From Deltaproteobacteria bacterium (lineage in GTDB: Bacteria; Myxococcota_A; Polyangia; Polyangiales; JADJMO01): a DNA stretch of 64,000 bases. Both the position numbers and the translations under genes were made by a program. The stretch covers positions 1-64,000 of the forward strand of contig JALHOE010000019.1 in NCBI GenBank assembly GCA_022843175.1. The letters run 5' to 3'. The number at the start of each line of letters is the position of its first letter. Position 1 is the first letter of the stretch. Of the stretch, positions 1 through 64,000 are shown piece after piece. The notes below the pieces were generated by a model. It was not told the origin of the DNA. It ran no database searches and worked only from the letters and a program-made list of their open reading frames with translations.

Positions 1-369
1 CCCGCCACGACGGCGCCCGTCGCGTCCGTGGACGCGACGCCACCCGCCGCACCACGACTCGCGTGCGACGACGCGCCCCTCGATCCGCACGGGCTTGTCC
101 GCGGCAAGGCCTCGTTCGCGAAGAAGCGGACCCGCTATGCCGTCACGGGCACCAAGCTCGAGGTGTGCATCGAGGATTGGATCGTGGCGAAGGGCGAGGA
201 CGGCCACATGCTCATTCCCGAGGTGGCGGTTTACGAGGCCGGCGTTCGCATCGACCCCACCACCGACGACGCCGGCGAGCCCACGTACCGAGGCATCTAC
301 GTCGGCGCGAGCCTGCTCGTTCCCGGCGTGACGAAGCCGGGCGACGGGCTCTTCCTCCATTTGCGGTGA
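1..369 (+). CDS. C-terminal part of a probable exported/lipoprotein (5' truncated)
   Basis: The reading frame is open from base 1 to a TGA at 367-369, so the start lies before the window. A GTG at 28 exists, but the coding frame continues upstream with Pro/Ala/Thr/Val residues, so it is probably internal. The visible part begins with a Pro/Ala/Thr-rich linker followed by a compact domain of about 100 residues with two cysteines. This resembles the signal peptide-linker-domain layout of other small lipoproteins in this window (601-1137 and 63517-64000). I do not recognise the C-terminal domain. Export is inferred from the linker composition only. Confidence 0.6.
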   Translation, partial: PATTAPVASVDATPPAAPRLACDDAPLDPHGLVRGKASFAKKRTRYAVTGTKLEVCIEDWIVAKGEDGHMLIPEVAVYEAGVRIDPTTDDAGEPTYRGIYVGASLLVPGVTKPGDGLFLHLR

Positions 370-600
370 GCAAACGACCTCCTTCTGGGCGGCCTCACGT
401 CATCGCTCAGGGCGTGGGATTGGCCATGGGTCGCGGCGTGCGTTCGATCGACGTGGCGCATCCCGTGGGCGGCGCTCGCTCTCCAGCTCGCGTCGTGTCG
501 CTGCCGCGAATCAGAACGAATGTCGCCGTCGGCCGATGTTCGCGAGACGCGTAACACCGCGAGCGCCACGTTCTCGACGCCGCTCTCTCCCGACGTGCGG

Positions 601-1137
601 TCACTTCCGGCGCGAGAACTCGACTCTCGCGTCCGCTGCAAAGACCCAGACCTCGAAGGTGTCGTCGTCGATCACGCGCAGATGGAACATGTCTCCGTGG
701 GCCTTCTTGCTCTTGCCGGGAAGGTTCTCCATCACGAAGAAGGCGCCGTCTCCGTCGTTGAAGCTGAGCGTGTAGGCCTTCTTGTCCACGACGATGTCTT
801 TGCCCCCGTCGATCTTGAGCTCGGTGATCACGCAGGTGGTTGTTCCGGCTTCGCAGCCGAACTTCAGCGCGCGCTTCCCACTCACGAAGAAGGCGTCCGG
901 CCCCTGGAGCACTGCGAAGGGGGGTTTGGTGAGCTTCTTCTTCGGAACGCTGGCCGAAGTGGCGACGGTCGCCGACGCCGACGCCGTTGGGCCAGGAGCG
1001 CTTACCGACGCGGAAGCGCTCGTCGTTGGCGTCGCACTTGGGCTCGACGCGCTCGGCGCCGGCGGCGCGGCGACGACCGGCGGCGCCTCCTTCTGTGCTG
1101 CACACGCGACGAGAGCCACGGCTGATATCCAACGCAT
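601..1137 (-). CDS. Putative lipoprotein with Ala/Ser/Pro/Thr linker
   Basis: A 178-residue protein. I chose the ATG at 1137 because it is followed at once by a short hydrophobic segment ending in a lipobox (LVAC), with the lipidated Cys at about residue 12. The longer upstream frame has no signal peptide and would run into pfkA. After the Cys comes a roughly 55-residue linker of Ala, Ser, Pro, Thr and Val, typical of myxobacterial surface lipoproteins. A C-terminal domain of about 110 residues (two Cys in a GCEAGTTTC stretch) follows and looks beta-rich. It is not recognised as a named family. It is transcribed divergently from pfkA across about 124 bases. Confidence 0.7.
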   Translation of the reverse strand: MRWISAVALVACAAQKEAPPVVAAPPAPSASSPSATPTTSASASVSAPGPTASASATVATSASVPKKKLTKPPFAVLQGPDAFFVSGKRALKFGCEAGTTTCVITELKIDGGKDIVVDKKAYTLSFNDGDGAFFVMENLPGKSKKAHGDMFHLRVIDDDTFEVWVFAADARVEFSRRK

Positions 1138-1261
1138 CGAGAGAACATACCCCGCTCCGCAATGGGCCGATCCGCGATTCCGGCGGTCTTGCATCGGCTC
1201 GCGACTTCGGCGAGCTCGGTCGGGGCCGCGAGCGTGATGGTGAGCCTGGTACACTTCCCCG

Positions 1262-2311
1262 ATGCAAGCCATCGGGGTGCTCACGTCGGGGGGCGACGCG
1301 CCGGGCATGAACGCGGCGGTGCGCGCCGTCGCGAAGATCGGCGCGGCGCGCGGGGTGCGGGTCGTCGGCATCGACGACGGCTACGACGGCCTCATCGAGC
1401 GTCGGTTCCGCGAGCTCGCCGCGCCCGGTCGGGTCGACCCCGCGATCGAGCGCATCTCGGCGGTGGGCGGCACGGTGCTCGGATCGGCGCGCTGCGCGCG
1501 GTTTCGCGAGCCGGACGGCCGACAGCGCGCCGCCGCGTCGCTCGACGGCATGGGGCTCGTCGTCATCGGCGGCGACGGCTCGCTCACCGGCGCGCACCTG
1601 CTCGCCCGCGAGCACGGCGTTCGCTTCGTGGGCATCCCGGCGTCGATCGACAACGATATCGGCTGCACCGCGTCAGCGCTCGGGGTCGACACCGCGCTCA
1701 ACACCATCGTCGATGCGTGCGACCGCATCGGCGACACGGCCTCGTCGCACCGTCGCGCGTTCGTCGTCGAGGTGATGGGGCGGCGCTCGGGCTACCTCGC
1801 GATGGCCGGCGCCGTCGCGGTGGGCGCCGACGGCGTGCTCCTGCCGGAGCATGGGCGGAGCGAGGCCGCGGTCGTCGAGGCCGTCGAGAAGCTGATCCGC
1901 AAGGGCTTCGAGGGCGGCAAGCGTCGGGTGCTCGTGCTCAAGGCCGAGGGCGTCGAGGTGCCCTGCACCCGGCTCGTGCGGCTCGTCGAGGAGAAGCTCA
2001 CCGGGGTCGAGGTGCGCGCGACGGTGCTCGGTCACCTCGTGCGCGGCGGCGCGCCGACGTATCACGATCGCATGATCGCGAACCGGCTCTCGCTCGCCGC
2101 CGTCGACGGGCTGCTCGCCGGCGCGACCGACGAGATGGTCGCCTGGCTTCCGACGGTCCGCGGCGGCACCGAGACGACCGATCCCTACGTGCGCCGCTTC
2201 CCGATGGAACACGTGCTGGAAGAGACGCGCGCACTCCTCGAGGGGACGAGCGTCGTGACCAAGTGGCGCCTCGGCCTCCTCGAGCGCGTCGAGGGCGTGC
2301 TGCCGCTCTGA
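1262..2311 (+). CDS. pfkA: ATP-dependent 6-phosphofructokinase
   Basis: A 349-residue cytosolic PfkA-family enzyme that phosphorylates fructose 6-phosphate to fructose 1,6-bisphosphate, the committed step of glycolysis. Visible motifs are the N-terminal nucleotide-binding SGGDAPGMN (9-17), GGDGS (103-107), GIPASIDNDI (124-133) with the catalytic Asp at 130, and MGRRSG (172-177). Gly rather than Asp in GGDGS, and Ala rather than Lys in the GIPxSIDND motif, point to ATP rather than pyrophosphate as phosphoryl donor, following established PFK subfamily rules. It is slightly longer than the roughly 320-residue E. coli enzyme. The ATG at 1262 leads directly into the first beta strand. The gene stands alone. 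Confidence 0.93.
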   Translation: MQAIGVLTSGGDAPGMNAAVRAVAKIGAARGVRVVGIDDGYDGLIERRFRELAAPGRVDPAIERISAVGGTVLGSARCARFREPDGRQRAAASLDGMGLVVIGGDGSLTGAHLLAREHGVRFVGIPASIDNDIGCTASALGVDTALNTIVDACDRIGDTASSHRRAFVVEVMGRRSGYLAMAGAVAVGADGVLLPEHGRSEAAVVEAVEKLIRKGFEGGKRRVLVLKAEGVEVPCTRLVRLVEEKLTGVEVRATVLGHLVRGGAPTYHDRMIANRLSLAAVDGLLAGATDEMVAWLPTVRGGTETTDPYVRRFPMEHVLEETRALLEGTSVVTKWRLGLLERVEGVLPL

Positions 2312-2330
2312 GTGGTGGGCACGCGATCGG

Positions 2331-2345
2331 CCGGGCTCGAGCCGG
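2331..2345. terminator. Possible bidirectional terminator between convergent genes
   Basis: The 34-base gap between the pfkA stop and the stop of the minus-strand gene at 2346 contains a GC-rich palindrome (core GGCTCGAGCC at 2334-2343, flanked by CCG/CGG). It could form a hairpin on either strand. There is no U-tract, so the assignment is weak. Confidence 0.25.
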
Positions 2346-3323
2346 TCACTTGTTCACGTGCAGTCCGTCGAAGAACGGCGCCAAATCGAGCGCGGGCATC
2401 CGCGCCTCGACGATCGCGGCGCGAACGTAGAGGCGGTTGCCGACGATCTCGCCGCGCACCTCGACGTGCAATCGGTGGTCGCTCGGAGAGCGCAGCGAAA
2501 TCCAGTCGCTCACCCGCCGCGCACGCTTCGCCGTGCCGTGCAGCTCACAACCGAGCGCGCCGCCCTCGCCGAGCGCGTTCGCCTCCAGGGTCGGAGCCGA
2601 GGTGGAAGCGACAAGATCCGTCGCAGCGGCGAGCGCCGAGTCCGCCGCGAGCCTGCACATCGTCGCGAGCTGGGCTTCGCGCGCAGGGAGTGTGCCGCTC
2701 GTCTCGATCGGGAGGTCGGCCCAGAGGATCGCGAAATGACCGAGGTGGTCGACGTCCGCGGACGCAGCGTGGAGGGTCAGCGTCAGCGCGTCCCGGCTGC
2801 GGGTGTCGACGCGATCGACGGGCACGCCGGGCAGGCTCGCGGTGTAGCCGCCCTCGGCAGACGCGACCTCGCGCCAGGCAGGCGGCTGCGACGCCGAGGC
2901 GAACCGCCCGACGAGCTTCCATCCGAAGCTGAGGACGAGGACCACGAGCGCGAGCGCGATCAGCCGCGGCGGGATGTTGATCCGAAGCGGCGCGCGCTCG
3001 TCGTGCGGAGCGCGCGGCGGGCTGCTGTGCAGCGCCACCGGGAAGACGCTGGGCGCGTCGTCGATGCGCTTGCCGCCGACGAACAGATCCCAGTCGTCGC
3101 GGTTGCGAGCGATGATGCAGCCGTACTTCCCGATCCCGAACATGAGCTGCTCGCCGGTCTCTTTGTGCACGACCTTGCGACCGTCGACGTGCACGTGCAG
3201 CTTGCCCGAATCGTCGAACAGGTCGACGCGACGCTCGGCGTGGATCGAGCGGGGCGCTCGGGCGCTGCCCTCGGGTGCTGCGTAGGTACGTTCGACCGGG
3301 ATGGACCATCGTTTGAGGTGCAC
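2346..3323 (-). CDS. Single-pass membrane protein of unknown function
   Basis: A 325-residue protein. I chose the GTG at 3323 because an excellent ribosome-binding site, AGGAGG, sits six bases upstream; the longer open frame runs through the neighbouring gene in the wrong frame. Residues 1-118 form a soluble, basic, beta-rich N-terminal region with repeated hydrophobic-charged alternation around residues 30-90. One transmembrane helix follows (about 119-138, Leu/Ala/Val-rich), then an extracytoplasmic domain of about 185 residues containing two cysteines. No family recognised. It is the last gene of a minus-strand run with a bEBP, a Ser/Thr kinase and a TPR protein, separated from the TPR gene by about 155 bases, so it may have its own promoter. 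Confidence 0.75.
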   Translation of the reverse strand: MHLKRWSIPVERTYAAPEGSARAPRSIHAERRVDLFDDSGKLHVHVDGRKVVHKETGEQLMFGIGKYGCIIARNRDDWDLFVGGKRIDDAPSVFPVALHSSPPRAPHDERAPLRINIPPRLIALALVVLVLSFGWKLVGRFASASQPPAWREVASAEGGYTASLPGVPVDRVDTRSRDALTLTLHAASADVDHLGHFAILWADLPIETSGTLPAREAQLATMCRLAADSALAAATDLVASTSAPTLEANALGEGGALGCELHGTAKRARRVSDWISLRSPSDHRLHVEVRGEIVGNRLYVRAAIVEARMPALDLAPFFDGLHVNK

Positions 3324-3478
3324 GGCTCGCCTCCTGGGCTTCTCGCCACCCTCAGAGCGAGCGCCGTGCCGACCGGCAAAACAGGCACGAATCCTCGATT
3401 CGCGCCGCAGTCGGCCGGGAGGTGACGAACCTTCGTCGTCACCGCGACGACGGAGCGTCGTCGCGCTCTCCTCTGTCT

Positions 3479-4414
3479 CTAGAACGCGCCGGTCAGCGCG
3501 AAGATCGCGTGATTGGGGCCGAGCGACACGCGGGCGGTGGTCTGCACCGTCGTGCTCGTGAGCAGCAGGTAGGCGCCCGCGCCGATCGCGACGAACCCGG
3601 CGGCGAACGACACCGTGGAGACGTTGCCGTAGCGGACCGCGTCCCGGCTCAGATCGGAGCCGGTGACCGTGCAACCGCCGACGCACTCGTCGTCGCTCTT
3701 CGACTTGGCGGTGATCGCGCGAGCGCCGAAATAGCTCCCGAGGCCGAGCCCCACGACGCCCACGCCCGCGACGACGTACCCGACGACACGCCGGGTCGGA
3801 TGGTCGATCCGCACGACCTCGTCTCTCGGCACGGGGGGCGGCTCCTTGGGCGCGTCGGCGAGCCGGGGAACCTCGATCGTCTTCTGATCGGCGGTGTCCT
3901 CGACGCTCACCTCGCCGCGCCACGCAGTTTTGCCGGGCGCGCTGGCGACGACGACGTGCTTGCCGGGATCGATCGGAAACCTGGAGCCCCACGCCGCGCG
4001 CGAGATCGCTTGGCCGTCGAGGTCGAGCTTCAGCTCCGGCGGCTCCTCCCTCACGACGATCGTCAGATAGGAGAGCTGCGGCTCGAGCTCGTCGATGCCG
4101 TCCTTCGCGATCTTGAGGCGCGCCTCGTTCTTGTCGCGCACCGCGAGGGCGAGGCCCTCTTTGTAGCGCGCGTACGCGGACGCCGTGCGGCCGGTCTTGC
4201 GGTAGCAGAGCGCGAGGTTCAGGACGACGCCGCCGCCCGGCTTGAGCCGATGCGACTCGGCGAACTTCGGGCAGGCGGCCACCCAGTTGTTCTGCTCGTT
4301 GGCGAGCCGCCGCCCCTCGTCGAAGAGGCTCTGCGCCAGGGCGGCCGGATCGTCGGCCGAGGCCACGGGCGCGACGAGGGAGAGCGCGATCGCGAGGAGG
4401 GTTCTACTGCGCAT
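3479..4414 (-). CDS. Exported TPR/PEGA-like protein with two C-terminal TM helices
   Basis: A 311-residue protein. A signal peptide occupies about residues 1-20 (cleavage after ASA). Residues 22-105 form helical TPR-like repeats (the 'LFDEGRRLANE' and 'CYRKTGRTASAYARYKEGL' motifs), a module widespread in myxobacterial proteins encoded beside Ser/Thr kinases. Residues 115-190 resemble a PEGA-type beta domain. Two transmembrane helices follow near 210-232 and 268-287, with a short Cys-containing loop between them. Its start overlaps the end of the kinase gene upstream by 11 bases, which implies translational coupling. Inference: an envelope component controlled by, or reporting to, that kinase. 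Confidence 0.82.
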   Translation of the reverse strand: MRSRTLLAIALSLVAPVASADDPAALAQSLFDEGRRLANEQNNWVAACPKFAESHRLKPGGGVVLNLALCYRKTGRTASAYARYKEGLALAVRDKNEARLKIAKDGIDELEPQLSYLTIVVREEPPELKLDLDGQAISRAAWGSRFPIDPGKHVVVASAPGKTAWRGEVSVEDTADQKTIEVPRLADAPKEPPPVPRDEVVRIDHPTRRVVGYVVAGVGVVGLGLGSYFGARAITAKSKSDDECVGGCTVTGSDLSRDAVRYGNVSTVSFAAGFVAIGAGAYLLLTSTTVQTTARVSLGPNHAIFALTGAF

Positions 4415-5735
4415 GCTCGAGCGGATCCGGCGCGGTGGCCGTCGCGGCGGGCGGCGGCGGCGCAGTGGGCACCTGCAAGGCGCTGGCCGAGGTCGTCGCG
4501 AGGGCGGGCTTCATCTTCGGCGGCGCCCTGCCCGATAGGCTGGGCGTCGCGCTCGGCGTCGCGCTCGATGGCGTTGCCGTCGGCGGTGTCGCGCTCTCGA
4601 CGACGACGGAGGGGGGCGCGATCGCCGAACCGGCGCTCGGCGCGTGGCTCGGGGCCGCGGGTGGCACGTTCGGCTCGGCGTGCGGCCAGAGTCGCGTCGC
4701 GACGAGGGCCCCCGCGACGACGGCCGCGGCCGCGCCCGCGATCCATACGCGGTGCTTGGTCTTCGCCTGCTCGCGACGCACGATCGACGGCGGGGGAGCG
4801 TCGACCGTCGCCTCGGCGACGTGCTCTCCAGAGGCGAACGGCGCGAGCGCGGCGGCCAGATCCTCGACCCGCGAGAAGCGCGCTTCGGGCTTCTTCTCCA
4901 GGCAGCGCAGCGTAATCGCCTCGAGCTCCGCCGGGATCTCCGGGCGCGTGTCGCGGAGCTTGGGCGGATCGTCGGCGACGATCGCGGCGCAGAGGCTGCT
5001 GAACGTGCCGCCCTCGAACGGGGAGCGGGCGACCAGGAGCTTGTAGAGGATGATGCCGAGCGACCAGATGTCGGCGCGCCCGTCGACGGTCTTCGCGTTG
5101 CGCACCTGCTCGGGCGACATGTAGGCGGGCGAGCCGAGAATCGCGGCGGTTTGCGTCAGGCTCGCCTCGTGATCGACGGCGTCGCGCGCCATGCTCTTGG
5201 AGATCCCGAAGTCGAGGACCTTGATGAAGGGCTTGCCGTCGAAGCGGCGCGTGAGGAACAGGTTCGCCGGCTTGAGATCGCGGTGCACGATGCCGCGGGC
5301 GTGAGCCTCGGCGAGCGCGTCGCAAGCCTGAAGCACGTACGCGCACGCGTCGGTCACCGGGAGCGCGCCCTGTTGCTGGAGGAGCGTCTGCAGATCGGTC
5401 CCCTCGAGGTACTCCATCACCATGAACGGCGCGCCGCCGGACAGGGTGCCGACGTCCATCACCCGAACGACGTGCGCGCTCTGGATCGCGATGGCGTTGC
5501 GGGCCTCGCGGAGGAAGCGCTGCACCAATGTCGGCGAGGCGCGCACGACCTCGGGCTTGAGCACCTTGATGGCTACGCGCTCGCCCAGCTTGAGGTGGCG
5601 CGCGAGGAAGACGATGCCCATCGCCCCCTCGCCGAGCATCGTCTCGACCTCGTATTTGTCGTCGATCCGCTCGCCGGCGCGCGGCACTCCGGGGATGGTC
5701 GCCTCGAAATCGGCCTCAACCCCCATCGACGACAA
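4404..5735 (-). CDS. Hanks-type serine/threonine protein kinase, membrane-anchored
   Basis: A 443-residue PknB-family kinase. All key motifs are present: Gly loop GEGAMG (35-40), ATP-binding Lys57 in VAIK, catalytic loop HRDLKPAN (151-158), DFG (175-177) and SPE (207-209; Ala-to-Ser in the usual APE). A single transmembrane helix lies at about 330-350, followed by a Pro/Ala/Ser/Thr-rich extracytoplasmic tail of about 90 residues with no recognisable sensor domain. The start is ATG 5735, with an in-frame alternative at 5726. It begins only two bases after the upstream bEBP stop and overlaps the downstream TPR gene, so bEBP, kinase and TPR protein very likely share one transcript. Confidence 0.92.
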   Translation of the reverse strand: MSSMGVEADFEATIPGVPRAGERIDDKYEVETMLGEGAMGIVFLARHLKLGERVAIKVLKPEVVRASPTLVQRFLREARNAIAIQSAHVVRVMDVGTLSGGAPFMVMEYLEGTDLQTLLQQQGALPVTDACAYVLQACDALAEAHARGIVHRDLKPANLFLTRRFDGKPFIKVLDFGISKSMARDAVDHEASLTQTAAILGSPAYMSPEQVRNAKTVDGRADIWSLGIILYKLLVARSPFEGGTFSSLCAAIVADDPPKLRDTRPEIPAELEAITLRCLEKKPEARFSRVEDLAAALAPFASGEHVAEATVDAPPPSIVRREQAKTKHRVWIAGAAAAVVAGALVATRLWPHAEPNVPPAAPSHAPSAGSAIAPPSVVVESATPPTATPSSATPSATPSLSGRAPPKMKPALATTSASALQVPTAPPPPAATATAPDPLEHAQ

Positions 5736-5737
5736 CT

Positions 5738-7339
5738 CTACACCTTACGAGCGCGCGCGATGCCGAGCACCTCGATGCGACTGGACAGGGTGGTCCGCGC
5801 AACGCCGAGCTCGCGCGCTGCGTGCGCGACGACCCCGCCGTGTTTGGCGAGCGCGGCGCGGATGGCGTCGGCCTCGAGCGCGTCGATTCGCCCGCGCTCG
5901 TCCTGAAGCGCCTGCCAGCTCTCGGCGAGGCGCTCCGGGTCCACCGCGACCGAGCCCTCGCGAGCGGGGGCCGCGCGCCGTCCACCCTCGATCGCGCCGA
6001 GGTCGAAGTGCTCGATGCCGAGCGTGTCGGTGGACGCATCGTCGGCGATGGCGCGCTCTCTCGCGCGCTGCACCACGCGCTCCAGCTGCCGCACGTTGCC
6101 CGGCCAGTCGAACGCCTCGGACATCAGCACGCGCCGGAGCGGGAGGCTGAGGATCCACCGCCGCGCCGGATCGTCTCTCCGGAGGAACGCCTCCGCGAGC
6201 GCCGGAATGTCCTCGCGCCGGTCGCGGAGGGGCGGCATGTCGATCGTGAGCGCGGCCAGCCGGTAGTAGAGATCCTCACGGAACCGGCCCTGCTCCATCG
6301 CCTTGCGGAGATCGCCGTTGGTGGCGGCGATGATCCGCACCTCGGCGCGCTTGGGCTCGGCGCGATCCCAGCCCAGCGGGCGATAGGTGCCGAACTGCGT
6401 GAAGTCGAGGAGCAGCTTCTGCGCGTGCGGCGGGAGATTGAGCACCTCGTCGAAGACGATGGTTCCGCCCTTGGCGAACTCGACGAGCCCGACGCGCTTG
6501 GTCGCCGCGCCGGAGAACGCGCCCCGCTCGTGACCGAACAGCTCCGAGGTGATGGTGTTCAGATCGTCGCTCGCACCGAGCATGGCCCGGACGATCGGCC
6601 GCCGCCCGCTCGCCTCGGCGATCGCCTCGGCCAGGAGCGTCTTGCCGGTGCCCGACTCGCCGAGGATGAGGATCGACGAGGTCCCCCGGAGGGCCGACAT
6701 CACCTCCTTGCGGATCCGCTGCATGCTTGGGGCCGCGAGGAGATCGTCGAGCGGTGGGGTGGCGATGGCGTCGACGCGGTGCGCCCGGACCGCCCGGAGC
6801 TCCTCGCGCGTGGTTTGCAAGCGCTCGGTCTGCGCGAGGACCGCCCCGAGGACGGGCGCCGCCGCGCGGAAGAACTCGATATGACGCTCCCCGACGAACC
6901 TGTCGCGATTCCGGAAGTCGACGTAGAGGACCCCGCGCGTCTCGCGGCTGCCGGGACGCTGGAGGGGCGCCGCCAGCGCGGCGATGATCCCGAGCGTGGT
7001 GACGCTGGCCGAGGCGCCGACCCCCGACATGGGATCCCACTCGACCAGCTGCCCGGTGTCGAGCGCCCGCCGGACAATCGTGCGGCTGATGTCCTCGTGC
7101 TCGAGCGCGTCGATCGCCCCGGCTTGCCCGCGCGCCTTGATCACCTGAGCGCTCCCGTCGGACTGCACGAGGAGCAACATGCCTCGGTCCGCGCCGAGCA
7201 CGTCGACGAGGACGTCGAGCCCCTGCTCGATCGCCTCGTCACTGTCGAGCACGCCGAACAAGCGCTCGTGCAGCCGGCAGATCGCCGCCCAGAGCAACGT
7301 GTCGTCGAGCTTTCGTCGGGTGGAGAGGCTCGCGCTCAT
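5738..7339 (-). CDS. Sigma-54-dependent transcriptional activator with N-terminal GAF domain
   Basis: A 533-residue bacterial enhancer-binding protein. The ATG at 7339 begins the first recognisable helix; upstream in-frame sequence is antisense to the divergent gene. Order: GAF-like sensor (about 20-170), AAA+ domain with Walker A GESGTGKT (227-234), sigma-54 contact loop GAFSGA (273-278; the consensus is GAFTGA), Walker B GGTIVFDE (291-298), arginine-finger region FREDLYYRL (353-361) and WPGNVRQLE (412-420), then a Fis-type helix-turn-helix (about 499-528). There is no receiver or FHA domain, so input is probably a small molecule or protein acting on GAF. It precedes the kinase by two bases. 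Thr-to-Ser in the loop is conservative but rare. Confidence 0.92.
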   Translation of the reverse strand: MSASLSTRRKLDDTLLWAAICRLHERLFGVLDSDEAIEQGLDVLVDVLGADRGMLLLVQSDGSAQVIKARGQAGAIDALEHEDISRTIVRRALDTGQLVEWDPMSGVGASASVTTLGIIAALAAPLQRPGSRETRGVLYVDFRNRDRFVGERHIEFFRAAAPVLGAVLAQTERLQTTREELRAVRAHRVDAIATPPLDDLLAAPSMQRIRKEVMSALRGTSSILILGESGTGKTLLAEAIAEASGRRPIVRAMLGASDDLNTITSELFGHERGAFSGAATKRVGLVEFAKGGTIVFDEVLNLPPHAQKLLLDFTQFGTYRPLGWDRAEPKRAEVRIIAATNGDLRKAMEQGRFREDLYYRLAALTIDMPPLRDRREDIPALAEAFLRRDDPARRWILSLPLRRVLMSEAFDWPGNVRQLERVVQRARERAIADDASTDTLGIEHFDLGAIEGGRRAAPAREGSVAVDPERLAESWQALQDERGRIDALEADAIRAALAKHGGVVAHAARELGVARTTLSSRIEVLGIARARKV

Positions 7340-7393
7340 GCGCGCTCGACAATGTGTCACGCGCGGCGCGGGGGTGTCGAATACAATGGTGGC

Positions 7394-8551
7394 GTGCGGT
7401 GGGGGCTGCTCGTCGTCGTTCTCGTCGGCTGCACCCAGGTGATCGGCGCGCACGAGCGCGACGTCGTTAGCAAGCCGCCGCCCGCGCTCGACTGCAGCCA
7501 GGGGCCACAGCTCCGGACGTGCGGCGGCGCAGAGGTGGACGTGTGCGCGAGCAGCGCCCACTGCGGGGGCTGCGGCAACGTCTGCGAGGATGCGGCGGGG
7601 CTAAGACGGTGCGTGACCGGGATCTGCCACGACCACGCGTTTCCGGCGTGGAGGGTCGGCGACGGCGTCGGCTGCGCGCCGCTCCGCGACGATCCGCGCA
7701 TCCTCGTCGACAGCAACACGGGCCTGTGGTGGGAGGCGGCGGCGCAACCCTCGGTGACGACCTACGGCGAGGCGCTCGCCCACTGCGACGCCCTCAACGC
7801 GGAGTCGTTCGGGGGTCACTCCGACTGGGCGCTCCCCTCGCGCATCGAGCTCATGACGACGCTCGACTTCTCGCGACCCGATCCGCTCGACAACAAGTGC
7901 GGCTGGGCGCTGCCCCGCACCTCGTACGTGTGCACCCGCTCGCTGCGCGCCGACGATTCGACCGAGCACTGGCTCTACGGCATCCAGTTCGGCACCCTGT
8001 CGACCCTGCCGATCGGCGATCCCGCCGTGATGAGCGCGAACGTCCGCTGTCGGCCGCGCTGCGTGCGCGCGACGAAGTTCGCCCCGTCCGAGCGCTTCGT
8101 CGAGGTCACCGACGGCGTCTACGACAAGGTCACCGACCTGACCTGGGAGAAGACCGTCGCGGTGGGCAAGCCCGCCGACACCAAGCCCGACGACCCGTCG
8201 CGCAGCCGGTTTACGCAGATCGGCGCGTTTCGCTATTGCAGGGATCGCCCCGCCCTCGGGAACGCGTGGCGGCTCCCGTCGCTCAAGGAGCTCGCGACCA
8301 TCGTCGACGAACGACGGGTCTCCCCGCCGGTCGACGCGAAGTTCGACGTCGGCGATCCGATCGAGAAGATGTACTGAACGAACACGACCAACCTCGTCAC
8401 GACCGTCGCGTTCCCGCAATCGGTGTACTGGGTGATCTGGTTCGACCACGGCCAAACGAGCGGCGCCGTCACGGGCGAGTCGATGGAGATCCCCCAGTCG
8501 TTCGCGCGCGTGCGCTGCGTTCACCTGGGAAACGTCGACGGAAAGAGCTGA
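7394..8551 (+). pseudogene. DUF1566 (Lcl C-terminal) lipoprotein interrupted by an in-frame TGA
   Basis: GTG 7394 opens a signal peptide with lipobox LVGC (Cys13), then a Cys-rich stretch (CGGCGNVC) and two copies of the DUF1566 fold: one around residues 100-215 and a second from about 240, each with the usual 'W..A...C' and 'WRLPS..EL' motifs. The frame stops at TGA 8375-8377. The same frame stays open for 57 more codons to TGA 8549-8551, and that stretch encodes the expected end of the domain (YWVIWFDHG and ARVRCVH). The TGA falls between MY and TNT, where the family normally has Trp in a Y-W-[ST]-[ST] motif. This is a nonsense mutation (TGG to TGA), a base-calling error or readthrough. The gene is divergent from the bEBP across 54 bases. 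Confidence 0.8.
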
Positions 8552-8797
8552 AGAGCCGGCGGCGTCGACGTTCCGAGCGCCCCCCGGATAGTCACCGCGC
8601 GACAGCCGCGCGGCAGGCGCGGTCGATGATGCGCGGAGGGGCCGCGCGCTCAGAGAGACGTCGCGACGTAGCCCAGCCGTCCGGGGCTGGAGATCGGAGA
8701 TGGGGATGTGTCGACTCGCGGGTTGACGCGGGTGCGGCAATCCTTACGCACCTGCGCGCGTGGGATAGAGATGCGCTGGCGCAGGAGGCGTGACCGT

Positions 8798-9622
8798 ATG
8801 GTGACGCAGCCACGACGCGTCGCGGCACCGCGGTTCCTAAGGTCAGCGTCCATGTTGGCGATCGCCCTGTTCGTCGTGGCGCACTGGACGCTGTCGATCT
8901 TCTTCCAGACCTTCTTCCTCCATCGGTATGCGGCCCACCGCATGTTCACGATGTCAAAGGCGTGGGAGCGCGTGATGTACGTCGCGGCCTACGTCTTCAT
9001 GGGGCCGTCGTTCCTCGTGCCGCGCGCATACGCCGTGCTCCATCGCATGCACCACGCGTACAGCGACACGCCGAAGGATCCGCACTCGCCGAACAACCAC
9101 AGCGGCGTGGCGGCCATGATGTGGGCGACGCGCCAGACCTACCACGGGCTCTCGCACCGCGAGGTCGAGCCGGAGGCGAAGTTCGACGGCGGCTACCCCG
9201 AGTGGAAGGCGCTCGATCGCCTGTCGCAGAGCTGGTTCATGCGCATCGCGTTCGGCGCGCTCTACGTCGGCTTCTACCTCGCGTTCGCGACCGCGTGGTG
9301 GCAGCTGCTCATCGTGCCGATCCACTGGCTGATGGGTCCGATCCACGGCGCCATCGTCAACTGGTGCGGCCACCGCTACGGCTACAAGAACTTCGACAAC
9401 GGCGACGACTCGCGCAACACCCTTCCCTTCGACTTCGTCACGATGGGCGAGCTCTTCCAGAACAACCACCACAAGTTCGGCATGAGCCCGAACTTCGCGG
9501 CGCGTCCGTTCGAGCTCGATCCGACCTACCAGGTGATGCGCGTGCTCCACGCCGTGGGCATCATCGACCTCGGCCCGAAGCCGCAGGTCGCGCGCGTACC
9601 GACCGTCATCGCCGAGCAGTGA
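8798..9622 (+). CDS. Acyl-CoA (delta-9) fatty acid desaturase
   Basis: A 274-residue integral membrane di-iron desaturase that would introduce a cis double bond into acyl chains for membrane fluidity. The three histidine boxes are present: HRYAAH (42-47), HRMHH (82-86) and NNHHK (222-226), plus the conserved GHRYGY (191-196). Hydrophobic segments lie at about 19-40, 55-75 and 150-190. I chose ATG 8798 for its AGGAGG nine bases upstream; ATG 8852 would also retain all histidine boxes. Upstream residues in the longer frame are Arg-rich and look non-coding. The gene stands alone, with 245 bases of unremarkable sequence before it. The electron donor is not encoded nearby. Confidence 0.88.
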   Translation: MVTQPRRVAAPRFLRSASMLAIALFVVAHWTLSIFFQTFFLHRYAAHRMFTMSKAWERVMYVAAYVFMGPSFLVPRAYAVLHRMHHAYSDTPKDPHSPNNHSGVAAMMWATRQTYHGLSHREVEPEAKFDGGYPEWKALDRLSQSWFMRIAFGALYVGFYLAFATAWWQLLIVPIHWLMGPIHGAIVNWCGHRYGYKNFDNGDDSRNTLPFDFVTMGELFQNNHHKFGMSPNFAARPFELDPTYQVMRVLHAVGIIDLGPKPQVARVPTVIAEQ

Positions 9623-9759
9623 TCTTGGTGGCCCGTCCAAAGAGATGACCCTCGATCGTCGCGTCCGACGAGCACAGCGAACCGACGCTGAACGCCCCGT
9701 CCGCCGCACACGGTCACTGGCTGATCCGCGCGCTGAGCGATCCATGGCATCATGGCGCC

Positions 9760-11247
9760 GTGGGGACCGGTGATATCCGCGTCGAGGCGCTCGCATGGGC
9801 GCTTGGATCGAGCCATAGCCTCGCCCTCGCCGCGGGGCCGGATCGGCGTGTCGTGTTCGCGAACGTCGCGGCCGCAGCGCGCTGGCCGGACGCCACGAGC
9901 GGCCCGACGGAGTCGCTGTTCCCGGACGACGCGCGCGAGCGCCTCCGTGCCGCCGAAGCCGCTGCACTCGCGGGCGATCCGTCGTCGTTCCAGTGGGGCG
10001 AGCACGGTCCGGGGGGCGTGCGCACCTGGTTCGTGTGCACCCTTTCGCCGCTCCGCGAGGGCGACGCGATCGTCGGCTACCTCTGCTTGTCGACGGACAT
10101 CACCGAACAGAAGCGCACCGAGCTTCGCCTGCGCCGAACCGAGGAGCTGATGGTCGACACCCAGGGTGTCGCGCACCTCGGCACCTGGGACTGGGACATC
10201 AGCGAGCCGCATGCCACGTGGTCGGCCGAGCTGTATCGCATCTACGGGCTCACTCCCGAGACCTACGCGCCGAGCTACGAGGCCTACCTCACGATGGTCC
10301 ACCCCGACGATCGCCAACGGGTGATGGACGCGACCAACCGCGTGTTCAACGAGCACGTCCCCTACTCCCACGACGAGCGGATCTTCCGACCCGACGGCTC
10401 GATGCGTTACCTGCACACGTGGGCGCATCCGGTCCTCGACGACCACGGCAAGCTCACACGCCTCGTGGGTGTCTGCCAGGACATCACCGATCAGAAGCTC
10501 GCCGAGGAGCAGGTCAATCAGCTCAACGCCGACCTCGAGCGGCGCGTCGCCGAGCGCACTCGGACCATCGAGAACTCGATGCGCGACGTCGAGGCCTTCA
10601 ACGCCACGGTCAGCCACGACCTGCGCGCGCCGCTGTCGGTTATTCAGCTGTGCTGCGACGCGATCCCGCGCGCCGCCGGTGGGCCGCTGCCCGCGAGGGT
10701 CATGGAGCACCTGGAGCGCATCGAGCGCTCGACGGTCTTCATGACCGAGCTGGTGACCGATCTCCTCAAGCTCGCGCAGGTCGGACACGCGACGCTCGAG
10801 CGCGCGGAGCTCGATCTCTCGGCGATGAGCGAGGAGGTGCTCGCCAACCTGAAGCGCAGCCGCCCCGACCGAAAGGCGATCGTCGGCGTCGAGCCGGGGC
10901 TCCGCTGTTTCGCGGACGCCGCGCTGATGCGGGCGGTCCTCGAGAACCTGCTCGGCAACGCGTGGAAGTATTCGTCGCGTGTGCCCGTGGCTCGAATCGA
11001 GGTCGGTGCTTTCGCTCTGTCCAAGCCCGGCGCGCGTGCCTTCTTCATCCGCGACAACGGCGCCGGCTTCGACATGAAGGACGCGAGCCGTCTGTTCGCG
11101 CCGTTCGAGCGTCTGCACAAGTCGAGCGAGTTCGAGGGCACCGGCGTTGGCCTCGCCGCGGTTCATCGCATCATCGAGCGACACGGCGGACGCATCTGGG
11201 CCGAGGGCGAGCCGGGCAAGGGGGCCACGTTCTTCTTCGAGGTGTGA
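9760..11247 (+). CDS. Soluble PAS-PAS sensor histidine kinase
   Basis: A 495-residue protein without transmembrane segments. A divergent N-terminal PAS domain (about 8-115, ending in the PAC-like STDITEQKR) is followed by a PAS_3-type domain (about 130-248; LGTWDWDIS, HPDDR, FRPDGS, then DITDQK), a coiled coil (250-280), a HisKA domain with phospho-acceptor His286 in VSHDLRAP, and a HATPase_c domain with N box NLLGNAWKY (396-404), G1 DNGAGF (432-437) and G2 GTGVGL (460-465). This order resembles bacteriophytochrome-like and hybrid PAS kinases. No response regulator is adjacent, so it is an orphan kinase. The GTG at 9760 is a low-confidence start. Confidence 0.9.
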   Translation: MGTGDIRVEALAWALGSSHSLALAAGPDRRVVFANVAAAARWPDATSGPTESLFPDDARERLRAAEAAALAGDPSSFQWGEHGPGGVRTWFVCTLSPLREGDAIVGYLCLSTDITEQKRTELRLRRTEELMVDTQGVAHLGTWDWDISEPHATWSAELYRIYGLTPETYAPSYEAYLTMVHPDDRQRVMDATNRVFNEHVPYSHDERIFRPDGSMRYLHTWAHPVLDDHGKLTRLVGVCQDITDQKLAEEQVNQLNADLERRVAERTRTIENSMRDVEAFNATVSHDLRAPLSVIQLCCDAIPRAAGGPLPARVMEHLERIERSTVFMTELVTDLLKLAQVGHATLERAELDLSAMSEEVLANLKRSRPDRKAIVGVEPGLRCFADAALMRAVLENLLGNAWKYSSRVPVARIEVGAFALSKPGARAFFIRDNGAGFDMKDASRLFAPFERLHKSSEFEGTGVGLAAVHRIIERHGGRIWAEGEPGKGATFFFEV

Positions 11248-11308
11248 CGCGTGTACGAGCCAGTCGTCGCGCGCGTGTGAGCAACCGCCGACGTGCTACA
11301 CCGAGGAC

Positions 11309-11983
11309 ATGGTCGTTCGCTCGCTCTTCCTCCTCGCCTTCGCGGCGCTGCTCGGTTGCAGCTCGTCGACCACCTCCTCGCCCCCCATCGCCGAGGACGT
11401 CGAGGGCGACAGCGAAGAGGACACGACCCTCGAAGAGGACACCGAGCCGGAGGACACCGGCGTGGTCGTCACCGACACCGGGTCCACGGTCGACACCCGC
11501 GTCGACACCAAGCCGGGGTGCATCGCGCCGGGCTCGCCGACCCTCTGCGCGAGCTACAGCGACTGCTGCAACGACGCCGAGTGCATGAGCAACGCCGGTA
11601 AGCCCGCGCGCTGTTGTTACACCCGCTTGCAGAAGGTCACCTGCGGCACGAACGAGCAGTGTTGCGACGGCTATTGCACCGACGGCAAGTGCTGCGTCCC
11701 GCCGGGGAAGACGTGCGCCCTCAACTCGATGTGTTGCTCGAACTGGTGCGGCTCGCAGGTCACCGACGGCGCGGACGGCGGCGTGAAGCTCACCTCGTCG
11801 GTGTGCTGCGTGCCGGCCGGCAACGCCTGCGCCGGCGCCGACGACTGCTGCACGAAGAGCTGTGTCTCGGGCAAGTGCGCGTGCCTCGCGGCCGGCGCGG
11901 TTGTTCCCGCGTACGGGCAGGCGCTGTGTTGCAGCGGGTCGTACGTGATGGTCGAGGCCGGGCTCGGCTATCGCTGCAAGTGA
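11309..11983 (+). CDS. Cys-rich lipoprotein with acidic Asp/Glu/Thr linker
   Basis: A 224-residue protein. ATG 11309 starts a signal peptide with lipobox LLGC (Cys17). Residues 18-70 form a highly acidic Glu/Asp/Thr linker. The rest (about 72-224) is a Cys-rich domain with at least four repeats of a CC...C.S..C pattern (for example DCCNDAEC, QCCDGYC, MCCSNWC, DCCTKSC), resembling small knottin-like or granulin-like disulfide modules common in myxobacterial exported proteins. No catalytic residues are recognised. Inference: outer-membrane-anchored, disulfide-stabilised surface protein. Confidence 0.8.
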   Translation: MVVRSLFLLAFAALLGCSSSTTSSPPIAEDVEGDSEEDTTLEEDTEPEDTGVVVTDTGSTVDTRVDTKPGCIAPGSPTLCASYSDCCNDAECMSNAGKPARCCYTRLQKVTCGTNEQCCDGYCTDGKCCVPPGKTCALNSMCCSNWCGSQVTDGADGGVKLTSSVCCVPAGNACAGADDCCTKSCVSGKCACLAAGAVVPAYGQALCCSGSYVMVEAGLGYRCK

Positions 11984-12038
11984 CGTCGGTCACCGGCTCC
12001 TGACACACCGTCGTCACGACGGGTCGTACTCAAGGAGC

Positions 12039-12926
12039 ATGGAACACTCTCGCGCCGTCCTCCGCTCCAGGGTTCCCTTCGACTTCCGCAAGAGCCTCTC
12101 GTTCCTGTGCTCGTTCCCGCCCACGCGCGGGGAGCAGCGGGTCGAGGGCGATCGATTTCGTAAGGCCTTCGCGCACGACGGCGCGACGATCGCGGCAACC
12201 GTGTCCGTCGGAGACGAGCCGTCGTCGCTCGCGTGCACCCTGTCGTCCGAGCGCGCGCTCTCCGCCGAGTCGCGCGCGCGCGCGGTCGAACAGGTCGCGT
12301 TTCAGCTCGGCCTCGACGACGACCTCGCCGGCTTCTACGCCGTCGCCCGCAACGACGCCGCGTTCGCGCCGCTCGTCGAGCGGCTGTTCGGGCAACGCCA
12401 CGTGAAGTTCTCGCCCTCGCCGTTCGAGGCGGCGGCGTGGTCGATCCTCGCGCAGCGACGGCCGATCCGGCAGGCGCGCGCCGTAAAGGATTCCATCGTC
12501 GAGCACTTTGGCGGAGCGCTCGATCTCGACGGAGAGCGCCTGCGCGCCTTCCCCGAGCCGGCCGCGATCGTCGACGCGGGAGCAGCGGGTCTCGTCGCCG
12601 CGCGGGTCGACCGCGAGCGCGCGCATGCCATCGTCCAGGCGGCGCACGCGTTCCGAGACGTCGATCGTCGGTTCCTCGTCGAGGGCGACTTCACCGAGGT
12701 CGAGCGTTGGCTGCGGGCGATCCCGCGCATCGGCGAGTGGTCGGCGGCGTTCGTGTTGTTCCGCGCGCTCGGACGAATGGCGCGCCTCGTCGACACCGGT
12801 CCCATCGCGAGGGCTGCGCGCGTGCTCTATGGCGTCGCCGACGATCGTGCGGCGCTCGCGCGCGGCGAGGCGTACGGCCAGTTTCGTGGGTATTGGGCCT
12901 ACTACCTGCGGGTCGGGGTCGGCTGA
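12039..12926 (+). CDS. DNA-3-methyladenine glycosylase II (AlkA-like)
   Basis: A 295-residue HhH-GPD superfamily base-excision repair glycosylase. The helix-hairpin-helix is visible at about 224-237 (LRAIPRIGEWSAAF), followed after a Leu/Arg-rich helix by the catalytic Asp at 252 (VDTGPIA). The N-terminal half (about 1-110) matches the beta-rich AlkA N domain, with the myxobacterial FPPTRGEQ motif at 26-33. It would remove alkylated bases such as 3-methyladenine in the cytosol. A purine-rich AAGGAG sits immediately before the ATG and is slightly too close, so the start could be a few codons off. The gene is single, with no ada or ogt partner nearby. Confidence 0.85.
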   Translation: MEHSRAVLRSRVPFDFRKSLSFLCSFPPTRGEQRVEGDRFRKAFAHDGATIAATVSVGDEPSSLACTLSSERALSAESRARAVEQVAFQLGLDDDLAGFYAVARNDAAFAPLVERLFGQRHVKFSPSPFEAAAWSILAQRRPIRQARAVKDSIVEHFGGALDLDGERLRAFPEPAAIVDAGAAGLVAARVDRERAHAIVQAAHAFRDVDRRFLVEGDFTEVERWLRAIPRIGEWSAAFVLFRALGRMARLVDTGPIARAARVLYGVADDRAALARGEAYGQFRGYWAYYLRVGVG

Positions 12927-12974
12927 GCCAAGAATTCGACGCGCGCGGGTGTCACATTCGGCGGGGCAGCGCGC

Positions 12975-13868
12975 ATGTACTCGTCGATGTCCCCCGCTGT
13001 CCGTTCGGCGAAGGTGGAGCTCTCGGAGCCGGAGCTGCGCCAATACCTCGCTCGTTACCTGCGCCGCCGCTTGCCCGCGGCCGACGCCGAGGACGCATTG
13101 CAAGCCGTGTATTGCGCGGCGCTCGAGGCGCAGCGGCTCCCCGAGGAGCGAACGGAGCTCCGTCGGTGGCTCACCGTGGTCGCCCGCCGGAAGGTCGCTG
13201 CGTATTACGAGCGCGCGTCCTCCGAGCAGCTCGGCGATCCGCCGGAGCTCGTCGCGCAACCGCCCTCGATCGAGGCCTCGTCGCTCCTGCGATGGGCGGA
13301 GCGCCAAGCCGCCGAGAGCCAGCTCGAGCACGTGAACGAGACCCTCGACTGGATGGCCCGCGAGAGCGACGGCGAGAAGCTCGAGGCGATCGCCGCCGAG
13401 GCCGCCGTTCCCTCGACGCGCGTGCGCCAACGCGTCTTCCGACTGCGCCGCTTCATGAAGGCGCGATGGGCGCTCGAGCTCGCGGCCGCGGCGCTCGGCA
13501 TCGTCCTCGTGCTTCTCTGGTCGATCTTCGCGCGTCGCACCGAGCCGGTCGCCAAGCCGGTCCCCGCGCCGGCCCCGTCGGCGTCCGTCGTCGCCCCTCC
13601 CGATGATGGGAGGGAACGCGCCGCCGAGCTTCGTCAGCGCGCGCTCAGGAGCTGTGCGCTCGCTCGCTACGACGAGTGCCTGAGCACGCTCGACGAAGCC
13701 GGCAAGCTCGACCCGGCGGGTGACTCCGAGCCCTCTGTTGTCGAGGCGCGCAAGACCGCCATCGAGAAGCTCACGCCGAGGGCTCCCACGCCGAAACCGT
13801 CGGTGAGCAAACCCACTTCGAAGAGCAAGAACGGCGGTACGCCGTCGACGGGGACGAGCGCCAACTGA
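12975..13868 (+). CDS. Sigma-70-family (ECF-like) protein with C-terminal TM helix and TPR-like tail
   Basis: A 297-residue protein. Residues 20-82 match sigma region 2 (DAEDALQAVYCAAL, then RRWLTVVARRKV, the recognition-helix region). Residues 115-163 match sigma region 4, with a helix-turn-helix around LEAIAAEAAVPSTRVRQRV. A clear transmembrane segment follows at 166-186, then a Pro/Ala/Ser linker and a helical, TPR-like segment (about 215-265) and a Lys/Ser/Thr-rich C terminus. The sigma part would be cytosolic and the tail periplasmic. No separate anti-sigma gene is adjacent, which suggests the factor is membrane-tethered. The transcription role is inferred from the domains; region 2 is divergent. 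Confidence 0.78.
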   Translation: MYSSMSPAVRSAKVELSEPELRQYLARYLRRRLPAADAEDALQAVYCAALEAQRLPEERTELRRWLTVVARRKVAAYYERASSEQLGDPPELVAQPPSIEASSLLRWAERQAAESQLEHVNETLDWMARESDGEKLEAIAAEAAVPSTRVRQRVFRLRRFMKARWALELAAAALGIVLVLLWSIFARRTEPVAKPVPAPAPSASVVAPPDDGRERAAELRQRALRSCALARYDECLSTLDEAGKLDPAGDSEPSVVEARKTAIEKLTPRAPTPKPSVSKPTSKSKNGGTPSTGTSAN

Positions 13869-13907
13869 AGTCACGAATGATCGCTCTCGCGCCATGTGCC
13901 TTCCGAC

Positions 13908-14729
13908 ATGGCAACAGCAAGAGTCTTCATGGTGGTGGTGGGCGTCGTGGCTTGCGCGCGGAGCCGACCGCCCGAGATCGAGTTGAAGCCTCCCCCCGCG
14001 GGGGCGCTGAGCACGGTGACCGCGCCGGTCGCGAGCGGCACGGCGGTCGCCGCGCTCGCGCCCGAGCCGCCGAAGGAGCCCTTCACGCTGCGCGACGAAC
14101 GCGATCGCGCGATCGAGGTCTACCCGCCGATCACCCAGCAACCGCACGCGCCGATCGTCGTTTTCCTACATGCGACCTGCATGCAACCGTCGTCGGTCTG
14201 CGATGGGTTCGGGAGCGCGGGTCGCGATCCCGGCTGGCTCGTCTGCCCGTCCGGCAACTCCACCTGTTATGGCGAGCCCGATTGGCACGGCTCGGGCCCC
14301 GAGAAGGCGTCGTTCCTCGCGAGCGCGCTCGCGAGGGTCGAAGCGCACATACCGAGCTTCGTCGACGAGCGACCGGGCGTGCTCATCGGCTGGTCGCGCG
14401 GCGCGTTCGCCGCTCGCGACATCCTCGACGCCGCTGTCTCCGACGCGAAGTCGGCGTCGCTCGCGAAGCGATTTCGTGGGCTCGTGCTGATCGCCGCGCA
14501 CGTCGCGCCGCCGGCCGCCAAGTTGAAGCAGGCGGGCATCACGCGGGTGGTGATGGCCGCTGGCGACCACGACATGGCGAAGCCGACCATGACGACCGCC
14601 GTCGAGGCCTTGCGAAAGGGTGGCCTCGAGACGCGGTTCGTCTCGCTCGGCCCGATCGGGCATGCGTGGCCCAACGACTTCGAGACACGCATGCGCGAGC
14701 CGATCGCTTGGGCTTCCGGCACCCCGTAG
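13908..14729 (+). CDS. Alpha/beta-hydrolase-fold lipoprotein
   Basis: A 273-residue protein. ATG 13908 is followed by a hydrophobic segment ending in VVAC (a probable lipobox); an in-frame GTG at 13896 would add four residues. After a Pro/Ala/Thr/Val linker, the domain has the hydrolase topology: strand VVFLHAT, a nucleophile elbow GWSRG with Ser163, an acid in AAGDHD (Asp220 or Asp222) and His252 in IGHAWP. The substrate is unknown; PHB-depolymerase/esterase-like hydrolases have this layout. Four cysteines between the first strand and the elbow may form disulfides, consistent with export. Its stop codon directly abuts the stop of the convergent gene (14730). Confidence 0.82.
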   Translation: MATARVFMVVVGVVACARSRPPEIELKPPPAGALSTVTAPVASGTAVAALAPEPPKEPFTLRDERDRAIEVYPPITQQPHAPIVVFLHATCMQPSSVCDGFGSAGRDPGWLVCPSGNSTCYGEPDWHGSGPEKASFLASALARVEAHIPSFVDERPGVLIGWSRGAFAARDILDAAVSDAKSASLAKRFRGLVLIAAHVAPPAAKLKQAGITRVVMAAGDHDMAKPTMTTAVEALRKGGLETRFVSLGPIGHAWPNDFETRMREPIAWASGTP

Positions 14730-15536
14730 TCACGGATCGGCGCAACAGCGGAAGCCAACCTGGGGGAACGTCGTGCCGAAGGCGTATTCGGCAGGGCTCG
14801 CGCAGGGAAAGTCCCCGTCGCCATACGCGCGGCCCAGCGTGCGAACGCTCATGGGATCGCCGCTCGTCGCGAACAACACGAACGCGTCGAGCTCGGCGGC
14901 ATTGCCGGTCATGTCGTAAATGCTGTCGAACGGCGCCACGCTGCCGCGACACTGCGGGAACGATCGCACCGGCTGCAGTCCCCCGCCGCCGGTGTGACAC
15001 TTCGCGGCGTCGTAGCCGCTTCCGTATGGATACCGAGTGGCGAGCGCCCCGTTCTGACACGCGAAGACCCACTCGCTGCGCCCGTCGCTCGGAACGACCG
15101 GCTCGGCGCGATCGCCGATCTTGCCGCACAGACGCTTGCCGGCCCACTTGCAGTACGCGGTCGCGTGGCACCAGGTCATCGAGCGCACGGGCAGATCCTG
15201 ATTCGCCGGCGTGTCGTCGCGCGGCGGACGCGCGAGCTTCATGTCGTTGCAGTAGATGGGCGCGTCGTAGGGCGCGCCGGCCGCCGACACGAACTCGTTG
15301 AACTGCCGCACGGTGACCTCGGTGGTGTCGATGCAATACCGCGCGACGCCCGCGTCGATCAGCACCATCGCCGGACCATGCGTGCGCGCGCACCCGGTGA
15401 CGGCGGCATCAGCGGCATCAGCGGCATCAGCGGCATCGGAGGCAACAGCGGTGTCGATCCCCACGTCCGCGTTCTGCCCCTGGACCGCTTCTCCCTGGCA
15501 ACCCACGAGCAGGCACGCGAGCACGAGGTTTCGCAT
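14730..15536 (-). CDS. Lipoprotein with a SUMF1/formylglycine-generating-enzyme-like fold
   Basis: A 268-residue protein. ATG 15536 precedes a lipobox LVGC (Cys13). A short linker contains a tandem Asp-Ala-Ala repeat encoded by 9-base units at 15405-15440. The domain has SUMF1-fold hallmarks: TTEVTVRQFNEFV, PVRSMTWCHATAYCKWAGKRL, and a terminal VGFRC. The paired active-site cysteines and RGGSW motif of true formylglycine-generating enzymes are absent, so catalysis of that reaction is unlikely; many such domains in myxobacteria have unknown, perhaps binding, functions. Several extra cysteines suggest disulfides. It converges on the hydrolase lipoprotein with no gap. Confidence 0.8.
   Translation of the reverse strand: MRNLVLACLLVGCQGEAVQGQNADVGIDTAVASDAADAADAADAAVTGCARTHGPAMVLIDAGVARYCIDTTEVTVRQFNEFVSAAGAPYDAPIYCNDMKLARPPRDDTPANQDLPVRSMTWCHATAYCKWAGKRLCGKIGDRAEPVVPSDGRSEWVFACQNGALATRYPYGSGYDAAKCHTGGGGLQPVRSFPQCRGSVAPFDSIYDMTGNAAELDAFVLFATSGDPMSVRTLGRAYGDGDFPCASPAEYAFGTTFPQVGFRCCADP
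15405..15440. repeat. 9-base tandem repeat (about 4 copies) inside the SUMF1-like lipoprotein gene
   Basis: Four consecutive copies of GGCATCAGC (the last imperfect) encode Asp-Ala-Ala repeats in the linker of the minus-strand lipoprotein. The repeat preserves the frame, so copy-number change would alter linker length without breaking the gene. Confidence 0.85.
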
Positions 15537-15840
15537 CGGCACGGAGCGGAGAGTAGGGCCAACGCGCGCGGCAGTATCGGGGGCATCCACCCCTGCGGCG
15601 CCAAGCTTGCGCTCCGTTCAACCTGCGAGAATCCACGCGGATTGAAGCCCAAATCCTGCTGCGGATTGTGATCGATCCGTTGTCCGGCGCCGAGGACGCC
15701 GCGGCCGACTCCGGAACGACCACCGTCGACCGCAAACCGCGCCCAACGGTACGTTGTGCGGCGAGAGCCCCGCTCGATCTGCCGCACGGGCACCTGTCGC
15801 GCAAGACCCAAGCGTGTCGCTGACGTCGGGTGTGCGTAGC

Positions 15841-15859
15841 GAATGAACAGGGTTCATTC
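15841..15859. promoter_or_regulatory. Perfect 8-base inverted repeat in a 346-base gene-free gap
   Basis: GAATGAAC, three bases (AGG), then GTTCATTC form a perfect inverted repeat of the kind bound by dimeric regulators such as TetR-type proteins. It lies in the 346-base stretch 15537-15882, which otherwise contains no convincing gene. It is 305 bases upstream of the lipoprotein start at 15536 and 24 bases beyond the stop of the minus-strand TraB-like gene, so a terminator hairpin is the alternative; no U-tract follows on the minus strand. Confidence 0.45.
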
Positions 15860-15882
15860 TCGCGATCATTGAGTTCATCGCG

Positions 15883-16647
15883 TCACACGACATGCCGATG
15901 TGGCCGTGGTGGGGCCGCTTCGAGCGCGCGAAAGCCGTGTTTCTCGATGAGCTCGCGCGAGAAGCCGGGGAGGTGCGCGCGCCCCATCACCACGACGGCT
16001 TCGGCGTCGTGGTGGTCGCGGAACATGCGCGCCGTGCCGGCGGCCATGATCGTGTCGCGCGCGGTGAGGATCGACACAACGGGGTGGATCAGCCAACTGA
16101 AGCGGTAGCGACGCAGCATCAACGCCGGGATGATCGCGAACACGTGCAGCTCGAGCGAGAGCGCGAGCCAGGTGAGCCAGGGGAGCTGACGTCCCAGCGC
16201 GGTGAGCGCGAGCTGGGCGAAGAAGACGGTGAAGATCGCTGCGAGGTAGAACGAGCCGACGTGCAGCGCGACGGGGACCACCGGATCGCGCTCGATCTCG
16301 ACGGTGGTGCCGTGGGTGAGCGCCTTGGCCTCGGTGATCGTGCTGCCCTTGATGAGGCCGAGGGAGAGCGCGCGCAGGAGCAGGCGTGGGAGGTGGATGA
16401 GGATCCTCAGCGCGCGTCCGGCGAAGACTTTGTCCGCGGGGAACGTCTCGACCCCGCGAAGCGTGAAGCCGGCGACGATCTCTCTTCCCAGCGCAGCCGC
16501 GGGCCCGAGCTTCATGTGCGCCTCACCGAGGACGACCAGCAGCCGACCGTCGGGCGCTTCGAGGTAGCGGACCGCGTAGCTGAACGGCGTGTTCTCGGCC
16601 TCTTCGAGCGGGGTCAGAGCGCGCGCGCCTCGTCGTAACGCGCCCAC
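15883..16647 (-). CDS. TraB/PrgY-like membrane protein
   Basis: About 254 residues from a GTG at 16647. The region just inside the start (VVLGEAHMKLG) and the segment near the C terminus (VVVMGRAHLPGF, about 40 residues before the end) match the paired G-x-A-H motifs of the TraB/PrgY family, whose fold is related to erythromycin esterase and TIKI proteins. Between them lie amphipathic helices and at least two strong transmembrane segments. Function in bacteria is poorly defined; pheromone-shutdown and peptidase roles are described for relatives. The start is uncertain: GTG 16647 overlaps the upstream gene by 34 bases, while a CTG at 16617 would overlap by 4. Confidence 0.65.
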   Translation of the reverse strand: MGALRRGARALTPLEEAENTPFSYAVRYLEAPDGRLLVVLGEAHMKLGPAAALGREIVAGFTLRGVETFPADKVFAGRALRILIHLPRLLLRALSLGLIKGSTITEAKALTHGTTVEIERDPVVPVALHVGSFYLAAIFTVFFAQLALTALGRQLPWLTWLALSLELHVFAIIPALMLRRYRFSWLIHPVVSILTARDTIMAAGTARMFRDHHDAEAVVVMGRAHLPGFSRELIEKHGFRALEAAPPRPHRHVV

Positions 16648-18047
16648 TTCGGATCGGTGGGCCCCGGGCCGCGAAGGGTAACGCCGAGGATCAGCGTCTT
16701 TCGCCACTCGGGGAGCGCGGCCTCGAGCTCCTCGAGCAGCGCCGCGTGGAACTTGTAGTTGTGCACGTCACCAGTGGCGTGCTCGACGAGGATCGTCGGG
16801 TAGGCATCGGTCACCTGCTGCACGGTGCCGCCGCCGGCGAGGAACGCGGCGAGCAAACGCGCAGACTCGATGCGATTCCCAGAGAACGAACCGAACACCG
16901 CCGACAAGGTCGGCGCCGCGCCGGGCGTCGCCACGAGCGCCTCGAGTCGCTCGGGAAACTTCGCCGTCTTCGACGCGACGAACGCTTGAAACTCCGGTCG
17001 CCAGGCGGCCGCCTGAAGCAACACGAGCGCCTCGGTGTCGCGATCGGGCGCGAGCCCCTGCAAGTGGCGAAGGGCGTTCAACGCGTCGAGCTCGTGGACT
17101 CCGAACGAGGTCTCGCCCCAGCGAACGCTGACCTCGACGGCGACGATCGCGAGCGCGGTCCACACGGTGCGTCGGCTTTTGCCCGCGACCAGCGCGGCGA
17201 TCGTTGCGTCGACGCACTGCTTGGCGTCGCCGGTCCGAAACACCTCGAGGAGCGCCGGCACCGCGGACGGGTCGTCCTTGCCGTCACGGAAGGTCGAGGG
17301 CACTTCTCCGACGCGCATGAGGTTCGCGGCGAACGCGCCGATGCTGCTCCCCTTGCGCTTCGCGGCGATCGCGCGCGCCAGGCTCCGCACGACCCACGGC
17401 GCGCACGCCCAACCGAACGTGTCCATCGCGCGAACCGCATGGGCGGTCCAGATCGCGGTGTGTCCGAGCCAATCGTGATCGCGCGGCGCGTAGCGGGTGA
17501 GCGGGCCGATCACCGCCTTTCGCCCGCCGTGGGCGTAGAGCGCGGCGATCGCAGCGTCGGCGCCGGCTTCGTCGAAGCTGTCGAACGACGCGATCAGCTT
17601 CGCCTCCGCGGTGTCGGCCGACGGCACCTTCGCGAGCGGCGGGAGCGGGTCGCGGCCGACGAAGTCCATCACCGCGCCGTGCTGCATGTTCCACGCGTAC
17701 GCGAGCGGCACGAGCGCGAGCTCCTTGGACACGCGCTTCGACACCAGGTACGCGGCCTGCACCGCGAGCGCGCTGTGGAGCTCTTCGGCCACCACGGTGC
17801 GCGCGCCGACCGTGAGCGCGGCCGCATACAGCGTGTCGGTCGACGCGCCGGCGACCAGCCACTTCTTCAGCACCGGCAACGCATCGACGCGCTCGGCCAT
17901 CAGGCTGTCGGCGATCGCGTCGGACGCGCACGACGCCGGAACCACGTCCTCGGACGGCCCGGGCGCGTCCTCGCGAGCGCAGCCCACGAGCCACGATCCG
18001 GAGACACCCGCCACCGCCGCGAGCGTTTCGCGTCGAGTCCACCCCAT
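16614..18047 (-). CDS. Tat-type/lipoprotein of unknown function (paralogue of the 21338-22780 gene)
   Basis: A 477-residue protein. ATG 18047 gives an N terminus with TRRETLAAVAGVSGSWLVGC: a twin-arginine-like motif plus lipobox (VGC, Cys23). The rest is all alpha-helical in composition, with Ala/Leu-rich repeats and motifs such as LLQAAAWRPEF. It aligns by eye along most of its length with the broken gene at 21338-22780 (for example LLQAAAW against LVQAAAW, and a shared HxxDAxxAL segment), so the two are paralogues. I know similar Tat-signal proteins of about 450-500 residues in myxobacteria and planctomycetes, without assigned function. It overlaps the TraB-like gene downstream and is divergent from 18141. 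Confidence 0.78.
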   Translation of the reverse strand: MGWTRRETLAAVAGVSGSWLVGCAREDAPGPSEDVVPASCASDAIADSLMAERVDALPVLKKWLVAGASTDTLYAAALTVGARTVVAEELHSALAVQAAYLVSKRVSKELALVPLAYAWNMQHGAVMDFVGRDPLPPLAKVPSADTAEAKLIASFDSFDEAGADAAIAALYAHGGRKAVIGPLTRYAPRDHDWLGHTAIWTAHAVRAMDTFGWACAPWVVRSLARAIAAKRKGSSIGAFAANLMRVGEVPSTFRDGKDDPSAVPALLEVFRTGDAKQCVDATIAALVAGKSRRTVWTALAIVAVEVSVRWGETSFGVHELDALNALRHLQGLAPDRDTEALVLLQAAAWRPEFQAFVASKTAKFPERLEALVATPGAAPTLSAVFGSFSGNRIESARLLAAFLAGGGTVQQVTDAYPTILVEHATGDVHNYKFHAALLEELEAALPEWRKTLILGVTLRGPGPTDPKWARYDEARAL

Positions 18048-18140
18048 GGGCCGAACGTAGCAGTGCTGGCGCTTCTTCGTTCTCCCCGCCCTTCGGGAGG
18101 CACCCCCGATGACGACGCGGGTCGGAGTAGACTCGCGCCG

Positions 18141-18467
18141 ATGGCTGCAAAGAAGAGTGATCTCGCTTCGCTGAAGGGGACGGATGCCAAGCGCGCGCGG
18201 GCGCTGGCTGCGTCGGTGAAGAAGCCGAAGTTCGCGCTCGGTCAGCTCGTGCGCGACCCGCACGGGGAGATCGGCGCGATCGACGCGGCCTATGCTGACC
18301 TCGCCGCGGCCGAGGATGCTGGCGTCATCGACGACGCCAAGGATTTCTTGAGCGCACAGGAGATTCGGCCGAAGACCCCGCGTACCGGCGTGTGGTACTC
18401 GCTCGTCCTGGGCCACGGCAGTGTGCTCTGCGGTGAGCTCGACCTCGTCGCGCTGAAGGGCCCGTAG
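18141..18467 (+). CDS. Small protein, possibly an HspQ/YccV-like SH3 fold
   Basis: A 108-residue cytosolic protein. A basic Lys/Ala-rich N terminus (about 1-30) is followed by KFALGQLVRDPHGEIGAI, a central acidic helix and a C-terminal TGVWYSLVLGHG. The order 'F..GQ.V....G.I', variable insert, 'WY.V.L' is reminiscent of the HspQ/YccV hemimethylated-DNA-binding fold, but the similarity is weak and the usual acidic C terminus is missing. It begins 93 bases from the divergent Tat-lipoprotein gene and converges on the 18487 gene. Codon usage matches the neighbours. Confidence 0.6.
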   Translation: MAAKKSDLASLKGTDAKRARALAASVKKPKFALGQLVRDPHGEIGAIDAAYADLAAAEDAGVIDDAKDFLSAQEIRPKTPRTGVWYSLVLGHGSVLCGELDLVALKGP

Positions 18468-18486
18468 ACCGTCGGTTGCCTCGGAT

Positions 18487-21261
18487 TCACTTCGGCAGCG
18501 TGCAGCTCATCTCGTAGAGGCTGCCGAGCTGCACGACGAGCGCGTGCGTCGGATCCGCGAGGGGGATCGTCACGCCGCGGCCGCCGAGGGTGCGCACGCA
18601 GGTCGTGCCGTCGTCCAGCGCGTCCATCGCGACACGATCGAGCGGCGGCGGGTAGAACACGCCGCTCAGCGCGTAGCTCGGGCGCGGCAATCGCAGCGGA
18701 ATGGTCGTACCGCTCGCGGACACGCACGCCGTCGTGGAGGGCTTGGCGAGAGCGTACCCACGCGGTGAGAACAGGCCATCGCGCAGCGTCCCGACGAAGA
18801 CGGTTGGATGGGTCGCGCTCGCGACCGACCACGTCGGGGTCGCGACGGGCAGCAGATCGAAGGTCGCCGACGAATCGTAGTCGGGCGCCTGGTAGAACAT
18901 GAAGCCACGCTCTTCTTGCGCGATCGACGTCCACAGGCGGAGGAGCCGGAGCTCCCAGGTCTTCCCGTCCTTGCTCTCGAAGACCTCCGCCGTTCCGTTC
19001 GCGCTCGGGAGTCGGGCGACGACCGACCACCCCGTGCCGGTGCGGAAGACGCGCCGCGCGATGTGATCGGAGACCGGCGGCGCGGTGAGCTTCTCGATCG
19101 CGCCACCGGCATCGCGAAGGATGTAGATGGGCGCGTCCCCCGGATCGGACTCCGGCCATGGATCCTCCGGCTTCGACGAGAGCTTCGAGGTGCGGAAGTA
19201 GCGCGGTGAGGTCGGTTGCACCGCCACGCCGTCGGCGAGCATGCCGACGATCCACGCGTGGCGAAGGTCTGCCTCCACGGCGTCGCCGTTGCGGATCCGG
19301 AACGTCCCGACCTCTCCGAGCTCGGCGACGTGCGGCTTCTTCTCGGTGTCGCGCAGCCACGCGACCGTCGCGCGGATCGGCCTCGTCTCCGGGCTCTTCG
19401 GCGTTTTCGGCGCGATGGTGTAGCGCACTGCGATCACGCCGCCGGGGAGCGCGTGAAACACCGTCTCCTGCTTGTCGCCCTGCGGCGGCAGGAGCGCGAT
19501 CGTCTCCAACTTTCCGTTGGTCGCGCGTCGGATCACGGAGCGCTTGTCGGCGAACAGCCGCAGCGGGCCGGCGGCGAGCGGGTCGAGCTCGCCGAGGATG
19601 TTCTGCGCGAGGGGCTTCTTTCCGACGGTGCACGCGATCGTCGTGACCGGCGGCGCGACCTCGTCCGGCCGGTTCGGCTCGGGCGGTGGCACGCTGAACG
19701 GCTCGCCGATGCGCTCCGGGAGATCCCACCCGATGCGCCACGCGCTGTCGGTCACGCAGCCCTCCGCGCCGCAGGCGAACGCGCCGAGCGCCGGCCCCGC
19801 GTCGTGCGCGACGCCGGTCGCATCGACCTCGAAGAGGACGCCGTGGTGGCGAAAGAGCACGTGCCCGCCGCCCGACGCGAAATCGTCGGCGCGGAGCTTC
19901 AGTGAGTGTTTTTGCACCTCGCCCTTGAGCGGCGCGCGGAGAACGATGAGCTCCTTGTGCCCGTTGAGCACCGCGACGATCGTGCCGTCATCGGCGACCG
20001 AAATCGCGGTGCGGTTCGGCACGATGTCGAGCTCGGCACGCACCGTCGGCTCGTATTTGTCGAGCGGAGAGGTGACGAGCTTCGCCTTGGGATACTCGAA
20101 CGCGAAGGCGACGAGCTGCTTTCCCTTCTCGTCGACGACCGCGCCCTGCAGGCGATCCTTCACCGGCTCGAAGGGCGCGTTGGCCGACTTGCGAAACTGA
20201 ATCGTGCCGAACTTCGGCTGATGCACGAGATAGCCGTTCGGCCCGGCGGCCCAGCTCTCGGGTCGAAAGTCCGTGTCGCGCGCGGCGAGCGCGGTGAACG
20301 TGACCCCGCCGTCGACGGTGAGCGCCTCGGTGAGCTTCGCGCCGCCCTCCATCCATCGGATGCAGGCGAGGGAGACCGTCTTTCCGTGCGCGGAAGCCAG
20401 CGTCGAGGCGCAGTCGTTGAAACCTGCGAGCGGCTTCCAAGCGCGGCGCGCACCGAACGCAGCGACCGACACGAAGTAGGCGCCCTTCCCGTCCTTCGCG
20501 AGCTGCGCAGTCGTGCCCCCTCCCACGGCACGGCTCACGATCGCGCCCGGCGGTCTCTCGTCGAGCCACAGCTCGTCGCTTCTCGGCGCACCGGCGTACG
20601 CCGTTCCGGCGTCGTCGATGCTCACGATCGAGGGAGGCGTCGCGGGGGGCGGCAGCGGTTTCCACGTCGCGCCATGATCGGTGGTGAGGGCGAGGGCCTC
20701 GGGGACCATCAGGAGCAAACCGCGTCCGTCGCGGGCGATCGCGACGTCGGCGGCGAGGGCGGGCATGCCCAACCGGGTCCACGACTTGCCACGGTCGGTC
20801 GAACGCAACGCGACGCCGTCGTTGGTGATGCCGACGATCGCAGCTTCGGTGGCGCTCGCGCGGGCAATGGGGTGTGGGCTCCGCACGATCTCGTACGGAT
20901 CGTCGAGCGGCTCGCGCGCGCGATAGATCGTGCCGTGTACGCCGACGAAGTCGACGCCCACGTCCGATCGCAGTGCGGCGACGAGATCCTCATCGAGGAG
21001 GTGCGCCGCGTGGGTGCGCTTCGATCCCTCGAGCAACCAGCGCTGTCCGCGATCGCCGGGCAACACCCGACGCCCGCCGCCCAGGTCGAGCGCGCGTCCG
21101 ACCGCCCACGAGGGCGCGTGCATCGGTGACCAACGCGCACCCACCGGCGGCGCGGGCGCCTTCGGTGTCGGCGGCAGGGGCGCCGGCGGGGTGGCCGGGA
21201 CGGGCGACGGCGTCGGTCCGCCGCATGACGCGAGCAACAGCAGGAGCGCGAAGCGTCTCAT
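18487..21261 (-). CDS. Large lipoprotein with Asp-box (BNR) beta-propeller repeats
   Basis: A 924-residue protein. ATG 21261 has a GGGAGGGGG ribosome-binding site and leads into a signal peptide with lipobox LASC (Cys13), followed by a Pro-rich linker of about 30 residues. At least four Asp-box motifs are visible: STDRGKSWTRL, TTDHGATWKPL, TVDGGVTFTAL and SKDGKTWELR. These occur in sialidase-type and Ycf48-like propellers. The length would allow two or more propellers. No sialidase catalytic Arg triad could be assigned. Inference: a surface-anchored binding or scaffold protein. It is divergent from the broken Tat-lipoprotein gene, 76 bases away. Confidence 0.8.
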   Translation of the reverse strand: MRRFALLLLLASCGGPTPSPVPATPPAPLPPTPKAPAPPVGARWSPMHAPSWAVGRALDLGGGRRVLPGDRGQRWLLEGSKRTHAAHLLDEDLVAALRSDVGVDFVGVHGTIYRAREPLDDPYEIVRSPHPIARASATEAAIVGITNDGVALRSTDRGKSWTRLGMPALAADVAIARDGRGLLLMVPEALALTTDHGATWKPLPPPATPPSIVSIDDAGTAYAGAPRSDELWLDERPPGAIVSRAVGGGTTAQLAKDGKGAYFVSVAAFGARRAWKPLAGFNDCASTLASAHGKTVSLACIRWMEGGAKLTEALTVDGGVTFTALAARDTDFRPESWAAGPNGYLVHQPKFGTIQFRKSANAPFEPVKDRLQGAVVDEKGKQLVAFAFEYPKAKLVTSPLDKYEPTVRAELDIVPNRTAISVADDGTIVAVLNGHKELIVLRAPLKGEVQKHSLKLRADDFASGGGHVLFRHHGVLFEVDATGVAHDAGPALGAFACGAEGCVTDSAWRIGWDLPERIGEPFSVPPPEPNRPDEVAPPVTTIACTVGKKPLAQNILGELDPLAAGPLRLFADKRSVIRRATNGKLETIALLPPQGDKQETVFHALPGGVIAVRYTIAPKTPKSPETRPIRATVAWLRDTEKKPHVAELGEVGTFRIRNGDAVEADLRHAWIVGMLADGVAVQPTSPRYFRTSKLSSKPEDPWPESDPGDAPIYILRDAGGAIEKLTAPPVSDHIARRVFRTGTGWSVVARLPSANGTAEVFESKDGKTWELRLLRLWTSIAQEERGFMFYQAPDYDSSATFDLLPVATPTWSVASATHPTVFVGTLRDGLFSPRGYALAKPSTTACVSASGTTIPLRLPRPSYALSGVFYPPPLDRVAMDALDDGTTCVRTLGGRGVTIPLADPTHALVVQLGSLYEMSCTLPK

Positions 21262-21337
21262 GGAATCCCCCTCCCAGATCTCCGGACGGGGCAAAATAGC
21301 GACACTGAGGGTTCGGCCGGCGTGGTCTCCTCCCTCG

Positions 21338-22780
21338 ATGGATCGGCGGCGCTTCCTGGGAACGATGGGCTCGATGGCCGCCGTCGCCTCGTGCGCGAAG
21401 GACGAACCCAACGACGCCGTGCCTGACGAGGTCGAGGTGCTCGCCGCGGAGCTGGAGGCCGCCGCGACCCGGAAAACGGCGCTCGACGGCGCGGCCCAGC
21501 GGCTCCGAAAGGGGCTCTCGCCGGACAAGGTGTTGCTCGCGACCTTCCTCGCGGGCGTGAGGACGCTGCGCCCCGAGCCCCTCGGCCAGAGTTACCACGC
21601 GGTGCTCTGGATCGAGTCGCTGCGTGCCACGGCGGCGAAGCTCGAGGGCGACGACCCGGCGATCGTCTCACTGGTGGCCGTCGCCTACTTCAAAGAGGTG
21701 CAGGCCGCGGAGACCGAGCCGGGGTAGGCGTTGAAGAAGGTCGACAAGGCCAGCACGCCGGCGAGCGAGGCCGCCGCCGCGCTGGCCACCGCGCTCACCC
21801 AACGCCAGCTCGCCGCCGCCGACGCGGCCGTCGTTGCGCTCCATCGCGCCGACCGGTCCAAAGACGTGCTCGAGGCGCTCATCCTCCACGGCAGTCGAGG
21901 GCACGCGGATCTCGGGCACGAGATGATCGCCATCGCCAAGTCGTGGCGTCTCCTCGAGCGCGGACAGCTCGCGCGCGCCGAGGACGCCCTGCGCGCGCTC
22001 GCGGAGGGACTCGTGCGGACCAAGCCCGATGCAAGCGAGCCGCTCTACCTCGAGAACCGAGGCAAGCTCGCGGGCGTGCGCCCCGATTGGGCCGCTGGTC
22101 GCGAGGATGACGCCGCGGTGGTCGAGCTGATCAAGGCGCTTCGTGTCGCGACGGCCGCGGAGGCGAGCGCCAAGGTCTTCGAGCTCCTCGGACGGGGCAT
22201 CGGGCCGCGATCGCTGTGGGACGCGGTCTTCGCGGCCGCCGCCGAACGCCTGGTGCGCTCGGTGAATGGCGGCGATCGCATCGTCGCGATCCACGCCGTG
22301 ACCGCGACCGATGCGATGCGCGAGTGTGCGAGCCTTGCACAGCAACCGACGACGCAGCTCTTGTGTCTGGTGCAGGCAGCGGCGTGGATTCCGCTGTTCC
22401 GCGAGGAGGCGACGCGCAGGCGAGGTCCCGTTCCGGAGGGCGGAGGCGAGATCGACGCCATCGTTCCCACGCCGTCGACGCTCGACCAGGTGTTCGCCGA
22501 AACGGATGCGCCGGCGAGGGTCCGTCGCATCGCCGGTTACCTCGCGAACGGCGGCCCCGTCACCGCGCTGTTTCAGCGAATGCGCCCGTTGATCCCGCAC
22601 GCGCCCGAGCAGCACTACCCGAAGCTCCTCGACTCGATCGAGCGACACGAGCCGCAGCTCGGTGCGCGCGTGCACCATGCGGTCGTCGCGGCCATCGGTC
22701 AGTACATGATGCTCGGCGCCGAGCGCGAGCCGCTCGGGTACATCGAGGCTGCGGGCGCCTGGACGCGTTCGCGCGCCTGA
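21338..22780 (+). pseudogene. Tat-type/lipoprotein gene interrupted by an in-frame TAG (paralogue of 16614-18047)
   Basis: ATG 21338 starts RRRFLGTMGSMAAVASC: twin arginines then a lipobox-like Cys (residue 19). After 129 codons the frame meets TAG at 21725-21727, then remains open in the same frame for 350 codons to 22780. Total length with one residue at the TAG would be 480, matching the 477-residue paralogue. Shared motifs occur on both sides of the stop (for example LATFLAGVR before; AAADAAVVAL and LVQAAAW after). Codon usage stays normal downstream. One G-to-A change from TGG (Trp) would create this stop; sequencing error, recent pseudogenisation and readthrough all remain possible. A TTG at 21731 is the only nearby restart. 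Confidence 0.8.
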
Positions 22781-22822
22781 AGTCTCGTTTGCACGCCCAC
22801 GGACCACGATAAGCTCGCCGCC

Positions 22823-23635
22823 ATGGCGGCGGTCGCGTTGTTCGGTACAGGTCTCATCGGCTCGGCGATGGTCGAGGGCATGTTGCGGCGGGGAGACACC
22901 GTCGCGGTGTGGAACCGTACCCGTGAGCGGGCGGCCCCGCTCGCGAGCAAGGGCGCGCGGGTGTGTGGCTCGATCGCCGAAGCGGCGCAGGGCGCCGAGC
23001 GGGCGCACGTCGTCGTGTCCGACGACCAAGCGGTCGACGCCATCCTCGGTGAGCTCGGCTCCTTCTCCGGGCCGGTGATCGATCACTCGACGACCTCTCC
23101 GGCCGGCGCCGCGCGCCGAGCGGGCCCGCGGTTCCTGCACGCGCCGATCTTCATGTCGCCCGCGAGCGCGCGGGAGTCGCAGGGGATCATCCTCTGCTCC
23201 GGACCGCGCGACACCTTCGCCATGGTGGAGCCGGCGCTGGCGCAGATGACCGGAGTCGTGAAGTACCTCGGCGAACGGCCCGATCTGGCCGCGGCGTACA
23301 AGCTGTTCGGCAACGCGATGATCCTCACGATCACCGCCGGCCTCTCCGACGTCTACCGGATGGCGCGCGCGCTCGGGATCGAGCCGACCGAGGCGCACGG
23401 CCTGTTCTCCACCTTCAAGCCGGCGACGACGATCGACGTGCGCGGGGCCAAGATGGCGCGCGGCGATTTCACACCGTCCTTCGAGACGATCATGGCCCGC
23501 AAGGACGTGCGGCTGATGCTCGAAACGACCGACAGCCTGCACATCCTGCCCGCCGTCGCCGCGCTCCTCGATCGCACGATCGAGGAGGGTCACGGCGCGG
23601 AGGACGTGGCAGCGATCGCCTTCGACACGCGCTGA
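22823..23635 (+). CDS. NAD(P)-dependent beta-hydroxyacid dehydrogenase family protein
   Basis: A 270-residue member of the 3-hydroxyisobutyrate dehydrogenase/6-phosphogluconate dehydrogenase-like superfamily. The Rossmann motif FGTGLIGSAM is at 7-16, with Asn-Arg-Thr after beta-2 (WNRT), which favours NADP. The substrate-binding DHSTTSPAGA lies near 90-99, and the catalytic-lysine helix AAAYKLFGN near residue 160 (the family pattern is G..AK..NN). The C-terminal all-alpha domain contains KDVRLMLE, typical for the family (KD..L). The exact substrate is unknown; glyoxylate/succinic-semialdehyde reductase-like enzymes and imine reductases share this architecture. It follows the broken lipoprotein gene by 42 bases. 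Confidence 0.85.
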   Translation: MAAVALFGTGLIGSAMVEGMLRRGDTVAVWNRTRERAAPLASKGARVCGSIAEAAQGAERAHVVVSDDQAVDAILGELGSFSGPVIDHSTTSPAGAARRAGPRFLHAPIFMSPASARESQGIILCSGPRDTFAMVEPALAQMTGVVKYLGERPDLAAAYKLFGNAMILTITAGLSDVYRMARALGIEPTEAHGLFSTFKPATTIDVRGAKMARGDFTPSFETIMARKDVRLMLETTDSLHILPAVAALLDRTIEEGHGAEDVAAIAFDTR

Positions 23636-23774
23636 GAGCCTCGCGCTTCACGATTTATGAAAAAAGTTTGTCGTGGGCAATTGACTACGGCCGCGGTTCA
23701 ATTTCCGAATTGCTCGACAGATTGCGCGGCGGCGTTCCGGTGGTTTGTGTGCGCCGATTGGCACCACGGTGTGT

Positions 23775-23802
23775 TTGACGGGCGCATTACTGTGCATATG
23801 GT
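23775..23802 (+). promoter_or_regulatory. Candidate sigma-70-type promoter close to the start codon
   Basis: TTGACG (23775-23780), a 16-base spacer, then TATGGT (23797-23802). The ATG of the NlpC-like gene is only nine bases beyond the -10 box, so a transcript from here would have almost no leader. The 176-base region is noticeably more AT-rich than the surroundings. A second TTGACT occurs at 23681-23686 without a convincing -10. Confidence 0.4.
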
Positions 23803-23811
23803 TCGGCTCCA

Positions 23812-24699
23812 ATGAAGCTCGCCGCCCTCCTCGCTGCCTTTGCACTGAGCGCCACCACCGCGTGCAGCGGAGCCATCGAAGACGGAACCGAATCACCGAC
23901 GAGCCCGGCCGTTGAGCAAGCGAGCGAGCCGGTCGGCGAGAAGACCGAGGACGAGGACCCGTTCTTCACGACGGCGGCCGCACCGCCCGCCAACGACTCG
24001 GGCGCCGCAGAGAGCGAGACGCCCTCCGAGACGCCCTCCGAGACGCCCTCCGAGACCGCGACGGAGCCCTCGGAGGGCGAGGGCACCCCCGCCAAGCCGG
24101 CCGTGGAGCTTCTCCTCCAGGAGGCGACCCGCCAGGTCACCGTGATGAAGGTCTCGGCCTACGAGCACACCACCTCGGTCGACGAAGCATCGGGCACCTT
24201 CAAGTACGACTGCTCCGGCTTTCTCGGCTACGCGCTCAGCCGCGTGCTCCCCGCGCAGCTCGCGGCGGTGAAGTCCTTCGGCGGCGTCGCGCGCCCGCTC
24301 GCGAAGCACTATTACGAGTTCTTCGCCTCGATCGCGCCCGGCGCCACGAAGTCCGGCTGGTCGAGCGTCGCCCGCGCCATCGACATGCGCGCCGGCGACG
24401 TCGTCGCGTGGCTCACCCCCGCCGATCTCGTCACCGCCAACACCGGCCACGTGATGGTCGTGACCGGCGCGCCGACGGTCAACCCGAAGCGCGCCGACGA
24501 GATCATCATCCCGATCACCGACTCCACCTCGTCGTTCCACGGCCCGGCCGACACGCGTTACCCGAGCGCCCATGGCCTCGGCCGCGGCTCCATCGGCATC
24601 ATCGTCGACAGTGCCGGCAAGCCGGTCCGCTATCGCTGGACGGGCGGCTACAGCACGAAGGAGTTCTCGACGGCGATCTCGTTCGGCCGCCCGGGGTGA
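23812..24699 (+). CDS. NlpC/P60-like lipoprotein with Ser-Glu-Thr-Pro repeats
   Basis: A 295-residue protein. The signal peptide ends in TTAC (Cys18 as lipidation site). An acidic linker contains a Ser-Glu-Thr-Pro tandem repeat encoded by 12-base units (24016-24057). The C-terminal domain (about 100-290) has the NlpC/P60 pattern: KYDCSGFLGYAL with nucleophile Cys134, and NTGHVMVVTG with His213. These would form the Cys-His pair of a papain-like peptidoglycan hydrolase or amidase; the third polar residue was not identified. Inference: envelope-anchored cell-wall-modifying enzyme. The region upstream is AT-rich with a candidate promoter. Confidence 0.78.
   Translation: MKLAALLAAFALSATTACSGAIEDGTESPTSPAVEQASEPVGEKTEDEDPFFTTAAAPPANDSGAAESETPSETPSETPSETATEPSEGEGTPAKPAVELLLQEATRQVTVMKVSAYEHTTSVDEASGTFKYDCSGFLGYALSRVLPAQLAAVKSFGGVARPLAKHYYEFFASIAPGATKSGWSSVARAIDMRAGDVVAWLTPADLVTANTGHVMVVTGAPTVNPKRADEIIIPITDSTSSFHGPADTRYPSAHGLGRGSIGIIVDSAGKPVRYRWTGGYSTKEFSTAISFGRPG
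24016..24057 (+). repeat. 12-base tandem repeat, 3.5 copies
   Basis: Three identical copies of GAGACGCCCTCC plus a half copy encode Glu-Thr-Pro-Ser repeats in the linker of the NlpC-like lipoprotein. The unit length preserves the frame. Confidence 0.85.
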
Positions 24700-24755
24700 G
24701 GGCGTCGTCGCGCGCCGCGGGTGTGCGCGGGCGCGCCGGACTGTAGGCTTGGTCG

Positions 24756-25142
24756 ATGGGGTACACGACTCGGCTCCTCGGCGCTGTCGGCTTGTTGATG
24801 ACCACCTTCACGGGCTGCAAATGCTCCTGCACCGTCGGCGGCGACCCTGCGGTCAACGCCATCGAGCAGACCCCGGAGTGTCAAACGCTCCGCTCGAAGC
24901 ACGAGGCGTGTCTGAGCTCGATCTTCAACTCCGAGGACAGCTGCGGACCGGAGGAGGGCGACTGCGTCGCGTCCGCGCGCGCACGCCTCAAGTGCGTGCT
25001 CGACCACCCCGGCAACTACGAGTGCCGCCAGCAAGGGGGCGGCAAGGGCTTCAGCGCGATCATCCCGCCCGAGTGCAAGGAGTTCAAACGCCTCTGCACC
25101 GGCGCGGACAAGGACACGACGGTGCTGCACAAGAAGAACTGA
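24756..25142 (+). CDS. Small Cys-containing lipoprotein
   Basis: A 128-residue protein. A hydrophobic N terminus (about 5-18) ends at TGCKCSC, giving a probable lipobox (FTGC, Cys21). The mature part has eight further cysteines in a spaced pattern (ECQTL, EACLS, SCGPEEGDC, KCVLD, ECRQQ, ECKEF, LC) compatible with disulfides, and no low-complexity linker. The family is not recognised. It follows the NlpC-like gene by 56 bases on the same strand and converges on the GMC oxidoreductase gene with an 11-base gap. Confidence 0.7.
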   Translation: MGYTTRLLGAVGLLMTTFTGCKCSCTVGGDPAVNAIEQTPECQTLRSKHEACLSSIFNSEDSCGPEEGDCVASARARLKCVLDHPGNYECRQQGGGKGFSAIIPPECKEFKRLCTGADKDTTVLHKKN

Positions 25143-25153
25143 CTGCCCCGTAC

Positions 25154-26677
25154 TCAGCGCGCGAGGATTCGAGCGGTCAGGTACCGAGACATCGTGAGGA
25201 TCGGCGTCATCGTGTGGCTCGACGCGCTCGTCGGGAACCCCGAGGAGTCGAGCACGTAGATCCCCCGCGTGCCGTAGACCTGCCCGCCCGGATCGGCGGC
25301 GCCGCGCGCGGGCGACGGTGCCATGCGCACGCTGCCCTGCTGGTGGGCGCTGAGGAACGGCGCAGTCGCCGGCTCGAACGACGCGCCGTCGACGAGCGCG
25401 AGATCTGCGGCGCTGCGGATCGAGATCGGCCGGGCGAGCGGGACGATCACCTCGCGCGCGCCCGCCGCGAGGTAGATCCGCGCCGCGGCGCGGATGGCGT
25501 CGCGATAGCGTTGCTTCTGCTCCTCGGGCATCGCGTACTCGATGCGTGGTCGACCGGGGCGGCCGAGTGACACCCGACCGTTCCCCGCGTCGGGCACGAG
25601 CAGGAGGCTCGCGGCCATCCGCGGGAGCGTCTTCATCAGCGCCTTCCCCTCATGACCGAGCTTCGGCAGCAGCGACGCCATGATCCCCGCGGTGCCGCCG
25701 ATGCCCTCGATGCGAAAGCCCCACAGCCCGTGCTCCGGGTGGTCGAGCTGCTCGAACTCGGTGACCGCGTACGACTGCGGGATCCCGCGGAAGAGCTGCA
25801 CCTCGCGATCGAAGAACGCGACGATCGGCAGCTGCGGCTGGAGCGAGAGGTTCCTCCCGACGTGCGCGTTGCCGAGGCCGGAGCGAAGGAGCAGCTCCGC
25901 GGACGCGACCGCGTTGGCCGCGAGGATCACCGTCCGCGCGCGCACGCGGAGCTCCCCTTGCTCGTGGTACCCCTTCTCGTCGAGCGTGCGCACCTCGACG
26001 GTCTTGAGCTCGTCGTTGCCCCGGTCGATCCGCATCGCCCGTGCACGGAGGAAGAACCTGGCGCCGGCCGCGACCGCGTCGGGCACGGCCACGAAGCGGG
26101 GGTTGCGCTTCGCGTCCACCGGGCACCCGACGAGACACTTGCCGAAGCCCACGCAGCCGCGCCGGTTGTGCAGCATCACCTCGCCGCGCAGGTTGAGCGC
26201 GCGCGCGCCGTCGCGCAGCAGTGCGTTGTTGGTGTTGATTTGATCGTCGCGCGGCGTATTCGCCGAGAGATCCTCGAGCGCGAGCTTTTCGTACGGCGCG
26301 AGCGCCTCGGGCGTCAGCTCCGACAGCCCGTACTGCGTTTGCCAGTGCCGAAGCACCCCCGGTCCGATCGGTACGACATCGCTCGCGTTGATCACGCCGC
26401 CGCCACCCAGGGCCCGCCCCTGGAGCACGGTGATCGAGAGATCGACGGTCGCGCGGCCGCCGCGCTCCATATAGAGCTGGTCGTACATCCCGTCGCGCAT
26501 CGTGAGCGCGCCGCCGGTGAAGTCTCCGCCCTCCTCGAGGACGAGCACCTCCTTGCCCGCGCGCGCGAGCTCTCGCGCCGCCGTCGCGCCGCCGCAGCCC
26601 GAGCCGATCACGAGGTAGTCGACGGTCGTCTCGCGTGGCGCGGCCTCGCGCGAGAGGTCGACGATCGCGCCCTTCAC
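25154..26677 (-). CDS. GMC-family FAD-dependent oxidoreductase
   Basis: About 507 residues from GTG 26677, whose GTGA overlaps the stop of the upstream partner gene (translational coupling). The N-terminal FAD-binding motif is VIGSGCGGATAARELA with ELEEGG-type acidic end (VLEEGG). A GGGGVINAS segment matches the GMC signature. A Cys cluster (GCVGFGKCLVGCP) lies near residue 165, and the C-terminal domain has AHQQGSVRM and SSHTMTPILT, giving a His-His pair where classical GMC enzymes have His-His or His-Asn. It would oxidise an alcohol or sugar substrate. With the Tat-exported small subunit it resembles periplasmic gluconate or sorbitol dehydrogenases, but no cytochrome c subunit is adjacent. 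Confidence 0.88.
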   Translation of the reverse strand: MKGAIVDLSREAAPRETTVDYLVIGSGCGGATAARELARAGKEVLVLEEGGDFTGGALTMRDGMYDQLYMERGGRATVDLSITVLQGRALGGGGVINASDVVPIGPGVLRHWQTQYGLSELTPEALAPYEKLALEDLSANTPRDDQINTNNALLRDGARALNLRGEVMLHNRRGCVGFGKCLVGCPVDAKRNPRFVAVPDAVAAGARFFLRARAMRIDRGNDELKTVEVRTLDEKGYHEQGELRVRARTVILAANAVASAELLLRSGLGNAHVGRNLSLQPQLPIVAFFDREVQLFRGIPQSYAVTEFEQLDHPEHGLWGFRIEGIGGTAGIMASLLPKLGHEGKALMKTLPRMAASLLLVPDAGNGRVSLGRPGRPRIEYAMPEEQKQRYRDAIRAAARIYLAAGAREVIVPLARPISIRSAADLALVDGASFEPATAPFLSAHQQGSVRMAPSPARGAADPGGQVYGTRGIYVLDSSGFPTSASSHTMTPILTMSRYLTARILAR

Positions 26678-27210
26678 GGCGCCCCCGTCGGAGCGATCAC
26701 GTAGCCGATGTCGGGCCAGATCTCCGGGCGATCGTAGAACACGATCGTGAGGAACTTGCGGAACGCGAGGGCGACTTGTCGCCGCACGAGCCGCTCGCTC
26801 ACGGCCCAACGCTCGAAGTGCGCGAGGCGCCCCTCGGGGGCCAGGTTGCTGAACGTCACCAAGCGTCGCTCGAAGAGCACCGGGCCGTATTCGAGCAGCA
26901 GGAGCGCTCGCTTCAGATCGCTCCGCCGATCCGCGTCCTCGTCGGCGAGGAACGCGTCGAACGTGCGCGCGAGGTCGACCCCGGCCGCCCCGCCCGCGAA
27001 GGCGCCGCCCTCCGGGAACAGCGCGATCGCGAGCGCGGTGAGCGTGCGGTGCTCGTGATCGCTGAGGCAGCGGAGCGCGCCCACGTCCTTCGCGCACCCG
27101 CGCAGCGAAGCGAGCCCGGACACGCCAACGACCACGCCGCCGAGCGCGCCGAGCGCGACCTTCAGCGCGCGCCTCCGCGAGAGGACCGAGAAGCCCGCGA
27201 GCGCGCTCAT
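26674..27210 (-). CDS. Gluconate 2-dehydrogenase subunit 3-like protein, Tat signal
   Basis: A 178-residue protein. The N terminus carries SRRRALKVALGALGGVVVGVSG, a twin-arginine signal followed by a hydrophobic core; a Cys follows in LRGC. The mature part matches the gluconate 2-dehydrogenase gamma-subunit family (DHEHRTLTALAIALFP near residue 52 and a long helical C terminus). In this family the small subunit escorts the GMC flavoprotein through Tat and supports its folding. Its TGA overlaps the GTG of the GMC gene by four bases. It is divergent from the beta-helix gene at 27307 across 96 bases. Confidence 0.85.
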   Translation of the reverse strand: MSALAGFSVLSRRRALKVALGALGGVVVGVSGLASLRGCAKDVGALRCLSDHEHRTLTALAIALFPEGGAFAGGAAGVDLARTFDAFLADEDADRRSDLKRALLLLEYGPVLFERRLVTFSNLAPEGRLAHFERWAVSERLVRRQVALAFRKFLTIVFYDRPEIWPDIGYVIAPTGAP

Positions 27211-27306
27211 CGTGGGTCAGCGTAGCGAGCGTCGCTGCCGCCGCGGCCACGGAGTGACATTTCTCATACGTGCGCCTCCCGACGCAGGGAGCTGTACGAT
27301 GCTGCC

Positions 27307-28938
27307 GTGCGGTTCGGCTGGTTTGCGTTGTTCGTCGCGGGGTGCGCGGGCGAGGCCTCGCCGTCGACGGCGCCCGTGCGCACGTGCGGCGCAGCCGAGC
27401 TCCCCGATCCGGCCGGTGGCTGCCTGGCGGTCGGCGTCCCGAGCGATGGTTGTGCGGCGGGCTTCACGCACGACGGCGACGGCGGATGTGCTGCCGTTCT
27501 TCCCGAGGCGTCCTGCCCCGCGGGAGAGCTCGCGGTCCCCGGCGACAAGACGTGCCACTCGGTCTCCCCTTGTACGGGCCGCTTCGGCACGGCGAAAGAC
27601 GCGCCGGATACCGTCTATGTCGACGCGGCCCTCCCCGACGGCGACGGTTCGAGGGATCGTCCGTTCGCGACCATCCAGCGCGCCATCGACGCCGCGCGCG
27701 AGGGCGCGACGGTGGCGATCGCCGCAGGGCGCTACGCGGAGTCCATCCACATCAAGAAGCGCGTCGTGCTCCATGGCGCGTGCGCGTCCAAGGTCGAGAT
27801 CGCGGGATCGGGCGAGTTCGCTTCGGTCGACGTCGCGGCGACCGCCGAGCTCTACGACCTCGGCGTCAGCGGCTCGGGGTTCGGGGTCGTCGTCACGAAC
27901 GCGAAGGACGTCGTGCTCGAGCGCGTGCACGTACACGACACGCGCGTGGGCGGCGTCTACGTCGCCAACGGCGGCCCCGGCGCTTCGGCGACGTTGCGCG
28001 CGTCGCTCGTCGAGCGTGCGACCGGCGCGGGCGCGACCGCGGGCAGCGGCGTGCTCGCGATCGAGCGCTCGCTCATCCGCGACACCCGCGCCGACACGCG
28101 AAAGGACTGGGGGTACGGCGTGCGCGCGGAGCGCTTCGGGCCGGTCGACAAGCCGAGCGAGCAGCCGGCCAGCGTGACGATCGTCCAGTCGGTCATCGAG
28201 CGAAACAAGACCGGGGGCGTCCTCGCCCAGGGCTCGTCGGTCGTGCTCGAGGGGTCCGTCGTGCGCGACATCGAGCCGCGACCGAGGGACGGCCTCGGCG
28301 GCGAAGGCGTCATCGGCCTGTATTTCCGGAGCTCCCCGGAGGTGCGCGTCGTTCAATCGCTCATCACGCGCACGCGCACGGCGGGGCTCGCGATGTACGG
28401 CGGTAAGTTGACCGTCGACCGCACGACGGTGCTCGCGATCGAGGCGAACGGTGCGGGCGCGCTCGGGATGGGCGTGCTCGCGCGCCCCGACATCGACGCG
28501 GTGGCCCCGCCGCAGCTGTCGCTCGAGGCGTCGCGGATCACCAGCGTCCGTCACGTGGGAGTGTTGATGCAGGGCGCGACCGGCACCATCGCTCGAACGA
28601 TCGTACGCGACATCGCGTCCAACGACGGGTACGGCGACGGTCTCGGCATCGGCGGCTTCTTGCGCGCCGGCGCGATCACCGAGGCGAGCGCCGAAGTTCA
28701 CGACGTGATCGTGTCCGGCGCGGCACGCGCGGCGATCATCGTCGCCGGCGCGTCGCTCTCACTCGCCCGTGCACGCCTCGCTTGCAACGAGATTGACTTG
28801 GACGTCGAACCGTTCGTCGCCAAGGACGTACCGCACGCGTTCGCGCTCGAGGACCGCGGCGGCAACCTGTGCGGGTGCGAGCAGCTCGGTGCGTGCACTG
28901 CCCACACCAAGAGCATCGAGCCCGCCTCGGCGCCGTGA
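27307..28938 (+). CDS. Right-handed beta-helix lipoprotein
   Basis: A 543-residue protein from GTG 27307. The signal peptide ends in lipobox VAGC (Cys13). Residues 14-95 are Cys-rich (six or more Cys). From about residue 105 the sequence shows the parallel beta-helix pattern: VYVDAALPDGDGSRDRPFAT followed by a series of short V/I-x-V/I-x-x-S rungs (ASVTIVQSVIERN, VVRDIEPR, RVVQSLITRT, LTVDRTTVLAI), matching pectin-lyase-like/PbH1 repeats and the DUF1565-type start. No polysaccharide-lyase catalytic residues could be assigned, and many myxobacterial homologues are probably adhesive or structural. The C terminus has paired Cys (CGCEQLGAC). Confidence 0.8.
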   Translation: MRFGWFALFVAGCAGEASPSTAPVRTCGAAELPDPAGGCLAVGVPSDGCAAGFTHDGDGGCAAVLPEASCPAGELAVPGDKTCHSVSPCTGRFGTAKDAPDTVYVDAALPDGDGSRDRPFATIQRAIDAAREGATVAIAAGRYAESIHIKKRVVLHGACASKVEIAGSGEFASVDVAATAELYDLGVSGSGFGVVVTNAKDVVLERVHVHDTRVGGVYVANGGPGASATLRASLVERATGAGATAGSGVLAIERSLIRDTRADTRKDWGYGVRAERFGPVDKPSEQPASVTIVQSVIERNKTGGVLAQGSSVVLEGSVVRDIEPRPRDGLGGEGVIGLYFRSSPEVRVVQSLITRTRTAGLAMYGGKLTVDRTTVLAIEANGAGALGMGVLARPDIDAVAPPQLSLEASRITSVRHVGVLMQGATGTIARTIVRDIASNDGYGDGLGIGGFLRAGAITEASAEVHDVIVSGAARAAIIVAGASLSLARARLACNEIDLDVEPFVAKDVPHAFALEDRGGNLCGCEQLGACTAHTKSIEPASAP

Positions 28939-28998
28939 ACCGGTCGGTATCCCCTCGTTGGGCGTCGCTCCGGCACGCGGCGTGCTGCCCCTCCGACG

Positions 28999-29472
28999 AT
29001 GGGAAGAGCGATCGATTGGAGTGATGTCGGCGCGCTCGGTGAGGGGGCGCTCGGTGGGCTCGTGGGCACCGCCGCGTTCACCGGGTGGATGAAGGGAGCA
29101 CAACGCGTCGGGCTGCTCGGCGAGCTGCCGCCGCGCAAGATCGCGCGGGTGGCGTTGGAGTCGGTGACGGCCGCGCCGTCGAAGACGGCGGTCGACTGGA
29201 CCACAGCGGTGACCCATCTCGGCTTCGGCGCGGCGACCGGCGCGGCGTTCGGGGTGATCTCGCGGAAGCTCGGCGTGCCCGTCTCGCCGATTGCGCAGGG
29301 CGCGGTGTGGGGCGGGCTGGTGTGGGCGGCGAGCTACGCGGGTTGGGTGCCGGCGCTACACATCATGCCCTCGCCGAAGCGCGATCGACCGGGGCGGCCG
29401 TGGGTGATGTTCCTCGGACACCTTGTGTTCGGGGGGCTGCTCGGGGCGATCGCGGGCACGCGCCGACGCTGA
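28999..29472 (+). CDS. YagU-like (DUF1440) inner-membrane protein
   Basis: A 157-residue protein with four hydrophobic segments (about 12-32, 66-90, 98-118 and 133-153). The Gly/Ala-rich segments, the central ATGAAFGVISRKLG and the C-terminal HIMPSPKRDRPGRPW followed by a final helix resemble the YagU/DUF1440 family, whose E. coli member is linked to acid tolerance. Function here is inferred only from that similarity. Its stop codon lies one base before the stop of the convergent ice-binding gene, leaving no room for a separate terminator. Confidence 0.65.
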   Translation: MGRAIDWSDVGALGEGALGGLVGTAAFTGWMKGAQRVGLLGELPPRKIARVALESVTAAPSKTAVDWTTAVTHLGFGAATGAAFGVISRKLGVPVSPIAQGAVWGGLVWAASYAGWVPALHIMPSPKRDRPGRPWVMFLGHLVFGGLLGAIAGTRRR

Positions 29473-29473
29473 C

Positions 29474-30514
29474 TCACGGGCTCGGGGTCTTCACCGTGCT
29501 GGTGTCGATCGCGACCGCAGTCTGTGCGAGCAGGCGACCGTTGATCGACGCGCCGGTCCGCATGGTGATCGCCGTCTTGCCGAGGATGACACCCTCGAAG
29601 TGCGAGGTCGTCCCGAGGTCCACCGCGCCCGCGACCTGCCAGACGATGTTCTTCGCCTTTGCGCCGCCGAGCAGCTTCACCTGCTTCGCCGAGGCGATGG
29701 TCAGGTCACCGGTGACCTGGAGAATCCACGTGTCGTCCGCCGCGCCCGACAGCGTCACATCCGACGCAATGCCGACGGAGGACGTCCATTTGTAGAGACC
29801 CGGCGTGAGGGTCAGCCCGCCGAGCGCACCACCGCTGAGATTGAGCGCGTCGGGGGTCGGTCGGCCCGCCGCGTCGGTGTACGCGGTGGTCATGTTGGTG
29901 ATCGCAGTCGTGAGTAGGCTGGGCGTCGGCGCATCGTTGTCGGCGGCGAAGATCTGTCCCGTCACCTGGATCGACGTCCAATACGTCCCGACGCGCGTCA
30001 TCGAGAAGCCCGTGACGAAGCTCGCCGCAGCAGGGCTGATCCCGAGATTGCCGGTGATGGCGGATGCGGGCACCGTTGAGATGGCGGACTGGGCGAGGAT
30101 CACGTAGTTGCCGGCCGATCCGAGCAACACGGGCGCCGGGCCGCGGCGGACGGCGGTGTCGGCCAGAGCCGTGTCGCCCACCGCCACGTCTGCGCTCGAA
30201 TCGCTCGAGCCGATGTCCGTGACCTTCGTGTCGCCGGGACTCGCGTCGCCCGTCTCGCTCGACTTCGAATCCGCGAGATTCGTGTCAGCGACGTTCGTGT
30301 CAGCGACATTCGTATCGGCGGCGCTCGAGTCGTCGGATCCGGAGTCGTCGGATCCGGTGTCGGTCGGCGATGTACCGGTCTCGCTGGCGTCGCCGGACAC
30401 CGCGCTATCACCCACTCCGCCGTCGAGCTCGCTGCTCTCGTCACTCGAACCGGAGCAACCAGCGCTCGCGAGCAGGGCGAAGGGAAGAAGCGCGACGATA
30501 TTCTTAAGCGACAT
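29474..30514 (-). CDS. Ice-binding-like (DUF3494) lipoprotein
   Basis: A 346-residue protein. ATG 30514 has a GAGGAG ten bases upstream and a signal peptide with lipobox SAGC (Cys20). Residues 21-125 are a long Ser/Asp/Thr-rich linker with short repeats (VADTN). The C-terminal domain (about 130-345) has hallmarks of DUF3494, the bacterial ice-binding beta-helix: NYVILAQSAISTVPASAITG, NLGISP, GGLTLTPGLYKW, TWILQVTGDLTI, NIVWQVAGAV, FEGVILGKTAIT and GASINGRLLAQTAV. In characterised relatives this domain binds ice crystals; in other bacteria it is an uncharacterised adhesin-like domain, so the ice function is inferred. Here it would be lipid-anchored at the cell surface. Confidence 0.88.
   Translation of the reverse strand: MSLKNIVALLPFALLASAGCSGSSDESSELDGGVGDSAVSGDASETGTSPTDTGSDDSGSDDSSAADTNVADTNVADTNLADSKSSETGDASPGDTKVTDIGSSDSSADVAVGDTALADTAVRRGPAPVLLGSAGNYVILAQSAISTVPASAITGNLGISPAAASFVTGFSMTRVGTYWTSIQVTGQIFAADNDAPTPSLLTTAITNMTTAYTDAAGRPTPDALNLSGGALGGLTLTPGLYKWTSSVGIASDVTLSGAADDTWILQVTGDLTIASAKQVKLLGGAKAKNIVWQVAGAVDLGTTSHFEGVILGKTAITMRTGASINGRLLAQTAVAIDTSTVKTPSP
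30327..30356. repeat. 15-base perfect tandem duplication in the ice-binding gene linker
   Basis: GAGTCGTCGGATCCG occurs twice in direct succession, and three imperfect 15-base units occur next to it (30275-30319). Both preserve the frame and encode Ser/Asp/Gly and Val-Ala-Asp-Thr-Asn repeats of the linker. Confidence 0.85.
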
Positions 30515-30578
30515 GTAAATTGAACTCCTCGGAACGGCCCGTGGAGAGCTCGTCCCGGACCGACGCTTTGCAAGAAGC

Positions 30579-30630
30579 CATCCGCGGATGCGTCGCGCGA
30601 AGTGGTGCACTTGCGACAGAAGGTGTGCAC
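30579..30630. promoter_or_regulatory. Palindrome plus paired GTGCAC sites between ice-binding gene and mmcQ-like gene
   Basis: The 189-base divergent region contains a perfect 12-base palindrome CATCCGCGGATG (30579-30590) and two GTGCAC sites (30605-30610 and 30625-30630) whose starts are 20 bases apart, about two helical turns, within similar ten-base repeats. This arrangement suggests regulator binding for one or both genes. No canonical -10/-35 pair was recognised. Confidence 0.35.
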
Positions 30631-30703
30631 AATCGGCTTTTGGCCTCCGCACTGGGTGCGCCATCGATGCCGATTCACGCCAAGTGCCGATAGGATCGCG
30701 GCC

Positions 30704-31036
30704 ATGACGCCCGCTCGCTTTCGCAAGCTCGCGCTCTCGCTCGAGGGTGTGCAGGAGGTCCCGCACATGGATCGGGCGGCGTTTCGCACCAAACGGAAGA
30801 TCTTCGCGACGCTCGGCGGCAACAAGGACGTGAACCTGAAGATCGATCCCGTCGACCGGCGCGAGGGGCTCATGGAGGCGTTCCCGGAGGTCTTCCGGTC
30901 GCTCGGCGGATGGACCCGCCTCGGGTACGTCGGGGTGGACCTCTCGCGGGTCGACGACGAGTTGCTGCGGGAGCTCGTCGTCGATGCGTGGCGCGACGCG
31001 CAGCCGGTCGCCAGGAAGAAGGGCCGCAGGGGCTGA
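30704..31036 (+). CDS. MmcQ/YjbR family protein
   Basis: A 110-residue protein. The N terminus FRKLALSLEGVQEVPHMDRAAFR and the central IFATLGG match the MmcQ/YjbR (CyaY-like fold) family: an alpha-beta protein with a 'LPG..E..HWG...F...G..FA' layout. Relatives are described as double-wing DNA-binding-like proteins of unknown function. The C-terminal segment WDAWRDAQPVARKKG-like tail is basic and typical. ATG 30704 was chosen because it starts at the family's N-terminal helix; upstream residues do not fit. It is a cytosolic protein and precedes the SUMF1-like lipoprotein gene by 37 bases on the same strand. Confidence 0.85.
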   Translation: MTPARFRKLALSLEGVQEVPHMDRAAFRTKRKIFATLGGNKDVNLKIDPVDRREGLMEAFPEVFRSLGGWTRLGYVGVDLSRVDDELLRELVVDAWRDAQPVARKKGRRG

Positions 31037-31073
31037 CGTTGCGAGCGCGCGCGATCCACGCTCTGCTCGGCGC

Positions 31074-31826
31074 GTGAAACGCTACGTCCTCGTCGCCCTC
31101 CTCGGCTGCGCGCCGGCGGCGCCGCCGCCTGCTCCGATCGCGAAGGCGCAACCGAGCGCCTCGGCGCCGGCCAAGCCCGCGAGCTGCCCCAACGGCATGG
31201 TCGCGGTGCCCGGCGGCAAGCTCACCCTCGGCAAGACGAAGGTCGAGGCCACGATCGCGCCGCACTGCTACGACCGCCTCGAGGTCACCGTCACCGCCTA
31301 CAAGGCGTGCGTCGACGCCGGCAAGTGCACCGCGGCGCACGGTGCGGACGACGACGATCACAAGCTCTGCAACTGGGGTCGGAAGGGCTTCGAGGCCCAT
31401 CCGATCAACTGCGTCAACCACGCGCAGGCCACAGCGTATTGCGCGTTCCGCGCTGCGCGCCTGCCGACCGAGGCCGAGTTCGAGTGGTCGGCCCGCGGCT
31501 ACGAACGGGCATCGATCTATCCGTGGGGCGACGAGAAGATCGAGGCGCGCGCGTGCTGGATCGGTCCCGGCACGTCGCTCCCCGAGGAGCACGACGGCAC
31601 GTGCGAGGCCGGCGCGTTCCCGAGCGGCGCGAACCCGAAGGGCATCCTCGACCTGGCCGGCAACGTCTGGGAGTGGACATCGACGCCCGCGGGCAAGCCC
31701 GGCTTCTTCATCGATCGTGGCGGCGGCTTCCTCAACGCGGTCGCGAGCCGCCTCCTCGCAACGGACCGCAACGAGGTCAAAGAGGCGCAGCAGTCCACGT
31801 CGCTCGGGTTTCGCTGCGTGAAGTGA
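31074..31826 (+). CDS. Lipoprotein with SUMF1-like domain
   Basis: A 250-residue protein from GTG 31074. The signal peptide is very short and ends in LLGC (Cys12). A Pro/Ala/Ser linker follows, then a full SUMF1-like domain: CPNGMVAVPGG, DRLEVTVTAYKAC, HPINCVNHAQATAYC, RLPTEAEFEWSARG, YPWGDE, DLAGNVWEWTS, DRGGGF and LGFRCV. Compared with active formylglycine-generating enzymes the RGGSW-Cys active-site stretch reads RGGGF with no cysteines, so a non-catalytic or different role is likely. It is the second SUMF1-fold lipoprotein in the window; the other (14730-15536) is more divergent. Confidence 0.87.
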   Translation: MKRYVLVALLGCAPAAPPPAPIAKAQPSASAPAKPASCPNGMVAVPGGKLTLGKTKVEATIAPHCYDRLEVTVTAYKACVDAGKCTAAHGADDDDHKLCNWGRKGFEAHPINCVNHAQATAYCAFRAARLPTEAEFEWSARGYERASIYPWGDEKIEARACWIGPGTSLPEEHDGTCEAGAFPSGANPKGILDLAGNVWEWTSTPAGKPGFFIDRGGGFLNAVASRLLATDRNEVKEAQQSTSLGFRCVK

Positions 31827-31961
31827 GTGCGCCTCGAGAACCGCCCGGGGCGCGTCCCCGGGGAGAAATCGTAGGCCACCACGCGACCGACGACGCGGCC
31901 GGTCGATAGGGGGTATGGCCCCATCTTCTCCGTCGAGACCAAGCCCAAGTACTTCACCGGT

Positions 31962-32243
31962 ATGGACGACCCGCCCGCGCCTCTGGCGCCCGGGCTGCAG
32001 AAACCGTCCAAGCCCGGGCGCCGCATGATCGCCGCGGGCGTGTTGCTCGGCCTCGTCGGCCTCGTCTACACGCTGAGCTGTTGGTCGATGCCCGTGCTCT
32101 ACACGCCGATCTGCAACGACCACTACCATGACCGCGAGGTGTGCATCGCCATCCTTACGCGCATGCGCTGGTCGTTGCTCGCGCCGCTCCCGGGGCTTGC
32201 GCTCGCGATCGCGGGCGTCGTGCGGCGTCGCAGGAGCGCTTGA
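31962..32243 (+). CDS. Small two-helix membrane protein
   Basis: A 93-residue protein with a Pro-rich N terminus, transmembrane helices at about 22-43 and 68-88, and a short loop between them that contains two cysteines (one in ICNDH, one in VCIAI). The C terminus is Arg-rich (VVRRRRSA), which suggests a cytoplasmic end. No family recognised. The 135 bases upstream (31827-31961) hold no gene; it converges on the membrane protein gene at 32268. Confidence 0.55.
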   Translation: MDDPPAPLAPGLQKPSKPGRRMIAAGVLLGLVGLVYTLSCWSMPVLYTPICNDHYHDREVCIAILTRMRWSLLAPLPGLALAIAGVVRRRRSA

Positions 32244-32267
32244 GGGTCAGCCCGCGTCAGCGTGCTT

Positions 32268-33611
32268 TCAACCGCCCGCTGGGACCCCGCGCGAACGCCT
32301 TGACCTCCCAGCCCCCTCGAGTCGCACGCTGAGCAACAGCGACGCGACGAGCAGCGCGAACCCCGCGGAGACCGTGGTGACCCCCCACTGCAGCGTCGAC
32401 TGCGGCGCACTCAGCAGGCGCGCTTGGATCGACCAGTGCAGATAGCTCGCAGCGAGGGGGAGTGTGGCGATCGCGCAGCGTGAGCGCCACACGATGACCG
32501 CGACCGACGCCGACGCGAACAGATCGAGCCCAATGAGGTGCGCGGGCCAAGGGCCGCCCTTCCACGAGATCGTCCACGCCGCGAGGTAGAGCGCGTAGCC
32601 GGCCCACGCGAGCTGCCGCGCGAACGAGGCCGAACGCGCGAACGGCGGAAGCGGGGCCGCGAGGGGGTCATCGACGACGGTCGCTCGGTAATGATCGCGC
32701 TGCGGAGGCACGTCGCCCACGCACGGCTCCGTCGGCTTGCGGAGCGCGTGCAGGGTCAGGACGATCGCGCTCATGAGCGCGGACACCTGGAAGACGTCCG
32801 GCAGTGCGGTCGCCACGAGCCCGAGCGTGAGCGACACGCAGGTGAGCACTCCGAGCTCACTCCGCACCCATCGGGTCGCGAGGAGCAGGGCAACGGGCGC
32901 GAAGACTGCGGCGCGGAGGTTGTACTGGCTCGTCCAGAAGACCACGTGCGCCCCGGTGAGCGCGGCCCAGATCGTCCACGACGCCCGCACCGAACGGCGA
33001 AGGACCGTGTGACCCCACGCGTCGAGCTCGCGCTCGCTGGTGATTGCGCGGGTCGTCCAGAGCGCCGCCGCGAGGAGCGTGAAGAGCCACAAGCCGACGA
33101 GGATCGACAGCGTGTGGGTGCTCACGAGCCGAGAGAGGTGCGGGACGGCTGCGAGCCCGAGCGCCCCGAAGCTCACGATTCCGAAGCCCGAGGGCGCGAC
33201 ACGCAGGTCGAGTGCCCACGCGAGCAGGCGCAGCTTGGCAACGAACACGATCCACCACAGCGCGCTCGCAGCGCGTCCGACGTCGCCGAGGAGCGCGAAG
33301 GTCTCGGTCTGGAGCGCAAGATCGCCCTGATAGAGGACGGCCATGAGCGCCACGAACACCGCCGGCCGACGCAGCCCGAGGCGCGTGAGCAGCGCGGCGG
33401 CGGCGATCAGCGCGGAGGCATACAGCTCGGTGACTATCCCGACCGCGAGCTGCCCCCACATCGACGCGTCGTGCGCGAGCCCGCGATTCACGAGCGTGAG
33501 ACCGAAGAGAACGAGCGCTGCGCTCAAGAGATAGAGCGGGTTGTATTGGACAAGCCAACGATGGAGTAGGCGCGCGACGAAGGGAGTCTCGTGGGTCGGC
33601 TCTGCGTGCAT
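32268..33611 (-). CDS. Polytopic membrane protein of unknown function
   Basis: A 447-residue protein with about ten to twelve hydrophobic segments across its length, broken by a hydrophilic loop near residues 290-330. The N terminus LLHRWLVQYNPLYLLSAALVLFG is a pattern I associate with uncharacterised myxobacterial membrane proteins. No transporter signature or catalytic motif was found. The C terminus is short, basic and probably cytoplasmic. ATG 33611 is the first in frame and starts before the first helix. It is divergent from the acetate transport genes across 230 bases. Confidence 0.78.
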   Translation of the reverse strand: MHAEPTHETPFVARLLHRWLVQYNPLYLLSAALVLFGLTLVNRGLAHDASMWGQLAVGIVTELYASALIAAAALLTRLGLRRPAVFVALMAVLYQGDLALQTETFALLGDVGRAASALWWIVFVAKLRLLAWALDLRVAPSGFGIVSFGALGLAAVPHLSRLVSTHTLSILVGLWLFTLLAAALWTTRAITSERELDAWGHTVLRRSVRASWTIWAALTGAHVVFWTSQYNLRAAVFAPVALLLATRWVRSELGVLTCVSLTLGLVATALPDVFQVSALMSAIVLTLHALRKPTEPCVGDVPPQRDHYRATVVDDPLAAPLPPFARSASFARQLAWAGYALYLAAWTISWKGGPWPAHLIGLDLFASASVAVIVWRSRCAIATLPLAASYLHWSIQARLLSAPQSTLQWGVTTVSAGFALLVASLLLSVRLEGAGRSRRSRGVPAGG

Positions 33612-33719
33612 CGACCGGCGCTTTGCAGCGGCGGTGCCAACGACGAGGGCGTGCTCTCTGCGTGGTTTTCGCGTGTTGGAGGCTCAGCGCGCGCGTCAGA
33701 GTGGCAGTGGTCGTCGGCG

Positions 33720-33734
33720 AGAGTTGCCAACTCT
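33720..33734. promoter_or_regulatory. 7-base inverted repeat upstream of the acetate permease operon
   Basis: AGAGTTG, one base, CAACTCT: a perfect inverted repeat in the 230-base divergent region (33612-33841), about 107 bases before the yjcH start. It could be an operator for either direction. No other feature was seen in this region. Confidence 0.35.
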
Positions 33735-33841
33735 TCCTCGCAGGCGCTAAGCCCGTTCGGCCTCGACGCGAGAAGGCCAGTCTCTCGAGATTGCGCCCGA
33801 GCCGCGCTGCCGGCCGGCCCGAGTCATCCCATAGGAAGCCG

Positions 33842-34117
33842 ATGGACCACCCCGACCTCGACCGAGTCGCCCGCATGCGCTGGCGCGTCGCCCTCACGCT
33901 GACGGCTCTGGTGCTGTTGACCTACTTCGGGTTCATCCTGCTCGTCGCGTTCAACAAGCCGCTCCTCGGGCGAATGCTCGCTCCGGGGCTCAGCATCGGC
34001 ATCGCGCTCGGCGCGGCGGTGATTGTGATCGCGTGGGTGCTCACCGGTGTCTACGTCCGCTGGGCCAACACCCGCTACGACGCGGCGCTCCACGCGATGC
34101 GCGGTGATCGGCGATGA
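33842..34117 (+). CDS. yjcH: DUF485 membrane protein, partner of the acetate permease
   Basis: A 91-residue protein with two transmembrane helices (about 17-36 and 48-72). The sequence pattern (R...L...L....YF.FILLVAFNKPLLG and G...GI..GA..I...W.LT..YVRWAN..YD) is the DUF485/YjcH family, small proteins encoded directly before actP in many proteobacteria. ATG 33842 gives the usual length. Its TGA overlaps the actP ATG by four bases (ATGA), so the two are translationally coupled. Its role is probably in stability or activity of the permease; this is not firmly established in the literature known to me. Confidence 0.9.
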   Translation: MDHPDLDRVARMRWRVALTLTALVLLTYFGFILLVAFNKPLLGRMLAPGLSIGIALGAAVIVIAWVLTGVYVRWANTRYDAALHAMRGDRR

Positions 34118-35676
34118 CGCAAGCAGCGCCGGTGACCACCACGCTCGGACATCCGAGCGGCACCGCCATAGGGTTCTTCGTGTTCTTCATCGTGACGACG
34201 CTCGCGATCACCGGCTGGGCCGCGCGGCGCACCAAGAGCACGTCGGAGTTCTTCGCGGCGGGCGGCAACGTCAGCGGCGTTCAGAACGGGTTCGCGCTCG
34301 CCGGCGACTTCATGAGCGCGGCGTCGTTCCTCGGCATCGCCGGCCTCGTCGCGCAGTCCGGGTTCGACGGGCTGATCTACTCGGTCGGGTGGCTCGTCGG
34401 CTGGCCGATCGTGATGTTCCTCATCGCCGAGCCGCTGCGAAACCTCGGGCGCTACACGTTCGCCGACGTGCTCGCGACGCGACTTCAAAAGAAGCCGGTG
34501 CGCATCGCCGCGGCCGTATCGGGCCTCACGGTGGTCGGGTTCTATCTCATCGCGCAGATGGTCGGCGCGGGCAGCCTCGTGCGCTTGCTGTTCGGCCTCT
34601 CCTACGAGACCGCGGTCCTCGCCGTCGGCGGCGTCATGCTCGTCTACGTCCTCTTCGGCGGAATGATCGGCACGACCTGGGTGCAGATCATCAAGGCGGT
34701 GCTGTTGCTCGGCGGCGCGATCGCGCTCGCGACAATGGTGCTCGCAAAGTTCCACTTCAGCCCGCTGCGGCTCTTCGACGCCGCAGCGCAGAAGTACGGT
34801 CCCGCGGTCCTCGCGCCGGGGAAGCTCGTCACGAGCCCGCTCGAGGCGATCTCGCTCGGCATCGCGCTGATGTTCGGGACCGCGGGCCTGCCGCACATCC
34901 TCATGCGCTTCTACACCGTGCCCGACGCGCGGACCGCGCGGGCATCGGTGTTCTACGCCACGGGCCTGATCGGGCTGTTCTATCTCGTGACGTTCATCCT
35001 CGGGTTCGGCGCGTCGGTGCTCGTCGGGCGCGAGGCGATCGCGAGCATCGAGAAGGGCGGCAACATGGCGGCGCCGCTCCTCGCCGAAGCGCTCGGGGGA
35101 ACGCCGTTCCTCGGGTTCATCTCCGCCGTCGCATTCGCGACGATCCTCGCCGTCGTCGCCGGGCTCACGCTCTCGGGCGCCGCGGCGCTCGCGCACGATC
35201 TGTGGGTCGGCGTCATTCGCAGGGACAAGGTCCCCGACGACGAGCAGTTGCTCGTCGCGCGCGTCGCGACGGTGGTGCTCGCCGTCGGCGCGATCGGTCT
35301 CGGCATCGCGTTCAAGGGTCAGAACGTGGCGTTCATGGTCGGTCTCGCGTTCGCGATCGCCGCGAGCGCGAATTTCCCGGCGCTGCTCCTCGCGGTCACC
35401 TGGAAGCGCTTCACGACGGCCGGCGCGGTCGCGAGCATGATCACGGGCACCGTCTCGGCCCTGGTGCTCATCGCGCTGTCGCCGACCGTGCAAGTCGACC
35501 TCTTGCACAAGAGCTCCGCGATCTTCTCGCTCAAGAACCCCGGCATCGTCACCGTGCCGCTCTCGTTCATCGTCGGGATCGTGGTGTCCCTCGTGCGGCC
35601 GGAGCGCGAGGCCGAGGACAAGTTCGCAGAGACCCGCACGCAAATGTACTTCGGCAGCAAGACTACTTCGGGGTGA
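34114..35676 (+). CDS. actP: Cation/acetate symporter
   Basis: A 520-residue sodium:solute symporter family protein with about 13 transmembrane helices. Family signatures are present: ITGWAARRTKSTSEFFAAGG after the first helix, GFALAGDFMSAASFLGIAGL, the FADVLATRL helix start, and GLPHILMRFYTVPDA. It takes up acetate and other short carboxylates with sodium or protons across the inner membrane. It is coupled to yjcH by an ATGA overlap. No acetyl-CoA synthetase gene is nearby, so assimilation relies on enzymes elsewhere. Its 3' end overlaps the convergent lipoprotein gene by 14 bases. Confidence 0.92.
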   Translation: MTQAAPVTTTLGHPSGTAIGFFVFFIVTTLAITGWAARRTKSTSEFFAAGGNVSGVQNGFALAGDFMSAASFLGIAGLVAQSGFDGLIYSVGWLVGWPIVMFLIAEPLRNLGRYTFADVLATRLQKKPVRIAAAVSGLTVVGFYLIAQMVGAGSLVRLLFGLSYETAVLAVGGVMLVYVLFGGMIGTTWVQIIKAVLLLGGAIALATMVLAKFHFSPLRLFDAAAQKYGPAVLAPGKLVTSPLEAISLGIALMFGTAGLPHILMRFYTVPDARTARASVFYATGLIGLFYLVTFILGFGASVLVGREAIASIEKGGNMAAPLLAEALGGTPFLGFISAVAFATILAVVAGLTLSGAAALAHDLWVGVIRRDKVPDDEQLLVARVATVVLAVGAIGLGIAFKGQNVAFMVGLAFAIAASANFPALLLAVTWKRFTTAGAVASMITGTVSALVLIALSPTVQVDLLHKSSAIFSLKNPGIVTVPLSFIVGIVVSLVRPEREAEDKFAETRTQMYFGSKTTSG

Positions 35677-36292
35677 CAGCGGGCGCGCCCGTCGAGAGCT
35701 CGGAGACGACCGCGGTCACCATCGTCTGAATCGCCTCGCCGAGCGCGTCGGCCATCGCCGTCGCCACGGCGCTCGCGTCGGTGTCGGACTTCGCGGATTG
35801 GATCGGGCGCTCCACGGTCAGTGTCTTCTGCAGGAGGACGAGCCGGTCGTCTCGCAACAACCACGACACCTCGACGCGCGCCGCGTGACGGGGCGCGCGC
35901 AGCTCCTCGAAGACGTTGAGCTCGACCTCGAGCGTGGGACCCGCGCCGCCGACGATCTGCTGAATCTGGTGCTGCTCGAAGAGCGCGCGCGACATCGCGC
36001 GGTAGAGGTAGGCCTCGGGCCGCTCGGTCCAGCGCAGTCCCTCGTAGAACCCGACTTCGCTCCCGCCGTCACGGAACGCGATCTTGTCCTTGAGGTACGC
36101 CGCGGCGCCGACGCGGCCGAGGCGGAGTTGGAGCTTGTGCACCGGCGCGACGATCGCGGCCTTCGCGGTCCCGAGCTCGTGCGGCTGCTCCGCTCGGGTT
36201 GGCTCGAGCGTGTAGTAGCGGAAGAACACCGAGTCGCTCTTGTTGGTGAGCGCACACGACGCGCAGAGCAGCGCGACCATCAGCGCTCTCAT
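35663..36292 (-). CDS. ABC-transport auxiliary lipoprotein (Mla/PqiC-like)
   Basis: A 209-residue protein with an N-terminal hydrophobic segment ending in LLCASC (a slightly unusual lipobox). The mature part matches the ABC_trans_aux family: a YYTLEP start, hydrophobic strands with IAFRDGGSEVGFYEGLRW (the family's 'Y....WA..P' region), and a C-terminal helix with AMADALGEAIQTMV. Such lipoproteins work at the outer membrane with MCE/MlaFE-type transporters. It is the last gene of the operon and its ATG overlaps the stop of the MlaD gene by four bases. Confidence 0.82.
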   Translation of the reverse strand: MRALMVALLCASCALTNKSDSVFFRYYTLEPTRAEQPHELGTAKAAIVAPVHKLQLRLGRVGAAAYLKDKIAFRDGGSEVGFYEGLRWTERPEAYLYRAMSRALFEQHQIQQIVGGAGPTLEVELNVFEELRAPRHAARVEVSWLLRDDRLVLLQKTLTVERPIQSAKSDTDASAVATAMADALGEAIQTMVTAVVSELSTGAPAVTPK

Positions 36293-37254
36293 TTGGGCTT
36301 CCCCTTCCCCTTGAGGAGCATGTCGGGATCGCGCTCGAGCGCGTCGGCGATCTTGCGGATGTACTCGGCGACCTCCTGGATGTCACCGAGCGTCTTCTCC
36401 ACGCTGCCGCTCAAGCGCGGCGAGCCGAAGTTGGTGGCCACGTCGCCGACAGCGTCCGTCGCCCGCTTGGCGCTCACCAAGAGCCCCTTGTCGCCGTCGA
36501 CGCGGGCGAGCATCGCGTCCACCCGCTTGATCGTGCCGCTGAAGTCCGCGATGGCTTGCTGGGCCTTGCCCGAGAGCTTTGCGGTGTCGAGCTGGGTGAT
36601 CGCTCCCTGAATCAACGCCAGCACCTTGTTGGAGCGGGCGAGCGTGTCGCTCGCAGCGTCGGGGAGCTTGTTCTTCTCGACCTGATCGAGGATGCGGCTC
36701 ACCTGCTGGGTGACCTTGAGCACCGTGTCGGCGAGCTCGGGCATCCGGTCCACGGCCTTCACGACCGCCGTCTCGAGGTTCTTCATCGTCGAGACGACCG
36801 ACGGGATGTAGTTGGGCGGCGTGGGAAAGGGGAGGACGGGCACCGGGTGGCTGATGACGTTGAAGAAGTCGAGCTGGAGGAACTTCACGCCAGTGATGCC
36901 CTGCGACGCCAGCTCTACGCGCAGCTCGGGCGGGATCCGGATGCGTGACTTGAGGCCGGTGCCGTCGCTGAGCCCGAGATCGGAGAGATCCTGGACCGAG
37001 AGGTCGGTGGTGACCGCCACATGGCGACCGTCGGGCGCGATGTCGATCGCCGAGACGCTGCCGATGACCACGCCGCGGAACTTGATCGCGGAGCCGACCT
37101 CCAGGCCCTGCACCGACTCGTCGAAATACGACTTATAATGAATCGAGTCTTTATGCAGACTGCGTGCACCGAGAAAGACAATCGTGCACAGCGACAGGAC
37201 GAAGCCGGCGACGACGAAGAGCCCGAGCTTCCAGTGGTTGGTGGGTGATGCCAT
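36289..37254 (-). CDS. MlaD/MCE-domain substrate-binding protein
   Basis: A 321-residue protein. ATG 37254 shares one base with the upstream stop (TGATG). One N-terminal transmembrane helix (about 9-30) is followed by an MCE domain (about 38-115: GLEVGSAIKFRGVVIGSV and GTGLKSRIRI are typical), then a long helical region (about 160-300) with coiled-coil-like heptads, as in MCE proteins that form a needle or tunnel. It would bind phospholipids or other hydrophobic substrates in the periplasm for the MlaF-MlaE transporter. The C terminus is Lys/Gly-rich. Confidence 0.9.
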   Translation of the reverse strand: MASPTNHWKLGLFVVAGFVLSLCTIVFLGARSLHKDSIHYKSYFDESVQGLEVGSAIKFRGVVIGSVSAIDIAPDGRHVAVTTDLSVQDLSDLGLSDGTGLKSRIRIPPELRVELASQGITGVKFLQLDFFNVISHPVPVLPFPTPPNYIPSVVSTMKNLETAVVKAVDRMPELADTVLKVTQQVSRILDQVEKNKLPDAASDTLARSNKVLALIQGAITQLDTAKLSGKAQQAIADFSGTIKRVDAMLARVDGDKGLLVSAKRATDAVGDVATNFGSPRLSGSVEKTLGDIQEVAEYIRKIADALERDPDMLLKGKGKPK

Positions 37255-38009
37255 CAGACTGACCTCGGCCTTCGGTTGAAGAAATCGCGCACCCGGGGAT
37301 CGTCGCTGTGGTCGCGCAGCTCGCACGGGTCTCCCGTCGCGATGATGCTCTTGGTCTCTTTGTCGAGCATGATGCAGCGCTGCGCGATCTTGAAGATGCT
37401 CGGGAGCTCGTGCGTCACGAGCACCACGGTCAAACCGAGCACCTTGTTGAGCGTGAGGATCAGCTGATCGAGCTCCACCGCGCTCACCGGATCGAGGCCG
37501 GCGGAGGGCTCATCGAGGAAGATCAGCTCGGGCTCGAGCGCCATCGCTCGGGCGATCGCCGCGCGCTTCTTCATGCCACCCGAGAGCTCCGCTGGGTACC
37601 TGTTCTCGGCGCCCTCGAGCCCGACCAGCTTCAGCTTGGCGAGCACAATCGCAGCGATCGCCTCGTAGGGAAGGTCGGTCCACTGCTCGAGCGAGAGGCC
37701 GATGTTCTCGCCCACGGTGAGCGAGCCGAAGAGCGCTCCGGATTGGAACATGACTCCGAACGGCGGCCGGCCGACCTCGAGGTTCGGGCGACCGAGACCG
37801 GCGATCGCGATCTCGCCGCCGAGCGGTGACTCGAGCCCGACGAGGTAGCGAAGCAAGGTCGACTTGCCACACCCGCTGCCGCCGAGGATTGCGAACACCT
37901 CACCGCGCGCGACGTCGAAGGTCGCGTCCTGCTGCAGGATGACCGGCGCTCCCGCGGGGCCCGGCCAGCCCATCGTCAGCCCCTCCACCTTGATCATCGG
38001 CTCGCTCAT
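37254..38009 (-). CDS. MlaF-type ABC transporter ATP-binding protein
   Basis: A 251-residue ATPase. Walker A GGSGCGKST (43-51), signature LSGGMKKR (142-149) and Walker B LIFLDEPSAG (162-171) are all present; the LSGGMKKR form is characteristic of the MlaF/MCE-linked ABC subfamily. The ATG at 38009 overlaps the stop of the upstream mlaE gene by four bases (ATGA) and its own stop touches the mlaD start. It would power lipid transport between inner and outer membranes. The gene name mlaF is applied by homology of the subfamily and by context. Confidence 0.93.
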   Translation of the reverse strand: MSEPMIKVEGLTMGWPGPAGAPVILQQDATFDVARGEVFAILGGSGCGKSTLLRYLVGLESPLGGEIAIAGLGRPNLEVGRPPFGVMFQSGALFGSLTVGENIGLSLEQWTDLPYEAIAAIVLAKLKLVGLEGAENRYPAELSGGMKKRAAIARAMALEPELIFLDEPSAGLDPVSAVELDQLILTLNKVLGLTVVLVTHELPSIFKIAQRCIMLDKETKSIIATGDPCELRDHSDDPRVRDFFNRRPRSV

Positions 38010-39172
38010 AGGTGGAACGCGTGGAAGAAGACGGTGAAGCCGGCGTCGATGATGATCAGCGCGAACAGGGTCGACACGACCGAAGCCGTGGTCCTTCGTC
38101 CGACGCCCTCGGCGCCGCCGGTGGTGGCCATTCCCTGCTGGCAGGCGATCACCGAGATCGCGATGGCGAAGATGACGCTCTTGATCAAGCCGGAGAAGAC
38201 GTCCCACATGCTGACTGCCTTCTGGGTCTCCGAGAGGTAGCCGCCGACCGTGAGCCCGAGGCTCGTCACGCCGACCACCAAGCCGCCGATGATCCCCACC
38301 AGGTCGCCGAGGAGCGTGAGGAGCGGGAGGACCAACATGAGCGCGAGGGTCCTCGGCAGCACGAGGTAGCGGATCGGCCCGAAGCCCATCGTGCGGAGGG
38401 CGTCGATCTCCTCCGAGACGCTCATCGAACCGAGCTCCGCGGCGAAGGCCGCGCCCGAGCGACCGCAGAGGATGATCGCGGTCATCAGGGGTCCGAGCTC
38501 GCGGGTGACCGACAGCCCGACGAGGTCAGCCACGTAGACGTTGGCTCCAAACTGCTTGAGCTGGGTGGCCCCCTGAAACGCCATCACGAAGCCGACGAGG
38601 AAATTGATCAGCACGACGATCGGAACGGCATCGGCGCCAGCTCGCTCCATCGTCGGGGCGAGCTGCTTCCAGTTGCCGGTCTTGGGTTCCCTCAGCAGGC
38701 CGACCGCAGCCAGCACCGAGTTCCCGAGGAAACCGAGGATGCCGCGCAGCTCGTGGAAGAAGTGAATGGTGCTTCGGCCGAGCTGGGAGAACGTGCTCTC
38801 CGCCCGTTGGCGCACGCGACGCGACGCCCGGATGTCGCCTCGGTAGAGGTGAATGAGGGCCTGCACGTCCGCGCCCGCGCCAGCGAACTCCGCGCGCACC
38901 CCGCGCGCCGCGAGCTCGCTGCGGAGGTGAACGAGGAGCGCCATCGTGCCGCCGTCGATCGCATCGACGCGCGACATGTCGAAGTCGATCCGATCCCCCT
39001 TCTCGAGCGTCGCGATCCGCGCGCTGACGTCGGTCCAGATCTCACCGGCCTCGGCGAAGATCAGCTTGCCGCTGAGCGACAGTTGCTGCCGGTCCGGCTG
39101 CGGGAAGACTTCGATGAGCGATAGACGCGGCTGGCCGGAGGGTCGGTGAGACCTCCGATCCGCGGCAGTCAC
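38006..39172 (-). CDS. MlaE-type permease fused to an N-terminal STAS domain
   Basis: About 388 residues from GTG 39172. Residues about 12-105 form a STAS-like domain (LSGKLIFAEAGEIW, then a strand-helix ending at MALLVHLRSELAARGV), matching the separate MlaB protein of E. coli but fused here. Residues about 125-388 form the MlaE permease, with AFQGATQLKQFGA, VTRELGPLMTAIILCGRSGAA, AELGSMSVSEEIDAL and LGDLVGIIGG. The start is inferred: an upstream frame exists but its translation is low-complexity and Arg-rich. Downstream genes overlap by 4, 1 and 4 bases. It forms the membrane core of the transporter. Confidence 0.9.
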   Translation of the reverse strand: MTAADRRSHRPSGQPRLSLIEVFPQPDRQQLSLSGKLIFAEAGEIWTDVSARIATLEKGDRIDFDMSRVDAIDGGTMALLVHLRSELAARGVRAEFAGAGADVQALIHLYRGDIRASRRVRQRAESTFSQLGRSTIHFFHELRGILGFLGNSVLAAVGLLREPKTGNWKQLAPTMERAGADAVPIVVLINFLVGFVMAFQGATQLKQFGANVYVADLVGLSVTRELGPLMTAIILCGRSGAAFAAELGSMSVSEEIDALRTMGFGPIRYLVLPRTLALMLVLPLLTLLGDLVGIIGGLVVGVTSLGLTVGGYLSETQKAVSMWDVFSGLIKSVIFAIAISVIACQQGMATTGGAEGVGRRTTASVVSTLFALIIIDAGFTVFFHAFHL

Positions 39173-39228
39173 CTCGAGGCCCGAGTTCGTTGCACGGTGC
39201 TCAGATGCCCGTGCTCCGGTCCCGTAGC

Positions 39229-40344
39229 TTACGTCCCGACCTCGCGCTCGAAGATGCGGAGGATCGCCACGAACATTGTCATCACGACCGGGCCGACAAA
39301 CAGGCCCGCGAGCCCGAACACCTCGAGACCGCCGAGGATGCCGATGAGCAGGAGGTAGGGGTGCCCCTGCCCCTTGCCACCGACAATTCGCGGGCGAATC
39401 ACGTAGTCCGCGACCGCCATCACCACGATCACGCCCCACAAGAGGACGAACACGCCCGAGCCAGTGGACCCGGTGAGGACGAGATAGCCCGCGATCGGTA
39501 GGTAGACCGCGGCAGTGCCGACCAGGGGGACGAACGAAGCGAGCACGGTGAGCAGTCCCCAGGTGAGTGCCTGTGGCACGCCGGCGATCGCGAAGCCGAT
39601 GCCAGCGAGGACACCCTGAACGAGAGCGGTAGCGATGGCCCCGACGAGCGCGCTCCGCGCGACCTCGCGGAACTCGAGGACCAGCGCACGTGTATGCCGC
39701 GGATCGAGCGGGAGCACCTTCTCCAGCCGCACCGGGAGGTGTGGCCATTCGAGGAGGACGTAGTAGGTGGTCAGCAATCCCACGAGCAGCCCCAGCGCCG
39801 CGCTCGTCGCAGTCTGCAACACGAGCGAAGCAGCGCCTGCCGCCCACCCGGTCGCGCGCGATAGCTCCTGCGTCACGCGCGGCCCGATCTGCGCGCGGTC
39901 GACGCCGACCTTGCCGAGCAACCGAACGCCCCGGTCACCGATGAGGTCGGCGAGCGATCCCGTCGCCAGCTTCTGCTGCATCAGCGACACCGCCGTCATG
40001 ACCTCGCGGGTCAGGATCCACAGGACGAACGCGCCGAGCAGCGCGACGATCAGGCCCGCAAACAGCGTGGTGAGCGCCGCCGCGAGCGCCCGCCGCTCAC
40101 CGAGCCGCGCATTGAGCGCGCGATACGCGGGCTGCGCGGTGAACGCCATCATCGTCCCGAACGCGATCCCCACCCACAGGGGCGCGGCGATCCGCGCGAC
40201 CGCGAGCATCGCCAACAGCAGCAACACCGACAGCGCGAGCCGCCGGCCGCGCACCATCGAGGGTCGATGCGGCTCGTTGTCGAGCAGAGGTAGCTCGGTG
40301 TCGCGCGAGAGGAGCGAGGGGATGCGATCCGAGCGTTCAGTCAT
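39229..40344 (-). CDS. AI-2E family transporter (PerM-like)
   Basis: A 371-residue polytopic membrane protein of the AI-2E/TqsA/PerM family: about eight transmembrane helices, a central cytoplasmic segment around residues 110-200, and family motifs such as LGLLVGLLTTYYVLLEWP, GFAIAGVPQALTWGLLTVLASFVPLVGT and GLAGLFVGPVV. Relatives move autoinducer-2 or act as sodium/proton antiporters, so the substrate cannot be told from sequence. ATG 40344 gives the usual length. It precedes the STAS-mlaE gene by 56 bases on the same strand and is probably co-transcribed with the lipid-transport genes. It is divergent from the DUF4398 lipoprotein gene. Confidence 0.88.
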   Translation of the reverse strand: MTERSDRIPSLLSRDTELPLLDNEPHRPSMVRGRRLALSVLLLLAMLAVARIAAPLWVGIAFGTMMAFTAQPAYRALNARLGERRALAAALTTLFAGLIVALLGAFVLWILTREVMTAVSLMQQKLATGSLADLIGDRGVRLLGKVGVDRAQIGPRVTQELSRATGWAAGAASLVLQTATSAALGLLVGLLTTYYVLLEWPHLPVRLEKVLPLDPRHTRALVLEFREVARSALVGAIATALVQGVLAGIGFAIAGVPQALTWGLLTVLASFVPLVGTAAVYLPIAGYLVLTGSTGSGVFVLLWGVIVVMAVADYVIRPRIVGGKGQGHPYLLLIGILGGLEVFGLAGLFVGPVVMTMFVAILRIFEREVGT

Positions 40345-40491
40345 GGACGTGGATAGCACGTTGCGAATCACACACAGTCGGCGACCGGCAAGCGCCACAT
40401 CCGTACCTTTTTCGGTCTCTCACCGTGTCGCAGCGGGAACGGGCGACGGCACGAGCGTTGCTCAGGGGGCACCGCCGACTGGAGGCATTGA

Positions 40492-40851
40492 ATGACTTTC
40501 TCGAGATCGATCGTTTGTCTGAGCTTGCTTGCGCTCGTTGCGTGCGGCGCGAGCTTCCCCAAACCGGAGGCGCGTGTCTCCTCGTCCGAGGGCGCGATCC
40601 GCGGCGCCGAGGAAGCGGGCGCCAAGGGCGAGCCGCGCGCCGCGCTGCACCTCAAGCTCGCACAAGAGGGGCGCGCGAAGGCGCTCGCGTTGATCGAGGA
40701 GGGAAAGCACAAAGAGGCCGACCTGATGCTGCAGCGCGCGGAAGCCGACGCCGAGCTGGCGGTCGCACTCGCACGGGAAGACACCGCCAAAGCGGATGCC
40801 GAGAAGACGCTCGAGCAAGTCAACGCACTGAAGAAGAAGGCGAGCCAATGA
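40492..40851 (+). CDS. DUF4398-type lipoprotein
   Basis: A 119-residue protein. The signal peptide ends in lipobox LVAC (Cys18). The mature part is a helical, Glu/Ala/Lys-rich DUF4398-like repeat (SSSEGAIRGAEEAGAKG, then HLKLAQEGRAKAL and a long amphipathic helix), a family found near OmpA-like genes. It overlaps the downstream OmpA-like lipoprotein gene by four bases (ATGA), so the two are translated together. Inference: an envelope-spanning or peptidoglycan-associated partner. Confidence 0.82.
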   Translation: MTFSRSIVCLSLLALVACGASFPKPEARVSSSEGAIRGAEEAGAKGEPRAALHLKLAQEGRAKALALIEEGKHKEADLMLQRAEADAELAVALAREDTAKADAEKTLEQVNALKKKASQ

Positions 40852-41753
40852 AGACCGTTTCCACGATTGCGCAGACGACGTTCGCTGCGCTCCTTTGCTT
40901 CACGCTCGCGGGCTGCGCGGCTGCCGTACCTCCGAAGACGCTGCTCGACGCGCGAACCGCCTACAAGAAGGCCGAATCCGGCGCCGCCGGAACGCTCAAG
41001 CCGGCCGAGCTGCACGTCGCGAAGGACTCGCTCGACAAGGCCGAGAGCTCGTTCGCCAAAGATGGAGCGGACGGCGACACGAACGACCTCGCATACGTCG
41101 CGATGCGCAAATCGGAGCTCGCCGAGTCGCTCGGCAACGCCGAAGCGGCGCGCGAGAAGAAGGCCGCGCTCGAGAAGGAAGCCGGCATCACCACCAACGC
41201 GATGCTCGATAGCAAAGACGGAAAGCTGAAGGCCGCCGACGCCGCGCTGGCGGACGAGAAGGGCAAGGTCGCGGCCGAGAAGGGCAACGTCGCCGCCGAG
41301 AAGGAGAAGACCGCCGCCGAGAAGGAGAAGCGACTCGCCGCCGAGAAGGCCTCCGCCGAGGCGATGGACGCGCTCGCCAAGACGCTCGCCGTGAAGGAAG
41401 AGGCGCGCGGAAAGGTGATCACGCTCTCCGGCAGCGTGCTCTTCGCAACGGGGCAGTCGACGGTTCTGCCGGGCGCGATGTCACAGCTCGACAAGGTCGC
41501 CGAGGCGCTCAAGACGCAGGCCGAACGACACTTCACCGTCGAGGGCCACACCGACTCGCAGGGCACCGATGCGGTCAACCAAGAGCTCTCGAAGAAGCGC
41601 GCCGAAGCGGTGCGCGACTATCTCATCGTCCACGGTGTGGCGAAGGATGCCATCTCCGCGGTCGGCTTGGGCCCGTCGCGCCCGGTCGCCGACAACAAGA
41701 CGATCGAGGGTCGCGCCATGAACAGGCGCGTCGAGATCATTATCGGCAAGTAG
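40848..41753 (+). CDS. DUF4398-OmpA-family lipoprotein
   Basis: A 301-residue protein. The signal peptide ends in lipobox LAGC (Cys23). A DUF4398-like helical domain follows, then a coiled-coil region with repeated Ala-Glu-Lys units (about 125-170), and a C-terminal OmpA domain (about 180-300) with SVLFATGQSTVLP, VEGHTDSQG and RAMNRRVEIIIG, which bind the peptidoglycan meso-diaminopimelate stem. It would tether the outer membrane to the cell wall, as Pal does. Its ATG overlaps the stop of the upstream DUF4398 lipoprotein gene. Confidence 0.9.
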   Translation: MKTVSTIAQTTFAALLCFTLAGCAAAVPPKTLLDARTAYKKAESGAAGTLKPAELHVAKDSLDKAESSFAKDGADGDTNDLAYVAMRKSELAESLGNAEAAREKKAALEKEAGITTNAMLDSKDGKLKAADAALADEKGKVAAEKGNVAAEKEKTAAEKEKRLAAEKASAEAMDALAKTLAVKEEARGKVITLSGSVLFATGQSTVLPGAMSQLDKVAEALKTQAERHFTVEGHTDSQGTDAVNQELSKKRAEAVRDYLIVHGVAKDAISAVGLGPSRPVADNKTIEGRAMNRRVEIIIGK

Positions 41754-41897
41754 ACGAGCTCAAACCGCGCGATCCTCGCGCAATTCTTTGGGGCGCGAGC
41801 TCGCGCTTGTCGCGCCGCAAGCCCCAACGCGCGGGCGGCTCTCCCCGAGCCGAACGCCGCTTGCACCACTTTCCATAAGCGCGTCTACTCGCGCGCG

Positions 41898-44800
41898 ATG
41901 CGTTACCTCCCGCTGTGGAGTCTCTCGATCGCGCTTCTCTCTTGCGGTCGCCCGCACCAGACCAAGCCCGACGTCGTCACGGCGGGAGCCGCGGTGCGAC
42001 GCGCGCTGCACGCGTGGAAGCCCGTCGAGCCCCTCGGCGACACGCGCCTTCTGCCAATCCCGATCGCGGAGGCGCCCGATCGGTCGGGGCGCTACATCGT
42101 GCGCAGGGCCGGCGCGACTACGTTCTTCACACCCGAGGGTTTCGCGTTTGCCGTGGACGACGGTCGCGAGCGCCGCGCCGTGCACTGCACGATCGAGGGC
42201 GGTCGTCGCTCGCTCACCGGCGAGGGCCCCGAGGCCGCACGCGTTCACCAGTTCGTCGGCCCGCAGGGCGCATGGGCGCGCGATCTCTCGACGGTATCGC
42301 GCGTCGCCTGGGACGACGTCTATCCGGGCATCGACATGGTGTCCGACGTCGCGCGCGGCGGCGTCGCGTATCGGTTCGTGCTGTCGCCGGGCGCGCGCGT
42401 CGAGGACATCGTCATGCGCTGGCAGGGCGGCGTTCCGCGCAAGGTCGAGGGGGGCGTCGACATCGTCACCGATCTCGGCGTGCTCCGCGTGCGCGGCCTG
42501 CATGCGTTCGCCATCGAAGGGGACCGGCGCGTGGAGCTCACCGCGCGTCACGTCGTGCGCGGCGCCGACGTCACGCTCGAAGTGGATGGGTGGGATGGTA
42601 CGAAGCCGTTGATCGTCGATCCGACCATCTCGTGGTCGTCGTACCTCGGTGGTTCGGGTTGGGACTCGAACGCGCGCGTCGCCGTGGACGGCAGCGGCAA
42701 CGTGCTCGTCGTCGGCCGCGCCGGCTCCGCGGACTTCCCGACGATGAGCGGGTTCGATACGACCTACGCAGCCGGCGACGCCTTCGTCACGAAGATTTCG
42801 AGCGCGGGCGCGCTGCTCTGGTCCACGTACCTCGGGGGCGCGGGGCTCGACAACGGCGACGCCGTGGTCGCGGACGCCGCGGGGAACGTCTTCGTCGGCG
42901 GCACGACGTCGTCGGCCGACTTCCCCACCACCGGCGGCTTCGACACCTCACGTGGCGGTGCCTCGGACGCGTTCGTCGCGAAACTCAGCAGCGCCGGCGC
43001 GTTGACGTGGTCATCGTATCTCGGCGGTAGCCTCAGCGAATCGTCCTACCCGATCTCGATGGCGATCGACGCCACCGGCGACGTGTACGTCGGCGGCGGG
43101 ACCGAGTCGACCGACTTCCCCACCACCGCCGGGGTCGACACGTCGTTCGGCGGGAAGACCGACGCCTTCATCACCAAGGTGACGAGCGCGGGCGCCGTTG
43201 CTTGGTCGACGTACCTCGGCGGCACCAGTTTCGAGCAGGTCGAGGGCATCGCGATCGATGGCAGCGGCAATGTGCTGCTCACCGGCAACACCACGTCTGC
43301 GGACTTTCCCACGACCGGCGGCTTCGACACGACCACGAGCTCCGGCGACGCCTTCGTCACCAAGCTCTCGCCGTCCGGTGGCGTGGTGTGGTCGTCTTTC
43401 CTCGGCGGGACCGGCGTCGATTACGGTCACGCGATCGCCGTCGACAGCGCGGGAAACGCGTTCGTCGTCGGCCACACGGGCAGTGGCGCCTTCCCCACCA
43501 CCGGCGGCTTCGACACCACCAGCGCCGGAATCAGCGAGGGGTTCGTCGCCAAGGTGAGCGCCGCGGGGGCGCTGCAATGGTCCTCGTACCTCGGCGGCGG
43601 CGAGGGCGATATCGCGCTCGGGGCGCTCACCGATAGCGGTGGCAACGTGATCGTCGTGGGCACCACCAGCTCCCTCGACTTCCCCACGCTCGGCGCCTTC
43701 GATTCGACGCTCGGCGGCAGCGGTGACGTCTTCGTCACGAAGATCAGCGGTGCCGGCGTCATCCTCTGGTCGTCGTATCTCGGCGGGTCCGGCGGCGAAT
43801 CCGGGCTCGGCCCAGTCGGGATCGCGAGCGACGCCGCAGGCAACCTCTTCGTCTCTGGTGCGACGAATTCGGCCGACTTCCCCGCCACCGGCGGGTTCGA
43901 TACCACCCTGAGCGCGGGCGCCGCTGACGTGTTCATCACGAAGCTCGCGCCGGCGACCCTCGCGCTCGGCGCCTCGTGCACATCCGCGGGCGCCTGCATC
44001 TCCGCTCACTGCGTCGAGGGCGTCTGTTGCGACAAGCCGTGTGCCGGCGTCTGCGAGTCGTGCATCGCCGCGAAGAAGGGCTCTGGCACCGACGGCACCT
44101 GCGGCAACGTCGCCGAGGGGACCGATCCCCGCGACAAGTGCGCCGCCGACCCGACTCCCTTGTCCTGCGACGCCGACGGCATGTGCGATGGCGCGGGTGC
44201 CTGCCGCATCTACGCCAAGAAGGGCACCGCGTGCGGCGCGACGACCTGCACCGCGGGCAGCGTCGCCGGTAAGACGTGCAACGGCGGCGGCACGTGCGAG
44301 ACGGCGACGACGTCGTGCGCGCCCTACGCGTGCGGCACCGACGCGTGCAAGACGGTCTGCGCGGCGGACACCGATTGCACGGCGGACGCCTACTGCACCG
44401 CTGCCAAGACGTGCGCCGTGAAGCTCGCTGCGGGCAACTCTTGCGCGGATGCGCGCGAGTGCGCGAGCGGCTTCTGCGTCGATGGCGTGTGTTGCGCGTC
44501 CACGTGCGCGGGACAGTGCGAGGCGTGCAACGAGCCGGGCGCGGCGGGCACTTGCACCGGCGTGACCGGCAAACCGCGCGGGACGCGCGCAGGGTGCGAC
44601 GCGCTCGCCGAGACCGACTGCTCACGCACCACGTGCGACGGCACCGTGCGCGACAAGTGCGCGGGCTTCGCCAACGGCACCGCGGTGTCGTGCGGCGCGA
44701 GCGCGTGCACCGCCGACAAAAAGTATCAAAAGGCCGGCACCTGCGACGGCGCCGGAAAGTGCGCGCGGCCGGAGCCACTTCCATGCATTCCCTATGTTTG

Positions 44801-45182
44801 TGACGTCACCGCCGCGACCGGCTGCAAGTCGACGTGCGCCACCAACGGCGATTGCGCCGAGGGCTATACCTGCACCGGCTCGGCATGCGTGCAGGGCGCG
44901 ACATGCAACGCCGAGGGCACCGCCTCGGTCGACAAGCTGGGCAAAGAGACCCCCTGCGCGCCCTTCCGTTGCGGCACCGACGGCAAGTGCAGCGCGGTGT
45001 GCCAGACGAGCAACGACTGCGCGGGCGGGTTCGTCTGCGATCCCACGTCAACCAGGTGTGTCCCCGGCGACGCCGGCGGCAGCGGCGGCGATGGCGGCTG
45101 TGGGCTCGGCCGCGCGGCGGGGCGCGGCTCGCCGATGGCGTTGCTTGCGCTGCTCGCGCTCATCGCGCGACGCCGCCGCTGA
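41898..45182 (+). CDS. SBBP-repeat, Cys-rich surface protein with MYXO-CTERM-like tail
   Basis: A 1094-residue protein. The N terminus has a signal peptide that could end in LLSC (Cys16, a lipobox). Residues about 20-240 resemble the DUF7948-type N-terminal region often preceding SBBP repeats. About seven SBBP repeats follow, each roughly 62 residues and beginning with W-S-[ST]-[YF]-LGG and containing a conserved SADFPTTGGFDT-like segment; these form a beta-propeller. Residues about 690-1060 form a Cys-rich region with about 50 Cys (repeats like CVEGVCC). The end is Gly-rich, then Cys, then a hydrophobic helix and Arg-Arg-Arg-Arg: a MYXO-CTERM-type sorting signal. The presence of both a lipobox and the C-terminal signal is unusual. 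Confidence 0.88.
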   Translation: MRYLPLWSLSIALLSCGRPHQTKPDVVTAGAAVRRALHAWKPVEPLGDTRLLPIPIAEAPDRSGRYIVRRAGATTFFTPEGFAFAVDDGRERRAVHCTIEGGRRSLTGEGPEAARVHQFVGPQGAWARDLSTVSRVAWDDVYPGIDMVSDVARGGVAYRFVLSPGARVEDIVMRWQGGVPRKVEGGVDIVTDLGVLRVRGLHAFAIEGDRRVELTARHVVRGADVTLEVDGWDGTKPLIVDPTISWSSYLGGSGWDSNARVAVDGSGNVLVVGRAGSADFPTMSGFDTTYAAGDAFVTKISSAGALLWSTYLGGAGLDNGDAVVADAAGNVFVGGTTSSADFPTTGGFDTSRGGASDAFVAKLSSAGALTWSSYLGGSLSESSYPISMAIDATGDVYVGGGTESTDFPTTAGVDTSFGGKTDAFITKVTSAGAVAWSTYLGGTSFEQVEGIAIDGSGNVLLTGNTTSADFPTTGGFDTTTSSGDAFVTKLSPSGGVVWSSFLGGTGVDYGHAIAVDSAGNAFVVGHTGSGAFPTTGGFDTTSAGISEGFVAKVSAAGALQWSSYLGGGEGDIALGALTDSGGNVIVVGTTSSLDFPTLGAFDSTLGGSGDVFVTKISGAGVILWSSYLGGSGGESGLGPVGIASDAAGNLFVSGATNSADFPATGGFDTTLSAGAADVFITKLAPATLALGASCTSAGACISAHCVEGVCCDKPCAGVCESCIAAKKGSGTDGTCGNVAEGTDPRDKCAADPTPLSCDADGMCDGAGACRIYAKKGTACGATTCTAGSVAGKTCNGGGTCETATTSCAPYACGTDACKTVCAADTDCTADAYCTAAKTCAVKLAAGNSCADARECASGFCVDGVCCASTCAGQCEACNEPGAAGTCTGVTGKPRGTRAGCDALAETDCSRTTCDGTVRDKCAGFANGTAVSCGASACTADKKYQKAGTCDGAGKCARPEPLPCIPYVCDVTAATGCKSTCATNGDCAEGYTCTGSACVQGATCNAEGTASVDKLGKETPCAPFRCGTDGKCSAVCQTSNDCAGGFVCDPTSTRCVPGDAGGSGGDGGCGLGRAAGRGSPMALLALLALIARRRR

Positions 45183-45218
45183 TACTGCTTCGGCCGCCTC
45201 GAGGTGCTCACTGCGCAG

Positions 45219-45233
45219 CCTCGGACTTCGAGG
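45219..45233. terminator. Possible short hairpin between convergent genes
   Basis: CCTCG, five bases, CGAGG lies in the 63-base gap between the SBBP gene and the convergent Cys-rich lipoprotein gene. A CCTCGAGG palindrome sits just before it. There is no U-tract and the stem is short. Confidence 0.25.
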
Positions 45234-45245
45234 ACTTACGAGCGC

Positions 45246-46421
45246 TCAGCCGCAGGTGCCGTGCGCGGTGCTCGTCGCGCCGATGCACGTCTTGCCCGCC
45301 GGGCAGTGCGCGCTCGTCGCGCACGGGCGCTTGCCGACTTGGCAGGTCTTCTTGCCGGTGCCGCCCATCTCTTCGCAGTAGCCGTTGAGTGTCGCGCAGT
45401 CGGTGTCGGTGGTGCAGTTCTTGAGACAGTAGCCAGCCATGCCGGCGGGCACCTTCGTGAACGCAACGTCGCTCGCGAGAAGCGCAGTGCGCGGCAGGCT
45501 CGGATCGCAGGTGAAGCCGGCCGCGCAGGTGGTCTCGCCGAAGTAGCAGGCGTTCGCGCAGTAGCCCTTCTTCTCGGCGGTCGTGTACAGGCAGTTGCAC
45601 TTGGCCGGCGCCTTCGCGTCGAGATCGGTGCAGGGGTCGCCGGGGAGCTTGGTGAAGGTGACCTTCGTCTTGACGCAGAGCCCGTCCTCGACCTGGCAGA
45701 CGTTGCCGGTCGGGCAGTCGCTGTCGACCTTGCAGCCGCCGAAGCAGTAGCCGACGCCGGTCGTGGCGGACGTGGTGGCGTCCTTGCCCCACCCATATGC
45801 GTTGCACTTGTTCTTGCCGATGCAGCCGGTCGGCGCCGCGCCGGTGTCGCCGAACTCACAGACCGGGAGGCAAATCCCGCCGCTCGAGGTCGCGAGACAC
45901 ACGCCGCGATCGCCGTCGCAGCCCGCGATGGCGCCGAAGCCGGGGTCGCAGCTGTTTCCGATACACACCGAGGTCGGGTACAGCGAGTCGCCGCCGAAGG
46001 CGCCCTTGGTGCAGAGGTTGATGCCCGCCCCGGTCTTGTCGCAGTCGTCGTCGATCGAGCACGCGAGACCGGTGGTCTTGTCGATAAGGCCGCCGCCGTC
46101 GGTGCCGCCGGTGTCGAACGCCACTCCGGTGTCGAACGCAGCTCCGGTGTCGAACGCAGCTCCGGTGTCGAACGCGGCTCCGGTGTCGAACGCGCTTCCG
46201 GTGTCGAATGGGCCGCTGCCCGTGTCGATCGGCGGCGAATCGGTGTCGGGCAACGACGCGTCCTCGGGCGCGCCGGTGTCTCTGCCGAGGAGCGCTCCCG
46301 AGTCCCTGGCGGACACCGCGCCGTCCTTCGGGCCTCCGGCGTCGGCGGACTGGAACGGATCGGTGCTCGAGGAACACCCGGCGAAGACAGCGACCAACGC
46401 AAAGACACCAAGGGTTCGCAT
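45246..46421 (-). CDS. Cys-rich lipoprotein with Phe-Asp-Thr-Gly repeats
   Basis: A 391-residue protein. ATG 46421 starts a signal peptide with lipobox FAGC (Cys16). The linker (about 25-110) is Asp/Thr/Gly-rich and includes six copies of a six-residue unit ending in Phe-Asp-Thr-Gly, encoded by an 18-base tandem repeat (46110-46217). The remaining 280 residues contain about 30 cysteines in Cys-rich modules with 'DSDCPTGNVC', 'DTDCATLNGYC' and 'SAHCPAGKTC' patterns, as in myxobacterial disulfide-rich surface proteins. No enzyme motif was found. Confidence 0.8.
   Translation of the reverse strand: MRTLGVFALVAVFAGCSSSTDPFQSADAGGPKDGAVSARDSGALLGRDTGAPEDASLPDTDSPPIDTGSGPFDTGSAFDTGAAFDTGAAFDTGAAFDTGVAFDTGGTDGGGLIDKTTGLACSIDDDCDKTGAGINLCTKGAFGGDSLYPTSVCIGNSCDPGFGAIAGCDGDRGVCLATSSGGICLPVCEFGDTGAAPTGCIGKNKCNAYGWGKDATTSATTGVGYCFGGCKVDSDCPTGNVCQVEDGLCVKTKVTFTKLPGDPCTDLDAKAPAKCNCLYTTAEKKGYCANACYFGETTCAAGFTCDPSLPRTALLASDVAFTKVPAGMAGYCLKNCTTDTDCATLNGYCEEMGGTGKKTCQVGKRPCATSAHCPAGKTCIGATSTAHGTCG
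46110..46217. repeat. 18-base tandem repeat, 6 copies
   Basis: Six consecutive units of consensus GGTGTCGAACGCAGCTCC (+ strand), the first and last two divergent. They encode hexapeptide repeats ending in Phe-Asp-Thr-Gly in the linker of the minus-strand lipoprotein. The unit is a multiple of three, so the frame is preserved. Confidence 0.9.
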
Positions 46422-46589
46422 GGCGCGAACGCTAATCAGCCTCGCGCGCACCGGGAATGGGCATACGTTCGGCCGCTTGGCTCTGGTCACATCTCTGGAT
46501 GCATTCGCAACCAAGCTCTCGAATAGGCGCTCGCTGACGCGCGCGCCTGTGGGAGGCGCGCTGACCCAGACGGGATAGCATCGGCGCCG

Positions 46590-47750
46590 ATGCGAATATC
46601 GCTCGTCGCGCTCAGCGCGCTCTCGCTCGTGGCCTGCACACCGAAGACCGAGCCCACCGCCGACGCCGGCAAGCCCTTGTTCGCATGTGGCTCGGCGCAG
46701 GTCGATCTCAAGACCGATCCGGCTCACTGCGGCTTCTGCAACAACAAGTGCGCCGCGGCCCACGGCAAGAACACCTGTGAGAACGGTGCGTGCAAGCCGT
46801 CGTGCGACGAGGGTTGGACGGCATGCGGTCTCCCCAGCGCAGGGTGCGACCGCAACCTGAAGCGCGACCCCAAAGCCTGCGGCGCGTGCAGGACCGCCTG
46901 CGCTGGCGCGCCCTGCGTCAACGGCGCGTGCGCGGAGGCGCCCGGGGTCCTCGCCGCCGACGTCTGGGGATTTGGGATTAACGTCACCGACGGCGCATAC
47001 CTCTACCTCGGGCAGCCGAACGACACCGCGAGCTGGAGCCGCGTGAAGCTGGCCGATGGTGCCGTGGAGAACCTGAACGACAAGACGTCGTTCTCTCCGG
47101 CGGCGTTTGATGGGGCGTTCCTCTATGGCTGCAAGGGTGTCCACGGGGACAAGCCGCCGCCGTGCGAGCTGCGCAAGCGAAAGGACAACGGGCCCGAGAG
47201 CGTCGTCGCGACGCTCCCCCACGTCTTCTACGGCAAGGTCCTCGCGGTCAGGGACGGGACCGTCTACTGGGCCCGCTCCATTCCCGACTCGTTCAAGGAC
47301 GGCAAGGGGCCGTTCGGCGACATCGTGTCGATGGACCTGGCGACGAAGAAAGAGACCGTGCTCGCCACCCACCAGCAGGCGCCGCAAAAGATCGTGGTCG
47401 ACGACGCCGCGGTGTACTGGGTGACGAGCGGCGTGGACAAGGACAACACCGGCCTCCTCAAGGTCGCGAAGGGCGGCGGCGACGTCGTCATGCTGGCCAC
47501 GCTGCCCGTGGCCGGATCGCTCGACCTCCGCGGCGACACGGTCTTCGCCAGCTCGATGGACGGGTTGTTCCGCGTCCCGCGCGCGGGTGGCGCGAGCGAG
47601 CTCGTGCTCTTCGGCGCCCCGCCCACGGTGAAGGCACAGTTTCCGAAGGCGGGCGTGGGCGGTGTCGCCGTGGTCTCGGACGAGGTCTTCTGGACGGTCG
47701 CCGCCAAGGACGTGATGTTCACGACCGTGATGCGCGCGAAGCTACCCTGA
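46590..47750 (+). CDS. Cys-rich lipoprotein with beta-propeller-like C-terminal domain
   Basis: A 386-residue protein. ATG 46590 begins a signal peptide with lipobox LVAC (Cys16). Residues 30-115 hold 15 or so cysteines (HCGFCNNKC, ACGACRTAC) in EGF/stigma-like modules common in myxobacteria. From about residue 120 the chain has repeated strands with 'DG..LY' and 'D..VYWV/A' motifs (YLYLGQPND, TVYWARSIPD, AVYWVTSG, VFWTVAAKD), a pattern of WD40/DUF5050-like beta-propellers. The target is unknown. It is divergent from the gene at 46421 (168 bases) and converges on 47777. Confidence 0.78.
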   Translation: MRISLVALSALSLVACTPKTEPTADAGKPLFACGSAQVDLKTDPAHCGFCNNKCAAAHGKNTCENGACKPSCDEGWTACGLPSAGCDRNLKRDPKACGACRTACAGAPCVNGACAEAPGVLAADVWGFGINVTDGAYLYLGQPNDTASWSRVKLADGAVENLNDKTSFSPAAFDGAFLYGCKGVHGDKPPPCELRKRKDNGPESVVATLPHVFYGKVLAVRDGTVYWARSIPDSFKDGKGPFGDIVSMDLATKKETVLATHQQAPQKIVVDDAAVYWVTSGVDKDNTGLLKVAKGGGDVVMLATLPVAGSLDLRGDTVFASSMDGLFRVPRAGGASELVLFGAPPTVKAQFPKAGVGGVAVVSDEVFWTVAAKDVMFTTVMRAKLP

Positions 47751-47765
47751 CGCCGGTCGTCGGCG
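47751..47765 (+). terminator. Hairpin directly after the stop codon
   Basis: CGCCG, five bases, CGGCG starts on the base after the stop of the 46590 gene, in a 26-base convergent gap. There is no U-tract. It may act as a terminator for either gene. Confidence 0.3.
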
Positions 47766-47776
47766 CGAATGCCCGC

Positions 47777-48667
47777 TCAGGGATAGGCGACGTCGACTTG
47801 ATGCTCGCTCTCGGTGCTCATCGTGCCGGCGTCGAGCTTCGTGGCGTTGACTGTCGCGGCGCCGTTGGACGCATAGCGGAGCAACCAGCCGTCGGCGATC
47901 CGCACGGTCACCGTCGTCGTCTGTGTGAATGACATGGTGACCGCCGTGGCATCGCTCGACGCGGCGCCGTGAGAGAACAGCTCGAACGTCGCGCGCCCCT
48001 CCCGAACCTCGATCAGCTTCGCGGACTTCTTGTCGACCGGGATGTCGTCGTCGCCGGTCACGGCGTAGGGCAGGAGCTCCGCGATCTCGTCGCCCGCGCC
48101 GATTGGACGCTCGGGGATGTGGTCGAGAAGGTCCGAGGCGGGCAGCGTGGAGAACATGAGTATGTGCGTCGAATCCATCAGCGAGAGCGTGGTGCCCTTC
48201 GCGTCCTCCACGGTCATGCCGCGAATCACGTAGGGCGAGTCGATGGTGGGAAGCGGCACGGAGGTTCCGGCGTCCGCCAGCTTCGCCTCGACGTACGCGG
48301 CGAGGCCCGTCGACGCGAGTTTTGCTTCGTGAAAGGCGACACGAACGGCCTTGGCCTCGGCTTCGAGCAGCGTCGCGGTGAAGCGCGCGGACGAGCTCGT
48401 TTCCGTGCCCACACTGTGCATGCGCAGCTTGTACGTGACTTCCTGGGTCGTCCCCTTCGGCATGGGCTGACGCTTGATCACGATCTTTCCGGCGGGTGTC
48501 CCGAGCTCGTTCGACGGGAGCGCGCTCGCGACCGGTCCGCGCAGCTCGCGCGCCAGGCGACCGCGCACCCCTTTGAGTGCGCGCGCTCCGACCACGGCGA
48601 GGGCAGCGATCACCAAGAGCGCCACGAACCAACCCTTGCCATCGCGATTCGACGTACGTCGGGCCAT
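47777..48667 (-). CDS. Membrane-anchored protein of unknown function
   Basis: A 296-residue protein with a basic N terminus, one transmembrane helix (about 12-30) and a large extracytoplasmic region. The mature part is beta-rich with hydrophobic-charged alternation; it has no cysteines and no recognised catalytic motif. Segments such as KLRMHSVGTE and MSFTQTTTVTVRIADGW fit the style of DUF6263-like or similar exported beta proteins, but I am not confident of a family. ATG 48667 is the natural start ahead of the helix. It follows the S10-like gene by 134 bases on the same strand. Confidence 0.68.
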   Translation of the reverse strand: MARRTSNRDGKGWFVALLVIAALAVVGARALKGVRGRLARELRGPVASALPSNELGTPAGKIVIKRQPMPKGTTQEVTYKLRMHSVGTETSSSARFTATLLEAEAKAVRVAFHEAKLASTGLAAYVEAKLADAGTSVPLPTIDSPYVIRGMTVEDAKGTTLSLMDSTHILMFSTLPASDLLDHIPERPIGAGDEIAELLPYAVTGDDDIPVDKKSAKLIEVREGRATFELFSHGAASSDATAVTMSFTQTTTVTVRIADGWLLRYASNGAATVNATKLDAGTMSTESEHQVDVAYP

Positions 48668-48801
48668 CCGCGCGATGATACACAGCGGGTCGGCGCGCGA
48701 ATCCGCGTTGGGTCACAGCTTCAGGACGGAGCAGGAGACGAGGAAGAGGACCGAGCAGAGGTGGCGCCACACGCGAGCGAGGATACCCCGCGCGTGGGAG
48801 C

Positions 48802-50223
48802 TCAGCGTGGCAGCCACGCGGCCACGTCGGCGGCGAGCTCGGCCGACGACGACGAGGCCACCGTGTGACCCGACTCGTAGCTCGGCAACCGGACGCGCGC
48901 CTCGACGGCAGGTTGGCCGGCGCGCGCGGGCACGTGCACCGCGAGCGTCCCCGGTCGAGCGACGCCGCCGGGAAGCGCTGGCTCAACTTCCGCGGGGATG
49001 CCGGCTGTGCGTAGTGCGAGGGCGATCGCCGGGGTGTGGATGGCCGCGTCGTAGCGGGCGTTGGTGACGAAGAATCGCGTGGACGAGAGCAGCTCGACGA
49101 ACCAGGGCTGGGTCGCCGCCGGACCGAAGGGCTGCACGCACGAAAGCGCCATCGGCGAGTAGTACCGGTCGCCGGGGCGCAACGCTCCGAGCCGCGCAGT
49201 CAGATCGCGATCGGCCGCGTCCTCCGACGGGAGGTCCCAGCGTTGCACCTCGCGGAACCCGGACGGGCGCGCGGAGGGTGCGAGGGTGGGCACGTCTTCG
49301 ATCTTCCCCCCGAGCAGGAGCGCGCGCGCGCTGGGATCGGCCAGCGCGCCGAGCGTACGGTCGAAGAGCGCGGACACCTCCGCGTTCGTCATGCGCACGT
49401 CGTGGCGGGAGCGCGCCGGGTCGTCGACCGAGAGGACCGGATGGTCGCGAAGCAGCTCCTTCTGCGCGGCGAGCTGCAGATCGCCGAGCACCAGCGGCTG
49501 GATCAGCACCGCGTCGCCGAACTGGGAGGCGACGCGCGCCTCGGGGACCCGCTGACCGGCGAGGTCGGGGAAGACCGCGTCGAAATGGGCGCGCAGCGCG
49601 GTCCGCAGCGCCTCGGTCGGCGCGAGCTCCGGCGCGCGCAGCATCTTCAACATGGCGACCGCGCGGGTGCCGCCGTAGCTCTCACCCACGAGCACCACCC
49701 TGGAGGAACGCAGGTGGGGGTGCCCCGCGAGGAACTCGAGCAGCGCGAGCAGGTGATCGGCCGCGTCGTCGAGGATCGAGCAGGAGCCTCCGTCCGTGCT
49801 CGGCCCGATCCCGTACGAGAAGCCCGCGTGTCGCTCCTCGACGAAGAGGAGGTTCCCAAAGCGGGTCCAGCGCGCAGGGTTCGGTGCGGGCGCCTCGAGG
49901 CCCGCCCCCTCGCGCAAGGTGTGCGGTCCGATGCCCCACGAGAGGAGCCCCATCGAGGTCGCGAACCCGGGGCCCCCGTTCATGAAGACGAACAGCGGCT
50001 TGCGTGCGTCGTCCTCGTCGCTCGGGCGGAACGAGTAGAACAGCCGTGCCGCGTGGCGCGCGCCCTGCTCCATCGGTGGGACGTCGAGGTGTCCGAGCTC
50101 GCTCGGACCGGCGGCGACGCGCGACTCTTCACCGGCGCGTGGCCCTTCACCGGCGGATTGGGCACCGCCAGAGCCGCCACAGCCGACGAGCAGACCGAGA
50201 ACCAGCGGGAAGAGTGCGCGCAT
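48802..50223 (-). CDS. Serine carboxypeptidase-like (S10) lipoprotein
   Basis: A 473-residue protein. The signal peptide ends in lipobox LVGC (Cys15). The domain has S10 hallmarks: MNGGPG (81-86, oxyanion hole), NLLFVEERHAGFSYG (124-138), the nucleophile motif GESYGG (180-185, Ser182), Asp392 in NARYD and His453 in ESGHTV, giving a complete Ser-Asp-His triad. Bacterial S10-like peptidases are known but less common than eukaryotic ones. It is predicted to be lipid-anchored in the envelope, with C-terminal exopeptidase activity on peptides. Its neighbours do not suggest a substrate. Specificity cannot be told from sequence. Confidence 0.87.
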   Translation of the reverse strand: MRALFPLVLGLLVGCGGSGGAQSAGEGPRAGEESRVAAGPSELGHLDVPPMEQGARHAARLFYSFRPSDEDDARKPLFVFMNGGPGFATSMGLLSWGIGPHTLREGAGLEAPAPNPARWTRFGNLLFVEERHAGFSYGIGPSTDGGSCSILDDAADHLLALLEFLAGHPHLRSSRVVLVGESYGGTRAVAMLKMLRAPELAPTEALRTALRAHFDAVFPDLAGQRVPEARVASQFGDAVLIQPLVLGDLQLAAQKELLRDHPVLSVDDPARSRHDVRMTNAEVSALFDRTLGALADPSARALLLGGKIEDVPTLAPSARPSGFREVQRWDLPSEDAADRDLTARLGALRPGDRYYSPMALSCVQPFGPAATQPWFVELLSSTRFFVTNARYDAAIHTPAIALALRTAGIPAEVEPALPGGVARPGTLAVHVPARAGQPAVEARVRLPSYESGHTVASSSSAELAADVAAWLPR

Positions 50224-50299
50224 GTCCGGGCTTGGAGCCAGGGCCGAGGATCCGCCACTGGAACGTGCGAGCGGACGACCTACTCATCGCGAGACGCGC

Positions 50300-53200
50300 C
50301 TACAGCGCCGGGATCAACACCCGCGCAAACCGATCGAGATCCACGACGCCCTCCGCGTTCGCCCAGGTCAACGCGCGTGCGGCGAGCGCGCGGCCCTCGT
50401 CGCCACCGAGCGCGCGGGCGCGGCGGATGCGCGCGGCGTGGGCGAAGGTGAACATGCCGTGCTCGTCGAAGGCGTGCTCGGCTGCGGCGCAGGTGGCGAG
50501 GGCGCGCTCGCGCTCGCCGCGGGCGTGCGCGAGGCCAGCGCGGATGGGGAGCGCGCACGCACGTCCCCACGCCAGCGGCTCGCGATCGAGACGGTTCGCG
50601 ATCCGCTCGGCGTCGTCGAGGTTCGCCTCGCGATCGCGGCCCGTCGCGGCGACCCCGAGCGCGCTGCGCGCGCGCAGGGTCAGGGCGAGGATGCGGAGGA
50701 TCTGCATGCGGAGGAGGAACGACCGCTCGAGACGCGACCAACACCCGCGGAGCAGCCCGAGCGCGCCGGCGTCGTCGCCCTCGTAGAGGCACGCCTGCGC
50801 GCTCGTCGCGAGCCCCTGGAAGTGCTGGAGATGAAACCCGCCCTGCGTCCAATGCGCGAGGCCCTCGGCGGCCATGCGCCGCGCCTCGTCGGGCTCGCCG
50901 TGCGCGAGAGAGACGTACGTATGGAACAACGTGCGGATGTTGGTCGCGCCGTAGAGATCGCCGCGACGTTCTGCGTCGGCGAGAGCCACCGGAACGCGCC
51001 GCGCGAGCTCGGCGATATGGCCGACGAAGTAGAGGCCGTTGAACGCGAGGTAGTGGAGGAACGAGCGCTCCCACACGCTGCCCACGACGCTCGACTCGAA
51101 GAGCTGCTCGGCGACGGCGAGGCCCCTCACGCTCTCCTCGAAGCGGCCCTCCTCGTACGCGATGTGCGACTCGCAGAGGGCGACGAGGGCGCGGGGGTGG
51201 GGCTCCCGCGCGAGCGACTTCGCGAGCCCGACGGCGCGTTTCGCGTACTCGAAGTCGGCGCCGAGCGCGCTGAAGGAACCCTCGAGGGCGAGCCCGCGGG
51301 CGATGCGCGTCGGCTCGCCCGCCCGGAGCGCGAGGCGCAGGTGACGCGAGAGGAAATCGTGACCGCGGATCGGATCGATCGGACCGAGGCTGCAGCCGAC
51401 GGCCCAACACGCGTCGACCGCGCGGAGCTCCTCTTCGTCGGGCTCGCGCGTGCGAATCTCGAGGCCGCGAAGTCGGAGCGCGGCGCGCGTGACGAGGAGC
51501 GAGGCGAAGGCGCGGATCGGTGTGCCGGGATACGCGATGCCCACGTTCGCGAGCACCTCCCGCGCGAGCGCGACGCCCTCGTCGAAGTGTCCCGCGCGCA
51601 ACAGCTGCTCGGCCGCTCGGCGCCGGAGATCGAGGCTCGAGCCGGCCTCGAGGTACGCGCGCGCGGCCTCGGCGCCGCGGCCGTCGTAGTTGAGCGCGTC
51701 GCCGAGCTTCTCGAGCAGGCGACCGCGATCCTTCGCGTCGTCGACGCCAGCGAGCGCGCGTCGGTAGGCGTGCGCGGCGCGTTCGAAGGCCAGCGCCGCG
51801 GCGGCTCGGTCTCCCACGCGCTCTGCGAACGGCGCAGCGCGGCGCGGGTCGCCCGCGGCGTCGAGGTGAAACGCGAGGCGATCGGGGTCTCCATCGTCGC
51901 CGAGCGCGTCGGCGAGCGCGAGGTGGATGCGTGCGCGATCGGCGACGGTGGCGTGCGCGCGTTCGCGAATGCGATCGTGGTACGTCTCGACCTCGAGCAG
52001 CGCGCGCTCGCCGCGCGTGCGCACGAAGCGGGCGCCGCGCAGGTTGGTCAACGCCGACGCGGCCTCATCGGCCGAGAGGCGCGCGGCGCGCGCAACGATC
52101 GTGAGCGGGAGCGGCTCTCCGGCGATCGCGACCGCATCGAGCAGGGCGCGCGGGGCGCGGTCGAGCCCCGCGATGCGCTCGTCGAGCACCCGAGCCAGAG
52201 AGGGTTCGGCGTCGAGCGGCCGATCGCGCGCCCAATCGGCGAGTTGCTGCACGAAGAACGGATTGCCATGGGACTCGCGCGCGATGCGCGCCGGTGAGAC
52301 CGAGGAGCCCACGACGAGCGAGCGGGCGAGCGCCTCGGCGCTCTCTGGATCGAGCGGGCCGAGGGCGAGCGTGCGCTCGTGCCCGCGCGGCGCCTCGCGA
52401 CGACGTTGGGCGAGCCGATCGAGGATCGCGCTCCGTCCCTCGTCGTCGCTGCGATGGCCGAGGATGGCCAGGGTGCGCGGCAGAGGGTCGTCGCGCAGCG
52501 TCTCGGTGAGGAACGGCGCGCTGTCGAGATCACCCCACTGCAGATCGTCGATCGCGAGCACGACCGGCCGCTCGCTCGAGAGACGCTCGAGGATCGCACG
52601 CAGCCCGCGGAAGCCCCGCGTGCGCAGGACGTGAACGTCGGGCGCGTCCTCGTCCGCGCCGAGCTCGACGCCCGGCAGGCCGGCGAGGACCGGGAACAGG
52701 CGCGCGAGCGCGCCACCGTGCTCCCCGAGCAACCCGGCGCGCTCGGCCGCCGGGCGCCCGCGCAGGTGCTCGACGAGCGCGTCCACGACGCCGTCGAGCG
52801 CCTTGAACGGCACCGACTCCCGCTCCCGGCAGCGGCCCTCGAGAACGATGGCCCCCGCCTCGAGGGCCTCGTCGAGGAAGCGACGGAGCAGCGCGCTCTT
52901 CCCCATTCCCGACGGCGCGTGCAGGTACATCGTCACCGGATCGCGCCGAGCGTCGTCGAGCGCGCGGTGCAACATCGCGAGCTCCGGCGCGCGGCCGACG
53001 AGGCGCGCGTCCTGCTCGGGGGAGCGCGGCGTGGAGCGAACGCTCGAATCGCCGTCGAGGCGCTGCACGATCTCCCGCGCCGTGGGCCGGCGCGACGGCT
53101 CGCGCGACATCATCGCCATGGCGAGCGAGCAGAGATCCTCGGGCGCGTTCGGCTCGAGCTCGCGGGGGTCGGGCGGATCCTCGACCTGCTTGCGCATCAT

Positions 53201-53944
53201 CACCGCGAGGCTCGAGCCGTGGAAGGGCAAGCGCCCAGCGAGCGCCTCGTAGAGCATCACGCCGAGCGCGTAGACGTCGGCCGGTGGGCCGATGCGATCC
53301 CCGGCGGCCTGCTCCGGAGCCATGTACGCCGGCGTCCCCGAGACGCCCGAGTCGTTGCTCGCGGCGGAGAGGTGGGTGACGAGCCCGAAGTCGAGCACGA
53401 CGACGCGGCCGGAGCCGTCGACCAACACGTTCGACGGCTTGAGATCGCGGTGGAGCAGCCCGCGCGCGTGGAGCGCGTCGATCCCCTCCGCGAGCTGTCG
53501 CAGCGCGGGCCCGACGCGATCGACGCGGAGCTCGCCGCCGACGAGCGACTCCACGCCGCGCGCCGCGCTCGAGGCCTCCATGACGCCGCTCACGGCGATG
53601 GTGTCCGCGATGGCTGCGGCACCGGCGTCGCGCACGTAGGAGACGAAGGACTCGCCCCGCACGAGCTCCATGGCGAAGAACCACCGTCCGCCCTCGACGA
53701 ACAGCTCGTGCAGCGCGACGAGGTTCGGGTGCACGACGTCGGCGAGAACGCGGAACTCCTGCTTGAAGCGGAGCACCGCGTCCGCGTCGAGGCGACGCAG
53801 CCATTTGACGGCGACCGCGCTGTCGCGCAGCTCGTCGTGCGCTTGGTAGACCAAGCCGAACGCGCCCTCGCCGAGCACGCGCTCGAGGACATATCGCTCG
53901 TGCAACCGCGGTGCACCCGTGGCTGATACGGCCGCTCCCCCCAC
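50300..53944 (-). CDS. PknK-like Ser/Thr kinase with AAA-type ATPase and TPR region
   Basis: About 1214 residues from GTG 53944 (start inferred; no clear ribosome-binding site). Kinase domain: Gly loop GEGAFG (25-30), Lys47, HRDLKPSN (165-172), DFG (185-187) and APE (209-211). The ATPase domain follows, with Walker A APSGMGKS (343-350) and Walker B VVLAIDDLQWGD, plus STAND-like features. The C-terminal half is a long series of helical TPR-like repeats rich in Ala, Glu and Arg. This kinase-ATPase-TPR order is a well-known myxobacterial family related to M. tuberculosis PknK, though no LuxR-type DNA-binding domain is present. No transmembrane segment: a cytosolic signalling hub. Confidence 0.9.
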   Translation of the reverse strand: MGGAAVSATGAPRLHERYVLERVLGEGAFGLVYQAHDELRDSAVAVKWLRRLDADAVLRFKQEFRVLADVVHPNLVALHELFVEGGRWFFAMELVRGESFVSYVRDAGAAAIADTIAVSGVMEASSAARGVESLVGGELRVDRVGPALRQLAEGIDALHARGLLHRDLKPSNVLVDGSGRVVVLDFGLVTHLSAASNDSGVSGTPAYMAPEQAAGDRIGPPADVYALGVMLYEALAGRLPFHGSSLAVMMRKQVEDPPDPRELEPNAPEDLCSLAMAMMSREPSRRPTAREIVQRLDGDSSVRSTPRSPEQDARLVGRAPELAMLHRALDDARRDPVTMYLHAPSGMGKSALLRRFLDEALEAGAIVLEGRCRERESVPFKALDGVVDALVEHLRGRPAAERAGLLGEHGGALARLFPVLAGLPGVELGADEDAPDVHVLRTRGFRGLRAILERLSSERPVVLAIDDLQWGDLDSAPFLTETLRDDPLPRTLAILGHRSDDEGRSAILDRLAQRRREAPRGHERTLALGPLDPESAEALARSLVVGSSVSPARIARESHGNPFFVQQLADWARDRPLDAEPSLARVLDERIAGLDRAPRALLDAVAIAGEPLPLTIVARAARLSADEAASALTNLRGARFVRTRGERALLEVETYHDRIRERAHATVADRARIHLALADALGDDGDPDRLAFHLDAAGDPRRAAPFAERVGDRAAAALAFERAAHAYRRALAGVDDAKDRGRLLEKLGDALNYDGRGAEAARAYLEAGSSLDLRRRAAEQLLRAGHFDEGVALAREVLANVGIAYPGTPIRAFASLLVTRAALRLRGLEIRTREPDEEELRAVDACWAVGCSLGPIDPIRGHDFLSRHLRLALRAGEPTRIARGLALEGSFSALGADFEYAKRAVGLAKSLAREPHPRALVALCESHIAYEEGRFEESVRGLAVAEQLFESSVVGSVWERSFLHYLAFNGLYFVGHIAELARRVPVALADAERRGDLYGATNIRTLFHTYVSLAHGEPDEARRMAAEGLAHWTQGGFHLQHFQGLATSAQACLYEGDDAGALGLLRGCWSRLERSFLLRMQILRILALTLRARSALGVAATGRDREANLDDAERIANRLDREPLAWGRACALPIRAGLAHARGERERALATCAAAEHAFDEHGMFTFAHAARIRRARALGGDEGRALAARALTWANAEGVVDLDRFARVLIPAL

Positions 53945-53991
53945 AGAGGGGATGGTACCAGATGGGCTCTTCCCGTTTGCAGCCGCGCTCT

Positions 53992-54495
53992 TTAGCGCAC
54001 GTCGTTCACGTAGGGCACGGCCGGCAGGACGCGGTCGATCGCGTTGACCACGTCGCGAATGTTCTCGGACTCGTTGAGCGGGATGTTCGCGAGGAGGAAG
54101 GTCTTGCCGTTCTTGAGCACCAGCTCGAGCGCGACCACGCTCGGGTGCGCGCCGCGCCGCGTGCGCACCTGCGAGATCGCCGAAAAGAGCACCTTCTCGC
54201 CGGTGCGGCGCGCGACCATCGTGCGGCGCGCGTCGAAGAGGATTCGGCTCCGCGCCGAGAGTGGTCCCGACGCGATGGCCATGAAGGCCCCGCACAGGAA
54301 CAGGATCGCCGCGCTGGCGAGCGGCAGGTTCGGGTGAAGGAGCGCGAGCCCGTCGCGGAGCTTGGTGAAGAGCACGATCAGCGGGAGCCCGAGCGCGATG
54401 ACCACACCGCCGACGATGAACTGCTTCGAGGGGGTGGTGAGGATCAAGGTGTCACGGGACGACTCTGTGCGAAGCATCGCTGCGTATGCTGCCAA
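53992..54495 (-). CDS. Two-helix membrane protein, possibly PH-like
   Basis: A 167-residue protein with transmembrane helices at about 26-46 and 58-78, and a C-terminal domain of about 80 residues with alternating strands (ALELVLKNGKTFLLANIPL) and a final helix, similar in layout to bacterial PH-like (bPH) domain proteins. ATG 54495 or the in-frame ATG 54477 could be the start. It precedes the PknK-like gene by 47 bases on the same strand and may be co-transcribed. The function is unknown. Confidence 0.6.
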   Translation of the reverse strand: MAAYAAMLRTESSRDTLILTTPSKQFIVGGVVIALGLPLIVLFTKLRDGLALLHPNLPLASAAILFLCGAFMAIASGPLSARSRILFDARRTMVARRTGEKVLFSAISQVRTRRGAHPSVVALELVLKNGKTFLLANIPLNESENIRDVVNAIDRVLPAVPYVNDVR

Positions 54496-54542
54496 GCGCC
54501 CGCCTCGCTGTCAGACCGAAGCGGCAAGGAGCTTGACCGGGC

Positions 54543-55238
54543 TCAGCGAGCCGGGAACTTCGCCTCGTACGCCGCGCAGAGCACCTCGACCGCCTGATCG
54601 ATCCGGACCGTTCCGAGGTTGATCACCACGTCGTAGTGACTGGCGTCCGTGACGTCGACGCCGAATGTTCTGCGCACGAAGGAACGGCGCATCTCTTCCA
54701 CCTCGCGGACGCGGGCTTCGGCACGTGCCTCGGTGAGGTGCTCGCGCTCCATCACGTACGCGACGCGTTGCGCGAGCGGTGCGACGACACGCACGCGGAG
54801 GCTCAACTCGGGACGCACGATGAACTGGGCGCCGCGCCCAACGACGACAGCGCTTCCCCGAGCGACGAGCCCGTTGACCACTCGGTGCAGCTGAGAGACG
54901 TAGTCGTCGTCCGTCGCGCGCGCGTCGATCAATCCGCTCACGAACTGCTCGATGACGCTGCGGCGGTTCTCGTCGAGCGAGGCCACGAGGTGCTCGGGCA
55001 CCTTCGCCAGACGCGCGATCTCGTGTACCAGCTCCTGATCCCAGAACGAGTGACCGAGCCGATTGGCGAGCACGCGACCGAGGTCCGTGCCGCCGGAGGC
55101 CGCCTCGCGCGAGACCGTGATGATCGGTCGCGCCGCCACGCGGCGAAGACCGCTCGGGGGCCCGTCCTGCGTGAGCTGCCAGGAACGCACCCGCTCGTCG
55201 ACCATGCTGTCCCGCGTTCGCAGAGAAGATCGCGTCAT
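54543..55238 (-). CDS. Cytidylate kinase-like family protein
   Basis: A 231-residue protein. ATG 55238 has an SD-like GGGAGG four bases upstream; an in-frame ATG lies 11 codons later. The core matches the cytidylate-kinase-like (PF13189) family: ITVSREAASGGTDLGRVLA as an atypical phosphate-binding loop, then GHSFWDQELVHEIARLAKVPEH, then a helical bundle with VVGRGAQFIV and EMRRSFVRRTFGVD. Classical CMP kinases have a GxGKG-type loop; here the usual Lys is absent, so the reaction is unsure. It is soluble and precedes the 54495 gene by 47 bases on the same strand. Confidence 0.82.
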   Translation of the reverse strand: MTRSSLRTRDSMVDERVRSWQLTQDGPPSGLRRVAARPIITVSREAASGGTDLGRVLANRLGHSFWDQELVHEIARLAKVPEHLVASLDENRRSVIEQFVSGLIDARATDDDYVSQLHRVVNGLVARGSAVVVGRGAQFIVRPELSLRVRVVAPLAQRVAYVMEREHLTEARAEARVREVEEMRRSFVRRTFGVDVTDASHYDVVINLGTVRIDQAVEVLCAAYEAKFPAR

Positions 55239-55441
55239 AGTGCCTCCCGGTTGAGGTCCGGGTTCCTTCAGCGTTTGTGCCAGAGGCAGCCGTCGCCGTC
55301 CGCACGCGCGATCTGCTGCGCCAGGCACGGGCGCGCGTGGGCACATCGGAAAGAATCAACGCGGACGGCGACCGCTGGCATGACGTCGTCGCGCGCGGGT
55401 GACACGCCCTCTGCGGAACCGAGGCGCAGCGCGTTACGTCG

Positions 55442-55927
55442 TCACATCGCGACCGGGTCGTGCAGGCGGATGCGGAGCCGCAGGGCGCGCGGCACGCCGT
55501 GGAAGCGTTCGACGCGCACGGCGCCGAAGCGCTCGACGACGCACGCCTCGACCTTCTCGTCGAGCTCGCCCTCGACGACGAGCACCTCGCGCACCGCGCC
55601 GCTCGGCTTGAACGTGACGCGCAGGTCGACGACGCCACCCTGCCCGCAGTCGAGATACGTCACCCGCTCGAGCGCTGCTACCGCGGCCTCGCGATCGAAC
55701 GGGTAGAGCGGCGCGACGTTCGGCTCGACGTAGGGCGGCGGCGGCGGCGGGGTGCTCACCGCGATGATCAAGTCGGCGACTTCGGCGACGAGGAGGATTC
55801 CCTCGGCGACGCGCTGCGCGTCCGATCGCACGCGCGACGGTCTGCCGCACTGCGCGCGGCTGGGCGACGAGGCAAAACACGCGGGCAGCGCGAGAAGCGC
55901 GAGAGCGAGGGCAAGGAAGCGACGCAT
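55442..55927 (-). CDS. Lipoprotein with AgmX/TonB-like C-terminal domain
   Basis: A 161-residue protein. ATG 55927 gives a signal peptide with lipobox LPAC (Cys17). A short N-terminal region with one further Cys and a poly-Pro stretch (about 60-66) precedes a C-terminal domain of about 75 residues with one Cys near each end of the first half (YLDCGQGG, VEACVVERFG). The pattern 'A...V...C...G.V.L.VTF.PSG.V..V.V..E....V..CV...F' is the AgmX/PglI or TonB-like C-terminal module frequent in myxobacteria. It probably binds at the periplasmic face. The 203 bases upstream (55239-55441) hold no gene. Confidence 0.75.
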   Translation of the reverse strand: MRRFLALALALLALPACFASSPSRAQCGRPSRVRSDAQRVAEGILLVAEVADLIIAVSTPPPPPPYVEPNVAPLYPFDREAAVAALERVTYLDCGQGGVVDLRVTFKPSGAVREVLVVEGELDEKVEACVVERFGAVRVERFHGVPRALRLRIRLHDPVAM

Positions 55928-56006
55928 GCTCGTCCCGAGAGCAACCGTCGTACCCCCGCCGCCCATCCCAACCGAGCGTGCGCGCTGGCAAACGCCGTGA
56001 AAGGCA

Positions 56007-56879
56007 TCACGTAGGCAACGGCTCCATCGCGAGCAGCGTGCGCAGGCCCGCGGTGACGTACCCCCGGCACGGCCAGCCCGGCGACACGACGTCGTGAAGG
56101 CGCTCCACGTCGAGCTGTTGGTTTCCGTGAAAGAGCTCGCCGCCGATTTCGATGCATCGGTGGCGGCTCTTGCCGGAGCCGATGGTGCGCACGTCCGCCA
56201 CGCCCTCGACGATCTCGATCGCCGCGTGCTCCTCGCGCGCCAGCCGCGAGGCCTCGCGGTGCGCCGCGATCGACGCGAGCGGGACGATCGGCGTGAGCAG
56301 CACGGGCCAGCCGAACGGGATGTCGAAGAGCTCGAACCACGGCGAGCGCATCCCATCGAGCGCGCCGAGCCCGATCGGCACGACGAACAGCGCCCCGACG
56401 AACCACGCGAGGATCCGAAGCTTGCGCGCCCCGCGGGCGATCTTCGCGCGCACGGCCGGCGTGCTCCGCCGCTCGCGGAGCGAGGCGAGATCGTCCGCGG
56501 AGAGCTCCACGGCGCGGAGGAGCTGCGCGCGATAGGCCGAGACGAGATCGTCGGGGGACTCGTGACCGACGACGACGCCGGTCTGCGGCAGGAGGTAGAG
56601 GCGATGCCGCCCGGGCAGCGGGCGCTGCACGACGGTGTCGGCGAAGTACACGTTCGGAGCGCTGTCGAAGCGATACTCGGAGCGCTGGAAGAGCTCCTGC
56701 GTGAAGTAGGTGCGCCCGTCGACCGCCACGACACGCCCCGTCGCGAGATCTTGTTGTAGATAGCCGGCGCGCGGTTGCCATTCGGGCGTCTGGAGGAGCA
56801 CGGCAGCGCGCGCCGCGATCGCGGGCGGCAGCGCGCCCGAACGCAGCCACGCGAGCTCTTCGGGCGTCGGCAGGTGCAT
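56007..56879 (-). CDS. Two-helix membrane protein of unknown function
   Basis: A 290-residue protein with a soluble N-terminal region (about 1-155), two transmembrane helices (about 158-178 and 187-207) and a C-terminal soluble region that carries two Cys (HRCIE, GWPCRG). ATG 56879 was chosen because further upstream the frame has no start before the divergent gene. Features such as DLATGRVVAVDGRTYFTQE and SRLAREEHAAIEIVEG are not assigned to a family. It is divergent from the 5'-nucleotidase gene across 123 bases. Confidence 0.65.
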   Translation of the reverse strand: MHLPTPEELAWLRSGALPPAIAARAAVLLQTPEWQPRAGYLQQDLATGRVVAVDGRTYFTQELFQRSEYRFDSAPNVYFADTVVQRPLPGRHRLYLLPQTGVVVGHESPDDLVSAYRAQLLRAVELSADDLASLRERRSTPAVRAKIARGARKLRILAWFVGALFVVPIGLGALDGMRSPWFELFDIPFGWPVLLTPIVPLASIAAHREASRLAREEHAAIEIVEGVADVRTIGSGKSRHRCIEIGGELFHGNQQLDVERLHDVVSPGWPCRGYVTAGLRTLLAMEPLPT

Positions 56880-57002
56880 GCGCGCGCGGAGTATCTCTCG
56901 GCGACGCAGTGACGCGTCATGCTCGTTTCTCCATTTTGTACTGGCGTCCTGTTTCGCGATCGCGTAGTTGCGCCCCGACAATTTCGGATAAGGGGAGAAA
57001 CC

Positions 57003-59057
57003 GTGGCACGACCCATTTCGCGCATCGCTTCGTTCATCGTCCTCTCGTCGTTGACTGTCGGTTGCTCGGAGGACGAGCCGGCCACGCCGGTCACCGAGGA
57101 CGCCGCGACCGCGGATAGCGCCAGTCCCTCCGACAGCGCCGCTCCCTCCGACAGCGCGATCGACGACACCGGCGCGCCCGTCGACAGCGGAACGGCCGAC
57201 GCCCCCACCGACACGGCCCCGCCGAAGGGCACCGCAGACGTGCAGCTCCTCACGATCTCCGACTGGCACGGCCAGCTCGAGGCGTACGACGAGACCGATC
57301 GCACGACGGGCGTGACCACCAAGCTGAGCGGAGTGGCGGCGCTCTCCAGCTACTTCAAGGCGGCCCGCGCAGCGAATCCGCTGACCCTGACGATGACCGC
57401 GGGCGATGCGTTCGGCGCCACCACGCTGCTCTCGACCTACGGCAGCGCGACGCTGCCCGACGAGCCCGCGGTCAAGGCGCTCAACTTCCTCAAGCTCGAC
57501 TTCGACACGTTCGGCAACCACAACTTCGACCGCGGCATCGCGCACCTCAAGAGCCTGATGGAGCTCGCCACGTACAAATATGTGTCGACGAACCTCACCA
57601 ACGTCACGACCGAGCTCGGCACCAAGGTGTCGACCCCGTACCACCTCGTCGACGTGGGCACCGGCGACAAACTCGTGCGCGTCGGCATCCTCGGCGTCAC
57701 CAACGGCGACGCCGCGTCGCTGGTCTTCCCCGGCCGAATGGGGACGATCACCGTGAGCGACCCCGTCCTCGGCGCGAACGCCGCGGCGGTGGCTGCGCGC
57801 AAGGCCGGGGCGAACGTCGTGGTGGCGCTCACGCATATGGGCGCGACCGGGAAGGACGCGGCGGGCAAGCCCACCGGCCCGGTGATCGACTACGCCAAGG
57901 CGCTCACCGGCGTCGACGTGGTGGTCGCCGATCACGTCGACCTCGCGGTGAACGAGAAGATCGGCACCGCGCTCGTCGTGCAGAACCGCGGCAAGGGCCG
58001 CACCTTCGCGAAGATCACGATGAAGGTCGAAGCGGGTGCGCTGAAGGATGTGAGCGCGGTGCTGACCGACGCGGTCGCGGCCTACGTCCACGATCCCGGC
58101 CGGCTCAACGAGAAGCACGCGACCGCGACCTGCTCGTCGACGGTCGCGTGCCCGACCGGCTACGCGTGCGCGACCACCACCTGCGAGAAGACCTGCGCCA
58201 CCAACAGCGACTGCGCGACGGGCAACACCTGCAGCGCGGGCAAGTGTGGCAAGGCGAAGCTCTGCCCCACCGACATCATGTGCCCGGACGCGACGTGGAC
58301 CTGCTCGACCGCCGGCAAGTGCGAGAAGGCGGCCCCCGTCACGCCCGATCCAGACGCCGCGGCGGTGCTCAAGCCCTACGTCGATGCGCTCGCGACCAAA
58401 TACGACGAGAAGCTCGCCAAGACCGTCGACGTGTTCAAGCGCGACGGCGTGCTCGAGCGCTCGCAGGAGATGCCGATCGGCGACCTGGTCGCCGAGGCCA
58501 TCCTGGAGAAGTACAAGTCGGCCGGCGCGCAGATCGTCTTCATCAACGGCGGCGGTATCCGCAACTCGATCCCCGGCTACACCGCGAAGGACGCGACGCT
58601 CGTCCGGACCGGCTGCTCGGCCACCGGCCCGTGCGACGTGGTCCTCGGCGATCCGGTCGCCGTCCTCAACCTCGGCAACAAGGCGGTCCTCCGTCCGATC
58701 ACCGGCAAGGTGCTGTGGGAGGCGCTCGAGTTCAGCGTCGCCAAGCTCCCGGCCGCCGACGGACGCTTCCTTCAGATCGCCGGCTTCAAGTTCGAGGCGA
58801 AGGTCTCGAACGCGGTCGGCTCGCGCATCCTCAAGGTCACGCTCACCGACGGGACCGCGATCCCGAACGACGCGACCAAGACCTACAAGCTCGTGACCGG
58901 CGACTTCACCAGCAAGGGCGGCGACGCCTACACGATGCTCATCGAGCCGATTCCGTCGCCGGAGCTCGACCTCCTGTCGGACGTCTTCCTCGAGTACATC
59001 AAGGGCAAGACGCTGAACCCGGCGAGCTACGGCGGGCGGATCACGCTGACCCCGTGA
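57003..59057 (+). CDS. UshA-like 5'-nucleotidase lipoprotein with Cys-rich insert
   Basis: A 684-residue protein from GTG 57003, with GGGGAG six bases upstream. Signal peptide with lipobox TVGC (Cys21), then an Asp/Ser/Thr linker (22-75). The N-terminal metallophosphatase domain has SDWHG (Asp87, His89), AGDAFG (Asp135), GNHNFD (Asn172, His173, Asp176), ALTHMG (His278) and ADHVD (His311, Asp313). The last is a Gly-His-x-[His/Gln] site in relatives, so an Asp replaces the second ligand. A Cys-rich insert of about 70 residues (377-440; 12 Cys) then separates it from the C-terminal 5'-nucleotidase domain (about 450-680), with NGGGIRNSI at 515-523. It would hydrolyse extracellular nucleotides. 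Confidence 0.9.
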   Translation: MARPISRIASFIVLSSLTVGCSEDEPATPVTEDAATADSASPSDSAAPSDSAIDDTGAPVDSGTADAPTDTAPPKGTADVQLLTISDWHGQLEAYDETDRTTGVTTKLSGVAALSSYFKAARAANPLTLTMTAGDAFGATTLLSTYGSATLPDEPAVKALNFLKLDFDTFGNHNFDRGIAHLKSLMELATYKYVSTNLTNVTTELGTKVSTPYHLVDVGTGDKLVRVGILGVTNGDAASLVFPGRMGTITVSDPVLGANAAAVAARKAGANVVVALTHMGATGKDAAGKPTGPVIDYAKALTGVDVVVADHVDLAVNEKIGTALVVQNRGKGRTFAKITMKVEAGALKDVSAVLTDAVAAYVHDPGRLNEKHATATCSSTVACPTGYACATTTCEKTCATNSDCATGNTCSAGKCGKAKLCPTDIMCPDATWTCSTAGKCEKAAPVTPDPDAAAVLKPYVDALATKYDEKLAKTVDVFKRDGVLERSQEMPIGDLVAEAILEKYKSAGAQIVFINGGGIRNSIPGYTAKDATLVRTGCSATGPCDVVLGDPVAVLNLGNKAVLRPITGKVLWEALEFSVAKLPAADGRFLQIAGFKFEAKVSNAVGSRILKVTLTDGTAIPNDATKTYKLVTGDFTSKGGDAYTMLIEPIPSPELDLLSDVFLEYIKGKTLNPASYGGRITLTP

Positions 59058-59191
59058 GGTAGCCGGAGCAGCGCCGCGCAGCCGACCGACGTCACTTGTC
59101 GCAGCTCGGCTTCTGGAAGTGACAACTCGCGACAACGTTTTACGTAACGATTTAGACGGAAGTCTCGCGCGAATCGCGGCGTTGCCTCGGC

Positions 59192-60766
59192 ATGAAGCTG
59201 TTGCCGATCGCTCTGCTCGCCGTCGCGTCGATCGCCTGTCGGCGTGAGAACCCTCCCATCGCCGCCCATACCCCCGTCTTGAGCGGCCACCCGGTGCAGC
59301 TCGATCAGGAGGGGAAGATCGTCGCGTGGACCTCGTACGGCGAGATCGCTCGCCTCGGCTTCCACGCGCTCACCACGAAGTTCCCGAACCAACCGAACGG
59401 GAAGCCGACGTACTACGCGCACTCGCGCTTCGATCCGGTGACGTTCGAGGGCGACGGTTGGCCGCACAACCCGGCGGGCCTCAACGCGATGCTCACCGAC
59501 TCGGCGCTGCGCTGGTTCGCCTACAGCGGCGATCGCGCACCGCTCGAGTTGGCGCGCGGCCTGCTCGATCACCAGCTCGCCCACGGGACGACGAAACCGA
59601 CCGCGACCTGGGCGAGCGTTCCGTATGCCAGCGCCGACGCCGGTTCGCTGGAGTGGAAGGGCGCCGACGACTCCTTCTGCGAGCACTGCGGCACCGGCGA
59701 TGGTCCCGGCGTGATCGAGCCCGACAAGGTCGGTGAGCTCGGGCTCGCGTACCTTCAGTTCTACGAGCACAGCGGGGAACAGAGGTATCTCGCCGCGGCG
59801 ATCGCCTGCGCCGACGCGCTCGCCAAGCACGTGCGCGACGGCGATGCGACGAAGTCGCCGTGGCCGTTCCGCGTTCACGCCGAGACGGGCGTCGCGCGCG
59901 AGGAGTACTCCGCGCACGTCATCGCGCCGATCGCCCTCTTCGACGAGGCCGCGCGCCTCGGCGTGGGCGACGTCGTGCGTTACCGCGCCGCGCGCGACAG
60001 GGCGTGGCGCTGGTTGCTCGCGTTCCCGATGAAGAACGACGCGTGGTCCGGCTACTTCGAGGACATCGCGATCAAGCGCGATCCGAAGGAGAACCCGAAC
60101 CAATACGCGCCGCTGCAGACCGCGAAGTATCTCCTCGAGCATCCCGAGCTCGATCCCGACGTCGACGCGCACGTCGAGCACCTCCTCGACTACGCCGCCC
60201 GCACGTTCGCGGTCGACACCGGCAACGGCGAGAAGGGCGTGCAGTTCGGCGCCGAGGTCCTCTCCGAGCAGGGCGCGGACATGTGGAAGATGGGCAGCCA
60301 CACCGCGCGCTTCGGCGCGCTGCAGGCGCTGTGGTTCGAGCGCACGGGCAACGCGATCGCCAAGGAGCGCGCGGTCCGTTCACTGGGCTGGGCGACGTAC
60401 CTCACCGATCGGGACGGCATCGTCGCCGCCGCGATTCAACGCAGCGAGGGATACTGGTTCAGCGACGGCTACGGCGATTACCTCCGTCACTTCGTCACCG
60501 CGATGGGCGCGGTGCCGGAGTGGTCCGGCGCGCGCCCGCGGCTCGTGCGCACCTCGTCGGTGGTCCGCGCGATCCGGTACGGAGAGGGACACATCGCGTA
60601 CGACACGTTCGACGCGCACGCGACCGACGTGCTCCAGCTGCCCGCGTCGCCGGCGTCGGTCACGGTCGACGGGAAGCCGGTCGAGTTCACGGTCACCCCG
60701 TCGGGCAGCGGGGCGGTCGTTCGCATCGTGCGAACGGAGCCGGGGACGGTGGAGATCTCGGTGTGA
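59192..60766 (+). CDS. Lipoprotein with six-hairpin glycosidase-like fold
   Basis: A 524-residue protein. The signal peptide ends in lipobox SIAC (Cys16). Residues about 30-440 are rich in aromatic, Asp and His residues and helices, with segments such as FPNQPNGKPTYYAH, AHVIAPIALFDEAARLG and FEDIAIKRDP, resembling alpha/alpha six-hairpin glycosidase-like proteins (unsaturated-glucuronyl-hydrolase and GH127-like groups). The last 80 residues form a beta domain. Two Cys (EHCGTGD and FCEHC) lie near residue 165. The substrate and catalytic residues cannot be assigned. It lies 134 bases after the nucleotidase gene. Confidence 0.65.
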   Translation: MKLLPIALLAVASIACRRENPPIAAHTPVLSGHPVQLDQEGKIVAWTSYGEIARLGFHALTTKFPNQPNGKPTYYAHSRFDPVTFEGDGWPHNPAGLNAMLTDSALRWFAYSGDRAPLELARGLLDHQLAHGTTKPTATWASVPYASADAGSLEWKGADDSFCEHCGTGDGPGVIEPDKVGELGLAYLQFYEHSGEQRYLAAAIACADALAKHVRDGDATKSPWPFRVHAETGVAREEYSAHVIAPIALFDEAARLGVGDVVRYRAARDRAWRWLLAFPMKNDAWSGYFEDIAIKRDPKENPNQYAPLQTAKYLLEHPELDPDVDAHVEHLLDYAARTFAVDTGNGEKGVQFGAEVLSEQGADMWKMGSHTARFGALQALWFERTGNAIAKERAVRSLGWATYLTDRDGIVAAAIQRSEGYWFSDGYGDYLRHFVTAMGAVPEWSGARPRLVRTSSVVRAIRYGEGHIAYDTFDAHATDVLQLPASPASVTVDGKPVEFTVTPSGSGAVVRIVRTEPGTVEISV

Positions 60767-60810
60767 ACCGTGGAACCACGCCGGCGGCCGGCGCGGTATC
60801 GTCTGTGACC

Positions 60811-61449
60811 ATGCGCGTCCGGAGCTCGCTCTCGCTCCTCGTCGTCCTCGCAGCGGGGGCAGCGTGCAAGCACTCGTTGCCGGGCTCCGCGGGGGAGCCC
60901 GTCGCGAAACCCGCCACGCACGGCACGTCCTCGTCGCCCGTGAAGAGCCTCTTCGTCGCCGGAACGACCTTGCGTTTCCGACTCTACGACGAGGTCGACA
61001 CCCACGATCCGGAGGCGACGGGCCCAGCGCGCACGGAGCACGAGCTCGTCGTGCGCGTGCTCCGTGTGAAGCCGCTGGGCGCCGCGCTCGTCTCCGAGCT
61101 CGACTGGGGCCTGCCCGCGGACTTCGACTGGGTCACGCCCCCGCGTCTCTGGGTGTTGCGCGATAACGCGGTCTGGACCCTCGACGGAGCCCTCGGCCCC
61201 CCCAAGGCGCCGGCCGACTTCGACGTGGAGGACGCCGCTCTGACGGCCATCCTCTCGTCGACGCCTCCCGTGCTCCGCGCAGAAGACGCGCGGTCGCTCC
61301 CCACGAAGCGCCACTGCGCGGAGCGACGGGACGAGGGCAGCTACGGACCGACGCTCGAGCAGCTGTGCTTCGACGCCCGCGGGCTCGCGGAGTGGAGCGA
61401 AGAGAACGCGCACGGCCCACGCGTCCTCAAGATCGCACGGGTGCCCTGA
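60811..61449 (+). CDS. Small lipoprotein of unknown function
   Basis: A 212-residue protein. ATG 60811 starts a signal peptide with lipobox GAAC (Cys18); a GTG at 60763 would overlap the previous stop and add residues that do not look like a signal sequence. A Ser/Pro/Thr linker follows to about residue 45, then a beta-rich domain with two cysteines near the end (RHCAE and QLCFD). No family recognised. It lies 44 bases after the glycosidase-like gene and may share its transcript. Confidence 0.65.
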   Translation: MRVRSSLSLLVVLAAGAACKHSLPGSAGEPVAKPATHGTSSSPVKSLFVAGTTLRFRLYDEVDTHDPEATGPARTEHELVVRVLRVKPLGAALVSELDWGLPADFDWVTPPRLWVLRDNAVWTLDGALGPPKAPADFDVEDAALTAILSSTPPVLRAEDARSLPTKRHCAERRDEGSYGPTLEQLCFDARGLAEWSEENAHGPRVLKIARVP

Positions 61450-61504
61450 CCGCCGCGAGCGATTCGGGGGTGACGCGAGTGTGCATAGCGGCTTGCGATC
61501 AGCG

Positions 61505-63475
61505 CTACTTCGGCACGCAGCGGCCGCCGTAGCAGGTCTCGGTCGCCTCGCACATGGCCGCCGCGCCGCACGGCTGGCGCGCCACCGCGTTGACCCACTG
61601 CGCGATGTGATTGCCGCTCGACAGGTCCTGGAACGGAAGCCAGAACGCGGGACCGGAGGGATCGGCGCCGGCCGCGGCCTTCGCCGGATCGAACCCCACC
61701 ATCCACAACTGCACCTGCGCGTCCTTCGCGAGGCGAAGCCCATACGCGCGGCGGCTCGAGAAGGTGAGCCAGAGGAGCTGACCGCCGCGATAGGCCTGAA
61801 TCGCGGGCGTCCACTTCGGCCACGAGTCGCCGCCGGTCGACGCGATGGCCAAGCGAACCGGCGCGCCGCCCGCTTCGCTCACGACCCACACCTGCGCGTC
61901 CTTGGCGTCGTACGAGTTCGCGTTGGAGGGCGAGCGATTGAAGAGCACCCATTTACCGTCGGGCGAATACGTCGGATAGAAATTGTTTTGCGCAGAGAAC
62001 GGGACGAGGGTCGTCGGCGTCTTGTTCCATGCGCCGCCCACGTACGTGAGCACCTGGAGCGAGGCCGAGTCCACGCCCGTCGCGCCGCAGAAGCCGACGC
62101 ACGGGGGGGCGGTCGCGGGTGACGCGTAGACCATTTTCAGCCCGTTGGGCGCCCAGTCGGGCATCGCGCCCTTGGCCACCAGCGGGTCGACCACCGCGGC
62201 GCCGGTGAGCGCGTTGCGGAGCACGATCGAGACGCCGTTCGAGGTCATGATCTGCTTCGAGTCGGGGCTGAACGAGAAGAAGTTCGAGCCGCCGCCAAAG
62301 GACGTGCCCTGCGCGTAGATCATCGCCTTCGAGGCGACGTCGAACACCTTGTACGGCGAGGGCGCGGGGATATCGAGGCCGAGCGCGATGCGCGTGCCGT
62401 CGCGCGAGACGACGTGACAGCCGACGCAGGTTGTCGCGCCGGCCTTGGCGGCGTTCATGTACGTCTCGGCGCTCTTGCCGGTGACGCCGAACTCGTAGCG
62501 CATCGTCGCGCCAGCCTTTGCGTTCCAATAGTAGATGCCGCCGACGATGTTCTCCTGACCGAACGAGATCGTCTGCGACGCCGAGACGCCGAGTTTGGCG
62601 GGCGCGGCCGCGTCGACGCCGCGGAGCGTGTAGGTCACCGGCGGTTTGTTGCGACCGCCCTCGGCGAGGTACTTCCAGACCGTGGCGTCGGGCGTGTAGA
62701 CGCAGCCACCGCCGACCGCGGTACACGTGAAATACACCTTCAGGTCGACGCTCGTTCCCGCGAACGCGAGCTCGAATAGCGTGTTGCCGGCGCCCGGCAT
62801 GAAGTGGAACTCGAGCGTGTTCATGTTCGGCGGGACGAGCGTCCCGTCGGACGGGTAGACGAAGCTCGGCTTCTTCGTGGCGTCGACGGTGCCGCCGAAC
62901 TTGGTCGGCGCGTCGGCGGCGGTGCCGGTCGTAATGATCGAGACCGGCCCGCTCACGGTGATGCTCGTGGAGGCCATGAGCCCCATCGCCGTCGCTCGGA
63001 CGTTGGTCTTTCCGATCTTCTTCGCGGTCAGCGTCGCGCCGGCGAACGTGCCGATCGTCGCGTCGTCGATCGACCACGTCGCGGTCACGTAGCTGCCGAC
63101 GCCGGCGCTGTTGGTGTAGCGCGCGGCGTAGTCGACGGTGGCCGTCGTGGCGCCGCCGGGGATGATGATCGTGCCGTCGACGGGGATGATCGTGAGCGTG
63201 GGCGCGATCGCGGTGTCCGTGACCGCCGCGGTGTCGAACGTGGGGAACGCGCTGTCGGAGGCGACCCCGGAGTCGACGATCGTGCTGTCGGATGGGGCCG
63301 TTCCGTCCTCGATCGGCGCGCCGCTGTCCTCGGCCGGCGCCGTCTCATCGCCGGTGATCGTGTCGCTCGCCGTCGCGCTGTCCCTTCGCGGTGTCGTCCC
63401 TCCGTCGTCGTCCTTTGCGGCGGAGCAGGCGAGACAAAGCACCGAGAACAAGAGCGCGAGGAGAATGCGGCCCAT
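61505..63475 (-). CDS. Lipoprotein with Ig-like, c-type heme motif and TolB-like propeller
   Basis: A 656-residue protein. The signal peptide ends in lipobox CLAC (Cys17). A Ser/Thr/Asp linker (20-90) precedes a BIG2-like Ig domain (about 92-172). A beta domain follows to about 340. A single CVGCH heme-binding motif (Cys350-Val-Gly-Cys353-His354) is followed by VSRDGTRIALG, the form seen in families that combine a CxxCH motif with a TolB/WD40-like propeller. The propeller covers about 360-600 (FFSFSPDSKQIM, PDWAPNGLKMVY, YPTYSPDGKWVLF, WPKWTPA). A Cys-rich end (CGAAAMCEATETCYGGRC) closes it. Inference: an electron-transfer or sensing surface protein. Confidence 0.85.
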   Translation of the reverse strand: MGRILLALLFSVLCLACSAAKDDDGGTTPRRDSATASDTITGDETAPAEDSGAPIEDGTAPSDSTIVDSGVASDSAFPTFDTAAVTDTAIAPTLTIIPVDGTIIIPGGATTATVDYAARYTNSAGVGSYVTATWSIDDATIGTFAGATLTAKKIGKTNVRATAMGLMASTSITVSGPVSIITTGTAADAPTKFGGTVDATKKPSFVYPSDGTLVPPNMNTLEFHFMPGAGNTLFELAFAGTSVDLKVYFTCTAVGGGCVYTPDATVWKYLAEGGRNKPPVTYTLRGVDAAAPAKLGVSASQTISFGQENIVGGIYYWNAKAGATMRYEFGVTGKSAETYMNAAKAGATTCVGCHVVSRDGTRIALGLDIPAPSPYKVFDVASKAMIYAQGTSFGGGSNFFSFSPDSKQIMTSNGVSIVLRNALTGAAVVDPLVAKGAMPDWAPNGLKMVYASPATAPPCVGFCGATGVDSASLQVLTYVGGAWNKTPTTLVPFSAQNNFYPTYSPDGKWVLFNRSPSNANSYDAKDAQVWVVSEAGGAPVRLAIASTGGDSWPKWTPAIQAYRGGQLLWLTFSSRRAYGLRLAKDAQVQLWMVGFDPAKAAAGADPSGPAFWLPFQDLSSGNHIAQWVNAVARQPCGAAAMCEATETCYGGRCVPK

Positions 63476-63516
63476 GCGCTCGAAGCTAGCACCGTTTCGC
63501 TGATACCCTCGCCGCG

Positions 63517-64000
63517 GTGCGCAAAGCCTTCATCGCCCTCGGCCTCGTCGCGTGTGGGCAAGTCGAGAAGCCGCCGCCGGCGACGCCGTGTCCCACGTGT
63601 CCGAGCGCCGTCGCGACGGCTCCTGTTGTCGTGAGCGCGGTCAGTGCGGCGCCCTCGACCTCTGCGCCGCCGGTCGTCGAGACGATCCCCACGGTCATGG
63701 CACCGGCGAAGGTCGCGTGCGTGTTCGACACCAAGGACACCAAGCAGGTCATCGGACTGCACGCGAGCCCGGAGAAGCCGAACTACGGGCTTGTCGAGTC
63801 GGGCCCGCTGCGATTGACGTTCTCCACCGCGGGTGAGCCCTTCGCAGAGCTCTCGGGCCCGGCGATCGAGCTGCGCGGCTACGCGTCGGTCTTCTCGGGG
63901 AAACATGGGCAGGCGTTCCTTCGTCCCTCGGGGCCGATGGTGCTCGCCGGGGTGTTCTCGGTGGCACCCGCGACGGTGTTGTCTGTCGCGCGCGGCGCCG
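63517..64000 (+). CDS. Lipoprotein, 3' end beyond the window
   Basis: The frame starts at GTG 63517 and is open to the window end (161 codons). The signal peptide ends in lipobox LVAC (Cys13). A Pro/Thr/Val/Ala linker with a CPTC pair follows to about residue 65, then a beta-rich domain. No family recognised from this part. It is divergent from the heme-motif lipoprotein gene, 41 bases away. The layout matches the partial protein at the start of the window and the 601-1137 protein. Confidence 0.7.
   Translation, partial: MRKAFIALGLVACGQVEKPPPATPCPTCPSAVATAPVVVSAVSAAPSTSAPPVVETIPTVMAPAKVACVFDTKDTKQVIGLHASPEKPNYGLVESGPLRLTFSTAGEPFAELSGPAIELRGYASVFSGKHGQAFLRPSGPMVLAGVFSVAPATVLSVARGA

Follow-up and report, generated by a model that had tools for sequence, protein, structure and literature searches.

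The gene at 12975..13868 (+) encodes a membrane-tethered ECF-type sigma factor of 297 aa as called, with a transmembrane (TM) helix and an extracytoplasmic tail in the same chain. Coordinates refer to the window, the whole 64,000-nucleotide stretch of DNA that was analysed. That a sigma factor is sited at the membrane, as a sequence-only reading had suspected, is supported by the predicted fold, the topology, conservation across a family and a promoter motif linked to that family. We consider it probable that the protein is autoregulated and carries its own sensor, directs an envelope regulon and is activated by proteolytic release.

The open reading frame is coding: the GC fraction at codon position 3 is 0.87, a strong codon bias, and the protein is 34-56% identical to relatives from other genera. 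Because ATG 12975 falls within the -10-like element of the gene's own predicted promoter, translation probably begins at ATG 12987 (Met5), on a leaderless transcript. Proteins with the sigma, TM and tail architecture were searched for in 145 related genomes, in GTDB contigs and in the class. The family comprises 91 non-redundant members and is confined to Polyangiales (Polyangium, Sorangium, Minicystis, Byssovorax, Labilithrix and uncultured lines); outside this order, the same genomes, contigs and class gave weak matches only, all of them to ordinary ECFs. A frameshift-made fusion of two genes was ruled out by the recurrence of the fused architecture in the 91 members. The genome that contains the window has a second family copy, on contig C203, with 41% identity to the window protein.

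Sigma region 2 (13032..13220 (+), residues 20-82) was identified by fold matches and by Pfam Sigma70_r2 (PF04542), with 26.1 bits against a curated cut-off of 24. Sigma region 4 with its HTH (13275..13457 (+), residues 101-161) gave no separate Pfam match in the window protein, and sequence models alone do not place it; it was assigned from an AlphaFold model, fold matches and conservation. The model, based on a 23-sequence alignment, has a mean pLDDT of 84.7 and contains the helices of both regions, while its low pTM of 0.38 means that the placement of the domains relative to each other is not fixed. AlphaFold helices and conservation put the sigma4 HTH right behind a short linker after sigma2, with neither sigma1.1 nor sigma3. 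In Foldseek, the top PDB matches were E. coli SigE/RseA and the SigE, SigH and SigL initiation complexes, and VIA-align of the model against solved sigma structures gave a Z of 10.8 across 144 residues. A different relative angle between sigma2 and sigma4 makes for a large global rmsd; taken singly, each domain fits the solved structures at about 2-4 A. The two sigma regions recognised in the sequence-only reading are thus borne out by Pfam for region 2 and by the fold, and the structural comparison with ECF factors proposed there recovers a sigma fold closest to SigE/RseA, SigH and SigL. A PDB sequence search returned weak ECF matches only and no other relative. Against TIGR02937, the NCBI sigma70-ECF superfamily model, the protein scores 29.1 bits, under a cut-off of 42.9 that is a naming threshold and not a defining ECF trait. 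By sequence it is a divergent member, and this score was counted against its being a tethered sigma factor. In the recognition helix, R151, R153, V154, R156 and R158 are invariant across the family.

The TM helix (13470..13538 (+), residues 166-188) was placed by an AlphaFold helix at 147-188, by hydropathy and by a positive-inside test. The 19-residue hydropathy of the window protein peaks at 2.35, at residue 167, with a single TM. A value of at least 1.6 is reached at the TM in 83 of the 91 non-redundant relatives, and the N-terminal flank carries the more positive net charge in 90/91. The sigma part is therefore cytoplasmic and the tail lies outside, a topology in line with that first proposed. 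Of 30 further sigma proteins encoded in the genome of the window, only one reaches the threshold, within its sigma domain. Together the hydropathy and positive-inside tests, across the family and against control sigmas, rule out a chance or false TM call.

In the model the sigma4 recognition helix runs unbroken into the TM, as one helix of residues 147-188, which leaves no space for a cytoplasmic anti-sigma domain. Pfam likewise matched no anti-sigma domain of the zinc-finger or FecR type between sigma4 and the TM. The neighbours of the gene in the window are an AlkA-like glycosylase, a lipoprotein alpha/beta-hydrolase and a lipoprotein with an FGE-sulfatase domain; none is an anti-sigma gene, and no recurrent anti-sigma-like neighbour was found among 74 family loci. 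This agrees with the absence of an adjacent anti-sigma gene that had been read from the window. A hidden anti-sigma domain or neighbour was also considered, and Pfam and the neighbourhood survey found none.

Beyond the membrane, a Pro/Ala-rich linker (13539..13607 (+), residues 189-211), recognised by its sequence and low pLDDT, leads to a TPR-like helical hairpin (13608..13772 (+), residues 212-266). Cys227 and Cys235 of the hairpin are both kept in 29/30 relatives and, lying outside the cytoplasm, may be linked by a disulfide. Residues 212-266 gave VIA Z values of about 8 against TPR proteins and against the soluble domain of the membrane protein TM1634; helical hairpins often give middling values of this kind, and "TPR-like" is accordingly used as a term of shape only. 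In that sense, and as a single hairpin with a capping helix, the earlier description of the tail as TPR-like is correct. A weak third copy of the two-cysteine tail (E 2e-4) was seen elsewhere in the same genome (G000:C175:5711-5833 (-)), and one family member (L160) bears two tandem copies.

Across the family the tail is TPR-like, calycin-like (beta-rich) or Pro-rich alone. On the sigma+TM tree, one clade of 16 bears the beta-rich tail in place of the TPR-like hairpin, and tails that are only Pro-rich occur in several lineages scattered over the tree. AlphaFold predicts a calycin-type barrel for a beta-tail member, with a Foldseek match of 5.6e-4 to fatty-acid-binding proteins and VIA Z values of 10.9 to Tp0751 and 9.7 to a Bacteroides lipocalin-family protein. 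The calycin fold often binds lipids or small molecules. Calycin/lipocalin-like tails were seen at loci L131, L138-L140, L143, L146-L149, L151, L152, L177, L194 and L197. The outside part thus appears to be an exchangeable module, as expected for a sensor. A two-cysteine TPR-like domain was also seen by eye at the C terminus of an apparent metallo-beta-lactamase-fold protein (L214, G104:C336), from which the two-cysteine tail looks promiscuous.

In one genus (G104, G123), the TM and two-cysteine tail also exist as separate proteins, and in several loci a sigma-like gene lies immediately upstream of the TM-tail gene. The sigma-like proteins match sigma families in NCBIfam throughout, the best at 8e-7, with some members unconvincing, and a hhalign profile comparison with the fused family was weak (probability 10%, E 0.003). 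The split form is likely, though not firmly, real, and would probably support the tail as a regulatory partner of sigma. At L165, L170, L171, L172 and L209 the separate TM protein also has a short cytoplasmic helical part, a possible anti-sigma domain. Upstream of separate TM-tail proteins at L164 and L165 lies the gene for a conserved but uncharacterised protein (about 200 aa; FPNG...DFGLAP.K...ARGTK.PKA), which recurs beside sigma-like/TM-tail genes in genus g56.

Promoter sequences were sought in 82 regions upstream of family genes by counting gapped word pairs in an unbiased way. A single signal dominated, GTCACACT followed about 14 nt further on by CGAT or CGAC (for example, in 30 regions against 0.7 expected). 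The refined motif, GTCACACT-N14-CGAYG, a bipartite promoter of the ECF type, lies upstream of 66/82 family genes, far above shuffles. Leaderless transcripts are predicted from the usual distance between the -10 and the start codon. The predicted autoregulatory promoter of the window gene (12951..12977 (+), 19.3 bits) reads GTCACATT-N14-GCATG, with a -35-like GTCACATT at 12951-12958 (+), a 14-nt spacer and a diverged -10-like GCATG at 12973-12977 (+) where the family consensus is CGAYG.

The exact motif occurs at 0.221/Mb in the 59 genomes that carry the family and at 0.044/Mb in the 86 that do not; the reversed pattern, used as a control, occurs at 0.027/Mb and 0.038/Mb respectively. The contrast in motif density gave Mann-Whitney values of 5e-13 overall and 2e-4 within the main family of genomes, which are optimistic because related genomes are counted as separate; the contrasts are nonetheless large. 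The motif also tracks the sigma clade. Its last -35 base is T in 1/16 of the calycin-tail clade as against 45/54 of the others, and its spacer is mostly 13 in the beta-tail clade as against 14 elsewhere. A search for target promoters, put forward with the sequence-only reading, has thus yielded a motif enriched only in family-carrying genomes. These comparisons strongly support the prediction that the family recognises GTCACACT-N14-CGAYG and activates its own gene.

For the regulon, the other exact motif sites in family genomes were collected, with sites in genomes lacking the family as the control. In family genomes 48/74 sites have a coding start within 22-61 nt; one of these 48 targets is a sigma gene (L258), and a few are orthologs counted in more than one species. 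The start lies 33-36 nt from the motif start in 34/48, and a signal peptide, TM or lipobox marks 42/48 products as exported or lipoproteins, by a simple hydropathy rule for signals. Among control genomes 8/22 sites have an ORF, none of the eight at 33-36 nt and one of the eight exported (Fisher 2e-4 for spacing and 5e-5 for export). Among the targets are L,D-transpeptidases (L326, L329), the alpha/beta-hydrolase in distal copies (L265, L271) and lipoproteins with no known function; one target near the C203 paralog is a lipoprotein with a cytochrome c domain. It is strongly supported, from motif positions in these genomes, that the family would control a small set of leaderless genes whose products are exported proteins and lipoproteins. 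Motif and regulon were derived from the relatives and the C203 paralog, not genome-wide for the window copy. Beside that paralog (G000:C203, L061:7461-9260), divergent motif promoters about 1 bp apart serve two lipoprotein genes, and one of the two products has a C-terminal cytochrome c domain.

The gene that adjoins the sigma gene in the window encodes an alpha/beta-hydrolase lipoprotein (13908..14729 (+)) with the lipobox VVAC and a GWSRG elbow (GxSxG); its ORF was called from GTG 13896, and ATG 13908 is the likelier start. Hydrolase homologs directly adjoin a family gene in 18 distinct loci, the window included. The homolog may share the strand of the family gene, lying downstream or upstream of it (upstream: all beta-tail cases), or the two genes may be convergent or divergent; the pairing is found with all three tail types. 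In many family loci the hydrolase has its own copy of the motif, and it is predicted to be a co-regulated target. A relative of the window hydrolase matches Abhydrolase_3. Assignment as a PHA depolymerase was rejected, the NCBIfam match being weak (0.0044) and the window copy having no Pfam match. No conserved operon partner other than the hydrolase emerged, as the other neighbour clusters track clade synteny and are not general. One of these, a divergent L,D-transpeptidase with a YkuD domain (neighbour cluster 10), shares the motif in the Polyangium/Sorangium line. In the window, the lipoprotein with the FGE-sulfatase (formylglycine-generating enzyme-like) domain adjoins the hydrolase at 14730-15590 (-), and a cysteine-rich predicted lipoprotein with no Pfam family lies at 11147-11983 (+).

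In the mechanism that we favour, tethering would hold the sigma part away from RNA polymerase or promoters until the tail senses an envelope signal and triggers regulated intramembrane proteolysis. The freed sigma part would then activate the envelope regulon and its own gene, and newly made tethered copies would reset the system. We prefer proteolytic release on two grounds: the HTH lies right at the membrane, and the sigma factor IutY, the one characterised protein of related design, is set free by Prc and RseP (PMC8999054). M50 intramembrane proteases are present in the genome of the window, as in every control genome.

A less likely course, to which we would give perhaps one chance for every three against, is that the tethered sigma factor acts in place, recruiting RNA polymerase at the membrane while the tail tunes its activity and no cleavage takes place. 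The leaderless messages for exported proteins would then arise where these proteins are secreted, in a transertion-like manner. Action in place is attractive because the predicted regulon consists almost wholly of exported proteins with leaderless geometry, and it accords with the lack of an anti-sigma domain between sigma4 and the TM; ordinary ECF regulons, however, are also envelope-rich. Moreover, the recognition helix enters the membrane no more than about 4 residues past the HTH, where it would probably clash with polymerase or promoter DNA, and the characterised precedent is proteolytic (PMC8999054). Somewhat more doubtful still is the stronger proposal that the sigma part never leaves the cytoplasmic membrane and starts the leaderless mRNAs for lipoproteins and other exported proteins there, with exchangeable sensors outside and with transcription, translation and export of the regulon spatially coupled. 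The predicted promoter and regulon make the choice between release and action in place directly testable for tethered sigma factors.

The window copy departs from the near-invariant family consensus at the end of region 2 (D76A, R79E, R83S). These changes, the -10 GCATG of its own promoter instead of CGAYG, and the location of all four perfect GTCACAYT-N14-CGAYR sites of the genome within 3.6 kb around the C203 paralog suggest another reading, in which the window gene would be a paralog that has drifted until its recognition of the -10 changed or began to fail, with the C203 paralog as the working member. We regard this as unlikely, since the whole architecture is preserved, together with the recognition helix and the link to the hydrolase, and the reading frame is uninterrupted and strongly codon-biased. 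Furthermore, the nearest relative, L063, which is 60% identical to the window protein and has N76, likewise has non-consensus -10 elements, TGATG for its sigma gene and CCATG for its hydrolase, which suggests changed specificity rather than decay. The pair may share a shifted -10 specificity, judged on three sites, and the window copy may be shifted or weakened in view of its -10 and residues 76, 79 and 83. That the protein is a sigma-like membrane adaptor or anti-sigma decoy and no transcription factor, as its tethering and its score under the NCBI sigma-70 superfamily cut-off might suggest, is very improbable given the invariant recognition-helix arginines and a promoter motif tied to gene presence and clade.

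If the favoured mechanism of tethering and proteolytic release is correct, sensor, anchor and sigma factor would lie in one chain, forming a one-protein route from envelope to gene without an anti-sigma factor, and the sensors of this chain would have been exchanged during evolution. The presence of peptidoglycan L,D-transpeptidases and lipoproteins in the predicted regulon makes it probable that the system deals with the state of the envelope in these predatory, social soil bacteria. Polyangiales are noted for their very large numbers of sigma factors, while mechanistic data on the order are few.

Membrane-fused ECFs are known, among them IutY and groups ECF48, ECF52 and ECF53 (PMC8999054, PMC5826349), so the contrast with classic ECF/anti-sigma pairs drawn in the sequence-only reading is true and yet has precedents. 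IutY of Pseudomonas putida (ECF243) combines a sigma factor and a membrane anti-sigma in one fusion protein, which Prc and RseP cleave (PMC8999054). Like the window protein, it has an ECF sigma factor, a TM and a periplasmic part in one chain with no separate anti-sigma gene. It differs in having an anti-sigma part and in acting in siderophore cell-surface signalling (PMC8999054), whereas the window protein has neither an anti-sigma domain nor a TonB receptor neighbour, and its recognition helix is continuous with the TM. ECF52 (SCO4117), ECF48 and ECF53 share the order of sigma, TM, Pro-rich region and extracellular domain, and positive autoregulation has been proposed for SCO4117, a further likeness to the Polyangiales family (PMC5826349, PMC8999054). 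These groups are actinobacterial, with a zinc-finger anti-sigma domain preceding the TM (PMC5826349, PMC8999054); the Polyangiales family has no zinc finger and is restricted to its order. It would work like the membrane-fused ECFs, yet by Pfam and the AlphaFold model it is not a member, because it is without their defining anti-sigma domain.

The promoter of ECF41, TGTCACA-n16-CGTC (PMC3426412), has a very similar -35, and this group also has a C-terminal extension and a regulon centred on a neighbour gene. The ECF41 extension, however, is SnoaL-like and the -10 is CGTC (PMC3426412, PMC8999054), in contrast to CGAY in our family; Pfam matched no SnoaL-like domain in the window protein, which has the TM and TPR-like tail instead. 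ECF42 shares a TPR-type C-terminal extension, but this consists of about 200 TPR-rich residues with no TM described (PMC8999054), as against one hairpin of about 55 residues beyond a TM. In Table 2 of PMC8999054, the groups ECF220 and ECF276 are listed as having members in Sorangium and extensions that have yet to be studied. Sorangium cellulosum carries both groups as well as members of the Polyangiales family, and the family may already be ECF220 or ECF276. The literature searched contains no description of the family's promoter, regulon or exchangeable tails. Membrane fusion of an ECF is thus already known, and what would be new here is a design that dispenses with the anti-sigma, together with its predicted promoter, its predicted regulon of exported proteins and its exchangeable tails.

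Follow-up and report, generated by a model that had tools for sequence, protein, structure and literature searches.

Within a 64-kb stretch of DNA (hereafter the window), which belongs to a 9.75 Mb draft genome of 470 contigs that is about 95% complete, the reading frame of a putatively exported protein is interrupted by a TAG codon. This locus raises the question whether the TAG (i) has inactivated a gene, (ii) is a wrong base in the assembled sequence, (iii) is a stop that is put to use in expression, or (iv) separates two genes.

Interrupted frame and its homologues

From the ATG at 21338 the frame extends over 129 codons to the TAG at 21725-21727 and, in the same frame, over another 350 codons to the TGA at 22778, which bears out the original prediction that the TAG splits one frame. 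When the TAG is read through, the chain has 480 residues as compared with 477 in an intact neighbouring protein (Table 1). Coding statistics were gene-like on both sides of the TAG, with a modest dip at about 22240-22460. The 129-codon part had a GC3 of 0.92 and a coding score of 0.39 per codon; for the 350-codon part, which had been predicted to keep normal codon use, the values were 0.86 and 0.30, and for the intact neighbour 0.90 and 0.35. All in-frame stops in the window were scanned, and nine of them were flanked on either side by sequence of high mean coding score; among these the stop at 21725 had the top combined score (0.45/0.37). Two further high-scoring stops, at 12924 and 22778, are gene boundaries; the one at 12924 was considered as a second broken gene and rejected, as it is the ordinary boundary of two ORFs (whose identities were assigned by inspection). 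Because the DNA of the window is 70% G+C, an open frame alone is weak evidence and it is homology that carries the case.

Table 1. Positions of the interrupted gene, its landmarks and its intact neighbour in the window.
Feature	Position	Strand	Remark
Interrupted gene	21338..22780	+	480 codons with TAG read through, plus TGA
Putative Tat-type signal with lipobox (MDRRRFLGTMGSMAAVASC)	21338..21394	+	by inspection; PF10518 in 6/31 relatives
His87 codon	21596..21598	+	invariant (31/31); sole conserved His before TAG
In-frame TAG, codon 130	21725..21727	+	Trp in 37/41 homologues
His194 codon	21917..21919	+	invariant (31/31); after TAG
His319 codon	22292..22294	+	invariant (31/31); after TAG
HxxK motif	22613..22624	+	His426 29/31, Lys429 26/31; after TAG
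Intact neighbour, same family and same predicted fold	16614..18047	-	477 residues

The interrupted protein and the neighbour are homologous over most of their length. The neighbour had been described as an intact paralogue of 477 residues, and its homology, integrity and length were corroborated, but the relationship is very remote (28% identity over 416 columns, E 3e-20 in a single comparison). A recent duplication of the neighbour was considered and found to be unsupported, since the phylogenetic tree joins the interrupted protein to a planctomycete clade (98/96) and not to the neighbour; both proteins form long branches in this tree, for which the tool warns of false joins. The region between the two family members (18487-21258, minus strand) encodes a large protein, putatively a lipoprotein, which gave a weak match to BNR/Asp-box. 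On another contig of the same genome (C4) a 52-residue remnant (L136:5133-5290) was found that is 67% identical to the intact neighbour, and the rest of this gene was not found within the 11 kb searched. This remnant of a neighbour-like copy indicates that copies of the family decay in this genome.

With the genome under study counted, the family is rare in its own class (10 of 317 genomes) and its own phylum (27 of 377 genomes), and it was absent from the four tested genomes of the same genus or family, as would be expected for a dispensable gene. In one planctomycete order, which was reached via a Planctomycetaceae record (L023), the family is common (120 of 170 genomes). Full-length homology extends across the TAG, and the homologues are mostly single uninterrupted frames: no stop was recorded inside any match listed in the planctomycete-order search, and 32 of the 35 rows of the phylum search were likewise without one, the remaining three being the interrupted gene itself and two weak matches (in genomes G157 and G326). 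In G157 two adjoining weak family fragments, one with an in-frame TGA, lie at 15320-15687 of contig C132, and these may represent another decayed copy. Neither Pfam nor NCBIfam holds a model of its own for the family, and searches against both named nothing credible.

Predicted fold, conserved residues and putative export

The function of the family was approached through structure prediction. AlphaFold returned confident, all-helical models for the read-through protein (pLDDT 90.6) and the intact neighbour (pLDDT 86.9). In VIA-align the read-through protein matched BTG13 (7y3x; Z 19.2, rmsd 4.3, 336 aligned residues) and the neighbour matched 7y3w, titled questin oxidase (Z 18.4, rmsd 4.1, 331 aligned residues). 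For both proteins the matches extended to 8yxs (Z 18.3 for the read-through protein and 17.7 for the neighbour) and to the hydroquinone dioxygenase PaD (8z4r, Z 16.7 and 16.0, respectively; 8z4q, Z 16.2 for the neighbour), and the next unrelated entry scored Z 8.1 for the read-through protein and 11.8 for the neighbour. Foldseek alone gave weak matches (best E 0.092 and probability 0.97 for the read-through protein, 0.19 and 0.89 for the neighbour). The window proteins thus have a fold in common with BTG13, the questin oxidase of Cercospora sp. JNU001 (7y3w, 7y3x, 7y3y), with the Aspergillus protein 8yxs and, at about 9-10% identity, with PaD. Matches to Herpes_UL51, SutA, Lipase B and catechol dioxygenase were sub-threshold and were dismissed as chance.

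At the level of sequence profiles, PF14027 matched neither the window proteins (E <= 1) nor any of 31 family members (E <= 0.1). A comparison of the family profile with two PF14027-like bacterial proteins gave an E-value of 0.0041 at a probability of 8%, and at that same probability it lined up the LHAVT motif of the family with LHGVT. As to similarity to PF14027 itself, locus L143 was over the cut-off and locus L145 under it; the motifs LHG(V/I)T and H(S/T)IK are conserved in each of them. The protein at L145:1432-2547 (minus strand), a bacterial questin-oxidase-like protein, has an N-terminal Tat-like signal with a Cys (MASLGRREFMFLSAGALVAAGC), like the window family.

The four histidines conserved family-wide and the lysine of the HxxK motif are all present in the interrupted protein. 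Conserved His and Lys residues of this kind are to be expected in a non-heme metal site rich in His, and in this the family resembles BTG13, whose site we take to be an iron bound by four His and a modified Lys. The title of 8yxs, non-heme iron dioxygenase, is the source of the iron in this comparison. Unlike BTG13 and 8yxs, the window proteins are bacterial, share only about 7-11% identity with these structures, carry an apparent Tat signal and have no match to PF14027. The conserved His residues and the HxxK Lys probably hold a metal. A further point of comparison is GedK, a dioxygenase that is described as cleaving the ring of questin hydroquinone and as cofactor-free (PMC9890505). Based on the fold match to BTG13, the conserved His and Lys residues and the comparison with GedK, we think that the family comprises exported metal-dependent oxygenases that would act like BTG13 and are not filed under PF14027. 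The chemistry may be an O2-dependent oxidation of a hydroquinone-like aromatic compound.

The original prediction had termed the interrupted gene product a Tat-type lipoprotein. Inspection of its N-terminus (MDRRRFLG...VASC) agrees with this, as do PF10518 matches at E <= 0.1 among its relatives; these HMM matches are to the relatives and not to the interrupted protein itself. Judged by these sequence features, the product of the interrupted gene is probably exported, of the Tat type and lipid-anchored.

Origin and reading of the stop

To identify the residue that the TAG replaces, 41 homologues were aligned with the interrupted protein, in which the stop was represented by X. The TAG column contained Trp in 37 homologues, a gap in two (one being the window neighbour), Pro in one and Thr in one. 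Trp was found in all 30 planctomycete-order sequences and in 7 of the 11 others, so that 30 of the 37 Trp rows stem from one order. A change of TGG to TAG, as originally proposed, requires a single base, and the prevalence of Trp in this column makes it the likeliest origin of the stop. A sketch that weighed TGG against the remaining codons from which TAG is reached in a single step, with transition weighting assumed, gave a TGG origin of 0.74-0.97 for Trp priors of 0.15-0.7. The interrupted protein is, however, a divergent family member whose branch in the tree is long (3.5 changes per column), which renders the ancestral residue less certain than 37 of 41 implies. Eight other columns contain Trp in half or more of the relatives; the interrupted protein has Trp at two of these and has lost it at six, and TGG is for this reason considered probable rather than certain.

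The part of the gene behind the stop is well preserved. Of the columns conserved to at least 90% among the relatives, five lie before the TAG and 11 after it; the interrupted protein retains all five and nine of these, respectively, and the intact neighbour four and seven. For columns 80% conserved the figures were 9 of 16 and 32 of 43 in the interrupted protein and 6 of 16 and 28 of 43 in the neighbour. By this comparison, decay beyond the TAG was not apparent, and a second lesion was not seen in the gene. An undecayed 3' part fits a recent mutation, a sequencing or assembly error and a gene in use equally.

We consider it probable that the locus is a recently inactivated copy of a gene for an exported, all-helical enzyme of the BTG13/questin-oxidase fold in which codon 130 was turned into a stop by one nonsense mutation, most likely from TGG to TAG. 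Translation would then end at residue 129 and the product would keep the signal and His87 only. With three of the four conserved His residues and the Lys of the HxxK motif located after the stop, this product could not assemble the proposed metal site, and no working enzyme would be expected from the interrupted copy. The good condition of the remaining gene would make the nonsense change recent.

The main rival explanation, to which we assign a distinctly smaller probability, is that the TAG is absent from the living genome taken as a whole and stems from an erroneous consensus base or from a minority strain. The genome is a 470-contig draft, decay after the stop is lacking, and the 64-kb window has no other site that stands out in this way; an erroneous base or mixed strains would give the same assembled sequence. 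On the other hand, the window contains no N, and nonsense changes that arise naturally in accessory genes are, in general, more frequent than consensus errors at a single base.

It is very improbable that the stop is functional, either by programmed amber readthrough or by a stop followed by a restart at the TTG at 21731 with two products (21725-21733). If it were, a gene otherwise under selection would yield two products, one short and exported and the other longer. The TTG one codon past the TAG, the GGGG just before it and the well-preserved downstream part would suit this explanation. It is opposed by the complement of translation genes: none of 64 tRNA matches in the about 95% complete genome (detected by Infernal, with anticodons determined by ARAGORN) had a CTA anticodon, three degenerate tRNAs on contig C135 without a clear ARAGORN anticodon having been judged by eye; no PylS passed the cut-off (25 bits against 178); and RF1 is present over its cut-off. 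These findings make readthrough unlikely. Together with the use of TAG as an ordinary terminator in the window (11 of 42 crude ORFs), they led us to reject a change of the genetic code or amber suppression. In addition, the listed homologues other than the interrupted gene and the two weak matches mentioned above contain no internal stop, and a product restarted at the TTG would be devoid of the export signal and His87. Contig C135 carries an array of 25 tRNA genes (ARAGORN; L118:10158-19992), plus further degenerate Infernal matches; among these tRNA genes lie an HNH endonuclease ORF and a gene for a Ro60-type TROVE/vWA protein (L118:17743-19515).

Two separate genes, encoding a short exported protein and a cytosolic protein of 349 residues, could be read from the possible TTG start in the downstream frame, but this explanation, the least probable of all, is disfavoured by the homologues, whose frames are single and align through the position of the TAG.

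Significance of the interrupted gene and its family

As a probable nonsense mutant the interrupted gene resembles known bacterial nonsense pseudogenes in its one in-frame stop, its otherwise intact frame and its uninterrupted relatives. It differs from typical examples in that it appears very fresh and without a second lesion. As a broken gene, it would be a new instance of an ordinary type of gene loss. The more interesting by-product of the analysis is the enzyme family itself, which is without a name in Pfam and NCBIfam and has matches in 120 of 170 genomes of one planctomycete order. With its predicted questin-oxidase fold and its four His residues and one Lys, this family is a candidate for a group of bacterial aromatic oxygenases that are exported and depend on a metal.
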